A stretch of DNA of 64,000 bases from Aldrovandia affinis (Eukaryota > Chordata > Actinopteri > Notacanthiformes > Halosauridae). Both the position numbers and the translations under genes were made by a program. Shown one piece after another: positions 1 through 64,000 of the stretch. The stretch is from positions 6,516,001 through 6,580,000 of the forward strand of contig JAINUG010000011.1 of NCBI GenBank assembly GCA_029706075.1. The letters are read 5' to 3'. The notes under the pieces are model-generated. The model made no database searches, was not told where the DNA came from, and saw nothing but the letters and a program-made list of their open reading frames with translations. How positions within the stretch are numbered: the first letter of the stretch is position 1; every line of letters starts with the position of its first letter.

Positions 1-171
1 AGAGAAGAACCCACTGGAGGAAAGCTCCAGGGGTCTGACCTATGACCTCCTGTGCGCCATGGCCAACCCCAGCCGTGAGGACACCCGTGGCCTGAGCCAG
101 CTCTCTCAGCTGGCCGAGCGCTTCGCCTTCTCCCTCGTCACTGGCACAGAGTGCGGAGCACCGGGTCAGAG
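1..171 (+). CDS. adgrv1: ADGRV1 exon (partial at window edge), GAIN domain
   Basis: Reading from base 2 gives 56 codons plus two bases of a split codon; the peptide begins EKNPLEESSRG and ends TGTECGAPGQ. The exon stops at a good donor (CAGAG|gtcagt, GT at 172-173) in phase 2. Its split codon is completed by the G at 2273. I recognise this as the membrane-proximal extracellular part (GAIN domain) of adhesion GPCR V1, a giant Calx-beta-repeat receptor of hair-cell ankle links and the photoreceptor periciliary membrane. Identity rests mainly on the downstream exons, which match ADGRV1 through the GPS and 7TM region. The true exon start lies at or before base 1, so the left boundary is not a splice site I can see. 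Confidence 0.85.
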
Positions 172-1412
172 GTCAGTCCCAGCTCATGCTCCTCCGGCCA
201 TACGCTCACGGAGCACCGTCCAAAATTCTTTGTGAACCGAACCAACTAAATATAAAAAGAAGTCATGGTGCACACACAGCTGCATTGTGGTGTCTCCATT
301 TTGTGCTGACAACCGAATTTCCCTGTCAATATCCCATACTTAAAGGAGGTGGTGTGGTCTATATAATTACATAGAATATGTATTGCTGTTAGATAGAAGT
401 CTTTACATTAATGTGGCAAAGCTTTGGCAATACTGAAACTGGAAACCCCACAGTGCATGTCCAAATGTGCTTGTATTGTAACATGATGTAATCAAGTATT
501 GTACCATCGGAGATCTGTGAAGGGTACCCCCACCCCCCACAATAAATTCAGCTGATGCAAATGATTTTAGTGATGATGGTTTAGTATGGCGTCCATCTCA
601 GGAGGGGTCGGCTGCTAGACTGGAGACCCTGTGAATCATGATGTACTCTGCATTATAAGAAGAGACATGTTTAATGGGCGGGGTGTGTGTGTGTGTGTGT
701 TTGCATTTGTGTGTCCGTTTGATATCTGTATGTGCATGCATGTATGAGCATGTTTATTTATGTGGGTGGGTCATTCAGAGGAAATCAGTCACATCACAGT
801 GGAGCCAAGCACTAGCTCCTCGATAATAAACAATAAGAAGTGTCCCTCAGTTATAGTCTTTACTCCCCAGTGCAATTAAAGAGGGAAATGTGAGGAAATA
901 AAATATGAAGGAATATAATGGTGATTGGTTTAGTGGGTGTAATGGGATGTGTCAGGCCTGACTGTGGGCTAGTTGGGGTGAGAAACTGCACAGTGTTCCC
1001 AGCCATCCAGGAAGGGCATTTTATAAAACAAATATAGTCATTTCATTGTTCTCCTTTCCAGTTTTATCGCATTACTTCCTTATTTACTGCTTGACTGAGA
1101 TCAGGGCTTGGGTGAAAAGGAGCCATTGTCTTTCACTTATCATGGCAAGCTCTTTCAGGGTCAGCAAGCCACAGGAACTGATAATCATTTGTCAAGGGGA
1201 GCGCATGATCTGGTGCGGTGTGCTATAAAATCTGCTGCTTCAATGGACGCTAGTTTTTAAACCATGGTGTTGGAAATTTGGTTAGAATAACTCCAAAATC
1301 CGTCCATACCGTGTCTTCAAAACTTAAAACATTTCAGCGTTTTTTTTTTTGTAAATGAATGCTAGTTTGTCAGTACGAAAGGATGGCTTTGAGAGATTCA
1401 GAGGCCTGGCTT
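172..1412 (+). other. Intron sequence, nothing recognised
   Basis: First part of a 2.1-kb ADGRV1 intron. It contains a short (TG)n run at about 683-702 and poly-T near 1340. I see no coding pattern, RNA gene or recognisable transposon. Confidence 0.6.
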
Positions 1413-2020
1413 TAGGGTTGCCAACTGTCCTGTATTAGCCGGGACGTCCCGTTTTTGAGCCAAATGCGGGATGTTCCTTGTCCCATGTAACAAAATACCA
1501 GTCAGACATCAAAATAGAATCATATTGTAACGGTGTAAATAAGTTCAGTAGTAATGAATGTTAGCTTAGTCACGTCGTATGCTAAGTAAGTTTGGGGGCT
1601 GCTTTTGTTATTGTTATGTGTTCAGTCTCCCATGATTCCTTGTGTGCCAATTCCCCATCACCCCTTTAGTGGATTAGTGTTGTAACCGTGACTGTGTTTG
1701 TACGTCTAAGAAGCGCCCCCTGTGTGTTTCTCACGTTCTTGGTTGTATCCTGTGGTTACACCTGTGAGGCAAGTTACCATGATGGATGCTTTGGTTTTCT
1801 CAGTGCTGTTTCAAGCAGCTTCTGAGTACTGTTTTAAGCAGGTCCTACGTCTATAAGCTTTGTTGTAGTAAAGCTGGTAGTGCGATCATGGAAAAGCAAA
1901 TTTTCCTTCAGCAGTTGCCGTTACAATAAACAGTATGTGTTGATTTACATCCATACACACTTCACCCCATGTGCCATGCCTTCTGTCCCATATTTGGATG
2001 ATAGAAAGTTGGCAACCCTA
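1413..2020. mobile_element. MITE-like element with 14-bp terminal inverted repeats
   Basis: The left end, tagggttgccaact (1413-1426), is the exact reverse complement of the right end, agttggcaacccta (2007-2020). If the outer TA is the target duplication, the TIR is gggttgccaact. The 608-bp interior has no transposase reading frame, so this would be a non-autonomous DNA transposon, perhaps Tc1/mariner- or Harbinger-like. An 88-bp segment inside it (1757-1844) recurs at 4188-4275. The superfamily is unproven. Confidence 0.6.
1757..1844 (+). repeat. 88-bp dispersed repeat, copy 1
   Basis: Matches 4188-4275 at 86 of 88 positions by eye and in the same orientation, with abrupt loss of similarity on both sides. 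It lies inside the MITE-like element at 1413-2020. It starts tacacctgtgaggcaag and ends ttttaagcaggtc. Confidence 0.85.
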
Positions 2021-2118
2021 CCTCGCTTACACACACAGTTTATAATGCATGGAACAGCTTGCTAGGTCATGAAGTAGAAGCAGAGACCCTAGGCGTGTTC
2101 TAGACCAGACTTGACACA
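2021..2118 (+). mobile_element. CR1 LINE 3'-end fragment
   Basis: The segment resembles the 3' end of the CR1 element at 17.87-17.97 kb. Shared words include cttacacacacag, tggaacagcttgc, gtagaagcagaga and tctagaccagacttg in corresponding order. It is a truncated remnant that abuts the right TIR of the MITE-like element. Confidence 0.65.
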
Positions 2119-2272
2119 GTCCAGAGTGAATGACTGACAGTGAGAGCCCCCTCCTGTAATGTAGTGGCCACCTCTCGTAAATGAATACCTGCCATGCTCA
2201 CAACACACGCGTCTGAATGTTAGCCTGCCGCGCTCAGACCCCTCTCACAGTGCACGCGTGCTTTCTCTGCAG

Positions 2273-2525
2273 GGGCAGGACCATCATGGACAGCTGCCCC
2301 TACATCGTCATCGCAGCCCACCTCTGGTACCCCACGCAGATAAACGGGCACACCTACGTCGGGAGGAACTCGGACACCTTCCGGCTCCCCGAGGGCCTGC
2401 TGGAGGTCCCGGCTCCACCGCCCGCCGGCGTGTCCGTGGACGCCTGCCGCGTGGTGCAGTTCACTGAGTACAGCACCGAGCACTGGTTCCTGCCTAGCGC
2501 CAACCCCGTCGCCCTCAACAACAAG
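2273..2525 (+). CDS. adgrv1: ADGRV1 exon, GAIN domain upstream of GPS
   Basis: The acceptor ctttctctgcag precedes 2273. The first G completes the split codon from 171, and 84 full codons follow, beginning GRTIMDSCPYIVIAAHLWYP and ending PVALNNK. It ends in phase 0. This is the GAIN region of ADGRV1, and the next exon continues it in frame. The donor is non-canonical: the exon ends ACAAG and the intron begins GCAAGC, a typical GC-AG donor context, and there is no usable GT at the boundary. It is intact, with no internal stop. Confidence 0.92.
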
Positions 2526-2531
2526 GCAAGC
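2526..2531 (+). promoter_or_regulatory. GC-type 5' splice site (GC-AG intron)
   Basis: The exon-intron boundary reads CAAG|GCAAGC. The reading frame and homology require the exon to end at 2525, and the first dinucleotide of the intron is GC. The flanking bases otherwise match the U1-pairing consensus, as is usual for functional GC donors. The matching acceptor is AG at 3296-3297. Confidence 0.85.
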
Positions 2532-2688
2532 TTTCGCGGAACAAGATTTGCCCTGTGGTTTTTTTTGTTTGTTTGTTTGTTATGTGTGGTGGCTTATGTG
2601 AAGGAGCCATTCCACTCCAGAGCATTGTCTTTGAGTGACTAATTATTGAGCGACTAATTAGAATTAGTATTAAAATGTAGTATGCTCA

Positions 2689-3052
2689 GGGCCTCCTGGG
2701 TGGTCTAGTGGTTACAACGTCCGACGCTGGCCACTGCAACCGGGGTTCAATTCTACTGGCCGTGCCAGAGTCGGCTCTGGCCAGGACTGCCACCAGGTGC
2801 GGCGATTGGCTGTCCGCCCCAGGGAGGGGGGAGGGAAGCCGACAGGAAGTTTGCTGGAGTGGCTCTGTAGTACCGGAGCTAAGGTCTCTGAGCTTTGTCA
2901 CAGCTGGGCACAGGGCTACGGCAGCGAACTCACAATATGAGGGGGGGGATTGACATGAAAAATAGAGGGTGTAATTGGCTACTAAATTGGGAGAAAATGG
3001 GATAAAACCAGAAACAAATAAAAAAATAAAAATAATAATTAAAAATAATTTT
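2689..3052 (+). mobile_element. tRNA-headed SINE with A-rich tail
   Basis: Contains Pol III box A-like (tggtctagtgg, about 2700) and box B-like (ggttcaattct, about 2744) sequences, a GC-rich body, and the tail ctaaattgggagaaaatggg followed by an A/AT-rich end. The tail matches that of the reverse-strand SINE at 18978-19350, although the bodies differ. It occupies about half of the intron between the 2273 and 3298 exons. Confidence 0.75.
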
Positions 3053-3297
3053 TGAGTATGTTCCAACACAAAATATGTTTATTAATTTCAGTGACTGCTA
3101 GGCTCTGAGGTTTTTATGAAGTGTTAGGATGTAAAAATCCATAAGGACAAACCACCAAAACAATGGGATCGAAGTCTGACCTCCCGGATGACCCAAGTGT
3201 CGAGAAATGTGTCCACGTTCTTTTAGCATCCAGCGGGGGGCGCTGCTGCCTGCCAATTTTTCAGGATAAACGTGTCCCTCTTCACTTTCCTTCACAG

Positions 3298-3437
3298 ATA
3301 TTTTCAGTCAGCCTCAAGGGCCGTGGCTCCCGCCCCCTCGCCAACAACAACGAGGTGGTCTACCGCATCCACACCCCGGACCTCCGCGTGAAGCCCCGTC
3401 AATCCCTGTGCCTTCTCTGGAACCAGGCTGCGGAAAG
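3298..3437 (+). CDS. adgrv1: ADGRV1 exon, GAIN domain (GPS-proximal)
   Basis: The acceptor cttccttcacag precedes 3298. The reading starts in phase 0 (IFSVSLKGRG) and runs 46 codons plus two bases to ...SLCLLWNQAAE, then donor GGAAAG|gtagcg. The split codon AG+C encodes Ser with the next exon (S-WLSDGQ). The CLLWNQ stretch is part of the GPS-proximal core found in ADGRV1 orthologues. Intact. Confidence 0.93.
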
Positions 3438-3558
3438 GTAGCGGAATGTAACCATGTTGTGCGTGCCACATTCTTTATCACAGTGCGTCCCTAATGACGT
3501 GCTAATGAATCCGCTCTCTGACACAGGCGCCAAGCATGGCACACGTCCATGTAGCCTT

Positions 3559-3697
3559 GCCCTGGCAATGTTTTACCATATTTTAACCCTGGCAGTGTTT
3601 TACTGCATTTAAACCCTGGCAGTGCTTTACCGCATTTTAACCCTGGCAGTGTTTTACCGCATTTTAACCCTGGCGGTGTTTTACAACATTTTAACCC
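3559..3697. repeat. 27-bp minisatellite, about 5 copies
   Basis: Unit approximately aaccctggcagtgttttacc followed by gcatttt, repeated about five times with point differences. Because 27 is divisible by 3, the reverse strand stays open and reads as a 9-residue repeat, but nothing else suggests coding. Confidence 0.9.
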
Positions 3698-5060
3698 CAT
3701 TTCCTGTCTGGGTCTGAACAAGATCTGCTCTCAGGCCTTTTTACTCATTTGCTCTAAGTTGTAAGAGTGACCTTACTGAACTGAATGCTAAGGTCCGGCC
3801 CATGTCCAGCACACAGCCTGCTGAATTCTAGGGCCTGCATGGTACACTCCAACTCCCCGGGATTGTATTTAGAACATTCCAAAGTCGGTTTCGGCTGGAC
3901 AATGTGTAACTGGCTTTGTGGCTGTTCTTTCCTCCCCATGATGTGGTTTGATAGCAAAACAAAGTAATCGTGCTGATGAAGTGAGGTGAATGTGTGTTCC
4001 CTGCCGACATTTGCATGTCGAAATCAGGCTTCCATCATATTCTTTCTCTATGCTTCCATGACTTTTTGGAATGTCTTTGTTGAACATTTTTTATTCAAAA
4101 AGGAGGAGCAAATTGAGGAACAAAAGGGAGTTTGTTGTGCTAAAGCTACAAATGCTTATACAGAACTCAAAAACCTAACCATATGCCTACACCTGTGAGG
4201 CAAGTTACCAGGATGGATGCTTTGGTTTTCTCAGTGCTGTTTCAAGCAGCTTCTGAGTGCTGTTTTAAGCAGGTCACTCCATTCTCATTTTAGTTTATTT
4301 GTTAGTTTTCATTATTTTACGCCACACACTTACGTTCACCCATCGTAGTCAGACCGCAGGTGTCCGATTGACCAGAAGAGGCACTGTTGAGGCGGGAAGT
4401 ACCCCACCGAGTGAAACACTGCCATCTCACCCGCCCTGCAGGACTTCTGGCCAATGTGCGCACGGACTGCAGGGTGCCTCACTGGACTTATAACAAGTGC
4501 CTCAGCTGAACATATCCCTCAGGAACCCAAAGAGGATTTTTTCAATCCTGTCTCACAGTGACTACCCAAACCCATCAACATAAACCCACTAAAACCCTGT
4601 CTTTCAATGGTGGCTCATTGCCATTTCAGTTAAGATAGAGATTGCATTTATACTCAGATGAATTAACCGAACAGCATTTCCTTGCCATCCATTATACTTG
4701 TAAAACCCCTGTCTCTGTGCCCTTTATATGAAGGGCTTGTCACATATAAAACAGAAAAGTGTGAATTATACACCCCGGGTGGTACTGTACTGCTGTTATC
4801 ACTGGCAGAACTATGGATCAGCCTGTAATGTGCATTATGTCACCTGTATATGTAAATGTATGACAGCTTGTAGTGAAGACTTGGGGAGTGAAGCTCAATT
4901 AGGCAGAATCAAGTACTGAATATGCAGCCAGCACCTAATGAAGGTGACGTTAGCGTAAGAATACGGTTCTCGGTACAGATGGCTCTTGTCTCACAAGCGC
5001 CTAACGAAGGTAGTGCGTAGCAGTCAGGTGTTGGCTCAGACAGGTCTTGTCTCCAGAGAT
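3698..5060 (+). other. Intron sequence with one dispersed repeat
   Basis: Part of the 1.8-kb intron between the 3298 and 5198 exons. Apart from the 88-bp repeat at 4188-4275, I see no gene, RNA or recognisable transposon. Confidence 0.6.
4188..4275 (+). repeat. 88-bp dispersed repeat, copy 2
   Basis: Near-identical to 1757-1844 in direct orientation, with two mismatches (t/g and a/g). The flanks are unrelated. The copies lie in different introns of the same gene, about 2.4 kb apart. Confidence 0.85.
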
Positions 5061-5172
5061 GTGGACTCGAGTCATTGTGACTTGGACTCGAGTCGACTCA
5101 AGTCACTGTTTTGATGACTTGGGACTTGCTTGAGACTTGGACCAAATGACTTGAGACTTACTTGTGACTTGG
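5061..5172. repeat. Degenerate GACTTG/GACTCGAGTC repeat tract
   Basis: A run of variants of gacttg, gactcgagtc and cgactcaagtc that includes small palindromes. It resembles repeats dispersed in fish genomes. It ends 25 nt upstream of the 5198 exon. Confidence 0.7.
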
Positions 5173-5197
5173 TCCCATGTCTGCTTGTCTCCCCCAG

Positions 5198-5358
5198 CTG
5201 GTTGTCAGACGGTCAGTTCTGCCGGGTGCTGGACGACAGTGGGACCTTTGTGGAGTGCGCCTGCTCCCACCTGTCCATCTACACCGCCTTCGCCGAGACT
5301 GACTCTCTCTCCGACTATAACGAGGCCTTCTACGTCTCAGGGTTCATCTGCATCTTCG
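5198..5358 (+). CDS. adgrv1: ADGRV1 exon with GPS cleavage motif and TM1 start
   Basis: The acceptor cttgtctcccccag precedes 5198. After the split Ser codon, 53 codons read WLSDGQFCRVL... to ...YVSGFICIF, ending phase 1 at G|gtgggt. It contains the GPS motif CACSHLSIY. The His-Leu-Ser triad (codons at 5268, 5271 and 5274) is the canonical autoproteolysis site of the GAIN domain, with cleavage between Leu and Ser. The Ser after it would begin the tethered-agonist (Stachel) segment SIYTAFAETDSL. The hydrophobic end (SGFICIF) starts TM1. The paired GPS cysteines CxC and upstream tryptophans are present. Intact, and diagnostic for an adhesion GPCR. Confidence 0.95.
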
Positions 5359-6148
5359 GTGGGTTCTGGAGCCGCTTCTCCGCTGTCCGCATGGCAGGCA
5401 CAGCAGCACTGTTTCACACCTCAATCCGGAGCTGTTCCATGGGCTCTTTTCCCCTTTATGTTAATAACGTTATTTATGAAGAGCTTTTGATACATTTGCA
5501 GCTAAAAGTGCTTTAGAGAGATTAAAAGGATGGGTAAAACGGAGCACAGTAGTGTAGTGTGCTTTCTGCACTAGTGTAGAAAGCACATTTGAATACATAA
5601 AAAATAAATAAAGGGGATCTGAAATCATTTTTAAAACTACTGTATTTAAAAACTTGAAGTCATATAATAACATTAAATAAAATGATAAATAAGAAATAAA
5701 AAGTACATTCAACTAAAAAGTGGTAATGCAATTAAAAGCAAGAATGTAATGAGTTTCGTAAAACATTTTCTTTTTGTAAATGAGTTTTTAAAAAGGATTT
5801 AAAGGAACACACAGCTGATCTCTTCAGGAAGACTAATTTTCATGTTGAAGGGTTCCTGTCCATTGCCCCTTTAATGAAAGTTTTGATGTGTGAGGATGCA
5901 GAACAATGGTCGGCTTTGTCCTACAGTTGCCTTTTAACACATATGTGTAATTAGAGCTTGGCATTAACTAGGAGTTTATAAGTGTTTTAAAAACTTCAGA
6001 GAAAGTACTGTTTTGGACCAAGTACACACCAAGACCCTTAAAAGTCAGATTTACAACTGCGTAGTGTGTAGGGCCAAACACTGCCTGCTTTTTACTTCAT
6101 TATATATCCTTAGTACCTTTTTATTTTGCAGAACAGACTAATACTAAT
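5359..6148 (+). other. Intron sequence, AT-rich, nothing recognised
   Basis: First 790 bases of the 1-kb intron between the 5198 and 6366 exons. It is AT-rich, with no coding or repeat structure I can name. Confidence 0.6.
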
Positions 6149-6173
6149 GTGTGTTCTTTTGTGTGTGTATGTG

Positions 6174-6223
<50 letters not shown>

Positions 6224-6352
6224 TGTTGGTGCATATATGTGTGTGTGCATATGTGTGTGTTTGTGCGTGTTTGTGTGTGTTTGTGCTTGTGTTTGTGCAT
6301 ATACATGTGTATGTGTGCATGCGTGCGTGCGTGTGTGTTTGTGTGTGTGTGC
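6149..6352 (+). repeat. (TG)n microsatellite next to a splice acceptor
   Basis: About 200 bases of TG dinucleotide repeat with scattered interruptions (ca, tt, gc). It ends 13 nt before the 6366 exon. Only gctctggtccttcag separates it from the exon. Confidence 0.95.
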
Positions 6353-6365
6353 TCTGGTCCTTCAG

Positions 6366-6466
6366 GGTTTGCCTCGGCCATCCTGTCCCATGTGCTGTGC
6401 TCCCGATTCCCCATGTTTGCTGCCAAACTTCTCTCTCACATGATGGTGGCCTGTCTGGGGACCCAG
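6366..6466 (+). CDS. adgrv1: ADGRV1 exon, TM1 end to TM2
   Basis: After ggtccttcag the exon completes a Gly codon and encodes 33 further residues: [16 protein letters not shown], then [16 protein letters not shown]. It ends phase 0 at CCCAG|gtaaga. This is the second half of TM1, the first intracellular loop and most of TM2 of ADGRV1. At 101 nt it is not a multiple of three, so skipping it would shift the frame. Intact. A 28-kb intron follows. Confidence 0.94.
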
Positions 6467-8964
6467 GTAAGATGTCATCACTGACATTTCTATATTTTTG
6501 GGCTGGAAATGCTATTGCATTATGCATTACTGTAATACTGTGTTGTACTGTAGTGGTAAAGCTTGCCACCGTCAACAAGAAACCACACACGGCTACGATG
6601 TTTTAGTTCAGGCCTTTATTGGTGACCCTCACCACTGAGATATGGACACAAGTTACCACAATCACAGCCCTACTGTCTCGACAACTGTATATTTACTGAC
6701 TTATCAGGTATAGTGAAATGCACACTTTACCTGACAACAGCTGGGTTGGAGTTGGTTATTTAAAACCATGAAAAGAACATCCTCGTGGACCACCGATCTG
6801 CCAGTCAACACCACCATCACACGCCCCAGATGTCGGCTACTATTTTCCAGGGATTGTTAGCAAACCGTAGGAAGAAAAGTCAAGCAGATACCAACAAATG
6901 TGGGCAACGCTACCTGCTACTCGCTACTCCCGAGCCCTGACAACAAAACAATCTTTAGAGGGGGGGTGCCATTATTAAAGTGGAGAAAGAGATATGTGGT
7001 TGCTGAGGTGGTTGACGGTGCTCATTTGGTGTGGCTGTGTGTATTTTAATGGGGTCTCTCCCTGGAGCTGGGAATTTTCCACTGGTATTACTCATGGAGG
7101 GAAGACAAGGCAAACACCAGCCCTACTTACATAGGGGCGCTCTGTGTTGTCCCTTTTATTGTCCTGCCTAACACTATTTTGGATGGAAAATTCTACTCCT
7201 TCTCTTTTTCAACCATGCACAGTACAAGTGTGACACATCAAATCACCGGGGACATGAAGTGACAGCATTGCACACTCTCAAAATGTGCAGAAGGTCCAAT
7301 TCCACTCTCAAATATGTCCTCAGAGCGATTCCTGTGATACCAGATCCCTTAAATCTTGGAGACTCTGCTCTCTATGTTCCTGTCTGGTTTGGCTTGCTGA
7401 GGATGGATGAATGCTGAGGTGTTTCAGGGGCTTAAGGAGCTATGATAAGTTTCACTAAACATTCAGAAGAATGGACAGAATCTTCTATGAAATCGTGTAA
7501 CTCTAGAGAATCTTTGATCAAACTCAGTGCAGTATTTGGATAGGCTGGACACTAAGCTATGGACTACTTATGGACTCTTAGGCCTGTGCAGTTAGTTGGC
7601 GGGGCTAGGGAGAATCTTGCAGGCACTTCCAGGGCTAGAAGGCTTCCACATTAGCTCATCATTGGCAGTTTGTGCAAGCGAAGCGTCCAGCCGCACCTTC
7701 GTCCCCTCGAGTTTCCACCGAACGCTTCCTGCTCAGGGAGACTCTGGCAGCCAGAGGGGCAGAGGTCAAGGGTCACTTCCTCCACTGTATCCACAGGTGA
7801 CAGATATTGCTTCGGTACTCCGCTGTTAGATCCAAAAAGGGTGCAAGGTTCTCAATCTGTTGGTTTCGGAGTGTTTGCGATTAAACCCTGATTTGAATTC
7901 ACAGGGCAGAGAACTGAAATTAACATCCCTCTTTTTTTCCCTTTTAAAAAGATGCATAAATTCTGTCAGGTTTTAGTTGACTTGGCTTTCATTCACAGAT
8001 TTGTCAGTTGGGAAAGCAGTCCCCATGTGAATCCATGCTGATTTATAGTGAGAAAATTCCTCTCCTTACATACATTTGTAAGGCCCGGCTTGTGCTGGTT
8101 GCCAGTTAATGACTTTCTCTGGACGTTAGTATGATTGGCATGGGATTTCTCCTTCACACAGCTGTGACACTCTGAGAAAGGCCACTGCAGGAGGGGGTCT
8201 GGCCTAATGTTAAGAATCCATACTGTGCTCCCAATCAGAACATTTTATTTAGAAGGAACCCCTCCCGTAACCAGATAAAGCCAGCCCTGTGACAAAGTTC
8301 TGTGAGTGTTCCTACCACTGACCTGACCTGAAATTAGGCTGTCTTGTGATTTTTCCTTTGCTTCCTTGTTACCTCACTTCCTACACAGTTCATATGACAT
8401 GATAATGAGATTCCTTACAGGCTTGACCTGATGCTACTCACAATTCGACTTCAGCTTAATCACTTAAGTTTGACCTTCATTTAAAACGCAGTGGCAGAAA
8501 TCTCCAAATCTGTCGATGCTTCGTATGAAATATGAACACCAAAGGTATCTAAATGAGTTTACAGAATCTGCAGATTTGACTTTGAACTCGGGCTCAGTGT
8601 GTCTTGAGGAAACGAGGAAGTGACATTGCCTCTTGAGCAGAGTCCCTCACTTTAGGCTACCCCTCTGCTTTCCATCCTAGCCTCTGGAGATCTGTGATCC
8701 CCTTTATCTTTTAAAGAAGTCTGTTTTCTCCTTTCTATGGCATCATTTCAATCCATCTTTTATTTCCATAACTTTTTTATTACCTCTGAGGCAAAAGCAA
8801 AAGGATGATCAAAGGCATATCAAACTATATTTTTCCTCACAATCTTAATTGTAATTGCCGCGCTGTACGGACACTATTTGCAAATACCTTTACCTGTAGT
8901 AAAGGTTCAAGGCTTCCGTGAAAGGAAGCTCGTCCTCTGCAGTTCTCGTAGGACATCACATTAG
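6467..8964 (+). other. Intron sequence, nothing recognised
   Basis: Start of the 28-kb ADGRV1 intron. The sequence looks unique, with moderate GC and only short open frames. I see no transposon ends, RNA genes or conserved exon. Confidence 0.55.
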
Positions 8965-9187
8965 GCCAGGGGTCCCCGATCACATTAGGCCAGGGCTCTC
9001 CGATCATGGTCCTGGAGAGCCGCAGGTTCTGCTGCTTGTTGTGTTCACCTTAAAATCAGCAACCAATGCAGACCCAAGAAACCAGGTGAGGTGAGTTAAC
9101 TGTGTAATCAACTGGTTTTAAATGATCAACTAAGTGCTGAGGAACAAAACCAGCACACCCTGTGGCTCCCCAGGACTATGGTTGACG
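8965..9187. mobile_element. MITE, copy 1 (catggtcctggagag family)
   Basis: The left part, atcatggtcctggagagccg (about 9003), is nearly the reverse complement of the right part, tggctccccaggactatggt (about 9162-9181). This gives imperfect terminal inverted repeats around an approximately 130-bp core containing gaaaccaggtgaggtgagtt. The same core recurs in reverse orientation at 49645-49785 and 62434-62516. A short direct repeat (gatcacattaggccaggg) lies at the left edge. Confidence 0.7.
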
Positions 9188-9997
9188 GCCAGTGGTATAT
9201 AGGTTGTACTTAATACCTGCCGCTCAGGCATGGCCAAGAAAATGACAGAGGAGGACAAGGGTGAGATTGTAATAATTATGTCTTAATTATGGCCAACAAT
9301 AAGTCCTAACAGCTTTATTAAGTATTTAAAATCCTACCATTGGGCTCTGACAGATGTTGGTACATATGTAATTACAGAGTTTGCAGTCTTTGTGATAAGG
9401 ATCTCTGTGGGACAGGCTGCTCCTGAACCTACTCCATGCAGCAGTGCAGGAGTCCAACCTGCACTATAGGAGTGTGGCCATATCTGTATCCTAGTGACGG
9501 ACTTCTGTTTTAACATAGATAAAAGATTATTTTTAAAAATGGAAACTTTCTGCACAAAGTCATGCATACTTATCTCTACTATGACTCGGATTTGTCTTCT
9601 GAATTAATTGATTTTCTAGATTAATTGTTCTTCTTGTTATACGTATGACTTGTACGTCCTTCTGGATAAGAGCATCTGCTAAATGGAAATGCAGAGGCCT
9701 TGGCCTGTCATCTCTCCTTTTCTCACTGTTGCTCAGGCAGTGTGGACAGAGGTGGTGAAGACACAAGCTCTTTGAGCGAGACAACTGAAGATTGTGCAGA
9801 GTGGAAATTTACCCTGCCGCCAGCCTTACCTGGCTCTGTGTGTCACCCACATTTATGTGCTTCATACAAGCAGCAATAAAGCACATTTACCAAGAGCAAT
9901 CAGCAGGCCACAGCAGTAAATGTTTTTCGGGAGTGCACGCTGTAGCTGTGTCACAGAATGCAACATCTGTGTACGCGATGTGCAGATAGAGCACTGC
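9188..9997 (+). other. Intron sequence with a SINE tail remnant
   Basis: Mostly unrecognised. At 9641-9690 there is a short remnant of the common SINE/LINE2-type tail (ctggataagagcatctgc, then taaatgg). Confidence 0.6.
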
Positions 9998-10203
9998 CCA
10001 CACACACATACACAAACACACACACAGACATACACACACTCACGCACACACATACAAACATACACACACTCACACACACACACACACACACACAGACATA
10101 CACACACTCACGCACACACATACAGACATACACACACTCACGCACACAGAACACACACATGCATGCACGCACACACACACACACATGCACACACACACAC
10201 ATG

Positions 10204-10236
<33 letters not shown>

Positions 10237-10542
10237 GCACACAGATATGCACACACAGAGACATACACACACTCATGCACACACACACATACATGTGCAC
10301 ACACACACACTCACACATATACATACACTCACACACATATACACACTCACGCACACACACACACACACACACAGTCACTCATGCATGCACACACAGACAC
10401 ACACTCATGCACGCACACACATACATACACACACTCACATTCACACACACACACTCGCAGATGCACACACACACATGCACACACACACATGCACACAAAC
10501 ACACATACACACACAGACACCTACACACAAACACACACACAC
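9998..10542 (+). repeat. Very long (CA)n tract
   Basis: About 545 bases of CA dinucleotide with scattered variants (catg, caga, cacg). It creates long low-complexity open frames (Thr-His and Cys-Val) on both strands that are not genes. Confidence 0.97.
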
Positions 10543-13039
10543 TGGTGGCTAATATCTTTTGTGTACTTTAAAATAGTCACACTTTGTATTTCCACATGTG
10601 TTCTTAAAAGTAGAGAAAAGCCTCAAGTTTCTTTGTTTGTTTGCTGTTGATTTTGATTAGTGCATCAAGGACCCTATGAAAATGTCCATGCTGAGGTTGC
10701 ATTTTGTATTTAAATAGTTATTCATCTGCATTTAATGTTGCAATACTATCCAAAAATTCCTTGGCATTGATTGACAACACTCAAGCAACAAACAGTTATT
10801 TTTTCAGTATCAGGTTTTTTTATACTACATTACACCTGGTGCCAACTAGATTGCCCGTGTGTTCCACTGTCTCTGAGATAACCTTGGCAGTGCTCTCAGT
10901 AGTAGATGCCTATCATGTTTTACGCAATGGCTCCCCTCTGTGAACTCACGATCCTCTCGAAAGAGCAGCTTGTTTATCTTATCAGCTTATTAAGTGGCAG
11001 AAAAAAAGCTGCTTCACATACTGCGCCGACCACTATGTCCGATGTACGCAGCAACTCTGTTCCTTACATAACCCTAAGCCTTATCAGTCCAAACTTAATC
11101 AGATTTGTGTATCTGCGTCTTCTGAAACTGTACCAAGAGCTGAAGTCCCCCAGCAGAGGTGGGTGTTACATAATTCCAGACCACCTGCTTTCGGCTCCAC
11201 AGACCAGAGTGTACTTTTTTGGTTGTGGGTGAAGGATTTAATTCCTCCGTTCACTCGATTTTGTCATGTACATTTTTCTTGCTTAGTCATTCGCTGACAG
11301 GGTGTGAGCTGCAGTAGTAGGAACCACGGACTCGAGGGGGGGATTCTTGGGGCTGTTTTTTTACATTGTTATTTTAAGACCCTGTGTGGCTGTCTTATTG
11401 CAGTACGTTAAATCCATGCTGGTTAGGCGATTGAGCACAGGGCTTAGTGTTGGAGGCCTTGTCCATCTGATAAATGCCTGCACAAAATACAGATGAGAGC
11501 ATGTTTGAATGAGGCAACTGTGTACCGTGACTGGACAATGTGTTCCACCACCGCTCTGCTTGCAAGGAGCAGTGCTGGATGGACTTGGTTTGTCAGCGTC
11601 ACGGTCCTGTGAAAGGACGTAAAAAGGAGGTTTGAAATAAACACACGATCAGATCTGTGCATCCCGCCATTTCCTAGATTACACGCGTTATAACTGTGTT
11701 TGCTTGGTATGAGCACAGATTCACCTGGATCCATATGTAGTGGATTCTGATGCGGACTGTAAGTAAAGTGAGGGGGGCCAATGAGCGGCCTAAATCAGAG
11801 ATGGAGTCTCTGGGAATGACTCTGACAAACAGAAATGTCGAGAATTGTTTTAATTTCCCTGACCCTCCACCCCATCCCTTCCCTCCTTCAAAAGGTTTGC
11901 CAAGCATCAAAGGTAGTGTCAATGGGTGAAACGGTGTGAATTGCAACACAACAGCTGCTAAAGCCACGGTCCAGCTCCCGTGAATGTTTGTTCATTTTTG
12001 CTGGCCTTGACTAGGTTTAGGGTAGAGCAAATCCAGAATGGCCCATTTGGTCGATTTCTCAGCACCGTGTGTTAATTTGATTAAAACAGAATGAGCTGTG
12101 GGAAGGAGCAGACGTCAATAACTAGATGGAGTGGTTCCATGTTATTGTACTCTGAGGATGGAGGAAGCCCATGTTTTTGTTCTTTGTGTAAAAGGACCGG
12201 AACACAAGCAGGCAGTGCATCCTGATTAGCCCACTGCAGAGAGATCTGTACTGCAGGGTCCTGTGACAGGGACAGGGGGTGCTGGGGTACTGGCTACTGA
12301 CGTCAGAGCCCCTACGTTTGTGGAGTGTGCTATAGTGAGGTCAGGAAGGAAGTGATGCGGGCACATGCCCATCCCCCATGGACCACTGGTAATGCACCCC
12401 GCCCTCCCCCAAGTGTGTAAAACAGCTGGGAAAGATATTCAGCATCTGAGGGGAAAATAAACATTTAGCTTTTTCTTCTCACATTCTTTCTCTCTCTCTC
12501 TTTATTTTATTATTTAGTGTCATGGCTTTGTGTTCTGTTTAGGTAAAATAGTATGCCCAAGTTCTGTTCATCAATTTATATAATACAAACAAACAAATCC
12601 AAAAGTAATTTTATTTTTGGATTAGGCCTGCCTGGCTGTTTGACACAGGATTGACAGTATCTTCCCCTGACAATAGAAGTTGGCCCCCATTCAACCCAGA
12701 GAGAAACAATGCAAGAGGTCTTGTACTGAAGGATATGTATACTTTTGTATCATGAGTGGAAAATAAATACCATCCCTCTTTGCTAATCAATGGCACTAAA
12801 TAATGAAATTAATTTCACATGTAAGCATGTAGCTTTGTCCTGGGTTTCATTTCAGCAGATTCTACCCCCCAGGGGGAATCACATTTCACCTCTCTGTGCA
12901 CTGCCTCGGGGCAGTATACTGTGTGTGTATGGTATGTCTGTGTGTGTCCGTGTGTATGTACAGTATGTTTGTGTGAGAGGGTGTATGTGTGTGTGTATAT
13001 TACAGAAATTTATATTACAGGCATTTATGTATATGTGTA

Positions 13040-13041
<2 letters not shown>
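10543..13041 (+). other. Intron sequence, nothing recognised except interrupted TG near its end
   Basis: Unique-looking intron sequence. A short (TC)n run lies at about 12488-12502. Interrupted TG repeats begin at about 12918. No gene found. Confidence 0.55.

Positions 13042-13109
<68 letters not shown>
13042..13109 (+). repeat. Pure (TG)34 microsatellite
   Basis: 68 uninterrupted bases of TG, preceded by interrupted TG from about 12918. A second short pure TG run lies at 13299-13326. Confidence 0.97.
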
Positions 13110-13110
<1 letters not shown>

Positions 13111-13326
13111 CTAAAAGGGGGCTAAAAGGCTTGCAAAGTATTGTCCTGTCTCTGCTATCATTGGCAGCCGCCATATATGGTGGTGTTTTTGTATCTGGAA
13201 GACCTATGCCATGATTTTGTGAATGTAACTTTTCTGCACCTTCAGTATTTGTGTCCTTGTATGCTTTTCTTTAGGTGGACATAAATAAATTGTTAAAATG
13301 TGTGTGTGTGTGTGTGTGTGTGTGTT

Positions 13327-13540
13327 TACGTTACATTACAACCACTTAGCAGACGCTCTTATCCAGGGCGACTTACACAGTTGACATCTTTACATACAAT
13401 CCATTTATACAGCTGGATATTCACTGGAGCAGTTGAGGCTAAGTACCTTGCTCAAGGGTACAACGGCAGTGCCACCTGGGAATTGAACCTGGAACCATTG
13501 CAAGTCCAGTTCCATAACCATTCTACTACACTGCCGCATA
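13327..13540 (-). mobile_element. tRNA-derived SINE with LINE2-type tail (UnaSINE-like)
   Basis: Read on the minus strand it has a tRNA-like head (box A around tagaatggttatgg; box B ggttcaattccc), then the body ttgagcaaggtacttagcct and the tail taagtcgccctggataagag, ending in (TGTAA)-like pentamers. It has the same structure as the + strand copy at 33944-34166. A shared tail of this kind with TGTAA repeats is known from eel UnaL2/UnaSINE1. Confidence 0.88.
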
Positions 13541-14112
13541 TGTATACAAAGGGAAATCGCTTTGCCTGACGGGATTACTGTGTCATACGTGCAGAGAGTT
13601 TGAGCGGATTGTTTGTTGCTGTCGTGATATTATTGGGATTGTCCTTTGTATTGTTGCTTAGGGTTTGGCGTTTTGTCATCAGAAAGGGTAAAAGGATAAA
13701 ATATTTGCTCTTAAGGTAAACGTTTGTCGCCGTTAGGGGACAGAGAGGGAATTTTCAATTTTTCGATTTGGCATTACATCCAGCTGAGGTTTTTTGTGGT
13801 TTTTCGCCCTCTCAGGAGCAAATCCAAAAGCAGGGAAATATACTATAGCTAACTCGTTTTTGTTGGCTTAAATTTCATTGTTATATTTCAAGCGTTGAGC
13901 GTATAGCCGTTTCGGTTGGCTGCTACTAGCTCTCTTGCTACAGACAACCGGACTGAACGTTTTCTAATTAGCTTTAAGTGTTTCCATTTAGAAATTTCTG
14001 CACCTGACTTTTCGGAACCACCTCGGTGTATAGTATTTTTATCGACTTGGTGTCTCTGTTTTGCCAGTAATTCGTTCAGTGCAGGGAGAGCAATAGATAT
14101 ATTTAGGGGAAA

Positions 14113-14970
14113 ATGTGGGCATCGGTAGTGCAGTGCGAGTGTTGCAGGATGATTGCGTTTCTGGAAGGAGACTTCCAGGAGGGTTTTGTCTGCGACCGTT
14201 GCCAGCTTGTGAAGGATCTCGAGAGCAAGATTCTTGAACTCGAAGCCCAACTTGCTGGTCTCGACTGCCCTGCAGAATTTGTAGAGTTCCAGGAACTAAT
14301 TAGTACGCCCTTTAGAGAGTTAGCCTGCATGCCCAAACGGGGTAGGGGGGAGCCTCTAGAGCAGGTAGGGAGAGAGATTTGGGCGATGGTAGGGCGCCAG
14401 CGTAGAAAAGGGCACGCACATGCAGGGGCGGCATCTCCAGAGATTGTGGTGTCCAACCGATTCCAGCCCTTGCAGGAAGAGGATCTGGCCCAGCCCTCTG
14501 TGAGTGGGAGGACTGATGAGCCCCAGGGCACCCTGGCAGCCATGCCACTGAGGAAAAGGGAGTTAATTGTAGTGGGGGATTCTATAATTAGAGGTATAGA
14601 CAGTATAGTATGTTCACGGGAAAAGGAATCTCGCATGGCATGTTGCCTGCCTGGTGCTCAGGTTGGAGACCTCCTGGAACACGCAGACAAGCTCCTGGCC
14701 CGAGCAGGGGTGGATCCAGTGGTCATGGTCCATGTTGGAACCAATGACATAGATAAGGGTAGGTTTGAGGTTCTGCAGGACAAATTTATAGAATTAGGAT
14801 CAAAGTTAAGGGGCAGAACCTCCACGGTGGTCTTCTCTGGAATTCTGCCAGTACCACGTACTAGCAAAGGTAAGCAGAATGGAGATGATTTAAGACGTGG
14901 CTCCAAACCTGGTGTAGGAAAGAGGATTACAGGTTTATGGGGCACTGAGACTCCTTTGGAACAGGGGTGA
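14113..14970 (+). pseudogene. CR1 ORF1: zinc-finger plus esterase protein, C-terminally broken
   Basis: The 285-codon frame starts MWASVVQCECCRM. Cysteines at residues 8, 10, 11, 27 and 30 (CECC...CDRC) form a PHD/zinc-knuckle-like N-terminus, and a short coiled-coil-like Leu/Glu segment follows (about 33-50). An SGNH-hydrolase domain begins with VVGDSIIRG (GDS at 155-157) and continues to HVGTNDIDKG (GTND at 209-212). Past about residue 255 the frame no longer resembles the rest of the esterase domain (block V with its Asp/His is missing) and it stops at the edge of a perfect hairpin. In intact CR1 the ORF1 protein takes part in RNP formation. This copy is probably truncated by a deletion or frameshift. 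Confidence 0.85.
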
Positions 14971-15014
14971 GTCTGTACCTCCCTATCCCCTACATGGATA
15001 GGGAGGTACAGACT
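14970..15014. repeat. Perfect 19-bp inverted repeat (hairpin), 7-nt loop
   Basis: The left arm, agtctgtacctccctatcc (14970-14988), is the exact reverse complement of the right arm (14996-15014). The loop is cctacat. It lies exactly where the ORF1 frame ends, between CR1 ORF1 and ORF2. Confidence 0.95.
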
Positions 15015-15125
15015 GCCCAGATGGAAGATACCAGGACAGAGTATAATAAATCTGAGGATATAATTAATAAAGATGTTTTGGATCATAATGTGAATATGAG
15101 GTGAGGTGGTTCAGCACAGTTATGT

Positions 15126-15839
15126 GTGGAGGGGAAGGGCAACGTAAGTGTGAGTAAGGCTCTGAAAGTAATGTGTTTAAATGGGAGAAGTATCAAAAAT
15201 AAATTTTTGGAAGTGGAGGCTGTCATGTTGAATGGGGCTTATGACATTGTTGGGATTACTGAGACATGGCTTGGCGCAGCGGATGGGGATGAATATAATG
15301 TAGAGGGTTACAAATTGTTTAGGAAGGATAGAACTAATAAAAGAGGAGGGGGAGTGGCCCTTTATGTGAAAGACAATCTTAATGTTCAGGAAATTCCAGG
15401 TATAAACTCATTTGTTTCTTGTGAGGACATCTGGATTAGATTACTGCGAGATCATGAGAAGGACCTTAATATAGGAGTATGTTATAGACCTCCAGCTTCA
15501 GACAGTAACATAAATAGTGTGCTCTTTGGTAACATAAAACAAATCTGTGCTGAAGGAGAGACAATAATAATGGGCGACTTCAATTACCCCTCTATTAATT
15601 GGGAGATAGTGACAGGTCAGGGCAAATGTGAAGAGGAGTTTTTAGATATGGTCAATGACTGCTTTTTGGTACAGTCTGTTACTCAGCCTACGAGAGGGAA
15701 ATCAATACTGGATCTGGTTTTGTGTAACAATCCTGATAGAATTTGCAGCACAGAGGTAGGAGAACCACTAGGGGCAAGTGACCACAGTGCAGTTATTTTT
15801 TATATTTTTTGGCAAGTTAAGACAGCCTCCTCTAACTAG
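15126..15839 (+). pseudogene. CR1 ORF2, N-terminal AP-like endonuclease
   Basis: Starts around MEGKGNVSVSKALKVMCLNG. Motifs of the apurinic-type endonuclease are visible in order: LNGRSIKNK, DIVGITETWL (catalytic Glu), GVCYRPP, IIMGDFNYP (Asp/Asn) and GASDHSAV (catalytic Asp-His). The enzyme nicks target DNA for target-primed reverse transcription. The frame ends at 15839 after a frameshift near 15790-15830. The continuation (FYFRRADFNKM...) is in another frame and meets a stop at about 15973. It belongs with the reverse transcriptase at 16754 as one original ORF2. Confidence 0.88.
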
Positions 15840-16110
15840 ATTTTTTTATTTTAGACGAGCTGACTTTAATAAAATGAGCGAGAATTTAAGTAATATAGAA
15901 TGGGTAAAACTTCTAGATTGCAGAACTGTGAATGAAAAATTGACAATATTTAAAAGGGTTATTGTAGATGTATAGTGTAAATTCATCACAAAAGTAAGGA
16001 CAAATAGGATGAAACAATTGTGTCCACAGTGGATGACTAAATCTTTACAGGAGATTTTGAGGCAAAAGAAGCGACTGTACAGAGTATATAAAAAGGATAA
16101 CTCAGAGAGA

Positions 16111-16475
16111 GGCGGCACGGTGGTGCAGTGGGTAGCGCTGTCGCCTCACAGCAAGAAGGTCTCGGGTTCGAATCCAGGCCGGGGGCCTTTCTGTGTGGAG
16201 TTTGCATGTTCTCCCCGTGTCCGCGTGGGTTTCCTCCGGGTTCTCCGGTTTCCTCCCACAGTCCAAAGACATGCACGTTAGGCTAATTGGAGAGTCTAAA
16301 TTGCCCGTAGGTATGAGTGTGTGAGTGAATGGTGTGTGTGCCCTGCAATGGATTGGCGACCTGTCCAGGGTGTATTCCTGCCTCTCGCCCGGAACGCATG
16401 CTGGGATAGGCTCCAGCACCCCCGCGACCCTGACCAGGAATAAGCGGCTTAGATAATGGATGGATGGATGGATGG
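16111..16475 (+). mobile_element. tRNA-headed SINE with (TGGA)n tail, nested in CR1
   Basis: It starts ggcggcacggtggtgcagtg with box A (tggtgcagtgggtagcg) and box B (ggttcgaatcc). It then carries the widespread fish body (tttgcatgttctccccgtg) and ends gcggcttagataatgg plus (tgga)n, as in RTE-mobilised SINEs. It is flanked by a perfect 12-bp target-site duplication, aactcagagaga, at 16099-16110 and 16476-16487, inside CR1 ORF2. Complete and probably comparatively young. Confidence 0.93.
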
Positions 16476-16753
16476 AACTCAGAGAGAAACAAGTTAGATT
16501 ATTGTAATATATAATAATAAACTACAAAAACTTAAGACAAATAAGGCAGCAGGCCCAGATGGCATATATCCCAGAGTACTCAAAGAACTTGGGGAAATTA
16601 TATATAAACCATTGACAGATATTTTCATCCATAATCACTGGAGAAATACCAGATGACTGGAAGCAGGGAAGTGTAATTCCAATATATAAGAAGGGGGACC
16701 GTACTAACCCAGGGAACTATAGGCCTGTCAGTTTAACTTGCATCGCATGTAAA

Positions 16754-17836
16754 ATGCTGGAATGTATTATTAGGGATAAGTTGGAATCATTCTTGAAAAA
16801 TAATTGTATTTTAAGGGAGAGCCAACATGGTTTTCTGAAAGGGAGGTCATGCCTAACAAACCTCCTGGACTTTTTTGAAGAGGCTACAAAGTGTGTTGAC
16901 CTGAACCAGGCTTATGTTATATATTTGGACTTTCAGAAAGCTTTTGACAAGGTCCCACATGAGAGGCTCATTGCTAAAATGAATTCAGTAGGAATTGCAG
17001 GAGTAGTTTCAGAGTGGGTTCATAATTGGCTGCAAGGGCAAATACAAAGAGTAACAGTAGGTGGGGCCGTATTTGACCTCGGTGCTGTGGGCAGTGGTGT
17101 CCTGCAGGGATCGGTGCTGGGCCCTCTGCTCTTCCTTATTTACATAAATGATCTTGATATGGACGTTAGTAGCAAAATAGTTACATTTGCAGATGATACT
17201 AAACTTGGGGGTTTGGCAAACAGTTTGGAATCGACTAAAGTAATCCAAGATGATTTAAACAAAATCCCAAAATGGGCAGATACATGGCTGATGACATTCA
17301 ATATTGCTAAATGTAAAGTTATGCATGTGGGAAAGAAAAACATTAGACAGGAGTATTTTATGGGAGGAGAAAAGTTAGTAGGTGTTCAATTTGAAAAAGA
17401 CTTAGGAATTGTAGTTGATCAAAGCCTATCTGCATCAAAGCAGTGTGCTACAGCAGTGAAACAAGCCAACAGGATGCTGGGATACATAGCAAAAAGTATT
17501 GAGTATAAATCAAAGGAGGTTATATTAATGTTATATAATGCCTTTGTCAGACCTCACTTAGAATTCTGTGTGCAGTTCTGGGCACCACACTACAAGAAAG
17601 ATATAGAAGCTCTTGAAAAAGTCCAAAGAAGGGCAACTAAACTGATACCTGGTATGAAAGGTAAAAGTTATGATGATAGACTTAAGGCACTCAATCTATT
17701 TAAATTTAGCAAACGGAGACTTAGGGGGGATTTGATTGAGGTTTTTAAATTCCTAAAAGGGATTAACAAAGTGAAATGCCAAAGATTTTTTAAGATAAGT
17801 GGAGTCAGCAGAACAAGAGGCCACAGGTGGAAATGA
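16754..17836 (+). pseudogene. CR1 ORF2, reverse transcriptase domain
   Basis: The 360-codon open frame shows the RT blocks: QHGFLKGRSCLTNLLDF, YLDFQKAFDKVPHERL (motif A Asp), GVLQGSVLGPLLFLIYINDL (motif B) and FADDTKLGG (catalytic Asp pair; FADD at residues 145-148). The CR1-typical thumb and C-terminal segment follows (VRPHLEFCVQFWAPHYKKD, then VQRRATKLIPG and KRRLRGDLIEVFKFL). Upstream RT sequence (AAGPDGIYPRVLKELGEI) is present at about 16540-16600 in a different frame with stops. The frame is lost again after RTRGHRWK. The RT core is well preserved, but the whole ORF2 is disrupted. Confidence 0.92.
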
Positions 17837-18052
17837 GTTAAAGGCAAATTCCGTGCAGGAAGTTCTTCTTTACACAGAGAGTTGTCAATGCCTGGAACAG
17901 CTTGCCATGTTGGGTAGTAGAGGCAGAAACACTTGGGCTATTCAAGTCCAGGCTAGATGTAGTACTAGACACTCTTTAGATTAGGACATGACGAGCCTAG
18001 ATGGGCCGTTCTCGTCATTATTTATTCATTATGTTTTTTTGTTTTGTTTTAA

Positions 18053-18211
18053 TGTGTGTGAGTTTGTGTTAGTGCATGTAATTGTGTGACCATGCGCTTG
18101 TGTGTGAGTGCGTGAGTGTGTGTGTGTGCGCAAGTGTGTGTGTGTTTGTGCGAGTGTGTGCGTGTGTGTGTGCATACGTGCATGAGTGTGTGTGTGCGAG
18201 TGTGTGTGTGT

Positions 18212-18254
<43 letters not shown>

Positions 18255-18346
18255 AGTGTGTGTGTGTGCATTAATGTGTGTGTGTGTGTGTGTATGTGTG
18301 TGTGTGTGTGCATGAGTGTGTGGGCGTGTGTAAGTGTGTGTGTGCA
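18053..18346 (+). repeat. Long (TG)n tract
   Basis: About 290 bases of interrupted TG repeat directly after the CR1 3' end. It yields spurious Cys-Val and His-Thr frames. Confidence 0.96.
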
Positions 18347-18977
18347 CTAGAGAGAGTTAGATGAGAGTGCAGGAGTCTGGACCCCAGATCTTCCAGGCAG
18401 GGCTCTCCTGAGGCAGATCCAGTGACAGCCGCAGAGCTTCTCATCTGTACCGCGCTCCTCTCACCTTCACCACTCACCTCCCCCCAGGAAGTCTTCATGA
18501 AAGCCACCCCGCCGTACATCTGAGGAGAGGCACACCTGCCCTCTCAGGAACTGTGGTAGCAGACTGTGTAACCCCTAGTCTGCTGGCGCTGTTTTTAGTC
18601 GGGCCTGTTCTCTGCCCGTTCTGTACCCCCACTGTGCTTCTTCAGCGCAGAGAGGAAAAAAGCCTTTTTTCTACTCCATGTGCCGCTCAATTAGCCTGTC
18701 CAGTGCAGGGAGTCATCAGACTGCATTTTTAATGCCTTTGGACGGGGCTAAGATGGAGCGAGAGGTGCTGCCATCTCCTGTGTCTCATTAGTTTGCCGCT
18801 GTGTGACGAACACCGTGCGTGACCTTCCCAAAAATGCACGGTGAGTGTGACGCTGTCTCCTGGATATTACCCCAGTGTTACATGAGCCGGACACTGATGT
18901 ACAAGCAGAACCAGCTCTGACCTCCTTGAAGATGAGTATTGAATTCAGCTGCAGAATTGCACAAGGAAAATGGATAT
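18347..18977 (+). other. Intron sequence, nothing recognised
   Basis: Moderately GC-rich unique sequence with no coding pattern. A short (TA)n run at about 18974-18992 leads into the next SINE. Confidence 0.55.
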
Positions 18978-19350
18978 ATATATATATATATATTTATTTA
19001 TTTTTCAAAATTTTCCCAGTTTTTTCTCCCAATTTTGTTGCCAATTATACCCTCTATTTATCTCAATTCCCCACTCCCCCACGAGTCCGCCGCCCGTCCT
19101 CCGGGACGAGACATTATCTCCGGGCCGAATTTATCCGCCTCTTCCGAGACGGAATTCTACCACGGATGCCTTTTTCCTGCTCCTCGACGGACTCGTGCCG
19201 GCTCACCCTCCCCCCTCCCCCGGGCTGACGACCAGGGCCGGTCTGGTAGAGACGCGGGTTTCGAACCGCGTCCCTGACAGGCAGCACACACCACACCGGA
19301 CCAGCCAAAGTGTGGTGTGTTAGATCGCTACGTTGTCTGCCAGCCCAGGA
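18978..19350 (-). mobile_element. SINE on minus strand, tail shared with the 2689 SINE
   Basis: On the minus strand: a Pol III-like head with box B (ggttcgaaacc), a GC-rich body (tcgtcccggaggacgggcgg), then caacaaaattgggagaaaaa and an AT-rich end. The 3' tail matches the + strand SINE at 2689-3052, while the heads and bodies differ. Confidence 0.7.
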
Positions 19351-19430
19351 AAATGGATATTAAATCAAATACGAATCATGCTCATCCTCCGTGAGATTAT
19401 GATGGCAGGGCATGACTGATTTTATTCCAG

Positions 19431-19787
19431 GTGTGTGTCTGGGTGTGCATGTGCCGGCCTGTCCGGGTGTGTGTGTGCGTGTATGTATGTGTGTGTGTGC
19501 AGGTTAGTGTGCATGTGTGCCTACGTGCATGTGTGCGGATGTGTATGTGCATTTGTGTGTTTTGTGTGTGTGTGTGTGTGTGTGTGTGTTTGTGTGTGTT
19601 ATCCCTTTTGGGATGCAGTGGGTCTGTGCGTGCGTGCCTACGTGTGTGCGTGCATGCCTGTATGTTTGTGTGTGTGTGAATCAAGCAGTTCCTTCCCTTT
19701 TGGGATGCAGTAGATGTGTGTGTGTGTGTGCGTGTGTTTGTGTTATGAATGGTAAATCAAGCAGCAGTTTCCCTTTTGGGATGCAGT
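19431..19787 (+). repeat. (TG)n tract with three interspersed cccttttgggatgcag motifs
   Basis: Interrupted TG repeats. The word cccttttgggatgcagt occurs at about 19603, 19695 and 19771, the last two preceded by aatcaagcag, giving a complex tandem repeat of about 76-92 bp. Confidence 0.85.
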
Positions 19788-21053
19788 GGATGTGTAAGAG
19801 GATGTGACCTCAGGGCAGGGAGCCTTGTGACTCTCTTCTCAGTGGTCAGAAGACGTGTGGAAGTGAGGGTGGATGTGAAGCATCTTAAAGAATTGGCTAG
19901 CTCACAGGGGGGGGACATGGGACGAGGGCCAACAAAAACAGTGCAACAGTGAGCATAATGGTAGCACAATGCTTCCCCTGGGGCTGTGAGAGTCATACAG
20001 AGTGTGTGTGCTTATGCATGCCAACCTACAGTATACCATTTGACTTGACTTGAGAGAGAGAGGGAGAGAGATTATATTATCATACTATTTATTATTATAC
20101 TATATTATACTATTAACTAAATAAGTAAGGAAATATGTACTAAAACATGATGCCGGTAAACCATTTAGAAATTAAAACGTTAATTGACATAGAGGGAATG
20201 AAGGAGGAGAGACAAATGTAGAGATGAATATCAAGAGATAGAGAAAGAAAGATTGAGGCACTGAGGCCGACAGAGAGAGTGAAGGAATGTACATATAAAG
20301 AGGCAGACAGACAGAATGAGAAAAGAGACACTACAGACTAAAAGAGAGAAATAGTTTGAAAGAAACACATTTAAAGAGAGAAATAGACATCGAGAGAGAG
20401 AGATGCACCAGACACTCGCATACACAGGCATCGTTTTTTAACTATCCCATACTTCCACCTCTTATTCCAAAATCTACTGCCATGACCCAAAAAACGCTGC
20501 TATCCATAATGTACAGCAGGGTCTGGTATTGGTGGATTTGTCTTGGGTCAGAAGAGGTTACATCATGAATTACTCTGAAGGTCAGCTTTGCTTGCTCTTC
20601 GGCTTGGGATGACACAGTGTGCTTGGTTTTTCACCAGTCTGCTCAGGTTTGTGTGTCTCCGTCTGTTCACCTGACGATTAAACTTTGCTTTGTTTGACCC
20701 TAAACAGGGCTGTGTGACCATCGGTCTATTTTTAGAATGTCTAAATGTTTGGCCAACCAATGGGGACTCAATGGTGCTCCAAAATGGCCCCAAGTGCCAG
20801 GTGGGGAGGTTGGTTGGCCTTGAACTTTTCCCTGATTCCAGAAAAAGCTGGGCAAACAGCAGCAGGAATCCAGTCAGACTTTGACATCATTATGTACCCG
20901 TACTCCACGTGGAGTGCTGAGAGTCTGCGCGGTCTTCCGCACGGTCACTTCCCACCACTACTGTTCCACAATTGTGGCTGCGGTAGCCATCTGTGGTTGC
21001 GACCGCAGCTTTACCACTTTTGAGACAGCCAATCCGGTTTCTGGGACAATGGC
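19788..21053 (+). other. Intron sequence with a purine-rich tract
   Basis: Contains a GA-rich low-complexity stretch (about 20050-20410). Otherwise unrecognised. Confidence 0.55.
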
Positions 21054-21240
21054 AGTGTTAATGAATGGTTGTTGTCTCCTAGCTAGCAGTGTTTATGAAT
21101 GGCAGTTGTCTCCTAGCTATCAGTGTTAATGAATGGCAGTTGTCTCCTAGATAGCAGTGTTGATGAATGGCAGTTGTCTCCTCACTAGCAGTGTTGATGA
21201 ATGGCAGTTGTCTTGTCGCTAGTAGTGTTGATAAATGGCA
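21054..21240. repeat. 34-bp minisatellite, about 5.5 copies
   Basis: The unit begins agtgttaatgaatggcagtt and continues gtctcctagctagc. Copies start at about 21054, 21088, 21122, 21156, 21190 and 21224. Confidence 0.93.
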
Positions 21241-24200
21241 ATATTGTTCACAAGTGCATATCTCAGTTCCCCTTCTCTCTTCTTTAGCATTGGTGTGACT
21301 TTTAAAATATGCTCAAAGTACATACTGTACTATGGTATAATAATCAGGAACACAAAATAACAGGAATCAGTTCTTTACAATGAATCAGTCTTTATTTTTG
21401 TATAGGGCCATGTACATACAGGTTGTCACACAGTGCTTCACAGTGGATATTTTTTAGAGGGAGTAAAAAAAAGAAACCCATGCGATCACACATTTGTTTT
21501 CCATAATCACCCATTTTACTTTTAGCAAAAGTGGCTAAAATACTGACCAAGGACCTGACGACATAGCTGATATTCGCCTGATATTCTCATCATCAGGGAA
21601 CCTATAATGGCATTAATGTTGACATCAGATGAATGAGGTGTGCAGAATTAGGATTTGAGGCATTTCCTTTGGCCTAAACGTTGCTACTTATGCCTTATGA
21701 ACTCACTATGGGAGTGCCAGGCCACAGTGCCACAGTGGACACAGTGGCACAGTGTTAGAGCCAGTCATTCTGCCCAGCTGGCCTGCCCTCCTCCAGCATG
21801 GCACTACCGTTACCCTGCCAAAACTGGCCGTTGCACCCTAACGGCCCCAGCGGACCTGTTGACTTTCCAGTTTTTCAGAGAGAAGTGGGACTGTCCTAAA
21901 TAATCTCTGACCCCTGAGAGCTTGGACTCATGGAAAGCCTGGCAGGGCTGTTTGAATATTTAACTGGGCTCCACAGACATGCAGGTTCTGTTCAGTTAAC
22001 CTGAAAGCAGACCTCAGGGATGATATTTTCTCTAACAGGTATGATCTTCCTCATGATCTCAGAGCTAAAGCGCTCTGTCTACCAAACAAAACCATTGAAT
22101 CAGAATGCCATTTAAATTCATGTTTTGATTTTATGTTTTGTTGGGGGTTTTGGGAGGGGGGTTTAAAAAAAAAACCCTCTTCATTTCAGGTTTTATGGTT
22201 GTGTTCTACAAGCATGATTGTGATTAGTTATGCAGAGTCCTAAAATAGCACAAACTAATGAGGCACAGAAATAGGATCACAGAGGTTTGGGGTGACCAGT
22301 GAGCAGTGTGGACATCGCAGATGTTTTTGGGACAGTTCCAAGCCTAGAGTGCTGATCAGAACAGAAAGCAAGAAACTGTTTTTTCCTCAAATGCCACAAT
22401 GTTCAGAAGTGGTGAAATTCCTGTAATCACACCACACACGGTTGACTTTCAAGATTTTATTTTGCCACGGGATTGGGGTCAGTCGGTTTCGCTGTTGTGC
22501 CATCCTTTGACTTTGTTTTGTTTTGTTTACATCCTGGGCTTTGGCCGAAACCGCCAAACCTCAATGGGCTCAAGGCCTCAAAGAGTTGGCATGGCAATGA
22601 ACTAAAGAGCAGGGCCCTCCATGTTTACAGATGCACACAGACAGGAGATATAACATTACAGGTCATGGCGGCCATTGAGTTATCTCCATATCCATCAGGA
22701 TAGAGCTTAGGTTTTCTTTTACTACACAAAGTTATTTTTACACAAGAGGTTGACATAATATGATGTGCACGTAGGGAGTTACACATATAGCTATACATAT
22801 AAGGGATTACATTTAAAGATGACGGTTGACATAAATATATATACAGAAGGTAAGGATATATAGACATAAAATTATTTAAATGTGCAGGATTGAATGGAAG
22901 GGTGATACACAAGCATCTTCCCAGATTTTCTATTGTTCCTCAGTTTCCACTCTGAATAACTTATTTGTATATTTGCAGTACGCAAACTACATTTTGACAT
23001 TTGTAATTGTCTGACATGCATCGCAAGGTACGCTGTGCTTATGAATTCCCTGTTTGCGCTGTGCAGGGAATTCCCTGTTTGCACTGTTAGCTGTCTTTTT
23101 GTCATTGTCACTGCCTGGCCAGTTGGGGTCAGTCTTTGCCCACAGCGTCCTCACAATCACTCAAAACAAAAAAGACAATCTGACAAAAGCTCAAGCTCTG
23201 CTGATCAATATAACCAAAACTCACATGATCCCTTTCCTGAAAATGTGTTATAGATTTCACATCTGTTTTTCTTAAGCCATTCTGACATGACTTAAGTGTA
23301 GCCACGTTTTGTGTGGTCATTGATTTGTCATTCAGCTTTAACCATTCATATTTATACAGAATGAGTCCAATCAGTTGTCTTGATTTTTTCCCATTTCTTG
23401 GGCGTTTTTATCAGGCAGATCAGAGATATCAGACTGGCAGTTCAAAGGGTCAGCCGTGTTTTATTGCGATTCCTAAATTCGATGTGTGAAGATGTGTGGC
23501 AGACAGGCAGTTTGATCCATTCATATAAAGAGTGATGATTTGTGCACTGTTTCACTCAATGGAGAGCTCACAGCCATGGGCAGACAGAACTCAGCCAGAC
23601 CTACTTCTACAAGTGCTGACATCTGAACTAGATACAGCCGGGCCCGGATCGATTCATTCATTGATGTGCCGAGTGTCTCGGAGATCGTAATCCTCTTAGA
23701 CATCTTCCCTGAGTCCTTTCTGCCCGCTCTTCTCTCCACAAGAGAGGCATTTAGAAGTCACATTTGTCAATTATGTCTAATCAGGATGCAATTTGTGCGC
23801 CAAAAATTGAATCTAAATGTTATGCAATTTTATGGGAAGAACCAGTAGGAGCACAGCTAAAACAGTGCGATGCAACCGCATGACATAATCGCTCCATACG
23901 CAAGCCGGGCTCCTCTGAATCAAGCCAGTCCAATTTAGCCTCTAATGTAGGTGATTTAACATTGAATTGGTTGAAATGACATAGACTTCCACAGCTGAGG
24001 GCCTCTGAAGAATGAATGCAACTATATACAATAGGTATGCATTTCCTATGTGTTTTAAAATGTATGTATTTTAGACACACACGCACATACGTACATATGT
24101 GTGTGTATATATATATATATTTATCTTTCACTTTAAACCACTGAAATGTCTGCATTCGGCAGTTGGGGAACAACAGGTGAACCAAGACAGGCAATTCAAC

Positions 24201-24634
24201 AGCAATGGACAAGTGTGCAAATGTGCAAGCTTTTATTAAGAAAGCGAGGCTAATGTTTGCCACACTCAGCAGCAGTAATTGATATCAGTGGGGAAATACT
24301 TTGTAAGAGACAAGCACATTTATTAGTCAAATTTATGGACAAATGATCTTACAGCTAGATTGAATAACGTTTATTTCAGTCCAGATAGCATGTTGTTTAC
24401 CATACACTCTCCCTTTGTTGCTAATATACCACCATTTTCTGACACCTGTGACCTCACTGTATGATGTCATCCCCCGGCCCTGCCCAACAACGACCCCTCT
24501 CATTTCACCTGGTGACGGGCATTTGCCACACAAACAGGGAAATTAGCGCTAATTTAACACGCTCTATATTTACAGCAGCACTACAAATATGGGGCATTAT
24601 TGACGCTGCAGAGTATGTGAGATACGTATATCAT
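21241..24634 (+). other. Intron sequence, nothing firmly recognised
   Basis: Unique-looking AT-rich sequence. 21385-21450 (tatagggccatgtacatac, then ttcacagtgg) weakly resembles a dispersed fish repeat. A TG/TA run lies at about 24075-24120. No gene found. Confidence 0.5.
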
Positions 24635-24780
24635 GGTTCTGTGTGGCTCAGTAGGTAGAGCGTGGCACTGACGACATATACCACATATATATGGCCACAT
24701 ATAGTGAAAAATGTATGCATTCATTACTGTAAGTTGCTTTGGATAAAGTGTCTGCTAAATGTATTATATATTATATTATT
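24635..24780 (+). mobile_element. tRNA-headed short SINE, partial head
   Basis: The head, tgtggctcagtaggtagagc, resembles a tRNA D-arm/box A, but the box B region is lost. The tail is taagttgctttggataaagt, then gtctgctaaatg and a TA-rich end. The better copy is at 59142-59326. Confidence 0.75.
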
Positions 24781-25832
24781 AAGCCTGGACTGTGTTCAAT
24801 GGGAAAACACATGAAATGTCAGTTTGGCTTCTGCAAAGCAAAAAAAAAAACTTCATATTGCATTAATGATTTTAAGGATTGACCTTACATGTGCATTGAT
24901 ATAACTGCAGGCCACATGCTGAATTTGAGCACAGTTTCTGTCCTGAGGGTTTAGTACCCCTTCTGCTTTTTCTGGTGCATCAAAAACATTTGATTACATT
25001 TTGAGACCTACTGGTACCTTTTTCATGTGCAGTGCAAGACACCACACGTGCGATCCAATACGCATGTTTATTGTTGAAAACCCTTGTGTGATAATGCATA
25101 AATTGATCTTGTGTACAGGTTAATGTGCACTCCGATATGCCTGCAGTTATTTTTGTTTTCCTTGTGTGCATGGGTGAGCACGGATGCACCGAACGCTAAC
25201 GCTCCATACAGTATGAGAGACGTGGGTGGTGGGGGAAAGCCTGAGACTGCAGCACACTGTGTGCTTTCTCAATGAAAAGAGCAGAAACGCAGACCTGCAG
25301 ATGTTGCGCTCCCATATCAAAGCACCAGGGACCTCCCACGGGCAAACGGAGAAAACAGTGCAGGCTGGCCCAGGCTTATTCCTTGGGCCAGCTTGCATGG
25401 TTTTTTCCTCTACTACACAGCTAAAGCGGTCAACTCGTAAGGGAGCCATGGCCTTGGCTTCACTTCAGGCAGAGCTGAAATAAAGCCCCACCTTGTTGTG
25501 ATAACCGTAGACTTGCCCAGTCAGAGCAGGGTGCCCGCCATGCTGCCAGTGCCACCATAGGCAGACCTCCTCTGAGAGAACACTCTGATGTGGTAATGTC
25601 TTCTTTGATGACAAATGCAGGGTAGAACAATGAACGTGTTTCGGCTTTCCTACAGGTAGAGCTTAAATAAGAAGCCACTCTTGTGGATAACTATGGTTTC
25701 ACTGCAGCACAGTAGGCACAGTGCAAGGCTGACTAATGAACACACTCGGATGCGATAACTAAGACCCACGACAGTGAAAACACACAGTGAACATACTACG
25801 AGAGGCAAAGCTTAAATAAGAGTGCATGTCTG
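24781..25832 (+). other. Intron sequence, nothing recognised
   Basis: No transposon ends, RNA genes or coding pattern seen. Confidence 0.5.
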
Positions 25833-26580
25833 ACTGCACTCTGTGTAGAGTCTTAGGGATCCTGGCTTCACTCTGTTTAAAGTCTTAAGGAGCCTGTCTT
25901 CACTCAGCGTACAGTCTTAGGGAACCTGTCTTCACCCTGGGTACAGTCGTACGGAGGCTGGCTTCACTCAGCGTACAGTCTTAGGGAGCCTGGCTTCACT
26001 CTGCGTACAGTCTTACGGAGGCTGGCTTCACTCAGCGTACAGTCTTAGGGAGCCTGGCTTCACTCAGCGCACGGTCTTAGGGAGCCTGGCTTCACTCTGC
26101 GTTTGGTCTTAGGGAGGCTGGCTTCACTCAGTCTTAGGGAGCCTGGCTACAGTCTTAGCCTGGGAGTCTGGCTTCACTCAGCACACGGTCTTAGGGAGCC
26201 TGGCTTCACTCAGCGTACGGTCTTAGGGAGCCTGGCTTCACTCTGCGTACGGTCTTAGGGAGCCTGGCTTCACTCTGCGTTTGGTCTTAGGGAGGCTGGC
26301 TTCACTCGGCGTACGGTCTTAGGGAGCCTGGCTTCACTCTGAGTATGGTCTTAGGAAGCCTAGCTTCACTCTCCATATGGTCTTAGGGAGCCTAGCTTCA
26401 CTCTGCGTACGGTCTGAGGGAGCCTGGCTTCACTCTGCTTAAAGTCTTAGGGAGCCTGGCTTCACTCTGCGTACGGTCTGAGGGAGCCTGGCTTCACTCT
26501 GCTTAAAGTCTTAGGGAGCCGGGCTTCACTCTGCGTATGGTCTAAGTGAGCCTGGCTTCACTCCGTGTAGGGTCTTAGCG
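25833..26580. repeat. 32-bp minisatellite, about 23 copies
   Basis: The consensus unit is approximately tcttagggagcctggcttca followed by ctctgcgtacgg. Variants (gcgtac, gcttaa, gcgttt, gcacac) recur in groups, suggesting higher-order duplication. The array covers about 750 bp. Confidence 0.96.
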
Positions 26581-29500
26581 CCTGCCGCCTGCATGTCCAC
26601 TGGTCCCCTGCTCGGCAATGATGTCATCACGGGCGGTGGAATGTAGCTGTTGTTTTTGAGCGAAACACGATCGCGAGGCGTTTGTTTGGTGATGGAGAAA
26701 CCTTTCAAAAGATGTGAGGGGGGTTGTTGCTGGGAACAACATTGAAATTTACTGAAGTGCACTGACCTTTTGGCAGAGTGTTATTAAAAATAACACCAAG
26801 GCTTATTTACCACACACCCCACTTCACATAAGAAAAATAAGAGGTTACTGTCGTGGGTGACAGTGCTGACTAATAAGATATTAGTTAATATTTTAAGATA
26901 AATGGAGGAAGATGGAGAAAAAAACAGGAAAGGGATTTTAGCCAGCACGGATCTTGTCATGCAAGGCCATCGTCCCTCCCACACTGTCCCACTGACCCAC
27001 GACTGCCATCCCCACCTGACCTCCCCTCGTGAGGTGCACAGGGTGGTGAGGCAGGCGCAGAGGGGAGTAAATTAGAGGCCTAACCGCACGCTCCGGACGA
27101 GACATCATGTTCTATGCTTCAAAAGGACCTCTGACTGGTAGGCCCAAATGACAGGAAGAAAAAAGCAAAACAACAGGACCGTCAAGCTTACGCGTAGATT
27201 TAGGAATGCTGCCAAGATTGCTGTTGACAGAGAAACCTCGCAGCCCTGTTGTCATCAGTCATGTATTTTTGTTTTTTCCAGTGTCTTTTTTTCTTTTCTT
27301 TCTTTGCACGTTTATCATTTTCTGTCCAAGGTGGCCTGCGATTAGTGTGGGACGGCGGGAGATCGAATGCGCCGTGGGAGTGATATTGTGAGAGCGCGGC
27401 TCGCGGCTCGCCCCGGCTCTTTCTGAACAAAAGCAGCTGTGGAAACAACTGCGACGCTGCTGAGGCTGGAACTATCTAGTTCAGACCGGTAGCTGTTAGC
27501 GGAGGAAGGGGGGAGGAGGGGGGGAGAGGGGTGTGGAGCGTATACGTATTTCTGATGGCAGTCTGGCTCCTTTATTCAGGAGCACAGAGCCACAGAGTGT
27601 CTGGCAGACGCATCCACTCCTACTGATGTAATCCTTTCTGCCCGTTCTATTATTAGCACTATTATATACCCCTTCTATCAGCTCCTTCAGTTATGTCATA
27701 CTCATGGTTAAGAATTACTTGAATGGATTAAACTTATCTGAATGGATGAAGTTGTTAGAATTTCAGTATGGTGTATTTTGCTATGCTTTTTAACATCATA
27801 TGCTTTGATGGTACATTAGAAAGAAATACTGTCGAATGCCATCAAATCTCTTTGATTTCTGATACACTTATTGGTTGAGCCCCTCAATTATAGTTCCCAG
27901 TTATATGCCTTTAATATATAAAATAGTATTTATATATTTTTGATATGATCTTGGGAGTATTTGTTTTCAACTTACTTGGGTCTTACAGCTGAAGGAGATG
28001 CATGTCCTTATAGATTACTTAAAGAACACACATTCTCCTCAAGCTTCAGATAAACACAGTATTTTCATTTCAAGTTACTGTATCTCTATAGCAACAAAAA
28101 ACCTTTACAATGGCTTTAAAGGGAGATTGTGAGTATAATATTAGCAGAATTCCTGGGTATTGTGCAGCCATGGGCCAGAAAAACAACTTGACAATGTAAC
28201 CATGAGCATTCTGAACAAAGAGACGATGATGATTGGTCTTCTGATGGCTCACCCAATTGAAAGCCTTGAAATGAATGCCCTGACCTTGGAACTTGATGAT
28301 AAAACACAGGCAGCAATCTACAGAGGCATGGCCAGACAAGTAATTTAATGTCTTTCCTGGAAGTCAGGCTCACTGGGGAACTCCAAGATAACCCAGTAGC
28401 TGTACTTACATTTTACTATTATCTGTTGGGTGTGTCATTTACACACTGCCATGTGTGTGCTCTCCCCTCTCCACACAAACATTGTCATTTACAGATTTTA
28501 TAGAAACACTTGATGGAAAACTACATTTTAAGAGAACATAAGAGCTGACAAAAGCCAAAAAAGCAGGCATTTTAAAGAGGGGCACTCTTACTTGACCATG
28601 TGGGAAAATTGTGTTGCATCTCTTCAATATGGTTCCAGATACTTGTAGAATCTGTGCCGGGGCATATTGAAGCTGTTCTGGTGGCTCGTGGTGACCCAAC
28701 GCCCTATTAAGACACTTTATGTTGGTGTTTCCTTTATTTTGGCAGTTACGTGTATGTCAAGTACTACACTGTCCAAACCATGTATGTCACTTAAGTTCAG
28801 ATAAAATATACCCACAAGTTGGCAGGTCAGTTCCTGAGGATTCAAACAGTCCAACATTAGCTGACAGAGAAGTCTAACAGAAGGCTATTAGCATTTTGTT
28901 ACAGGAAGTGACACACATGTACAAGGGTGTGATTGGCATTACAGATCTTAACAAAGAAAGGAGACTAAGCTTAAGGGTATTTCACCTGCAAATGGGGGGG
29001 GGCGGTGTGCGTCAGGAGAGAGCAGCCATACCTGACCCTGTCCGGGGCGGGTGTCACGGATGCCACAGGGGGGGTGTCTTCTCTGTGACACATCAAGGGG
29101 GCGTGTGCTATGTGGCGCCTGGCTCTGTTGACCTCCTCCGCTTTTATCTCTGCTGTCTGATGGTCAAATCCACTGGGCCCGCCCCTCTGCGAATGTTCTG
29201 GACAGGTTTAAAATGCGGCTGGCTCTGTGCCACCTCTTCTCTGAACGTCGGCTCCTGCACTTGCGTCTGCAGTACGAGGAGGGTTATCATGGCGTAACTA
29301 GGATGTGAGGCCCGTAATTCTGTCAAATTTGAGGAACTTACTCTTTCTCAAATTCTTCAACCTAAACACAACAGACTTTTCCCACATATGCAATAAATGG
29401 ACTTATATCGTTTTTGGAATATATTAATGTGCAGAGGGGACATTTATCTTCTGCTAAAAAGCAAAATAGGAAATAGTAATGTAATTACCTTGCACCTAAT

Positions 29501-32500
29501 TCTGTTGTGGGGTGCTTATATGAGTATAGTATATTGTGTCAGTTTTTGTGAAGTGAAGACATTAGCTTCTTCCTGCTTGTAGGTGTTGGGTAGTTTTTTG
29601 TTTCTGAGTAACAGTGATCACTGGGGGATGCATTTGTCTCTAACTAATAGGGTTGTCACAGTCAGTGTGCTGTGAAACCATTTTTGAAGGAGATGGTGAT
29701 TTAATGATTTGTATTTTTCAATCAGTCTGTTGCATAATGTTTCACAGTGAACATTCACTAAATGTGAATTTAGTGTTTAAATCACTAAATGGTTTTTTTT
29801 CTGGGAATCAAAATACCCAGAAACCCACAGTTAATGTGGAGAAAACTGCATGTGTTTTCTCGTCTCTTGTTTTCTTGTTTTTCTGGATGTTATGATGACA
29901 AAGGTGAGTTGCCTAATCTTGAAAGTTAAAGGACAACAATAACAAATGCATGCACTTTTTATTATTATTGCTTTTTGAAGCAACTGTATAATAAAATTAA
30001 TTAACGATTTCACTGCTATAAAGCAGTTGAAGTTACAGATTTACACTGGAGGCGTTGTGAATCTCACAGATGTGGTTAACTAGTATGAGAGACATCAAGC
30101 AATCAAGAACTGTTGTTTATGCATAATATTACCAAAAGTGGTATACATCTTTAAACATCCAACCCGTGGATGTATTTGGAGCAGTAAGTTATTAATGGTG
30201 CAAAGCTACACCACATTGGCAGTTACACCAGTGATAGTGTCATTGTGAACGGCCAAAATTAATATCAGAAGTGCTGTAATGAGTTAAGAGCCATAAATGG
30301 AAGCACTTAAAGTTTCATCGTTTTTGACAGGCCGCCAATTAATTTAAACAGTTCTCCTTCCTGTTCTCCAAGCAGCGCATTTACAAAACACCAGATACGG
30401 CCGGTCAATACTTGACTGCATAGACATGGCACTTGAGTTAAAGAAGTGCAATTGCCTCTGGAGTTGTACAGATGCTACAAAAGATTGGAAAGATGATATC
30501 TGCAGTTGTAATGATATATATATATATATATAAATATTTGTAAAGGTGTGAGTAAATGTAGTGCCAGTGCTTCCTAGCGGTCCTGCAGAGGGCAGTGTTT
30601 TGTTTACAGGGCTAGTTTTCGAAATGGCTCCTAGTAGCACCCCTTTTATCATGTTTTAACCATTATGGATATCCCACAGTTCATATTTTTGTTCTCCCGC
30701 TGCTAGTGAAGGCCCGTTTGGTTTACAGGACCTTCTCATGTCACAGGTCTAGTGGTCAAGCAAGTGGAGAGCGAGGCAGCCCATCCCCGGGGAGGGATTG
30801 GTGGTGGGTGACGAACCCCCCCGCTTTACAGCAACTTGGGGTGGATGTGGGTGGCAGAGCAACAGGGGCATCAGGATTCCTCCCCTTAGTCACAACCACG
30901 CATTATGAAATTGTGTCACCGGCCCACAGGCCTAACCAAGCATGGAAGGGTAGGCCGCTGGCCCATCTACCTGCTACCTGGCCAGAGCAGATTTTCCTAG
31001 ACATCCAATGTTCCTGCTCTCCCTTCTGCCTCCAAGGTGTTTTCCTTCTCAGACTTCAAAGGATCTGGATATTAATCAGGGATTCTTTAGGTAGGGTACC
31101 TGATTAAACTGTGGTAATTTTGAAACAGAAAAGGTTCCTTTCCCTATTCGTTTTTCATTTTTATAGATTTTTTTAATTAGTTTGCCCACATTTTGTATTC
31201 GTTTTTCAAAAAAATATATGCAGTTTCCACCTCCACATGGGGCAGTATCTCATTATACTGTTCTTCTCCATTCCTGAAACCGAAAACTAAAAATGGCCAG
31301 CTGCGGTCTCAGACATGGACAAGGTATCGGTGGTTACGCAGTCTCCGGTGGTAATCCCGGCCCGGCGAGAGCTCCAGCTGTAAATACAGTTTGCTTTGGA
31401 AGGTTCAGGCTGTAGCCACCACCTGCCCTGCACTGCAGTGAGAAATGGTTGCGAGAAATATTTCCCAACAGGAATATTTATTCTAATGTCTTCTTTAAAA
31501 TAGCACTGTTAAATAGCAGTAATTCACGTTAATTGCTAAGTGTGCTTCTGTTTCTATATAATATTAGAAATCCACTTTGGGTGAGTTTTTGTTGAACTGT
31601 GTTTCTAGGGGAACAGCATTATGTAGGATATCAGCTAAGGCTTTAGCAATATAGCCAAAGGAATGGGTGCGTTTTAGTTATGTATGTGCCCTTCGTTCCG
31701 ACAGGGTGTTGTTTCCAGGTGGACTGGTGACTGGACTTTTGATAACTCTGACTTCTAGTGCAGTGATGTTGTAGACACAATGGTGCTTTGGCATCTGTGT
31801 CTTGATCAGGTCTTTGATATCTGTCTGTGATTCCTAACGGCCCAGAGTGGGTGTTTTATCAGTGGCAAGATCCATCATGTTTTGCCTAACAACAGGAAAC
31901 GCTTTTAACCTTAACAAAGGTGGGAGTCTCCGCAGTGCTGGATTTGGAAACGGCTCCAGCCAAAACACAGGACTAGTTTGCCCCTAAACATAGACTGTAG
32001 CTTCCACCCACTTCCATCAGTCATACAAAGTTTTTTCAAAATGAATATAAAAATAGAAAATATATGTTGTTGTTTTTTTAGCGCAGCATGAACTCTTCAA
32101 CAGTAGCTAGAGTGAAATCATGTAAAAAGAAAGGAGAGATATTCTGTTATTAATATAATCTAAAGTAAGCACTGTTTTTTACCATATAGTTTTGTTATGC
32201 ACAAGTACCTATCTAGTGCAGATACTACACCATCAATTTAACAGCAGTATGAACTATGCATTTTATTCATTCTCTTTGCTGGCTGTTTCAAATGTTGTTC
32301 TTCCGGTTTGTGTCTTGTTTCAAGGCGTCACAAAATGACAGTTTACTTGGTCACAATAGCCGTTTGCAGTGCCACCTAAAACAAACGTTACATTATTTAC
32401 AGTACACCACATGAACATGTCATTATCACGCAGCAGTTGGTACACAACACTTGGAATTAAGTCTTAATTACATCCCGAGTGGGCGTATCCAGACATGCAT

Positions 32501-33943
32501 GCTGATGTATGATGGGGGATGTAGTTTAGTATGGTACATCAGTGTGGAGCAGAGAAAACAGAAGGGATGCATGGGAGTTTAACCAGCAGGCATTCAGGTA
32601 CAGCCATCTGGGTAAGGGCGTCCATCACCCCCTAGTACAGAACGTCTGCTGTTTGTCTTTCTCTCTTGCTCTCTCTCTCTCTCTCTAGTTGATTTTTTTC
32701 AGTATGAAGGTGCTTTATTTGAACAACATTCGATAGTGCTGCCAAGTTGATTAAGAAAAACAACAAACAATTGCATGTTGAAACTCTTAGGAGAGGTGGG
32801 GGGGGGGTTAAGAACCTACCATTATAATACAGTGAGTATTACTCTCTCTCTCCATCTACCTCTGAAGGATCTGTTTCTCTGGGATGAGGGTATGACCCAG
32901 AAGTGATGGAGAAGCAAGGAGAGGGCAGCCAAGTGTCGAGGGGGGTGGGGGAGCTTCAACAAGTGCGTCACAGCCAGCACTCCAGTGAATGAGAGAGTCG
33001 GTGACAGAGAGGACTGACCACAGTCCTTTGGCTCTGGCAACCGGGGGGGGGGCGGAGGCTGACTAACGGCTCCGGATCTTATCTCAGGACCTGCCAAAGT
33101 ATGGCTTCTTGCCCAGGGGACGTGGTGGGGCCCCCTGCCCTGACTTGCCTGGAGGGGATGTGCAGGCCTAGCCCAAACTTTGTTATGTAACAGGGTACGA
33201 TTGGCTTCAAACCGCCGTCCCAGGGTGTAATCCAATGTACCGATCGGGGAGAGGCAGGACCTGGCAGCCATTTCAAGGTTTAAAAAATAATAATCTTCCA
33301 CAGCTCCTCCCACTCTGTTCTGTGTTCTTTTATTTCTCCTCTTCACGCATTCTGATACGCACACAAATACACACAGGCACACAGGTCGTTAGCTCTAGCT
33401 AACTATATTTCATGTTGACAAGCCTTTTTTTTCACCGAATGCAGTTGCCAACTTTCCTCTTGGGGAAATGCACCGCTTTTGTAGCTAGCTAACGTTAGCT
33501 CATTAGTTATTTAATGTTACCTATTTGGCCTCAGCTCACCACCAATTGTGTGACATAGCCTAGCTGCTAATAAACTTAACCAGCTTGCTAATTAGCTCCA
33601 GTATGTTAATACGGATAGTCAGATACAATTTATTCAAAATTATCATCAAAATAAAATTAACCCTGCTTAGTAATGACAATTGCTGATGCACAGTTGTCTA
33701 AATGTAATATCGGCCAGGCTAACCCATGGTCTACTGCATCAAACAATAAAATTCACACAGTGAATGGTATATGATGATATATACAACGTACAATGAGAAA
33801 TGATGCATTTTCTGGAGCACAATTTCTTATGTCTGTTACAGGATCCTATCATAAGGTACGATGGTTTAAACATAGGGTTATTTTGTACATCAAGCATGAC
33901 TGTGTTGCACATTCGGCCATTGCCGATGTTTACTTTGTTTAGG
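26581..33943 (+). other. Intron sequence, 7.4 kb, no recognised feature
   Basis: Mostly unique-looking sequence. Short simple repeats lie at 30511-30532 (TA) and 32664-32688 (TC). Chance open frames at 30706-31107 (+) and 32822-33382 (-) show no recognisable domain. I see no firm transposon or RNA gene. Confidence 0.45.
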
Positions 33944-34166
33944 CCACAGTGTGGTATAATGGTTAGGGAACTGGGCTTGTAACGTTAAGGTTGCAGGTTC
34001 AATCCCCAGGTGGGACATTGCCGTTGTACCCTTGAGCAAGGTACTTAACCTGAATTGCTTCAGTTAATATCCAGCTGTATAAATGGATTGTAAATAAAAT
34101 GTAAAACTGTAAGTCGCTCTGGATAAGAGCATCTGCTAAATGCCTGTAATGTAATGTAATGTAATG
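33944..34166 (+). mobile_element. tRNA-derived SINE with LINE2-type tail (UnaSINE-like)
   Basis: The head has box A (tataatggttagg) and box B (ggttcaatccc). The body is cttgagcaaggtacttaacc, the tail is gtaagtcgctctggataaga followed by gcatctgctaaatg, and it ends in four TGTAA-type pentamers. Same family as the minus-strand copy at 13327-13540. It ends about 350 bp before the 34513 exon. Confidence 0.9.
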
Positions 34167-34512
34167 AGTTCACCGTTGGTAGTTATACTTCCGGTTCCGT
34201 AGACTAGCGACTAGCAAGCTCCCCCATCTGGCGTGGAGCGTCATTAACGAACAGACCTCAAGTCGCAGCGAGTACACTGACATTTGCCCGCAACGCCGTA
34301 TTCGACAGCAGTTCGACAGCCTGTGCAAAAACGCCAAATTCAATTTCGGTTTAAGCATACTGAGGCCTTCAGTCTGAGCAGCAGCTCCTCAGAATGCAAG
34401 ATGAGTGGTCTCTCTTCAGGTGTGGGGATTTTGGGAGGGTAATTGACAGGTGCCTGTGATTTAAAGTGCATATTCGTTGGGCTCCACTGATGTGTCTCCC
34501 CCATTTTGGCAG
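34167..34512 (+). other. Intron end before the TM2/TM3 exon
   Basis: Unique sequence. The 3' end provides the acceptor tctcccccattttggcag. Confidence 0.6.
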
Positions 34513-34629
34513 ATCTGCTTCCTGGTGTCGGTGTTCCGTGGCCGGCTGCTATCGGAGGAGAGCTGCGCAGCCTTGGGCCTCTTCTCTCACTACTTCCACC
34601 TCAGCCAGTTCAGCTGGATGCTCCTCCAG
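34513..34629 (+). CDS. adgrv1: ADGRV1 exon, TM2 end, ECL1, TM3 start
   Basis: Phase 0 to phase 0, 39 codons: ICFLVSVFRGRLLSEESC, then AALGLFSHYFHLSQFSWMLLQ, donor CCAG|gtaagc. The Cys in EESC at the top of TM3 is the conserved partner of the ECL2 Cys (in GDVCFIPN, formed across the 38290/42598 junction). The FSWML segment in TM3 is typical of adhesion GPCRs. Intact. Confidence 0.95.
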
Positions 34630-37600
34630 GTAAGCAGCAGCATTCTCCCCGGCGAGCAATGTGCACAGACACGCACACAGGAAGATGTGGGAAGTTGGCG
34701 GTATGTGCCAAACTGAATGACTCGATCTATGTGCGAGAAGAATTTCAGTGGCATTTCATAACCAATCCTTAGGAAATCGTGCTAATTGCAGATTATGGGA
34801 TGTGTAAGATTACACAATGCTGATTCACCGAGGATATGTAGTTCTGATCCCTGATTGGGGTTTTGACACAGACGGGTACCGTAAATCTGATTTGAGAGAG
34901 ATCAGCTTGTACCTGCTGGTTGTGACACCTATATTTGGTAGGGGGCGTTAGTTCTGACCCCCAGTGGACTACTCACTGCACCCCCACAGTGCCTTCTCTA
35001 CCACAGTTAATCACTGCTTATTCTGGGATAGAAATGCAATAAAAGGAGGAGAGAAGTTATATTAAAAAACTTTCACTATAGCAAATGTACTGTACGAGAG
35101 AAAGTAAAGACACAAACAGCTTCTGCTGGAGATTCGTTTTTGCCTCTTACAGCACAGCCATCTACAGTGAAGCAAGTAATCTTTCAATCTTTCAACTGAG
35201 GGGGGAAACCAATGGAATATGTCTGTTTGATCAAATGGTATGTAAGTATGACAAACAGTTGGTAAATGTCCAAGAGGTTACAAATTTAGCTAACTATTGA
35301 AAACTAAGAAATGTTCCCCTCAGAAAATAGAATCCTTCCAAACCTGAATGTCAAGGTCTTTAGCTTCGCTGTCCAAAGTTATGAAAATGTTTGCAGTGCA
35401 ATGTTAGTCATGCAAATTGCAGGACAAAATGTTTCCATACAGTACATGTTTTGTGTCTGTTTGAAAGGCATTGAGTACAGCTGCTGTCAGTTGCTGTGCC
35501 TGACAGGGAAGCATGTAACAGTATCAGATAGTTGCTTCTTTTTTTTAGTGCGAACGTCCTTTAGAGGGAAGCTGAACAGCTGTGTTTTGCAAGAGAGCAT
35601 AAATCGGGAGACCTGTGAATTGTCAAATCACAAATTAAGTGTAGGGTAAAGCTCGGGCGTGAAACAAAGGAGGGCTTGTTGGGTGAAAGGACTCCAGTGT
35701 GAAAAAGCAGCACGTTAAGGCTGCACCAAAAGTCATGAGTCAGCAGTAATGGCCCATGTTCGCACATTTGCCTGGAGCAAACAATGGAAGTTATTCAGGA
35801 GAGGCAGCCTTGGACAATAGCAAGCATTGAATGGCCAAGCATAGTAACTTTGGGGTAACAGCGCGGCGTTCCAAAGAGTACTTCTGGAAGGTTCTAAAAT
35901 AACTTTTTCCAATGTGTGCATTGTTTGTTTGTTTGTTCTTCCAGACAAGTTTTTTTTTTATAATGAAGGGTGTACCTGAGAAAATAAATATATGATTCAG
36001 ATGTTTTTTTATTTTGCTACACCCTGACAGTCAGAAATGCTTGTACTGATTTGTCACAAGGAGTGTTTTGTCACTGTGTAATGGGAGTTTGGGCATAGGA
36101 TTAAAGGTAGTTATTTAATGATATATTCAAAGGATTCTTTAAAGATCAGTAAAAACTTTCATAATTGGTCCATCTTTTCTGTCACACTCACTCCTTCCTT
36201 TAGCAAAAAGAGAAATTATGCAACATGGTTTTATATAACCTACAGAGAGGACCTGTGTGAACTATGTGCTTTTCACGCACATTTTTTTATCTCAAATGCT
36301 TACAATGAAGGCTCTCGTCCCACGGGCCTGACCCCTGCTGCGTCACCTCCTGTAAATCCCTGGCAGAACCTTCCGTACCTCGACCCAATCCCAGAGCCCT
36401 CCCCCACCCAGTGATGTAACCGGCAGCGCTCGGGAAATCGCTGCAAAACCAACTCGAAATACCCACACCAGTGCAACCAGAGGCCAGGCCAGTGTGTCAG
36501 CACTTCTGGAATGAGGTTGTGACTAAACCTCCAATTTAATGGGGCTTAGCTAATCTACGAGGACGTGGCCAAATGCACGACATGGCCTCATACCTGGGAC
36601 CCTGTTCCCACACGTTGCTTTGAGGGACGTTTTCAACCCTGACGCCAGAACCCCCCTTCCCCCTCTAAATGATCTCTCTCCTGAGACTTGGATTGTTTTC
36701 CACCCCTGAGTTTAAATTATATTCACTGTTTAAACAGTTTACACAGAAGAAATCATATTTTTGGTCATTTTCTTTTAATTTGTTTCTGGAGCATTAGCAT
36801 AAAGATTAGCTTCAGAGTGAACACAAAGTAAACACAAAGTGAACTAATTAATCATAATTGTAAAACTGGAAAAGGACATAGTTATATGTGCTAATGTATG
36901 ATTCTACTTTGTGAAAAAACTTTGTGAAGGGTGCAATTTGCTGGAACAAGGCAAAATTACACATTAAAGACTTTGTATGCTGTAAAAGCTGGAACACATG
37001 GAATTAATAGTGCAATTCCCCAGTGGAAGAGGTAAACCGTGATTCACAATGGAAAGTATTTGCGTCCCCAAAGTAGCCATATGGATAAAAACGATATCCA
37101 TATGTGTAAAGTTTTTGGTGGCACTAAATTTCAGATTTCCATCAGATTATCTTGGGTGACAGTCTTTATCATTTTCTCCATCCCACTCTCCATCTCTTAA
37201 GCCTTTTTTTTTGTTTGAGTGAAGCAAGAGGATCACACACACACATACACTCACGCATGTTCGTGCCTTGATATGATCACTCACTGTCCCTTTTTGTTCC
37301 TCTTCATGGCTGCACATTGCATATCTTCATTATGATGTTGACTGAAATGTAACGGATCAAAGTTATTGATCCAGGAAAAGGCCCTTGCTATGGGCACCGG
37401 GTTTCCACTAAGTGGCCAGATGATAGGCGCCAGGATCCTCTTTCCTACCTACACTGACACTTAATTAAATCAGATGCTAGGATCTGCATCGAAAACACTG
37501 CAGCCAGTCAGCGTACCGTGGAGATTCCAAAAATGACATATTAGCACACAAACAGCTGGAAAGGTCCAATCCACAAATACGCACACATATACCCATAATC

Positions 37601-38014
37601 CTGTTATGGTGAGAAGATGGTATTATTGGTACTGAAGATGAAACTCCCAGTCCCAGTAATGATGTGAGGACACCTGTCTCCGTCAGAACCAATGCTACAT
37701 CGAGGGTATCAGGGATTTTAAAGCAGAATCCTTTTAGATGAGAACTAAACTGGCATGTTCTTCAGTAAAATATTAATGTACAGTGCCTTTCATAATCTCA
37801 AAATGTCCTACAATTAATGGAGGTAATGGCGGTAAACTCACAGCCAATATCCATGATCCATCTGGGTGATGCACATCAGCCATTTTACACCAGAACACTC
37901 ACCACACATTAGCGTCTTCCCCATCACTATACTGGGGCATTCATTTTAACATGGTGTCCTCCTAGCCAATGCCAGACATGTCTTGGATAGTTAGAGAGTG
38001 AAAAAAGAAAGGTG
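34630..38014 (+). other. Intron sequence, nothing firmly recognised
   Basis: 3.4 kb of intron. 37780-37950 (cagtgcctttcataatctca) weakly resembles a dispersed fish repeat. No gene seen. Confidence 0.5.
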
Positions 38015-38083
38015 ATCAGACTGGTCTATGAGGTATTTGTCATGTCTTTAACCCCCGTCACCGGTTCCTCCCTCCCCCCTCAG
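38015..38083 (+). repeat. Intron-end segment, original of local duplication
   Basis: 69 bp ending in the polypyrimidine tract and acceptor (cctcccccctcag) of the 38084 exon. A diverged 58-bp near-copy follows at 38115-38172, both starting atcagactggtctatgagg. Confidence 0.93.
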
Positions 38084-38116
38084 GCAGTGAACTTCTGGCA
38101 GGTGCTGGTGATGAAT
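38084..38116 (+). CDS. adgrv1: ADGRV1 exon, first fragment (TM3 end)
   Basis: Acceptor AG at 38082-38083. Eleven codons read AVNFWQVLVMN in phase 0, continuing TM3 from ...SWMLLQ. In ADGRV1 orthologues a charged ICL2 segment (about ten residues) should follow before TM4. Here the sequence instead continues with CAG ACT GGT CTA TGA, which is the start of a duplicated intron-end segment. The exon is therefore interrupted. In theory G|gtctat at 38123/38124 could act as a weak donor, adding QT and the first base of a Gly codon. Confidence 0.85.
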
Positions 38117-38172
38117 CAGACTGGTCTATGAGGCATTTGGAGTCTTTAACCGTTCACCGGTTCCCTACTCAG
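38115..38172 (+). repeat. Duplicated intron-end segment inside the ADGRV1 exon
   Basis: Near-copy of 38015-38083 with several substitutions and small deletions. It ends in ccctactcag, which retains a pyrimidine-rich stretch and AG. It carries an in-frame TGA at 38129-38131 relative to the upstream exon fragment. 38124-38172 could be read as a 49-nt intron with frame-compatible ends. Confidence 0.9.
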
Positions 38173-38290
38173 GCTATTTCCTGTTGAGCTGGGGTCTGCC
38201 CGCCCTGGTCATCGTTATCCTGGTCATTGTCCTCCTTGGGGGCTACAGCTGGAACATCCACAGCGTCTACGGCCTAGTGCAGGGTGACGT
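38173..38290 (+). CDS. adgrv1: ADGRV1 exon, second fragment (TM4, ECL2)
   Basis: After a partial codon (GC), codons from 38175 read YFLLSWGLPALVIVILVIVL, then LGGYSWNIHSVYGLVQGD, ending phase 2 at GACGT|gtgagt. This is TM4 and the start of the second extracellular loop. The downstream junction is sound: the split Val codon is completed by the G at 42598. The upstream side is not a normal exon continuation, because the residues expected between VLVMN and YFLLSW are absent. The sequence is otherwise uncorrupted, so the defect is local. Confidence 0.88.
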
Positions 38291-41200
38291 GTGAGTACCT
38301 CCGAACCCACCCCTGCCAGGGTCTCAACTCTTCAGAATTACATATGATTGCATATCTGATTGTTTTTTTTACATTTTTTATGTTTTACTTTAAAATTGTG
38401 CAAAATGGTGCTCTGTTTTTAATTGGGCAGGTTGCTCCCTGGGTAAAGGGAAGTTTTACGTCAGGGGACTTTCCGGTTCCCAACTGTAGCTCCGCTAGTG
38501 GATAAACCAATGGTTTGTAATGTTTTCACCATGGCACAGGGATGGTAAAGCCAGGTCGTGAAGGTATTTGAAAATAAGTATAGCATAGCCACTATTAACC
38601 AAATTATCAAAGCTTAAAATGTTATGTTTTTTTAATTTTTATAAGGCAAAGGTGAATTTCATGATAAGCGTTACATTGCAGGTGTAGTTCTTTTGCGGGG
38701 GGACTGTCACATTTGTCCTCCGAAACATGAAATCAGCAGATGCTTTTTTTCCATCCTGTAATCCACAATGCAGCGTAGATTGGTCAACAAGGTGTGCCCT
38801 CAGTGAGATATTTATTGACCCCTGGAACATGTAAGGATTAGGTCATTCATGTGGGTAGGGTTAGGGAGTGGCTTCCTTCCTGAAACACTAAACCCCCTGT
38901 TCTCTGCCATTCCGTGAATCCGCCCTTGTGGGTTTCGGCGGTTCAGGTGTAGGTCCTCATATGTCTCCTCTAAGACTCTGAGTGTGCTCAGGTAAATAGC
39001 CAAGCTCATTCAGGGACAAACGCATGACTTCATGGATTCACACAGCACGTCTCTGTTACAGATTGTTAGTGGAAACATCTATCCAAGGCTCAAGTTAAAG
39101 TCTTAAAGTCAACAGTCCTTACAGTATGTGATAACTACCCAAATACAGGAAATACTGTAACATGAATAAGCTACCAAGTACTTTATTATATAATTTCTTC
39201 TTTACATTAATAAATGAAATGCATCTTACTTATGTAAGAATGTTTTCAATTATAACATAAAAATTAATTGTTCATTTAAATATATATTTTTTTTTTTTGA
39301 GCATATACATTTTAGATTATAAATAAAGATTTTATGTTTACCGTCTTTAACATACTACATTGAGTTCCTGTGTATTTGACACTGAATAGTATTTTTTATA
39401 TTTCTACAAATTCCTGGTAAAGCACTTTTCCTGAATTATGAAACAAACAAAAAGAAACAAGGGTATGTGGGCAGGGTTTTTAACTGGTGGAGGGGTGGTG
39501 GGGGGGCAGTAGTGATGGGAGAGTGAGCTTTGATGAACCCTGTAATGTGTGGAGCTGCAATGAGCCGTCAATCACTGGCATTGCTCAACAGCAAAACACA
39601 ATGATTAACTTGCCTATTTTTGGTTTATGAATCATCATTCTCCCTTCACTAGGAAGTAGTGGTTGACTTCAGGTAGGAGCTGAGAGAGAGATGAGAGGGG
39701 TTGAGCTGTTGATGTTATGGCGGGAGCCCCTGTGCTCTGACAGACAGCATGTTAACTGAGGCCAATCTGCAGCCTCCTGCTGCTCCCTGTGTCCGGGTCC
39801 TGCAGGTAGACGCTGTGGCCGTCCTCAGATTAACCTCTCTATCCCTCCTCCTCTGTTCACATCTCCTACCACTTTCCGCCCCTCCTGGCTCTGTGCCAGC
39901 AGTGTGCCACTCATTCCCCATAACCCACCATCCCCACCTGAATCTGCCTCAATCATTTTCTTTTCACCACCCAAAACTGACATGGAAGAGGGGATCCTGT
40001 CTTCTGAAATGATTATTGAGCACCAGACTAGTCAGGGAAAGTTTAGTTTGATTGATTGAATTGTCCTTAAGCATTCTAAATTCATTAGATTGAATCCTTG
40101 TCAGTTATAGTTGAAATGTTTTGCACTTCACAGGCTTGTCATACCTGCTGATTGAATGTCTGCCAATCTCGTTGCAAGCTCTGTTGTTGCCAGGTGCCTT
40201 CAATCTGCATACAGAAATGTACAGCCATTGGCACATTTGCTTTCTAGATAAAAACGATCGGTGCTTCAAGGGAACTTCTGTAGGATACAGAAGTAAACAA
40301 CATTGAGTTATGCCCTTAAAGCCCTCTTACTTAATTTCCTCTCATTGTTTGTATTATGCATATGTGTCTGCATGCCTGTGCCTTACATTTTTGTTTATTA
40401 TTCTGTTTTATTAAAACCATTCTGGGCCACTTTTTCATGTATTTGTATACAGTTTTATTTCAGTTAATTGTAATCTGCCTACATAACTATTGGTTCAGTT
40501 GAACTTAGAATGGCAGTGCTTCAACTCAATGTTCATGAACAACAAAAGGATTGCAAAATGTCCTTCCACATATAAAAAAACAAAGTTGAAGGCAATACTT
40601 ATTTTAGTGGCTAGCTCAGATAGCTGGGTGTTAAAATATTTGAACAGAGAGACAAGGAAGAGAACCCTAGAAGAATTTGGACTGTTGTTTTTGATAGCCT
40701 CCTCCTTAGTGGTCATTAGCTACTGCAAATCCACCACGATTCACCATGTCCCAGCGTGAGAACTGAGCCTCTATTCACCTCACATCTCTTGCATTTAAAA
40801 ATCATAATTATACCTGCTTTCGGCCTAGGTGAAAAGAACATTGCCCAATGCACATTGTGAATACTTTGCATTTTATTATGACTTCCGCACACTCTTGTCC
40901 TGTATGGTTTTACACAGCTACAGCTACGGAGCAGGGAAGTGTGCCTGTGAATCCAAGTGACTCTTGAGTATTGTGATACCCGTCACGTCATAACAAAATG
41001 TTTGGCTATGGGAACGCCGGGGAAAAACAGCCGAGTTTACCGTCTTAATTACACGCCTGGAGAATAACAGGAACATCCTGTTGATGGGAATGAATTCCTT
41101 AGATTAACAGAGAAGCAGCGTGACCAGATTCCCAGAGTGCAGGAACAAAAGGCAGAGAGGCCAGCGGACCTCAGCCACTGGGAACGGGCCGGATGAAACG

Positions 41201-42195
41201 GGTTGGTCGGGGAGCGAGAAGTCACATACGGAGAGCCTGACTGTGTGCCTGCCTTGAGCCACGGCACGCCGAAGTCATTAAAAAAAACCCAGAAACAGAT
41301 GGGTCGATAACAAATGTTGGAAGCACTTTCTGTCAAGATTCCTACTTAATATCCAGCATCCTTCACAGACAGTGTCACCAAAAAGTTAATGTTGTTTAAA
41401 GCTGTCACACCATTCTCCCGCTAATGCATCTCCTGGCCTACTTACCACCCTGACCCGGGTCTAATGTATCTGTAATGTGGGGTATGGAGAGGAGAGAGTG
41501 GATGCTGTGTGTACAATTTGACCAGGTTCTGACCTCATAACCCTGTGGTTTCAGGGTGCACGCCAATCACGAGGCTGCTAAACCTGTCTTATGAACAAAA
41601 TGTGTAGTATGTGTTGTAATCATAGTATTTTGGCATTGCTACATTACATTGTAGGTGTCTTTCTGTTATAGAAGTCATGGGATAGATGGTGTAATAGGCT
41701 TATATCCAGATGGTATTGGATGGTGCTTCAGAACAAGGGGAAAGGATAAAAAATATGTTGGCCCAAACATAAAGTTGATAAATGTGTGGACAGCAGGTAT
41801 ATTTCCCCGCCAGATTGTGTCCAAGCCAAGATCAACAGCAGCAAATTTTGGCAGGACTGCACCCTTCTTGGTTAGACTGGCACATTTGCAACTTGAGAGC
41901 ACAGCAGGGAGAAGGAGAGACCATTAAACTATTGATGAATCTATTGATTGATTGTTCTATTGATTAATCCTGCAGAAAATTAGGGATGGATTTAAAGAGG
42001 TGGAATCCTCAAGCAACAGCACCTCTCTGTGCTTGCTCCTGCTGAAAAAGAGGTGGTGGAAATGGGAAGAATAGAATGTGTAAAAAGCATTGTCACCGCA
42101 GATTAGAGCACCTGCAAAGGAAATGAATGGCAACCTAGCCCAGATGTAGGGCCATGGTGTCTATGGCCAGATGGCTGCAGTAAAATTCTACGGTA
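38291..42195 (+). other. Intron sequence, 3.9 kb, nothing recognised
   Basis: AT-rich, unique-looking. Poly-T/AT runs lie at about 39280-39300. No gene, RNA or transposon ends seen. Confidence 0.5.
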
Positions 42196-42550
42196 GACAC
42201 ACCTCAGTACAGTAGACACACCCCCACAGTACAGCAGACATGCCCCCTGGTATAATAAATACACCCTCAGTACAGTAGACATGCCCCCACAGTACAGGAT
42301 ACACCCCTCAGTACAGTAGAAATGCCCCCTGGTATAGTAAATACGCCCACAGTGCAGTAGACATGCCCCCTGGTATAGTAAATACCCCACAGTGCAGTAG
42401 ACATGCCCCCTGATATAGTACACAGTACTATACAGTACAGTACAGTACACAGTACATAGGCCCCACAGTACAGTAGACACACCCCCACAGTACAGTAGAA
42501 ATGCCCCCTGGTATAATAAATACACCCTCAGTACAGTAGACACGCCCCCC
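42196..42550. repeat. Composite tandem repeat (cagtacagtagacatgcccc)
   Basis: Repeats alternate a 21-22-bp unit (cagtacagtagacacacccc) with an approximately 40-bp unit that adds tggtatagtaaatac. It ends 47 bp before the 42598 exon. It gives a misleading reverse-strand open frame. Confidence 0.92.
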
Positions 42551-42597
42551 TTCCCCTGCTCCACCTCCTCACTTGTGTATGTTGTGCTCCCTCTCAG

Positions 42598-42755
42598 GTG
42601 TTTCATCCCTAACGTGTATGCTGCCCTCTGCACTGCGGCCCTGGTCCCACTCATTTTCCTGGTGGGAGTGTTTGTGGTCTTCATCCATGCCTACCAGGTC
42701 ACCCAGCAGTGGAAGGCCTACGACGACGTCTTCAGAGGACGAACAAACAGCTCAG
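42598..42755 (+). CDS. adgrv1: ADGRV1 exon, ECL2 Cys, TM5, ICL3
   Basis: The acceptor gtgctccctctcag precedes 42598. After completing Val, 52 codons read [18 protein letters not shown], then [18 protein letters not shown], then [16 protein letters not shown], ending phase 1 at TCAG|gtgggt. This is the conserved ECL2 Cys, TM5 and third intracellular loop. [14 protein letters not shown] is strongly characteristic of ADGRV1 and gave the gene identity. Intact. Confidence 0.97.
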
Positions 42756-44379
42756 GTGGGTAGCCCCTCTCACCCAACCTGCCACCTGTGCCAGACGTCT
42801 GTCACTCTCTTGGCAGGACTACCTCATTGGCTTTCAGTTAGCTGGCCTTGTGAAGGAAAGTCATCTTAATGGGACGGCCTGTGAACATAAATTAAGCTCA
42901 ACATGACTGAACTATCAATCTCCTTTGCCATCCTTTATTCGCAAACTCATATTGCAGTGGTGTTAGCCTATAGGACACATGACAAACCGTGTGATTACAC
43001 TCCGACACAGATGTCCATTACATTAGTGAAATACCTTACAGTTTTATTGTGGAGCCACTGTTGAGTAGACACACAGAAGCTGCATGTCGTGTTTGAGCTG
43101 CCAGCTTGTGTGTGCCTTGCCCAACATCCCAGGCCCTGAGGGTCCATCCCCCTGAGTTATAATCACACTGCTCCTCCAGAGCGCTCTTTATAAATCTTAT
43201 TCTTGATTCTTATTCTAATCTAAAATTTCACCAACAAAGACACAGCAATCAGGTCTTAGTGAGCAAACGTTTTACATAGCTCTGCCGCCCTAGGTCCCCA
43301 GAGCCGCTGTCAAAGCTCTGCAGTGGCCATTAGAGGGACCGGGGCCGGGGGGTGTGATGAGCGTGTCGTGGCTCAAAGCACTGGATGCACCCTGTCCCTT
43401 GTCCCGCCATTTAAGAGGGTTTTTTAAAAGGGAGCCATTGATGAAATCACATTGGCACCGTTCAAGCCTGCTCTCTCTACTCTGTAAAAGAGGCTTCTAG
43501 AACTGGAGCAGTTCTCTATCCCAATGTCTTCATTTAAACTTAGGATGCTGTGGAGCCGCCCCCTGTGTATCTTCGGTGTCGTGTGACTTATCATACGAAT
43601 CCAATGCGAGTTTGAAATAAATGTTCCGTTTTCCAGGAACGTCCAAAAAGCTTCGCTCTAAAGGAGAGACCATCGAGAGGGAAGCGTTTAGTTGGAGCAC
43701 TAAACGCAAGCCTGGTCAGAAGGACCATACAAGGCTGGTTTGGAAATGCTCGGTACAGAGTGTCTAACCAGGCTCCTCTCTGGGTTTACATTCTGCCGTA
43801 AACAACACCAGGTTTTTTTTTGTTCAGGAGTCCAAAAGTAGGCGGGTTTGCCCAGAGCAGTCAGGCCCAGAGGTCACTCCTCGCTCCCCGAAGCATTCAG
43901 GGCAGTGTTGTTTCTGCAGGACCGACGGAGCTAGCATGTCATTGGGAGCTAGTGTGGCGTGGTGCTGACACTGAGCCGTCCTCACTGAGCCGTCCTCCCC
44001 CAGTCTGGAAAACTGCTACCTGACACTGCGGTGGTAAACCAAAGCTTTTTAAGGGAGCTTGGATAACAGACAAAAAAACACTGCGGGGAGAACAGGCATG
44101 TCCTGAGGGCGTAGGGCAGTCCAGTGTCTCCATATTGTATATAGACAAAGGGCAACAAATGGCAGGCCAGGTTTAAGTGAATGGGAGCGAGCTCAGTGCA
44201 TGAATCCAAAGGCTCCACTCTGCAGGCGTACTGTGCTGCGTGTTCCCTGCTTTCAGTGTACAGCCTTTTGCCAAATGCTGAAAAAGCAGAAAAAACTGAG
44301 CCTGCTATTTATAGCACTGGCCAGAGTGGGAGATTACAAACACTACCGTGTCCCGCAACCTGCCAGCTCTGCAGTAAAG
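42756..44379 (+). other. Intron sequence, nothing recognised
   Basis: Unique-looking, with moderately GC-rich patches. No gene or transposon identified. Confidence 0.5.
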
Positions 44380-44652
44380 TACATTAGAGCGGAGTGTGGA
44401 GGCTCTATTCGCAGATACACAGTGCTGTGAGCCTCTACATTAGAATGGAATATGGAGGCCCTCCTCATACATAGACAGCGCTGTGAGAATCTACATTAGA
44501 GTGGAATGTGGAGGCTCTCCTTGTAGATGCACAGCGCTATGAGCCTCTACATTAGAGCAGAATGTGGAGGTGCTTCTTGTAGATGCACAGCGCTATGAGC
44601 CTCTACATTAGAGCGGAATGTGGAGGTGCTTCTTGTAGATGCACAGCGCTGA
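44380..44652. repeat. 56-bp tandem repeat, about 5 copies
   Basis: The unit includes gagcctctacattagagc, aatgtggagg and tagatgcacagcgctat. Copies start about 55-57 bp apart (44429, 44484, 44541, 44597), with a partial first copy. Confidence 0.93.
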
Positions 44653-45087
44653 GTGGGCCGGGCGTATGCACCTGTGGGCCCACGTGGCTTGTGGGTGTTA
44701 GCAGCGGCAGCGGCTAACAGCTTCAGGATTGAGACAGGACTCGAGAGAGCCTGGCATGCTGCTGACCTGCCGGCCGTCCGCTCAGGGCTCGCACAAAAAT
44801 CTGACATGCACGCATTCTTTTGATTCAAGCTCTTTACAGCCAGTAAACTGAAAAGTCAGCATACCACTCATATCTGTTTGAGATACAAACAGGCGGAGAG
44901 ATAGGCAAGGCTGATAAGTGCTCTTGCTGATGTAAGGTTGGCATAGATTGCCCATGCATTGCAGGGTCGTAGCACCTTATTGTAGCACGTCCTTATTGCC
45001 CCTTCGAACCAAAGTCACAGAGCGGCTTCGTTTGCAAGGCATCGCGATACATACATGTACTTTCGATACGGCACTGAGGGTAAACAC
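44653..45087 (+). other. Intron sequence, nothing recognised
   Basis: No recognisable feature in these 435 bases. Confidence 0.5.
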
Positions 45088-45223
45088 TTGTTGAAGTCCT
45101 TGCTGTATTCCTGCACTGATCTTGTGTGCTAACTGTGATTGTTCCTACCATGTATTAATGCACATCTTGTAAGTCGCTCTGGATAAGAGCGTCTGCTAAA
45201 TGCTTAAAATGTAAATGTAAAAT
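45088..45223 (+). mobile_element. SINE fragment (tgttcctaccatgtattaat body)
   Basis: The body gattgttcctaccatgtatt and tail gtaagtcgctctggataaga, gcgtctgctaaatg, end in (AAATGT)-like repeats. The same body and tail occur at 60734-60902 (+), 56489-56667 (-) and, more diverged, 63701-63873 (-). Confidence 0.82.
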
Positions 45224-46605
45224 GGTTGTTATTATTATCATATTCCATTCCTTCACTTTGATCATACAAACAAATGTGATTTTAAGCACATTTACTAATT
45301 AATTACTGTAATGTTTTAACAGTTTTATAAGCTTTAGTTTGTAAGATTACAGTTAAGAATAAACAAATAAAAACCAACAGGGTTTTGATTTGTTAAATGT
45401 TTTTTACGTCCTTACAGAAAACAATCCAAAACCAAAATATTATTTTCAAGAATAGAGAACCAGACCACAAATTTTTTTTTGCCTTAAGTCTACTGTTTTA
45501 TTGTTTCCAACATGAGCATGAAGCAGAGCTGGTGAAAGTGCCTATGAAGGTGCTGCCCCATTACCTACAATGTCTTCAACACGCCTAACTAGGAAGTGAG
45601 TGGAATCAGGAAGTATTCCAGTCACCGCAGCAGACACCCCGAGCACAAACCAGGTCCTTCCAAATGCAGACCCACTCGCTAATCCCAAATTGTAGTCCTG
45701 GTAATTCCGGGGGCGAGGTCTAGCGGAGGAAAATTGCAGACCCTGTCTTTCTTGATGGGACAGCGAGCCAAAATGAGGGCTTCCAACCTCACTGACATCT
45801 CCTGTCTATATTTGTACTTTTAATTTTCATGACAATACCATACACTTTAAACTGAAGACCTTCCAGGAATACAGGGTACAGTTTCTGCTGATTATATGGT
45901 CCTTGTATCAACACAAGTATCTACAAAGGCACAGGAAGGTTGTGTTATACATAGTGAAGTACCTGATCTTTCTTACCTCAAATCATACGTTTCACCTTTA
46001 CTTTTTCCCCCCAAGTGTATCCAAAGGCTACCTTTTTTCTTTCAAGCATAGTTTTGTTTCCCATTGTAGCCAGGAAATACAAAAAAACAATACTTATCTA
46101 AAGTAGAAAATGTTTAAGTCCCTCCTCCACTCCAACATAATTCTTATATATAAAATATTACACAAGTTCAAGAAAACTTTATTATCCCACAAGTGAGAAA
46201 TTCATTAATTCAAACATCATAATATATACTATACAGTCCTGCTATTGTTCATCTCAAATAGAATTTGAACAAGGAATAAGTACTTTACGAACAACAGCCA
46301 GTCTTACTGTAGCATTATGACACCATCAAACCTGCTACAACTGTTCATGAAATGGCAACAGAAAGAAACAACCATGATGTAACACCGGCTTTAATTTGCT
46401 TTAAGAGCAGATTTTTTTCCCGGCTGGTATTGATGGGATGATATGATAACAAGCAGTAAAAGTATAGGCAAACATAACCCTGTTCACTCTCGTAAAATGT
46501 TTTCAGATAGGAGCAATCGCTCATGTAGCTTCCAATGTTGGGAGATAAGAAAGCAGCAAAGAAGAGGTCTCACTCCAATCTGTGAGCAAGCGATGGAGTA
46601 AGTGA
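45224..46605 (+). other. Intron sequence, AT-rich
   Basis: No firm feature. 46167-46203 (gaaaactttattatcccac) weakly resembles a fragment of a fish retroelement end. Confidence 0.45.
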
Positions 46606-46726
46606 TATCAGGGCCCATATTCATAAGGTTTCTTATGACTTAGGATCAGGTTTCCCTTGTCCATAAGATAACCTCATCCATTGTGAGCTAGATCAGCACT
46701 CCTACTCTGAAATGTTTATGATCACT
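46606..46726. mobile_element. MITE-like palindromic fragment
   Basis: Starts gggcccatattcataagg. It contains gacttaggatcaggtttcc and, about 70 bp on, gctagatcagcactcctact, a known arrangement of a palindromic repeat common in fish genomes. The right terminal repeat is truncated. Confidence 0.6.
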
Positions 46727-49644
46727 TCTTCTCTTCTTCATAGTACCTGCACTTACCACCGATTTCCTGCAGAGGCAGTTACCCGTGGCATGCTCTGACT
46801 CCACTCCTGCTGAAGCCCAAGTGCATTTTTTGTCCAGTGTTGTCAAGGGGGAAAAATAAATGGCAATGAGAAAATTAATACGCATAGTTGGGACTGTGAA
46901 AATTCAACATAATTACGATATCCAATTATTTCTTCTTGTTCACAGCTTGTATTCAGAAGAGGTTGACAAAAAACAAATTGAAACAAATTGAAGGAGTTCA
47001 TCTGCAATGTGTTTGTTTTTTGGTCCCCCAGAAGCCTTAGATCATGTTTGTGACTCAATTCTGACATTCCATCCATCACAGGAAATACGTTGGATGTGCT
47101 GTTAGGGGCCTGAGTTGTGATGCAACAAAATGGAATTGATTGGTTTGTTGCTCTTTCAAAACTTGGCATGAAAAAACCCACGAAACAAGATAAGCTAAAA
47201 ATGTGGTGAGCAGTTATTTTGAGTTCTTACACCAGCCACCCAGAAATTGCAGACCTCCTAGAAGGCATTGCACTATCCCTCATGGTTTCCTGGATATCAC
47301 CATTGCTGTCCTTTCCAGAATGCACTGGGGCACAATCTTCCTTCCTTACTTTCCTCATGCTTAAGCAGCATGCAGGCACAGAGCTCTGTCACTTCGTGCT
47401 AGGAAGGGAGACAGGGTACATTGGGGTGCTGGGGGTGGTGACTTTCTCCCCTTCACTGTAATGCACTTTGAGTTTATTGAAATGTTCTATATAAATGCAA
47501 TCCATTATTATTATTTGCATTATTATTATCTCTGTTGGGGCTTTTTTAGACAGGGGTTGGAAATTAGACTCTGGCTATTAACACTTAATGCAATGCATCT
47601 GATGTTAGTTTTTTTAACATTGTAACAATGCTCTTTGCTATGACGCTGAGACCACGATGAAATGTTAAGGTTTATGGTGCTGTGTCCAGGTTGGTCTTGC
47701 ATGGGCAGTGTCACAGGGCCTGGCAGTAATAGAGAGGCTCCCAGGGAAAAGGCACTCCTTGTGGAAGGTCTCATTTCTGTATAGTTTCTGTTCTTGGTAG
47801 TCATTTTTTTTTTTTTTTTTTGAGAAAAGTTGTTGTGTGTAGAGAGCGAACAGGCAAAATAAGCATCCCCCTGCCCCAAATGCCCATCCCCCCAGTTCTG
47901 TGTTCCCCTTGTGCCCTTGCCCACACCCTGACTGTCCCCTCAGCTAACTGACAGCAGGCCTGGTTCCGTATTTGCTATATTCTACCTTTACTCTGAGCTG
48001 GAGCTGCTACCCATTGCTCTGTTGAGATTAGTTATAAATGGATGGAGTGCCTTAGTTATGCTGTCACTGGTAAGAGGTGGGAGTCAGGCTGCGGGCCGTA
48101 ATGTGGAGATAAAATCTGTGTGAACATGGACCATTTGTTACTCTGATATTCAATGGGAGCGCTGACCACAAAATTAAATATTCATACCCCTTTCTTCAGA
48201 TGAAGATTATTAATATTCAGAGGCCTTTTTGTTTAGATCGCTTCCTCTGAGTGAAACTACTCGCCCTGCAGTGTAAGTGGAGTCCAGGGTCTTCCCTAAA
48301 TTCAAGCGGGAGAGGCTTTTTTTTATGCTGAACAGCATCTGCATTGTTTGGGGGCCTGGTTCTGTAATAACAAGCTGCAAAGGAGCTCGCCAATCAATGC
48401 GCCTGACCTTTGATGACTCAGCCTGTTTATTTGGCGCTGCCGAATGTGAACCCGCATTGTTTGTTCCTTTATTAATCTTGTGAATAAAAGATGCCGTTCT
48501 CTGCAATGGGGCATTGAGTGTATGGTAATCACGGTGCTGATAAGAGGATGAGTAGCCTGCCACTGCCTGCAGCTTGAGCGTCCAATCACGACGCTCCCTG
48601 GTGCATCATTTGACTGCACAACTGTCATGTGGGTGCAAAACTCCTTTTACAGTTTCTCACTGGTCATGTTACAGAACACCAGCATAATCTAGCTTTGGAA
48701 TGTCAGAGTTCAACAGAATGCATGTCTCCTTTTTGTACATTGAAATATATCAAATAGTAAAGACTGTGTAGTTTCCCTTCAGTGATTTGGACAGATTTTT
48801 CAGCACATGTCATTCTGCAGGTCATTTTAAACACAAAGTTACCTGCATGGCCACAGGTAGTCAATAAAGACTACAATATAATGTAAAAAAACACACTTTT
48901 AGAGGGCTTCTTGCAATTACTCTCTTGAGTAAGATACAGAATGTTGATACAGAAACATGATCAAGGGTTGGTTCAGATTTCCGCCAGCCACTCAGTGAAG
49001 AGGCTTGATTGGATGCAGGGCGTCTGCCCCAGGTGAATTTCCAGGCACAGTTGCTCATCTCGACTGGATTTCTCCCTGTAGGTCCTGGAACCAGTTTCTG
49101 AGCAACAGAAAGAATGTAGGTTATCGAGGGCTCTCACGGCATAGATGTCTGCCAGGATCAGTTGCCATGTTTTTTTTCTCCATGAATTGCCTGGCATGGA
49201 CTCCAATGTGTTGTCTGTGTGGATGACCCCCCCACACTCTCCCCAGGGCAGCTGGGAAGTTGGGCCCCCTGTGTCTCTGGCCCCCTGATTATAGCTCCTT
49301 GTTGCCACCTTTTGAGTCCTGCGCTGTTCAATAAACCAGTCTGCTTCTCCCTGGAGCCATAAAAGGGGTCTCATTACGCAAGGATTCTCAGAAGTCTGGA
49401 AAAACTGACTCTTCTCGCCCGTCCACAAGTGGAAACAGTGGAAATATTCGCTGACAAGCAGCGTGCCAGGTCTGCACACCACGGAAAGGTGGGGCTACCG
49501 TGTGGGAATGGGCCTCGCAAAACATGGAGCCTCACAAAATATGCCTATCCTTTTCTGCTGCTACTGTTGCTTGAGGTTTTCGTGAATGTTCTCTTTTCAT
49601 CATTTTGTCATACATAGGTATCATACATACATAGCTGGTTTTTG
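46727..49644 (+). other. Intron sequence, nothing firmly recognised
   Basis: 47459-47515 (gcactttgagtttattgaaa, then tctatataaatgcaatcc) resembles a retroelement 3' end. Poly-T lies at 47805-47821. A reverse-strand chance frame at 48973-49482 has no domain I recognise. Confidence 0.45.
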
Positions 49645-49785
49645 TTGTTTCTCAGAAACTAATTTTACACATTTAACCTCACCTGTTTTTTTTGGTGTAG
49701 ATTGTTGCTGATTTTTGGGTGAAAACAAAAAGCAGCAGACCCTGTGGCTCTCTAGGACCAGACGTGGCCACCTCTGACATAATGT
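49645..49785 (-). mobile_element. MITE, copy 2 (reverse orientation, truncated)
   Basis: Contains aacctcacctgtt, gttgctgattttt, aaagcagcagaccctgtggc and tctctaggaccagacgtgg. In order these match the reverse complement of the element at 8965-9187. Confidence 0.7.
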
Positions 49786-50168
49786 AAAAATACATATATA
49801 AATGTGTAAAACGTCCAAGTTCAGTCAGCCAGCCAGGTCAGTCCTGCTGAGAGGGACAGAGCTGGGCAGAGCAGGCTCGACGACTGAAGCTGGTTCTTGA
49901 TGCTGAAGCTGAGCCGCTATCTGCTGCTGGGTCCAGTGGAGGGGACAGTAGATGACCACAGAATGCTTAGTGTGTTTTAAAGTTTGATATTATTATTAGT
50001 ATTATTATTACTGTATAATCACATTTCTCACAATTGTCCTTCTTTGTTAGACTTTTCAAAGAGCTTAACCTCATCATGAAGAATGTGACATAAAACAAAC
50101 TTTGATTGGTTGATTGATTGATTATGGACGAAACGACTGATTTGTTGATTGCTCGTGTCTTGTTGTAG
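49786..50168 (+). other. Intron end before the TM6 exon
   Basis: No recognised feature except AT-rich trinucleotide runs (about 49990-50012). The acceptor is gctcgtgtcttgttgtag. Confidence 0.6.
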
Positions 50169-50290
50169 AAGTGCCGATGGTGCTGGTCCTCTTCGCCCTA
50201 GTGACCCTAGTTTGGCTGTGGGCGGGGCTTCACATGGCTTACAGATACCTGTGGATGCTCATCCTCTACGTAATCTTCAACTTCCTGCTG
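50169..50290 (+). CDS. adgrv1: ADGRV1 exon, TM6 to TM7 start
   Basis: AA completes a Glu codon with the G at 42755. 40 codons then read [20 protein letters not shown], then [20 protein letters not shown], ending phase 0 at CTG|gtaaga. This is TM6 with the adhesion-GPCR WLWAGL segment, the third extracellular loop and the first part of TM7. Intact. The next exon (rest of TM7, cytoplasmic tail with a C-terminal PDZ-binding motif in known orthologues) is not visible in the remaining 13.7 kb. Confidence 0.95.
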
Positions 50291-52062
50291 GTAAGAGGGT
50301 TGTCATTACTGTTGGTGTTCTTGTAAGGATGTACTGTTCCATTTCCTTTCCTTCTCAGCCTCAGACACAACCTTCCTCCCCATGTCAGCAGCATGTTTGT
50401 GTCAGCGATGAGAAAGTGTGACCTCATGAACCCTTAATCAGTGTGACTTCAAGAGAGATAATTATGTGTTATGTATGAATCACTGTTTTAAACCAATCAC
50501 AGCTTTCTACTATGTAGGGGAATGTCTTTATGGTTTATACAAATGAGTGATTAACTCCACAAGGTAGTTCAGCCCACTGATCAGGGTTCATGAAGCCTCA
50601 CTTTCATGTAACTTTTGCTTTCTTTTGTGGCTTGTGGAAAGTTCTTTATTGCCAAGATTACCTCTTTGGACTGCATAACATGGAACATAGAAGAATTGTT
50701 CTGGTTTAGGATTTGTCATTCCAAATGAGCAGGAATCAATCATGCAATCATGCAGTTGCGCCTTCTCTGTTTTTCAGTAATGGCACATACTACTCCTGAA
50801 TGACTGTTTTGATTTAAAAAGTGACATACATTCTTACTCCACATATGAGTGGCAGAATATATTAAGTTGGGTGCCTAGGTTTTATAAGTGATAAAGAGCT
50901 ATCTCCTTTCTGTCAATGCAGATTATCTGGAGACAGCCAAGAAATACTCAGAGTATATTAGAGTTGTTCCTGGCTGCCAAGAAACCTTACAGAAATAGCC
51001 CTAGATTCAAATAAAACCACCAAGTAATTTTATGAGTGTACCATTTAATAAATAAATTATAAAATAAAATCCATCTCAGGTTAAACAGGCACCATGTTCC
51101 AATCATTTCACTTGTTATACAGTTAATCTGGGAATATTTGCTATAGTTTGATTGAATCGGAATAGTGATGTTTATAAAATACGAAAATCAGGTGGCTCAT
51201 CCTGCTGAAGTGGTGGTCCTCAGTGTGGTTGTAGGCCCCATTGCCTGATATCAAATCAGAACCTTGTCAGTGCCAATTGTGGCAGGCAGCCTTACAGGGA
51301 AGTCACATAATTGGCCATGGGATTGTCCAGGGAGTGGCACTGGCAAGGGTCAATCAGCAGGGATGTCCCTGTCCCATCATGCAAAAGTGGCGAGGCACTT
51401 GCACCAGCTGCGCATGAAGTGCACCCCTCCACTGCACTGGCTGCAGCTCAGCCGGTGGGCCTTAGACTGGCTCGCAGTACACACTTCAGAGGAGCCTTAT
51501 CTGCCCTCTCCCAAATTGTCTGAGGACATTCCAGAGATGGGACTGGCTTTGTCATGTGAATACCATAAATTGTAGTTACCAGTGAATATGTAATACTGTC
51601 CACTGTCCACTAGTTCCAAACAGTTCCAGTCTTGTAGATACTTATAGAGAACTGATTTTGACAGTTTGGGTGTAAGATATTGATCGACTCAGCTGGCACA
51701 TTTTTTTGCAGTGGTGATCCTGTCTGTGTCAGTGAGGGTGTTCAGAGTTTATTTTGAAACTATCCTTAGATTTCTGGACAAAGGAATAAATCCATTTGAA
51801 AAGAATGGTGCTTGTGTGAGGCTGACCATTACAATCACTACAGTACTTTCAAGTAATTGAAAGTGCTCAAATATCCCACTGTACTTGAAAAGTAATGTAA
51901 AATTTCTCAAAGGTTTTCATTATTACTTTTCCTTTAACAGCTAGTGAAATACATCCATCATTCTTGGTAACTTATTAGCTTCATGTCATTTTTGATCAGG
52001 TCTAGCGATATCAGTGTAGTATATTGACATTTATAACAAATGGAAAATATAAACCTGGAAAA
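50291..52062 (+). other. Intron sequence, nothing firmly recognised
   Basis: 51200-51560 is GC-richer (tgtccctgtcccatcatgca) and could be an old retroelement, but I cannot name it. No exon found. Confidence 0.45.
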
Positions 52063-52165
52063 TACACTCAATGGCCATTAGGTACACCTGTACACCTGCT
52101 CGTTAATGCAATTATCTAATCAGACAATCATGTGACAGCAACTCAATGCGTAAAAGCATGCAGAC

Positions 52166-52675
52166 ATGGTCAAGAGGGTTAGTTGTTGTTCAGACCAAAA
52201 GTGGGGGAAGGAATGTGATCTAAGTGACTATGACAGTGGAATGATTGTTGGTGCCAGACTGGGTGGTGTGAGTATCTCAGAAACTGCTGATCTCATGGGA
52301 TTTTCACACACAAAAGTCTCTAGAGTTTACAGAGAATGGTGCGAAAAACAAAAAACATCCAGTGAGCGGCATTTCTGTGGACAAAAACACCTTGTTAATG
52401 AGAGAGGTCAGAGGAGAATGGCCAGACTAGTTCAAGTAACCATGCGTTACAACAGTGGTATGCAGAAGAGCATCTCTGAACGCACAACACGTCGAACCTT
52501 GAAGTGGATGGGCTCCAGCAGCAGAAGACCACACCAGGTTCCACTCCTGTCAGCTAAGAACAGGAAAGTGAGGCTACAGTGGGCACAGGCTCACCAAAAC
52601 TGGACAGTTGAAGATTTGAAAAACGTCACCTGGTCTGCTGCGACATGCAGATGGTGGGTTCAGAATTTGGCGTAG
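52166..52675 (+). pseudogene. Tc1-like transposase, N-terminal half
   Basis: MVKRVSCCSDQKWGKECDLS, then helix-turn-helix-like segments (GVSISETADLMGFSHTKVSR; SERTTRRTLKWMG) that bind the terminal repeats in this family. The frame reaches NWTVEDLKNVTWSAA and then runs out of frame. The first catalytic Asp (normally WSDES) has been deleted along with about eight codons. An internal segment before ITMRYNSG-like sequence also appears shortened. Inactive. Confidence 0.88.
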
Positions 52676-52688
52676 ACAACATGAATCC

Positions 52689-53204
52689 ATGCATCCATCC
52701 TGCCTTCTGTCAACGGTTCAGGCTGGTGGTGCTGGTGGTGGTGTAATGGTGTGGGGAATGTTTTCTTGGCACACATTAGGCCCCTTAATACCAATTGAGT
52801 ATTGTTTAAATGCCACAGCCTACCTGAGTCTTGTTGCTGACCATGTGCATCCTTTTATGGCCACAGTCTACCCATCTTCTAATGGCTACTTCCAGCAGGA
52901 TAATGCGCCTTGTCACAAAGCACACGTCATCTCAAGCTGGTTCCACGAACGTGACAATGAGTTCAGTGTACTCCAATGGCCTCCACAGTCACCAGATCTC
53001 AGTCCAATAGAGCACCTTTGGGATGTGGTGGAATGGGAGATGCGCAACATGAATGTGCAGCCAACAAATTTGCAACAACTGCGTGATGCTATCATGTCAA
53101 CATGGACCAGAATTTCTGAGGAATGTTTCCAGCACCTTGTTGAATCCATGCCACAACGAATTCAGGCTGTTCTGGGGGCAAAGGGGGGTCCTACCCAGTA
53201 CTAG
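52689..53204 (+). pseudogene. Tc1-like transposase, C-terminal catalytic half
   Basis: Continues the transposase in another frame: GGVMVWGMFSWHTLGPL, YFQQDNAPCHKAH (second catalytic Asp) and SPDLSPIEHLWD (catalytic Glu). I count 36 residues between Asp and Glu, not the 34 of classic Tc1. It ends ...GAKGGPTQY just before the right terminus. With the first Asp lost in the upstream piece, no active enzyme can be made. Confidence 0.88.
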
Positions 53205-53243
53205 AAAGGTGTACCTAATAAAGTGGCCACTTTATTAAGTATA

Positions 53244-55671
53244 TACGTAACTGTGAAACTTTTTTCTGTGATGAAATGTTAGACTATCAATATTAGTGCT
53301 AGAATATCAATGTGGGTGAAAGTGCTAATATACTATATAACAGATATTTTAGACCTTATGATCTGAGCTTGTGTAATTCATTAACATTTGTCAAGTGCTG
53401 AAGCGTTTGTAAGAGTAGTTGGAAACCTTGACCTTTTGTATCAGTGCCTACAGTGTAACTGCAGACTGCAGGGCATCTTTATTGGCTCTTACTGATTCAT
53501 GAGTTTTGTAAGGTAGATTAATCCACTATTTAATGAAATAATTGTTGAATGGAATATTTTGAAAATGTAAAATGAAAACTATATTAAGAAGAGTATATGT
53601 TGTCACCTGAAAAGGGTATTGATTTAATGATTATGAAACTATTGCCAGCAGGCAGGCAGGCTGGCAGGCAGTTTTGCTGCCTCACTCTTGGATAGTTTAT
53701 AGCTTATTTTAACTTAAACTCTTAAAGTCTTTGGCTTTTTTCAGGGACTTTACAGTCTTGAAATCTGAGTGATGCTTGCCAATGTAGGCGTTCACCACCC
53801 AAGCATTAAAGAAAGCAGTGCATAGCCTGTGACTGTACATAGACAAACTATTCTGAAGTCGTGATCTGATGGTTTTTTAAAAGAACATTATACCCATATT
53901 TTTTACTTTATTCACAAATTTGGAATCGGCAAGCATGATAATAAGCCCGTCCAATCGCTGTAACGTCAGTCAAGCAAACTGCAGGTTCCCAATCAACCAG
54001 AGTAGTCGCTGTTGTGTAATAATGCGGGTAATACCATACCTACGTATCTCTGCATAGTTGTATCTAGTTTCTCCCGGGTAAAAACACAGAAACCAAAACT
54101 TAACACATGAATCATTCGATTTCTATTTGAAGCATATGTTTTGTTATATTATGTGTGGGTGTGTTTGTTTGTAGAGGGTGGGTCATCGTACCATTGTTGC
54201 CAGCTCTGGTGATATGGTGCGGCAGCACTACTGGTGGGGGGCACTATTTTGGAGGGACGTCCCGCTGCATGACAGAGCAAATCCCACAGGCGTCTTCAGA
54301 AATCTCAGAACAAAAGATCAGTGTTCCTTGAACAGGCCCACTCTGATTACCAACACCAGCAATGAGCTCAGCTGCGTGATACACTCCAAACGCTTCCTCC
54401 CCAGAGCACTTCAAGGCCCGTTTCCATCAACCAATACAGGAAACAGCCATTTCCCATCAGCCCACTGGAAGAGTGCGCCATTGAAAGAGGTGTTTTTCCA
54501 GAAATAACACCCTGCCTTCCCTTTTTACTCTAGGACATGCAAATAATTCAATGCTGAGGCAGCAATGTGTAGACTTATTTAAAGGCCTGTCTCTCAATAC
54601 AGATTTCAGTAAGTCCAAAAGACAGTCCTTTACAATATGGGTAATTGTGTTACAAAGCATTCAGTGTCCAGCACAATTGATTGGCTGTAAATGAAAAACC
54701 CTAAATGAAAAAAAGGGCTACTGACCATTAAAGAATAGTAGCTGGCACTGGTAGCATTAGCCTATACATTCCAGTCATTTAGTGCTTTTGAGGCACTAAC
54801 ATTGTAAAACAGCTAAATCAATGAAGAACTATGATGGCTCGTTCTCATCATTATGTATTCTTAAGACAAGGAAGAAAATACTCACAAGATAATTTGATGT
54901 GCAATTTGTAACAGAAAAAAGTATGTATCAAAACAAAAAACAAACAAAATGAAATGCATGCACAAAAACGTTCTTTAAAGTACATCTGCTCAATACAGCA
55001 AAATAGTAAATAATGAAACAAAACAAAACACAAGCAACTGTACATCACTTAAATGAGAGCAACCATAGATACATAAAAGGTTTATAGAAAATAATGTTCC
55101 TAACCATTTAAATATAGTTTTGTCTAAAAGCTTTGTTGCATGTAATTCTATTCTTCTATATTTCAAACCTGGGATGTAGCTTATCAAATATTATTTAAGT
55201 AATTGCATATTTATATATAACCATTATAACTATAGTACTAATATTATTGTTATCATTGTTGTTGTTGTTAGCTATTCGTATAGCTGCCTACTGCAGATAT
55301 GGTATGAAATAAAACGAAATGCCATTATCAATGTGCAATGATATGTACTATAGTGGCATGCTACTAGGAGGCAGTCATCATTACAATCAGTATCAATTAT
55401 GATCAATTATGTAAAAGTTGTATATGTTGTATAGCCTCAAACAGGTATGCCATATAACAGAGTATGCCTTTATATGACATGCAGTTACAGTACCTGTAGT
55501 ATATCTGTATACTATGAGTATGCAATAAAACAGTGTGCAATTATCCAACACAGGGACCTGATTTTATACTTTCCTTAGTGATGAACAGAATGACATTTCT
55601 CATTCTTTGTCTCATCCATTAGCAAGGTCACTTTAATCATTCTTTATGGTTAACGTGACAATGACTGTTCA
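53244..55671 (+). other. Intron sequence, AT-rich
   Basis: No firm feature. 54830-54866 (ggctcgttctcatcattatg) resembles a short CR1 3'-end remnant. No exon found. Confidence 0.45.
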
Positions 55672-55765
55672 CTGTCCAGTAGGGCTGACCTCATTTAGTC
55701 GACTGGTTGATTGTTTGGTCGATGGGCTGTTGGTCGACCAAGATTTGTTTTGGTCGAGCAGTCGC

Positions 55766-56188
55766 CTTCCCTATTCCCTATTCCCTATATAGTATATACT
55801 ATATAGTGTACTATTTAGAGAACGAAAGTAGTGTTTTCGGAGACTACAACTGAACGTCATTTGCGTCAAAAAAACAAAAAAAAAGTGCCGGATATTCAGG
55901 TGACGCAAGCGAATCATTTCTGTCGCTGTATTTCTTTCTGTCGCCATTCTTTCCCTTCTCTCCTTCGGCATGACACGACCGCATTGCATTGTGGTAGACG
56001 GGATCAATTCTAGGGTAAAGTAGGGTACAGTCGATGTACACTACAAATCACGGTGAATTGTGGGTATTTTCTCGTTCCCTATTTAGTGTACGAAATTCAC
56101 ATTTTAGAATTCGTCGCACTCTACAAAATGGCGTCCACACAAAGTAGTGTACTAAATAGGGAATAGGGAGTGGTTTCGGACACGGCCC
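55766..56188. mobile_element. MITE nested in hAT copy 1
   Basis: Left part ccctattccctatatagt, right part gtgtactaaatagggaatag then ggagtggtttcgga. This is a fish MITE type with partly palindromic ends. It is absent from hAT copy 2 and explains most of the 441-bp length difference. Confidence 0.75.
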
Positions 56189-56488
56189 TAGATTCGCTCC
56201 ACAGTTTGGCGCGCTTGTCAGTAGAATAATCCATTCTGGACACTGCAGGTATGGCAGTGACAGTCCTTCACTCTTAACATAGCTAGGCCTATATATGTTC
56301 TCTTTAAATTATATTGGGCAGTTACGGTAATAGTAATGTGAATAATTCTGCAAAACTAATAAAAGTAACATTTTATAATAAATGTGTTTTGCTAATTGTA
56401 TGGTTTATATATTTATATCTAACATGCGTAACACCCCCTTTCATGTAGCCTATATTGTATCCTTCTTGTTTTAGGCATGCGAATGTGC

Positions 56489-56667
56489 ATTTTACATTTT
56501 TATATTTTTACATTTTATCCAGAGCGACTTACAAGATGTGCATTAATACATGGTAGGAACAATCATAGATTGCGCAAGAGATCGCAGTGCAGTAGGCCTA
56601 TACAGCGATAGACATCATTGCAGGAAGCTGTGTACCATACCTGTAACACTGGGAAGGAAAAGGTTCG
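56489..56667 (-). mobile_element. SINE segment carried by hAT copy 1
   Basis: On the minus strand it reads tgttcctaccatgtattaat then cttgtaagtcgctctggata and an AT-rich tail. The equivalent segment sits at 60734-60902 in hAT copy 2, at the corresponding place, so it was in the family before the copies separated. Confidence 0.82.
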
Positions 56668-56803
56668 TAAAATTATTATTATTATTATTATTTTTGTGTA
56701 TGCGCGCCCCCTCATTTTAATTGTAGCCTAAGATTTGCCTACAGTTAAGATTAGTGATATAGGCATACTTTAATTACTCATTTCGATATAACCTAAGAAC
56801 ATA

Positions 56804-56917
56804 ATGTCAAAGAACAAATCTGGAGTATGGCAGCATTTCGTTTTAGTTGCGGACGATCCCAAAAAAGTGCAATGTACACTTTGCAAGCGCGTGTTCCAAG
56901 GCAGGGTTTATTGTTAA
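56804..56917 (+). pseudogene. hAT transposase N-terminus: BED zinc finger remnant
   Basis: 37 codons, MSKNKSGVWQHFVLVADD then PKKVQCTLCKRVFQGRVYC, then TAA. W9 and F12 with C24-x2-C27 fit the first half of a BED-type zinc finger (DNA binding in hAT transposases). The distal His/Cys half is missing. Confidence 0.75.
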
Positions 56918-56924
56918 TAAAACA

Positions 56925-56990
56925 AGGAGCAGCCTTTTGCCAAAAAATGTGGACAAGCTAGTGTTCCTGTGCCATAACATGAAATGGCTG
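56925..56990 (+). pseudogene. hAT transposase C-terminal dimerisation-domain remnant
   Basis: In the +1 frame relative to the BED start: SLLPKNVDKLVFLCHNMKWL resembles the extreme C-terminus of hAT transposases (pattern L.P.NV.KLVFL..N). Only a few bases separate it from the BED part, so nearly the whole catalytic domain is deleted. Confidence 0.7.
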
Positions 56991-57660
56991 GGGAAGTTGG
57001 CCATCGGATGGTCTCCAACTCGAGTAAGTTATTTTCGATAGGCTATAGCCACTTTATGTTCAGCTTTAAGCTACAATTTAAGACATTAGGCTATGTGTGA
57101 TCATTCATTTGTTACCCTATTTTTTTGCAAAATATATTTTAAATCCCAATGAGACCAACCTGGTTAATTAAATAAAACATAGCCTACACATTAGAATGTG
57201 TTATGGTTGTGGTCAAATAAAAGCATCAGCCTATTATGTGGCCATACTGCAACTTCACAAGCGCAACGGCAGAATCTGCAAGGGCAGCATGAAGAGGCTT
57301 GGAACGGAGAATTTCTTTTTTTCCTTTCAGGTAATCTTGAACTCCGGCTCTATAAAGTCATTAGCCTATTGTTACTCATTTGTGTCATTCACTTAAGAAA
57401 GTTATAAAACATGAGACAAGCGCAGTGTGCATATAGTTGTATTTATTAAAACAAATAGGGTGTGTCATATAGAAAAAACTTTTCGACCAATCGAAAAAAA
57501 CGGATGACTGTTGGTCGACCAAGATTTGTTTTAGTCGGGGACAGCCCTACTTGAATTACTGTCATGAGTCTGTTTGGATATGTCTCTACCAGCTTTGCAC
57601 ACATAGACTGGGCAACGTTTGCCCATTCTTCTTTACAGAACTGTTCAAGCTCAGTCAGAT

Positions 57661-58300
57661 TTAGTGGGGACTGTCGATGGCTGCGCTCTTCAAGTCATTC
57701 CACAGGTTTTCAATAAGATTTAGGTCAGGGCTCTCACTAGACCACTCAAGGACATTCACATTTTTGTTTTTTAGCCACTCCACTGTTGCTTTTACTATGT
57801 ACTTTGGGTCGTTGTCATGCTCAAAAGTGAACCTTCTCAATTTCAACGTTCTTGCAAAGGGCAGCAGGTTTTTTCTGGAATGTTTCTGTATTTTGCTCCA
57901 TGCATTTTCCCTTCTCACCTGACAAGTACCCCAGTAAGGATGGTGTTCTTTGGGTGATGTGCTGTATTGTGTTTTCGCCAAACATAAATTTTTGTCCTAA
58001 ATGCAAACTTGGTTTCATCTGACCACAGCACTTTTTCCCACATGACTTCAGAATCTTCAGTGTGTTTTTTGCATACCGCAAAGGGTACTGAATATGGATT
58101 TTTTTGAGTAGTGGCTTCCTTCTTGCCACCGCACCATACAGACCAGAATTGTGGAGAGCTTTCTGTATTGTTGACACATGCACACATTGCCCACTCTTCA
58201 TAGTTGCCATTGGCCTCTTGGTGGTCAGTCTCCTTCTTACTTGGTCATCCAGCTTGGATGAATGGCCTGATCTAGGCAAGGTCCTGGTGGCGCCATGCAA
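57661..58300 (-). pseudogene. Tc1 (DD34E) transposase, frameshifted
   Basis: Segments in three frames: GHSSKLDDQVRRRLTTKRPM (N-terminal DNA-binding region), [13 protein letters not shown] (first catalytic Asp), [14 protein letters not shown] (second Asp) and [15 protein letters not shown] (Glu). There are 34 residues between the second Asp and the Glu, the classic Tc1 spacing. A deletion between TILTG and VRREN removes the segment that normally carries a Gly-rich W.CFS motif. Inactive. Confidence 0.88.
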
Positions 58301-58348
58301 CTTGCACTTCTTAATTATGGTCTTGACCGTGCTCCAAGGGATATTTAA
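58272..58348. repeat. 77-bp direct duplication within Tc1, copy 1
   Basis: Starts ctaggcaaggtcctggtggc and ends caagggatatttaa. It matches 58631-58707 with about seven differences. Confidence 0.85.
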
Positions 58349-58630
58349 CGCTATTATGTTTGTGGTCTAAATAGATTTAATGGGTGATTTAATGGTTTAC
58401 ATATCAAATATCAAATCTGTCAATCAGATGAGATGTGAATTGTTCTTACTTATTCTCATCTCAATCAGATTTTTAAGCCAATATGCACAATATATGACTT
58501 ATTAAGTGTTAACTTTGTTTTTTCTTCTCCAAATTGGATTGATTGGGTTTAGCTCTTCGTCAGCAAATTGTAGTTGTCCCAAATATGTTTTGGATGAAAT
58601 ATCAATGCTGTTCTTTCATATGTAGAATAT

Positions 58631-58707
58631 CTAGGCGAGGTTCTGGTGGTGCCATGCAACTTCAACTTCTTAATTATGGTCTTGATCATGCTCCAAGGGA
58701 TATTTAA
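58631..58707. repeat. 77-bp direct duplication within Tc1, copy 2
   Basis: Starts ctaggcgaggttctggtggt. The 282 bp between the copies is not Tc1-like. Either two diverged Tc1 fragments abut, or the element was duplicated and interrupted here. Confidence 0.85.
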
Positions 58708-59141
58708 GGCCATTTAAATCTTTCTATACCCATTTCCTGATATGTGCCTTTCCACAAGAGTTCTTTTGAAAGCTCCTTGTTGCTCATGGTGGATTCTTTA
58801 CAATGAAATACACTACCCAGTAGTGGAATCCTCGAGAAACAGCTGATTTTATTCTGAAGTAATCATAATCACTACAATTGAACACAGGTGGAGGCCATTT
58901 AGCTTGGTGTGTGATCTGGGCTGTGATTGGTTACCCCTGAGCTAGTTTTAATATGTTTCAATTTCAGACTGTAAAGTGTAGATGAATACTTTAAAGGGGC
59001 ATTGTATATGGTTTCATTTTCTGTTGATTCCATGTTCAGGAATTATCTGGTTCTCCCTCCTGATAGAGCATGCTCTGTCATGTTATTCTTTGCCCTCTAC
59101 TGAATCAAAACGCTTCATAATTTCAGAAAGATATGAATAAT

Positions 59142-59326
59142 GTGGTTCTGTGTGGCCCAGTAGGTAGAGCATGGCGTTTGCAATGCTTAGGTTGTGGGTT
59201 CAATTCCCACTGGGACCACATATACTGAACAAAATTATGCACTCACTACTGTAAGTCACTTTGGATAAAAGCATCTGCTAAATGGCATATATATTATATG
59301 ATTATATTATATTATATTATATTAAT
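59142..59326 (+). mobile_element. tRNA-headed short SINE
   Basis: The head has box A (tggcccagtaggtagagc) and box B (ggttcaattcc), close to a tRNA fold. The tail is gtaagtcactttggataaaa, then gcatctgctaaatgg and a TATAT-rich end. It is the more complete relative of the element at 24635-24780. A functional tRNA is unlikely because it runs directly into the SINE tail. Confidence 0.85.
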
Positions 59327-60055
59327 AACACACAGTGGTTTTTATACCTGTCTTTATTCAACACTGGCATCTTCCTAGAACTGTGTCCCCTAGAAAGAAA
59401 ATCACACAATAGACAGAAGTAAATAAACGGTCATGTTTAGTTCGGCATCGAAAGAATGAACTGTGTATTTGAATTTGTGTTTACAGCAGAAATGAAAACC
59501 CCCACACAAAAGCAACCTTCTATCAAGTTGCTGTGGAAGCTGACAGTGGAGAACAGTAGTAACTGTGCTCTTGTTAGCTTAGTGTGCTGTCCCATTCACT
59601 GGTTTGCAAATCATTGGCAATCCTACTTGCCAGCATACTGTGACCAAGGCCATTACATTTGTAATATTCAGAATGGAAAAAAGATTAGATATAGAGTAAG
59701 ACCTGTGTGTATCTATGAGTCAAGATGTGAGAAATATTGTTTCATGGTCAACAAAAGCAGATTGTGGCTAGCCATGTGTGAGGAATAAATAGCATTTTTG
59801 GACTGACTGGCCTGAAATTGGAGATGTAAAAATGTATTTTTTATTTTTTAACAAAATTGTTTCACAGTTTAGTTTTCACAGTTTCACATTGTAATTTCTG
59901 CACATTTTTGGAGGTGTTAATCTTTTTTTTAATTACACAAAACATTTGTTCATTTCATCTTGAGCTGTGAAGCAATATGAGATTGCCATTACTTATTATA
60001 GAAAGGGATCCACTCAGTGTTTTGATTGAACTGACCACGAATTCCAAGAGGTGGA
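59327..60055 (+). other. Intron sequence between Tc1/SINE and hAT copy 2
   Basis: AT-rich. A chance open frame at 59456-59788 has no recognisable domain. No transposon ends besides the flanking ones. Confidence 0.5.
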
Positions 60056-60409
60056 CTGGACAGTAGGGCTGTCCCCGACTAAAACAAATCTTGGTCGACC
60101 AACAGTCGTCCGTTTTTTTCAATTGGTTGATTGGTTGAAACGTTTTTTCTATATGACACACCTTATTTGTTTTAATAAATACAACTATAGTTTCGAGCTC
60201 ATGCTGCCCTTGCAGATTCTGTCATTGCGCTTGTGAAGTTGCGGTATGGCCACATAATAGGCTGATGCTTTTATTTGACCACAATCATAACACATTCTAA
60301 TGCGTAGGCTATGTTTTATTTAATTAACCAGGTTGGTCTCATTGGGATTTAAAATGTATTTTGCAAAAAAAGTGGCTATAGCCTATCGAAAATAACTTAC
60401 TCGAGTTGG

Positions 60410-60606
60410 AGATCATCCTTCTTCCCCAGTTGTTTCATGTTATGGCACAGGAACACTAGATTGTCCAATTTTTTTGGCAAAAGGCTGCCACTTTTTTGCC
60501 GTTTTATTAACGATAAACCCTGCCTTGAAAAACGCGCTTGCAAAGTTTGACGAAATGAAAAACTAAAACGAAATGCTGCCATACTCCAGACTTTTTTATT
60601 TGACAT
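60410..60606 (-). pseudogene. hAT transposase remnant in copy 2
   Basis: Starts MSNKKVWSMAAF on the minus strand with an early frameshift relative to copy 1. The C-terminal SLLPKKLDNLVFLCHNMK segment follows directly, showing the same internal deletion as copy 1. Confidence 0.7.
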
Positions 60607-60733
60607 TATGGTTATAGGTTATATCGAAATTAGTAATTAAAGGCCCATGTCACTAATCTTAACTGTAGGCAAATCTTAGGCTACAATTAAAATGAGGGGG
60701 CACGCATACAAAAAAAAATTATAATAATTGTAC

Positions 60734-60902
60734 GAACCTTTTCCTTCCCAGTGTTACAGGTATGGTACGCAGCTTCCTGCAATGCTGTCTATCGCTGTAT
60801 AGGCCTTGCGTGATCTATGATTGTTCCTACCATGTATTAATGCACAAGTCGCTCTGGATAAGAGCGTCTGCTAAATGCTTAAAATGTAAAAATGTAAAAT
60901 GT
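60734..60902 (+). mobile_element. SINE segment carried by hAT copy 2
   Basis: Contains gtgttacaggtatggtacgc, tgttcctaccatgtattaat and agtcgctctggataagagcg. It is the counterpart of 56489-56667. Confidence 0.85.
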
Positions 60903-61500
60903 ACATTCACGTGCCTAAAACAAGAAGGATAGAATATAGGTTACATGAAAGGGGGTGTTACGCATGTTGTTATAAATATATAAACCATACAATTAGCAAA
61001 ACACATTTATTATAAAATGTTACTTTTATTAGTTTTGCAGAATTATTCACAACATTACTATTACCGTAACTGCCCAATATAATTTAAAGAGAACATATAT
61101 AGGCCTAGCCAAGGCCGTAACCATGGAGTCAACATTGGGGGGGACCAAATCTTTTTTTTATATCAGCTAGGCTATATATTGGGGGGGACATTTTGAGCAT
61201 ATCTGAATATTGGGGGGGATGTGTCCCCCCCAATATATAGGCCTTGGGCCTAGCTATGTTAAGAGTGAAGGACTGTCACTGCCATACCCGCAGCATCCAG
61301 AATGGATTATTTTACTGACAAGCGCGCGGAACTGTGGCGCGAATCTAGCTGCCTCATGCTGCGTGGAGAATTTTTTAATTATTTTATTTTATTTTATTTT
61401 ATTTCGCGCGACTGCTCGACCAAAACAAATCTAGGTCGACAACAGCCCATCAACCAAACAATCGACCAGTCGACTAAATGGAGTCAGCCCTAAATTCAAG

Positions 61501-61719
61501 CAAAGGGTGCTTCTACAAAGTACTAACTCAACAGGGTGCAGAATGATCAGTCCAAGTTATTCTAGTTTTTTTAATCTGTATTAATGTTCAGAAATTTTCA
61601 CTTGGAAGTTGTAGCGTATAATGTGTATATAAAGGTGGATAATCTGATTTAATATGTTTTAATTTCAGGCTGTAAGGCAACAAAAGGTGACATTTTTGAG
61701 ACTTTAAAGGGCACTGTAT
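61501..61719 (+). mobile_element. Tc1-like transposon, 3' end fragment
   Basis: Begins caaagggtgcttctacaaag, the sequence that normally follows the Tc1 transposase end, and finishes with a terminal region (ttaatatgttttaatttcag, then gcactgtat). This resembles 58947-59010 and is in direct rather than inverted orientation to it. It is the detached 3' end of the minus-strand Tc1 at 57558-59010. Confidence 0.82.
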
Positions 61720-62253
61720 GAGAGTAAGATGTGACAAATGTGGCATCAATCAGTATCACCACTATGATAGAGAAATAACTATAAATACATAAATTGCATT
61801 TAGTTTCAATTTAGTTTTCACAGAATTGTGTATCTGCCAGTCATTGTGTAGTTTGTTTTTTAGGAAGTTTTTCAGTCTTTTGTTTTCATTCTTGGAAACC
61901 TATTTTGGTGGGGGGGGATGTGGTTCGTTTGTTTTATGTGATGCCGATTTTCCATGCTAATGTTGTGTTGCTGGCGCTGCTTTGGCGTTTACTGTAATAG
62001 CTTGTTTGGCATTGTTTTTTTACCACAGCTGACTGTGGAAAAGGACTAAACAAACACAGATGTCTCAGCTGATTTTGAGTTTGCGGGCGGTCTCTTCTCA
62101 CACATCCCATGTGCGTGAGTGCGCTTGCAGGGATGTATAACTTAATGGAACGGCTTGTGCATTGCTCCCAAACCCTAGTGCTGTAGACCACAGGGTCTGC
62201 TTCTTTCCGTTGTTACTCAGCACGTAATCAATTAAAGCAGTTTATTACACAGT
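61720..62253 (+). other. Intron sequence, nothing recognised
   Basis: No feature recognised in this stretch. Confidence 0.5.
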
Positions 62254-62433
62254 TGCAAGACATACAGGCATTTAGCAGACACTCTTATGAGATGATATGG
62301 CCTTTCCATAGCTTACATTTGCAGGTTAAGTACCTCGCTTAAGGATACAGCGAGTGTGCGCCACGTGGGAATCAGACCTGCAACCTCTGAGATACAAGGG
62401 CAGTTCCCTTACTGTTATACTACACTGCCGCCC
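62254..62433 (-). mobile_element. tRNA-derived SINE with LINE2-type tail, minus strand
   Basis: On +: catttagcagacactcttat ... ggttaagtacctcgcttaag ... aatcagacctgcaacctctg ... ctgttatactacactgccgc. It has the same layout as 13327-13540 (minus) with a partly deleted tail. Confidence 0.82.
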
Positions 62434-62516
62434 AGTTAACTCACCTCACCTGGTTTCTTGGGTCTGAATTTGTTGCTGATTTTAATGTCCAGGACCAGGA
62501 GTTTGGGACCCCTAGG
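62434..62516 (-). mobile_element. MITE, copy 3 (fragment cut by SINE)
   Basis: Contains agttaactcacctcacctgg, tttcttgggtctgaat and gttgctgattttaatg, matching the reverse complement of 8965-9187. It ends ggaccaggagtttgggaccc. The SINE at 62254-62433 abuts its left edge. Confidence 0.72.
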
Positions 62517-63700
62517 CTAGTAGCATACTATATTTCCACTCCACCCTCAGCCCCAACTCAATATATCATATCTGTCCCACACACTGAATGGAACATCTGC
62601 ATATTATCACCACACATTTTTGTATGACAAATATAAAAAATAATCTGATCTCCTCGGCTGTCTTTAGCTCTCCAGGCGACTGGCTGGCTGAGTCTGCCAC
62701 ATTGTTCCCTTCCAAACAGCAGCACTCTCTTACACAATCGAGCAAAGCGGTCTGTGAAGGCAACTTTCCGTATCCTGAAAGAACTGTTTCTCGGAAATAA
62801 GGCCATCTTCGTTGTAATTTAAATTATACCCAGCTTTTTTCTCACCGAGGGGAGAGCGGAGCGTTGCTTGGAAACAACAGGCCTCCGTCATTTTCTGTGA
62901 TTGTTCCCAATCGTCCCCTCAGATCGATTGCATAAACAAATTAGAAATGGAAAAACAAATAAGAGCTATTTTAGGAGTCCGGCCTGAGGCTGTCTTACCG
63001 AACACGTTCTGTTATCTGCGGGGCGAGCCAGTTGAGCCACACACACCTGCCAGTCACGCCCTCTCCTTGACACGGAGGACATCTGGCAATAAAGACAACT
63101 GCTCATGACCCGAGAACACTTATATAACTGGCACAAAGCAATAAAATGTGTTCTGCTGGCTTGGCCGGTCTTAACAATGTGAAGAAAGTCACGCACATTG
63201 CATACATGGCTGTGCTTTCTGTATCAGATTCAGATGATAATGGTGTAATGGAGACTTGTGTCACTCAGGTCATAAATGTACTGTTGAAGGTGGTGTATCA
63301 CTGTATGTGAATCCACCTATTGCTTTAATGATTGCAGAAGAATTGCTTTATGCAACCTGCCTGAACTCTGGAACATTTGTGTCAACCTCTCTTGATAGTC
63401 TGCCGGAGTGGCACATTAACCTATTTACTGATTATAAGGCTGATAGCTCTTATGAAAGGTTCCAGGTGTGGATGCGGGTATGATCATCATTTACATTTTC
63501 ATTTGCATCTGGAACCGTTCTGGCCTTGAATCCCGTCAGAATGAATCCCGCCTCAGTTTAAACAGATGTCAGTTCTGTTTTTACAGTATTTGTGTTGTTG
63601 ATGTAATGATATGTTTTGAAGAGAGGTGAGAGGCTTGGGCAATCTGTGTGTGGATATTTCAGTGATGTAGTCTCTGCTGTAATTTATTAATACATTTTTT
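62517..63700 (+). other. Intron sequence, nothing recognised
   Basis: No ADGRV1 exon (expected continuation of TM7) and no transposon recognised. Confidence 0.5.
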
Positions 63701-63873
63701 ACCTTTACATTTTAGTCATTTAGCAGACACTTATCCAGAGCGACTTACGATAAGTACATTTAAAATGGCAAGAATAATCACAGCTAGAGCAAGAGATCAG
63801 TACAGCAAAAATACAACAGATGCCATCGTAGACAGATGCACACCACATCTATAAAACAGGGAGAGAAAAGTTC
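63701..63873 (-). mobile_element. SINE fragment, minus strand
   Basis: On +: acattttagtcatttagcag, cttatccagagcgacttacg, aagaataatcacagctagag. A diverged relative of the SINE at 45088-45223. The last 127 bases of the window show nothing further. Confidence 0.78.
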
Positions 63874-64000
63874 CAGAAAAATCTCTCCTTGCCTGCTCTG
63901 CTGGGTGTGTGGTCTGGTGGGTAGTGTTCCGTGTTGTCGCTCAGTGGAGAGGCGTGTCATGTGACTCGGGGAGGCATGCCCATAGTAGCACTAGCATTGG

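Follow-up and report, generated by a model that had tools for sequence, protein, structure and literature searches.

Exchanged target duplications and a divided Tc1 element point to an inversion between two hAT copies in Aldrovandia affinis

In a contig of the fish Aldrovandia affinis, a short segment is bounded by two homologous hAT copies in opposite orientation, and neither copy has a matching target duplication on its two sides. Does this arrangement record an inversion of the segment, and if so, by what mechanism has it arisen? The question was approached within a window of 64,000 nucleotides (the whole stretch analysed: assembly GCA_029706075.1, contig JAINUG010000011.1, positions 6,516,001 to 6,580,000), and all positions given below refer to this window. 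The features are collected in Table 1.

Table 1. Features of the hAT pair, the segment between the copies and the Tc1 element
Feature	Position	Strand	Remarks
Target duplication A, outer left	55672..55679	+	CTGTCCAG
hAT copy 1	55680..57549	+	ends TAGGGCTG...CAGCCCTA; BED zinc-finger reading-frame remnant near 56803
MITE nested inside hAT copy 1	55767..56187		pieces of seven other genomic copies mostly 97-99.6% identical
Substitution-free stretch, copy 1	56248..56417	+	170 sites, one 3-bp indel between copies
Target duplication B, inner left	57550..57557	+	CTTGAATT
Inverted segment	57550..60063		minimal extent; exchange point itself would fall within the hAT copies
Tc1/Sleeping Beauty-type body, 5′ TIR and transposase remnant	57558..59004	-	
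Target duplication A, inner right, reverse complement	60056..60063	+	CTGGACAG
hAT copy 2	60064..61492	-	orientation opposite to copy 1
Tract partner in copy 2	60971..61109	-	resumes at 61255-61288
Insertion nested in hAT copy 2	61102..61254		137 bp (61110-61246), perfect 8-bp duplication GGCCTAGC
Target duplication B, outer right	61493..61500	+	AATTCAAG
Detached 3′ end of the same Tc1 element, with TIR	61501..61716	+	TA at 61717-61718

Exchanged duplications and the divided Tc1 element

Both elements belong to the hAT superfamily by their 8-bp target duplications and terminal inverted repeats, and a 31-residue remnant in copy 1 matches the BED zinc finger (zf-BED, E 2.5e-4). In the present order, the flanks of each copy agree as direct duplications at 2 of 8 bases. 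The outer left octamer is, however, the exact reverse complement of the inner right one, and the inner left octamer that of the outer right one (8/8 for both pairs), so that one flip of the segment restores an 8-bp duplication to both hAT copies. The reciprocal matches drop to 0-5 of 8 bases when shifted by 1 to 6 bases; as estimated from the window's own octamers, a single match of this kind has a chance of 3.7e-5, and the two together 1.4e-9. The swap of flanks in the original prediction was borne out, with every coordinate exact. Insertion as a macrotransposon was also considered and is ruled out, the outer octamers CTGTCCAG and AATTCAAG forming no direct pair.

The Tc1 element, which is assigned to the Tc1/Sleeping Beauty group by its TA duplication, TIRs, and Tc1/SB-like transposase, is cut in two by the same arrangement. 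TA lies next to its termini at 59004/59005 and 61716/61717, and these termini, direct in the present order, become inverted repeats once the segment is flipped, just as had been anticipated. The flip was likewise expected to rejoin the Tc1 body to its 3′ end, and in the flipped order the C-terminus does continue in frame, matching Sleeping Beauty to the last residue; the rejoined end aligns with SB100X (5cr4) over residues 190-230 (E 2.9e-9), spanning the junction. Eight further Tc1 copies were retrieved from this genome, and the alignment of each spans the flipped junction (8/8); when compared with the present order, these eight relatives show similarity that starts no more than 3 bases from the junction or past it. 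A single inversion event is thus supported by the duplications, by the Tc1 element, and by the family copies.

A Pfam search with the joined 42-residue Tc1 end gave no transposase match, the only entry listed being T4_Y13H (E 0.0085, under its cut-off), and none of the six stretches matched by the Tc1 protein in viral contigs was confirmed. No match was obtained for exact hAT patterns in viral contigs and genome contigs or for the hAT DNA in phages and plasmids. The inverted segment also contains a tRNA-derived SINE (59153..59291, plus strand), in which a tRNA-like stretch is followed by a UnaL2-type 3′ end.

The hAT copies and their family

The arms of the two hAT copies are 94.5% identical, with 63 substitutions in 1155 aligned sites once nested insertions and ambiguous stretches are set aside, and their longest common exact stretch is 81 bp. 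Orientation errors in assembly classically arise at inverted repeats, which lends some weight to the idea that the assembler misoriented the segment between two similar copies. Nevertheless, the window lies within a 9.82-Mb contig and is free of any N, the copies are set apart by the above substitutions together with large indels, and an artefact by itself does not account for the rare states that they share locally (see below). Assembly error is an unlikely source of the orientation, and the probability that we assign to such a misplacement is very low.

It had been foreseen that mismatched flanks at other hAT copies would weaken the inference. The control set comprised 63 copies, of which 37 have both termini by BLAST and 43 by a looser rule leaving the ends free to move by one base, the remaining 20 being more truncated; duplicates (L064, L065, L066, L068, and L078) and the window's own copies (L010 and L050) were left out of this larger set. 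Flanks matching at 7-8 of 8 bases were found for 35 of the 37 copies (8/8 in 30, 7/8 in 5, 6/8 in 1, and 4/8 in 1) and, under the looser rule, for 37 of the 43 (8/8 in 33 and 7/8 in 4), the other six matching at 6, 5, 4, 4, 3, and 2 bases. Thus, matched flanks are the rule in the family, yet six of 43 near-complete copies have no more than 6 of 8 bases in common between their flanks. The lack of a direct duplication is hence not peculiar to this pair and, taken by itself, says little; it is the reciprocal match that carries the inference.

The identical tract and the mechanism of the inversion

For family comparisons, 40 copies were scored of 3545 first-look candidates and 40 of 3130 in a second round (L032 was dropped from one comparison and kept, in a trimmed form, in a later one). 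The overall identity of the pair falls within the lower 20% of family pairs; this ranking kept 56503-56536, 56845-56877, and position 55766, which the polarised counts leave out as ambiguous. Of 20000 shuffles, 49 gave a substitution-free run of at least 170 sites, such as the two copies share. If pairs are ranked only by the length of their longest run, this pair comes 6th of 820 and, in the larger set, 21st of 2080; the case for the tract therefore depends on its length and its rare states taken together. Among the 820 pairs it is the sole one with a substitution-free run of at least 150 sites carrying two rare shared states, and when the 2080 pairs of the larger set are screened for a run of this length with one or more rare states, two pairs remain, of which it is one. 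One of these states, A>G at 56316, is common to both copies and occurs in 0 of 60 others; the second is weaker in the larger set, being present in 3 of 59 others. We infer that the stretch is a conversion tract and the probable site of the crossover, although a conversion tract could form without the crossover. The 137-bp insertion in copy 2 sits within the tract and is, therefore, most simply younger than the exchange. That each hAT copy is chimeric is a prediction, for which the likelihood ratio is only 5.6 with 39 copies (calculated by hand from counts) and 2.2 with 63 copies, few linked variants being shared among those sampled.

Ectopic homologous recombination between the inverted hAT copies is likely to have flipped the 2.5-kb segment. 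In this scenario, CTGTCCAG and, 2.5 kb away within a Tc1 element, AATTCAAG would each have received a member of one hAT family, the two facing opposite ways. A later crossover between them, probably in 56248-56417 and with a short gene-conversion tract, would have flipped the DNA lying between the copies, thus exchanging the inner target duplications and carrying the Tc1 body off from its 3′ end. The exchange was probably homologous and intrachromosomal, and the two insertions would have preceded it. A point against this reading is that no uninverted haplotype was found, 59300-60055 (part of the inner segment) having a single match in this one assembly.

The swap alone is no proof of recombination because hybrid-element insertion yields the same pattern. 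Here, hAT ends from sister chromatids with one original insertion would jointly insert at a second site, and Delprat et al. (2009, PMC2775673) describe a strikingly similar outcome, in which an inversion likewise leaves the duplications exchanged but starts out with two identical copies. Maize Ac makes inversions by alternative transposition (PMC8225341). The two hAT copies, however, are no closer to each other than to other family members and have no private states shared throughout; outside the tract, the shared derived states at scored sites are only two G>A changes, which 3 and 4 other copies carry as well. Moreover, copies born together should be equally old, but their right-side loads of unshared mutations are 13 and 31 (P 0.0096). 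Hybrid-element insertion thus fits poorly and has, in our estimation, little chance of being correct; it might still apply if the event closely followed the first insertion and conversion of the tract came afterwards. Recombination is favoured because copies no closer than other members are yet identical over 170 sites and because their mutation loads are unequal. Alternative transposition to a new site was rejected as well, since it would leave a new matching duplication (PMC8225341), and there is none here.

In place of a crossover, replication could have switched templates between the inverted hAT copies (MMBIR-like), a route that has been proposed for smaller Alu-mediated human inversions (PMC9675761). 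At this locus, there is no deletion or insertion at the junctions, the four octamers and the Tc1 reading frame being intact; clean junctions, although they speak against template switching, are compatible with it too, and we regard this route as highly improbable. Recombination between the copies might even have continued, the hAT pair acting as a standing flip-flop that toggles the segment repeatedly in the population. This extension is rather doubtful; if true, both orientations would be segregating, and the tract would be held identical by repeated conversion.

Related inversions and the meaning of the locus

The Ac element belongs to the hAT superfamily. As in the present case, the maize Ac/fAc inversions have a transposon at each breakpoint, but they show a new matching 8-bp duplication at the breakpoints (PMC8225341), whereas here two old ones are exchanged. 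The Galileo inversions 2j, 2q7, and 2z3 of Drosophila buzzatii (Delprat et al. 2009, PMC2775673) resemble this locus in that a single DNA transposon supplies the two oppositely oriented copies at the breakpoints, the target duplications are exchanged, and nested insertions have normal duplications; in 2z3, the exchange was located within 141 bp. Galileo belongs to the P superfamily and makes 7 bp duplications, in contrast to the 8 bp of hAT here; the present inversion spans 2.5 kb, its chimerism is a prediction, and the disrupted Tc1 adds independent evidence on orientation. Human inversions mediated by transposable elements also have element copies in opposite orientation at the breakpoints, and their median length of 2,454 bp may be compared with 2,514 bp here; those 15 inversions (PMC9675761) are Alu- or LINE-1-mediated and derive from sequencing data and assemblies, whereas here a DNA transposon is involved and the evidence comes from target duplications.

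The mechanism of inversion is already known, and the locus is probably an unusually complete example of it: within one assembly, the original orientation of a transposon-mediated inversion is supported by three independent lines of evidence, and a candidate site of the exchange is mapped. The likeness and age of the two copies help to tell recombination from alternative transposition. Since the signature of exchanged duplications can be scanned for genome-wide, it becomes possible to count how often DNA transposons cause micro-inversions in such genomes.

Reciprocal duplications at the two hAT copies

The four 8-mers flanking the two hAT copies are present in the sequence exactly as originally noted. 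Direct duplications are lacking at both copies, whose own flanks agree at 2 of 8 bases, and each flanking 8-mer is the reverse complement of an 8-mer at the other copy; this reciprocal match drops to 0–5 of 8 once the register is shifted by 1 to 6 bases. Against a background of the window's own 8-mers, the chance of both full reciprocal matches is 1.4e-9. The hAT arms show 94.5% identity over 1155 aligned sites, with nested insertions and ambiguous stretches left out, and a K2P divergence of 0.056 in a scan where eight columns were counted twice.

Mismatched flanks in other copies at uninverted loci had been named beforehand as weakening the inference. The 1.22-Gb assembly provided a control set of 63 other family copies, from which duplicates and the window's own two had been removed. 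In the 37 with both termini detected by BLAST, the direct duplication matches at 8/8 in 30, 7/8 in five, 6/8 in one and 4/8 in one; under a looser rule, with ends free to move one base, 43 copies qualify, 33 of them at 8/8 and four at 7/8. Most controls are thus matched, but a minority (6/43, looser rule) is not, so the weight of the inference lies on the reciprocal match and not on the mere absence of a direct duplication. These six (L031, 6/8; L074, 5/8; L013 and L014, 4/8; L015, 3/8; L072, 2/8) are complete or near-complete copies with flanks at no more than 6/8, and possibly have decayed termini or other rearrangements.

It seems unlikely that the inversion was introduced by the assembly: the window contains no N and lies on a 9.82-Mb contig, the hAT copies differ by large indels, and the longest exact stretch common to them is 81 bp. 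No second haplotype of the inner segment was found in the assembly, where 59300–60055 has a single match.

The Tc1 element and neighbouring features

If the inner segment (57550–60063) is flipped to its presumed original orientation and hAT copy 2 removed, the Sleeping Beauty-type Tc1 element reads ...AKLVETYPNRLMTVIQAKGASTKY-stop, with the frame kept through the junction, which supports the proposed rejoining; its TA-flanked termini likewise become inverted repeats. Residues 2–42 of the joined end (42 residues) align ungapped with the Sleeping Beauty SB100X C-terminus (5cr4, residues 190–230; E 2.9e-9), and the separate Tc1 body has an HTH_Tnp_Tc3_2 domain (E 2e-9). Eight family places were fetched, picked from plus-strand hits of the 39 other places scored, and all eight align through the junction in the flipped order. 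Six extend a long way to either side, a 2–4 base gap falling at the junction in three; L081 has a 12-base gap shortly beyond the junction, and L080 reaches only 9 bases past it and then aligns again in a second segment close to the end. Without the flip, similarity in all eight starts at most 3 bases from the junction or past it. The Tc1 body also contains an 86-bp direct duplication, whose two units (58270–58355 and 58629–58714; 90% identical) lie about 270 bp apart.

Features of the window (window positions)
Feature	Position	Remark
hAT copy 1	55680–57549	(+); inverted relative to copy 2
hAT copy 2	60064–61492	(-); inverted relative to copy 1
Nested MITE	55767–56187	within hAT copy 1
Two exon-like stretches	5118–6484	match Adhesion G protein-coupled receptor V1 (9fte), E 2.7e-4 and 4.5e-8
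UnaL2-type LINE 3′ ends	59238–59291, 34096–34149, 45157–45209, 60829–60884	one directly after tRNA-like stretch 59153–59210; one within hAT copy 2
Second Tc1-type transposase	52154–53204	in two frames; HTH_Tnp_Tc3_2 and DDE_3
Non-LTR retrotransposon remains	14107–17836	endonuclease and reverse transcriptase domains

The nested MITE has many genomic copies, 96–99% identical over the first 134 bases, and was therefore probably active recently. The UnaL2-type LINE tails and the Sleeping Beauty-like Tc1 point to a teleost as the most likely host.

Candidate exchange site and mechanism

The longest substitution-free stretch of the pair (170 sites, 56248–56417, with one 3-bp indel inside) is read as a putative conversion tract at the crossover. 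A run of at least 170 was reached in 49 of 20,000 shuffles over all sites and in 198 of 20,000 with 56537–57055 left out; ranked on run length only, the pair comes 6th of 820 and 21st of 2080. Within the tract, both copies carry 56316 A>G (0/60 others) and 56325 A>C (3/59 others). With 39 other copies, theirs is the only pair of 820 with a run of at least 150 holding two rare shared states; the L022–L043 pair also has two, but its run is 129. When 63 copies are used and rarity is set by frequency, 56316 A>G still counts as rare but 56325 A>C does not. The longest run then holds one or more rare states in 27 of 2080 pairs, and it is 150 or longer in two of these, the window's pair and L042–L047. 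A nested 137-bp insertion with its own perfect duplication, GGCCTAGC, lies inside the tract in copy 2; copy 1 lacks it, which makes a date after the exchange the simplest reading. Each copy is predicted to be a chimera; left of the tract, copies 1 and 2 have 6 and 4 derived states against 39 copies (likelihood ratio for chimerism 5.6, by hand) and 5 and 4 against 63 (ratio 2.2), and the sampled copies share few linked variants.

Exchanged duplications are described by Delprat et al. (PMC2775673) as compatible with ectopic recombination or with hybrid-element insertion, in which the two copies are identical at the start. Several observations speak against both hAT copies having been made together by such an insertion. 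Their identity over all aligned columns, ambiguous stretches included, is 92.7%, in the lower 20% of pairs, as for ordinary family members. At 812 right-hand sites polarised against the 63 copies, copy 1 has 15 derived states and copy 2 has 33; only two are common to both (both G>A, found also in 3 and 4 other copies), and the unshared loads are unequal (13 versus 31, P 0.0096).

Place among known inversions

At 2,514 bp, the inversion is similar in size to human element-mediated inversions, for which PMC9675761 gives a median of 2,454 bp. The literature searched, which took in few subscription journals, yielded no earlier description of exchanged duplications at a fish hAT inversion. The rearrangement looks like an inversion of the Galileo type, here by a hAT family.
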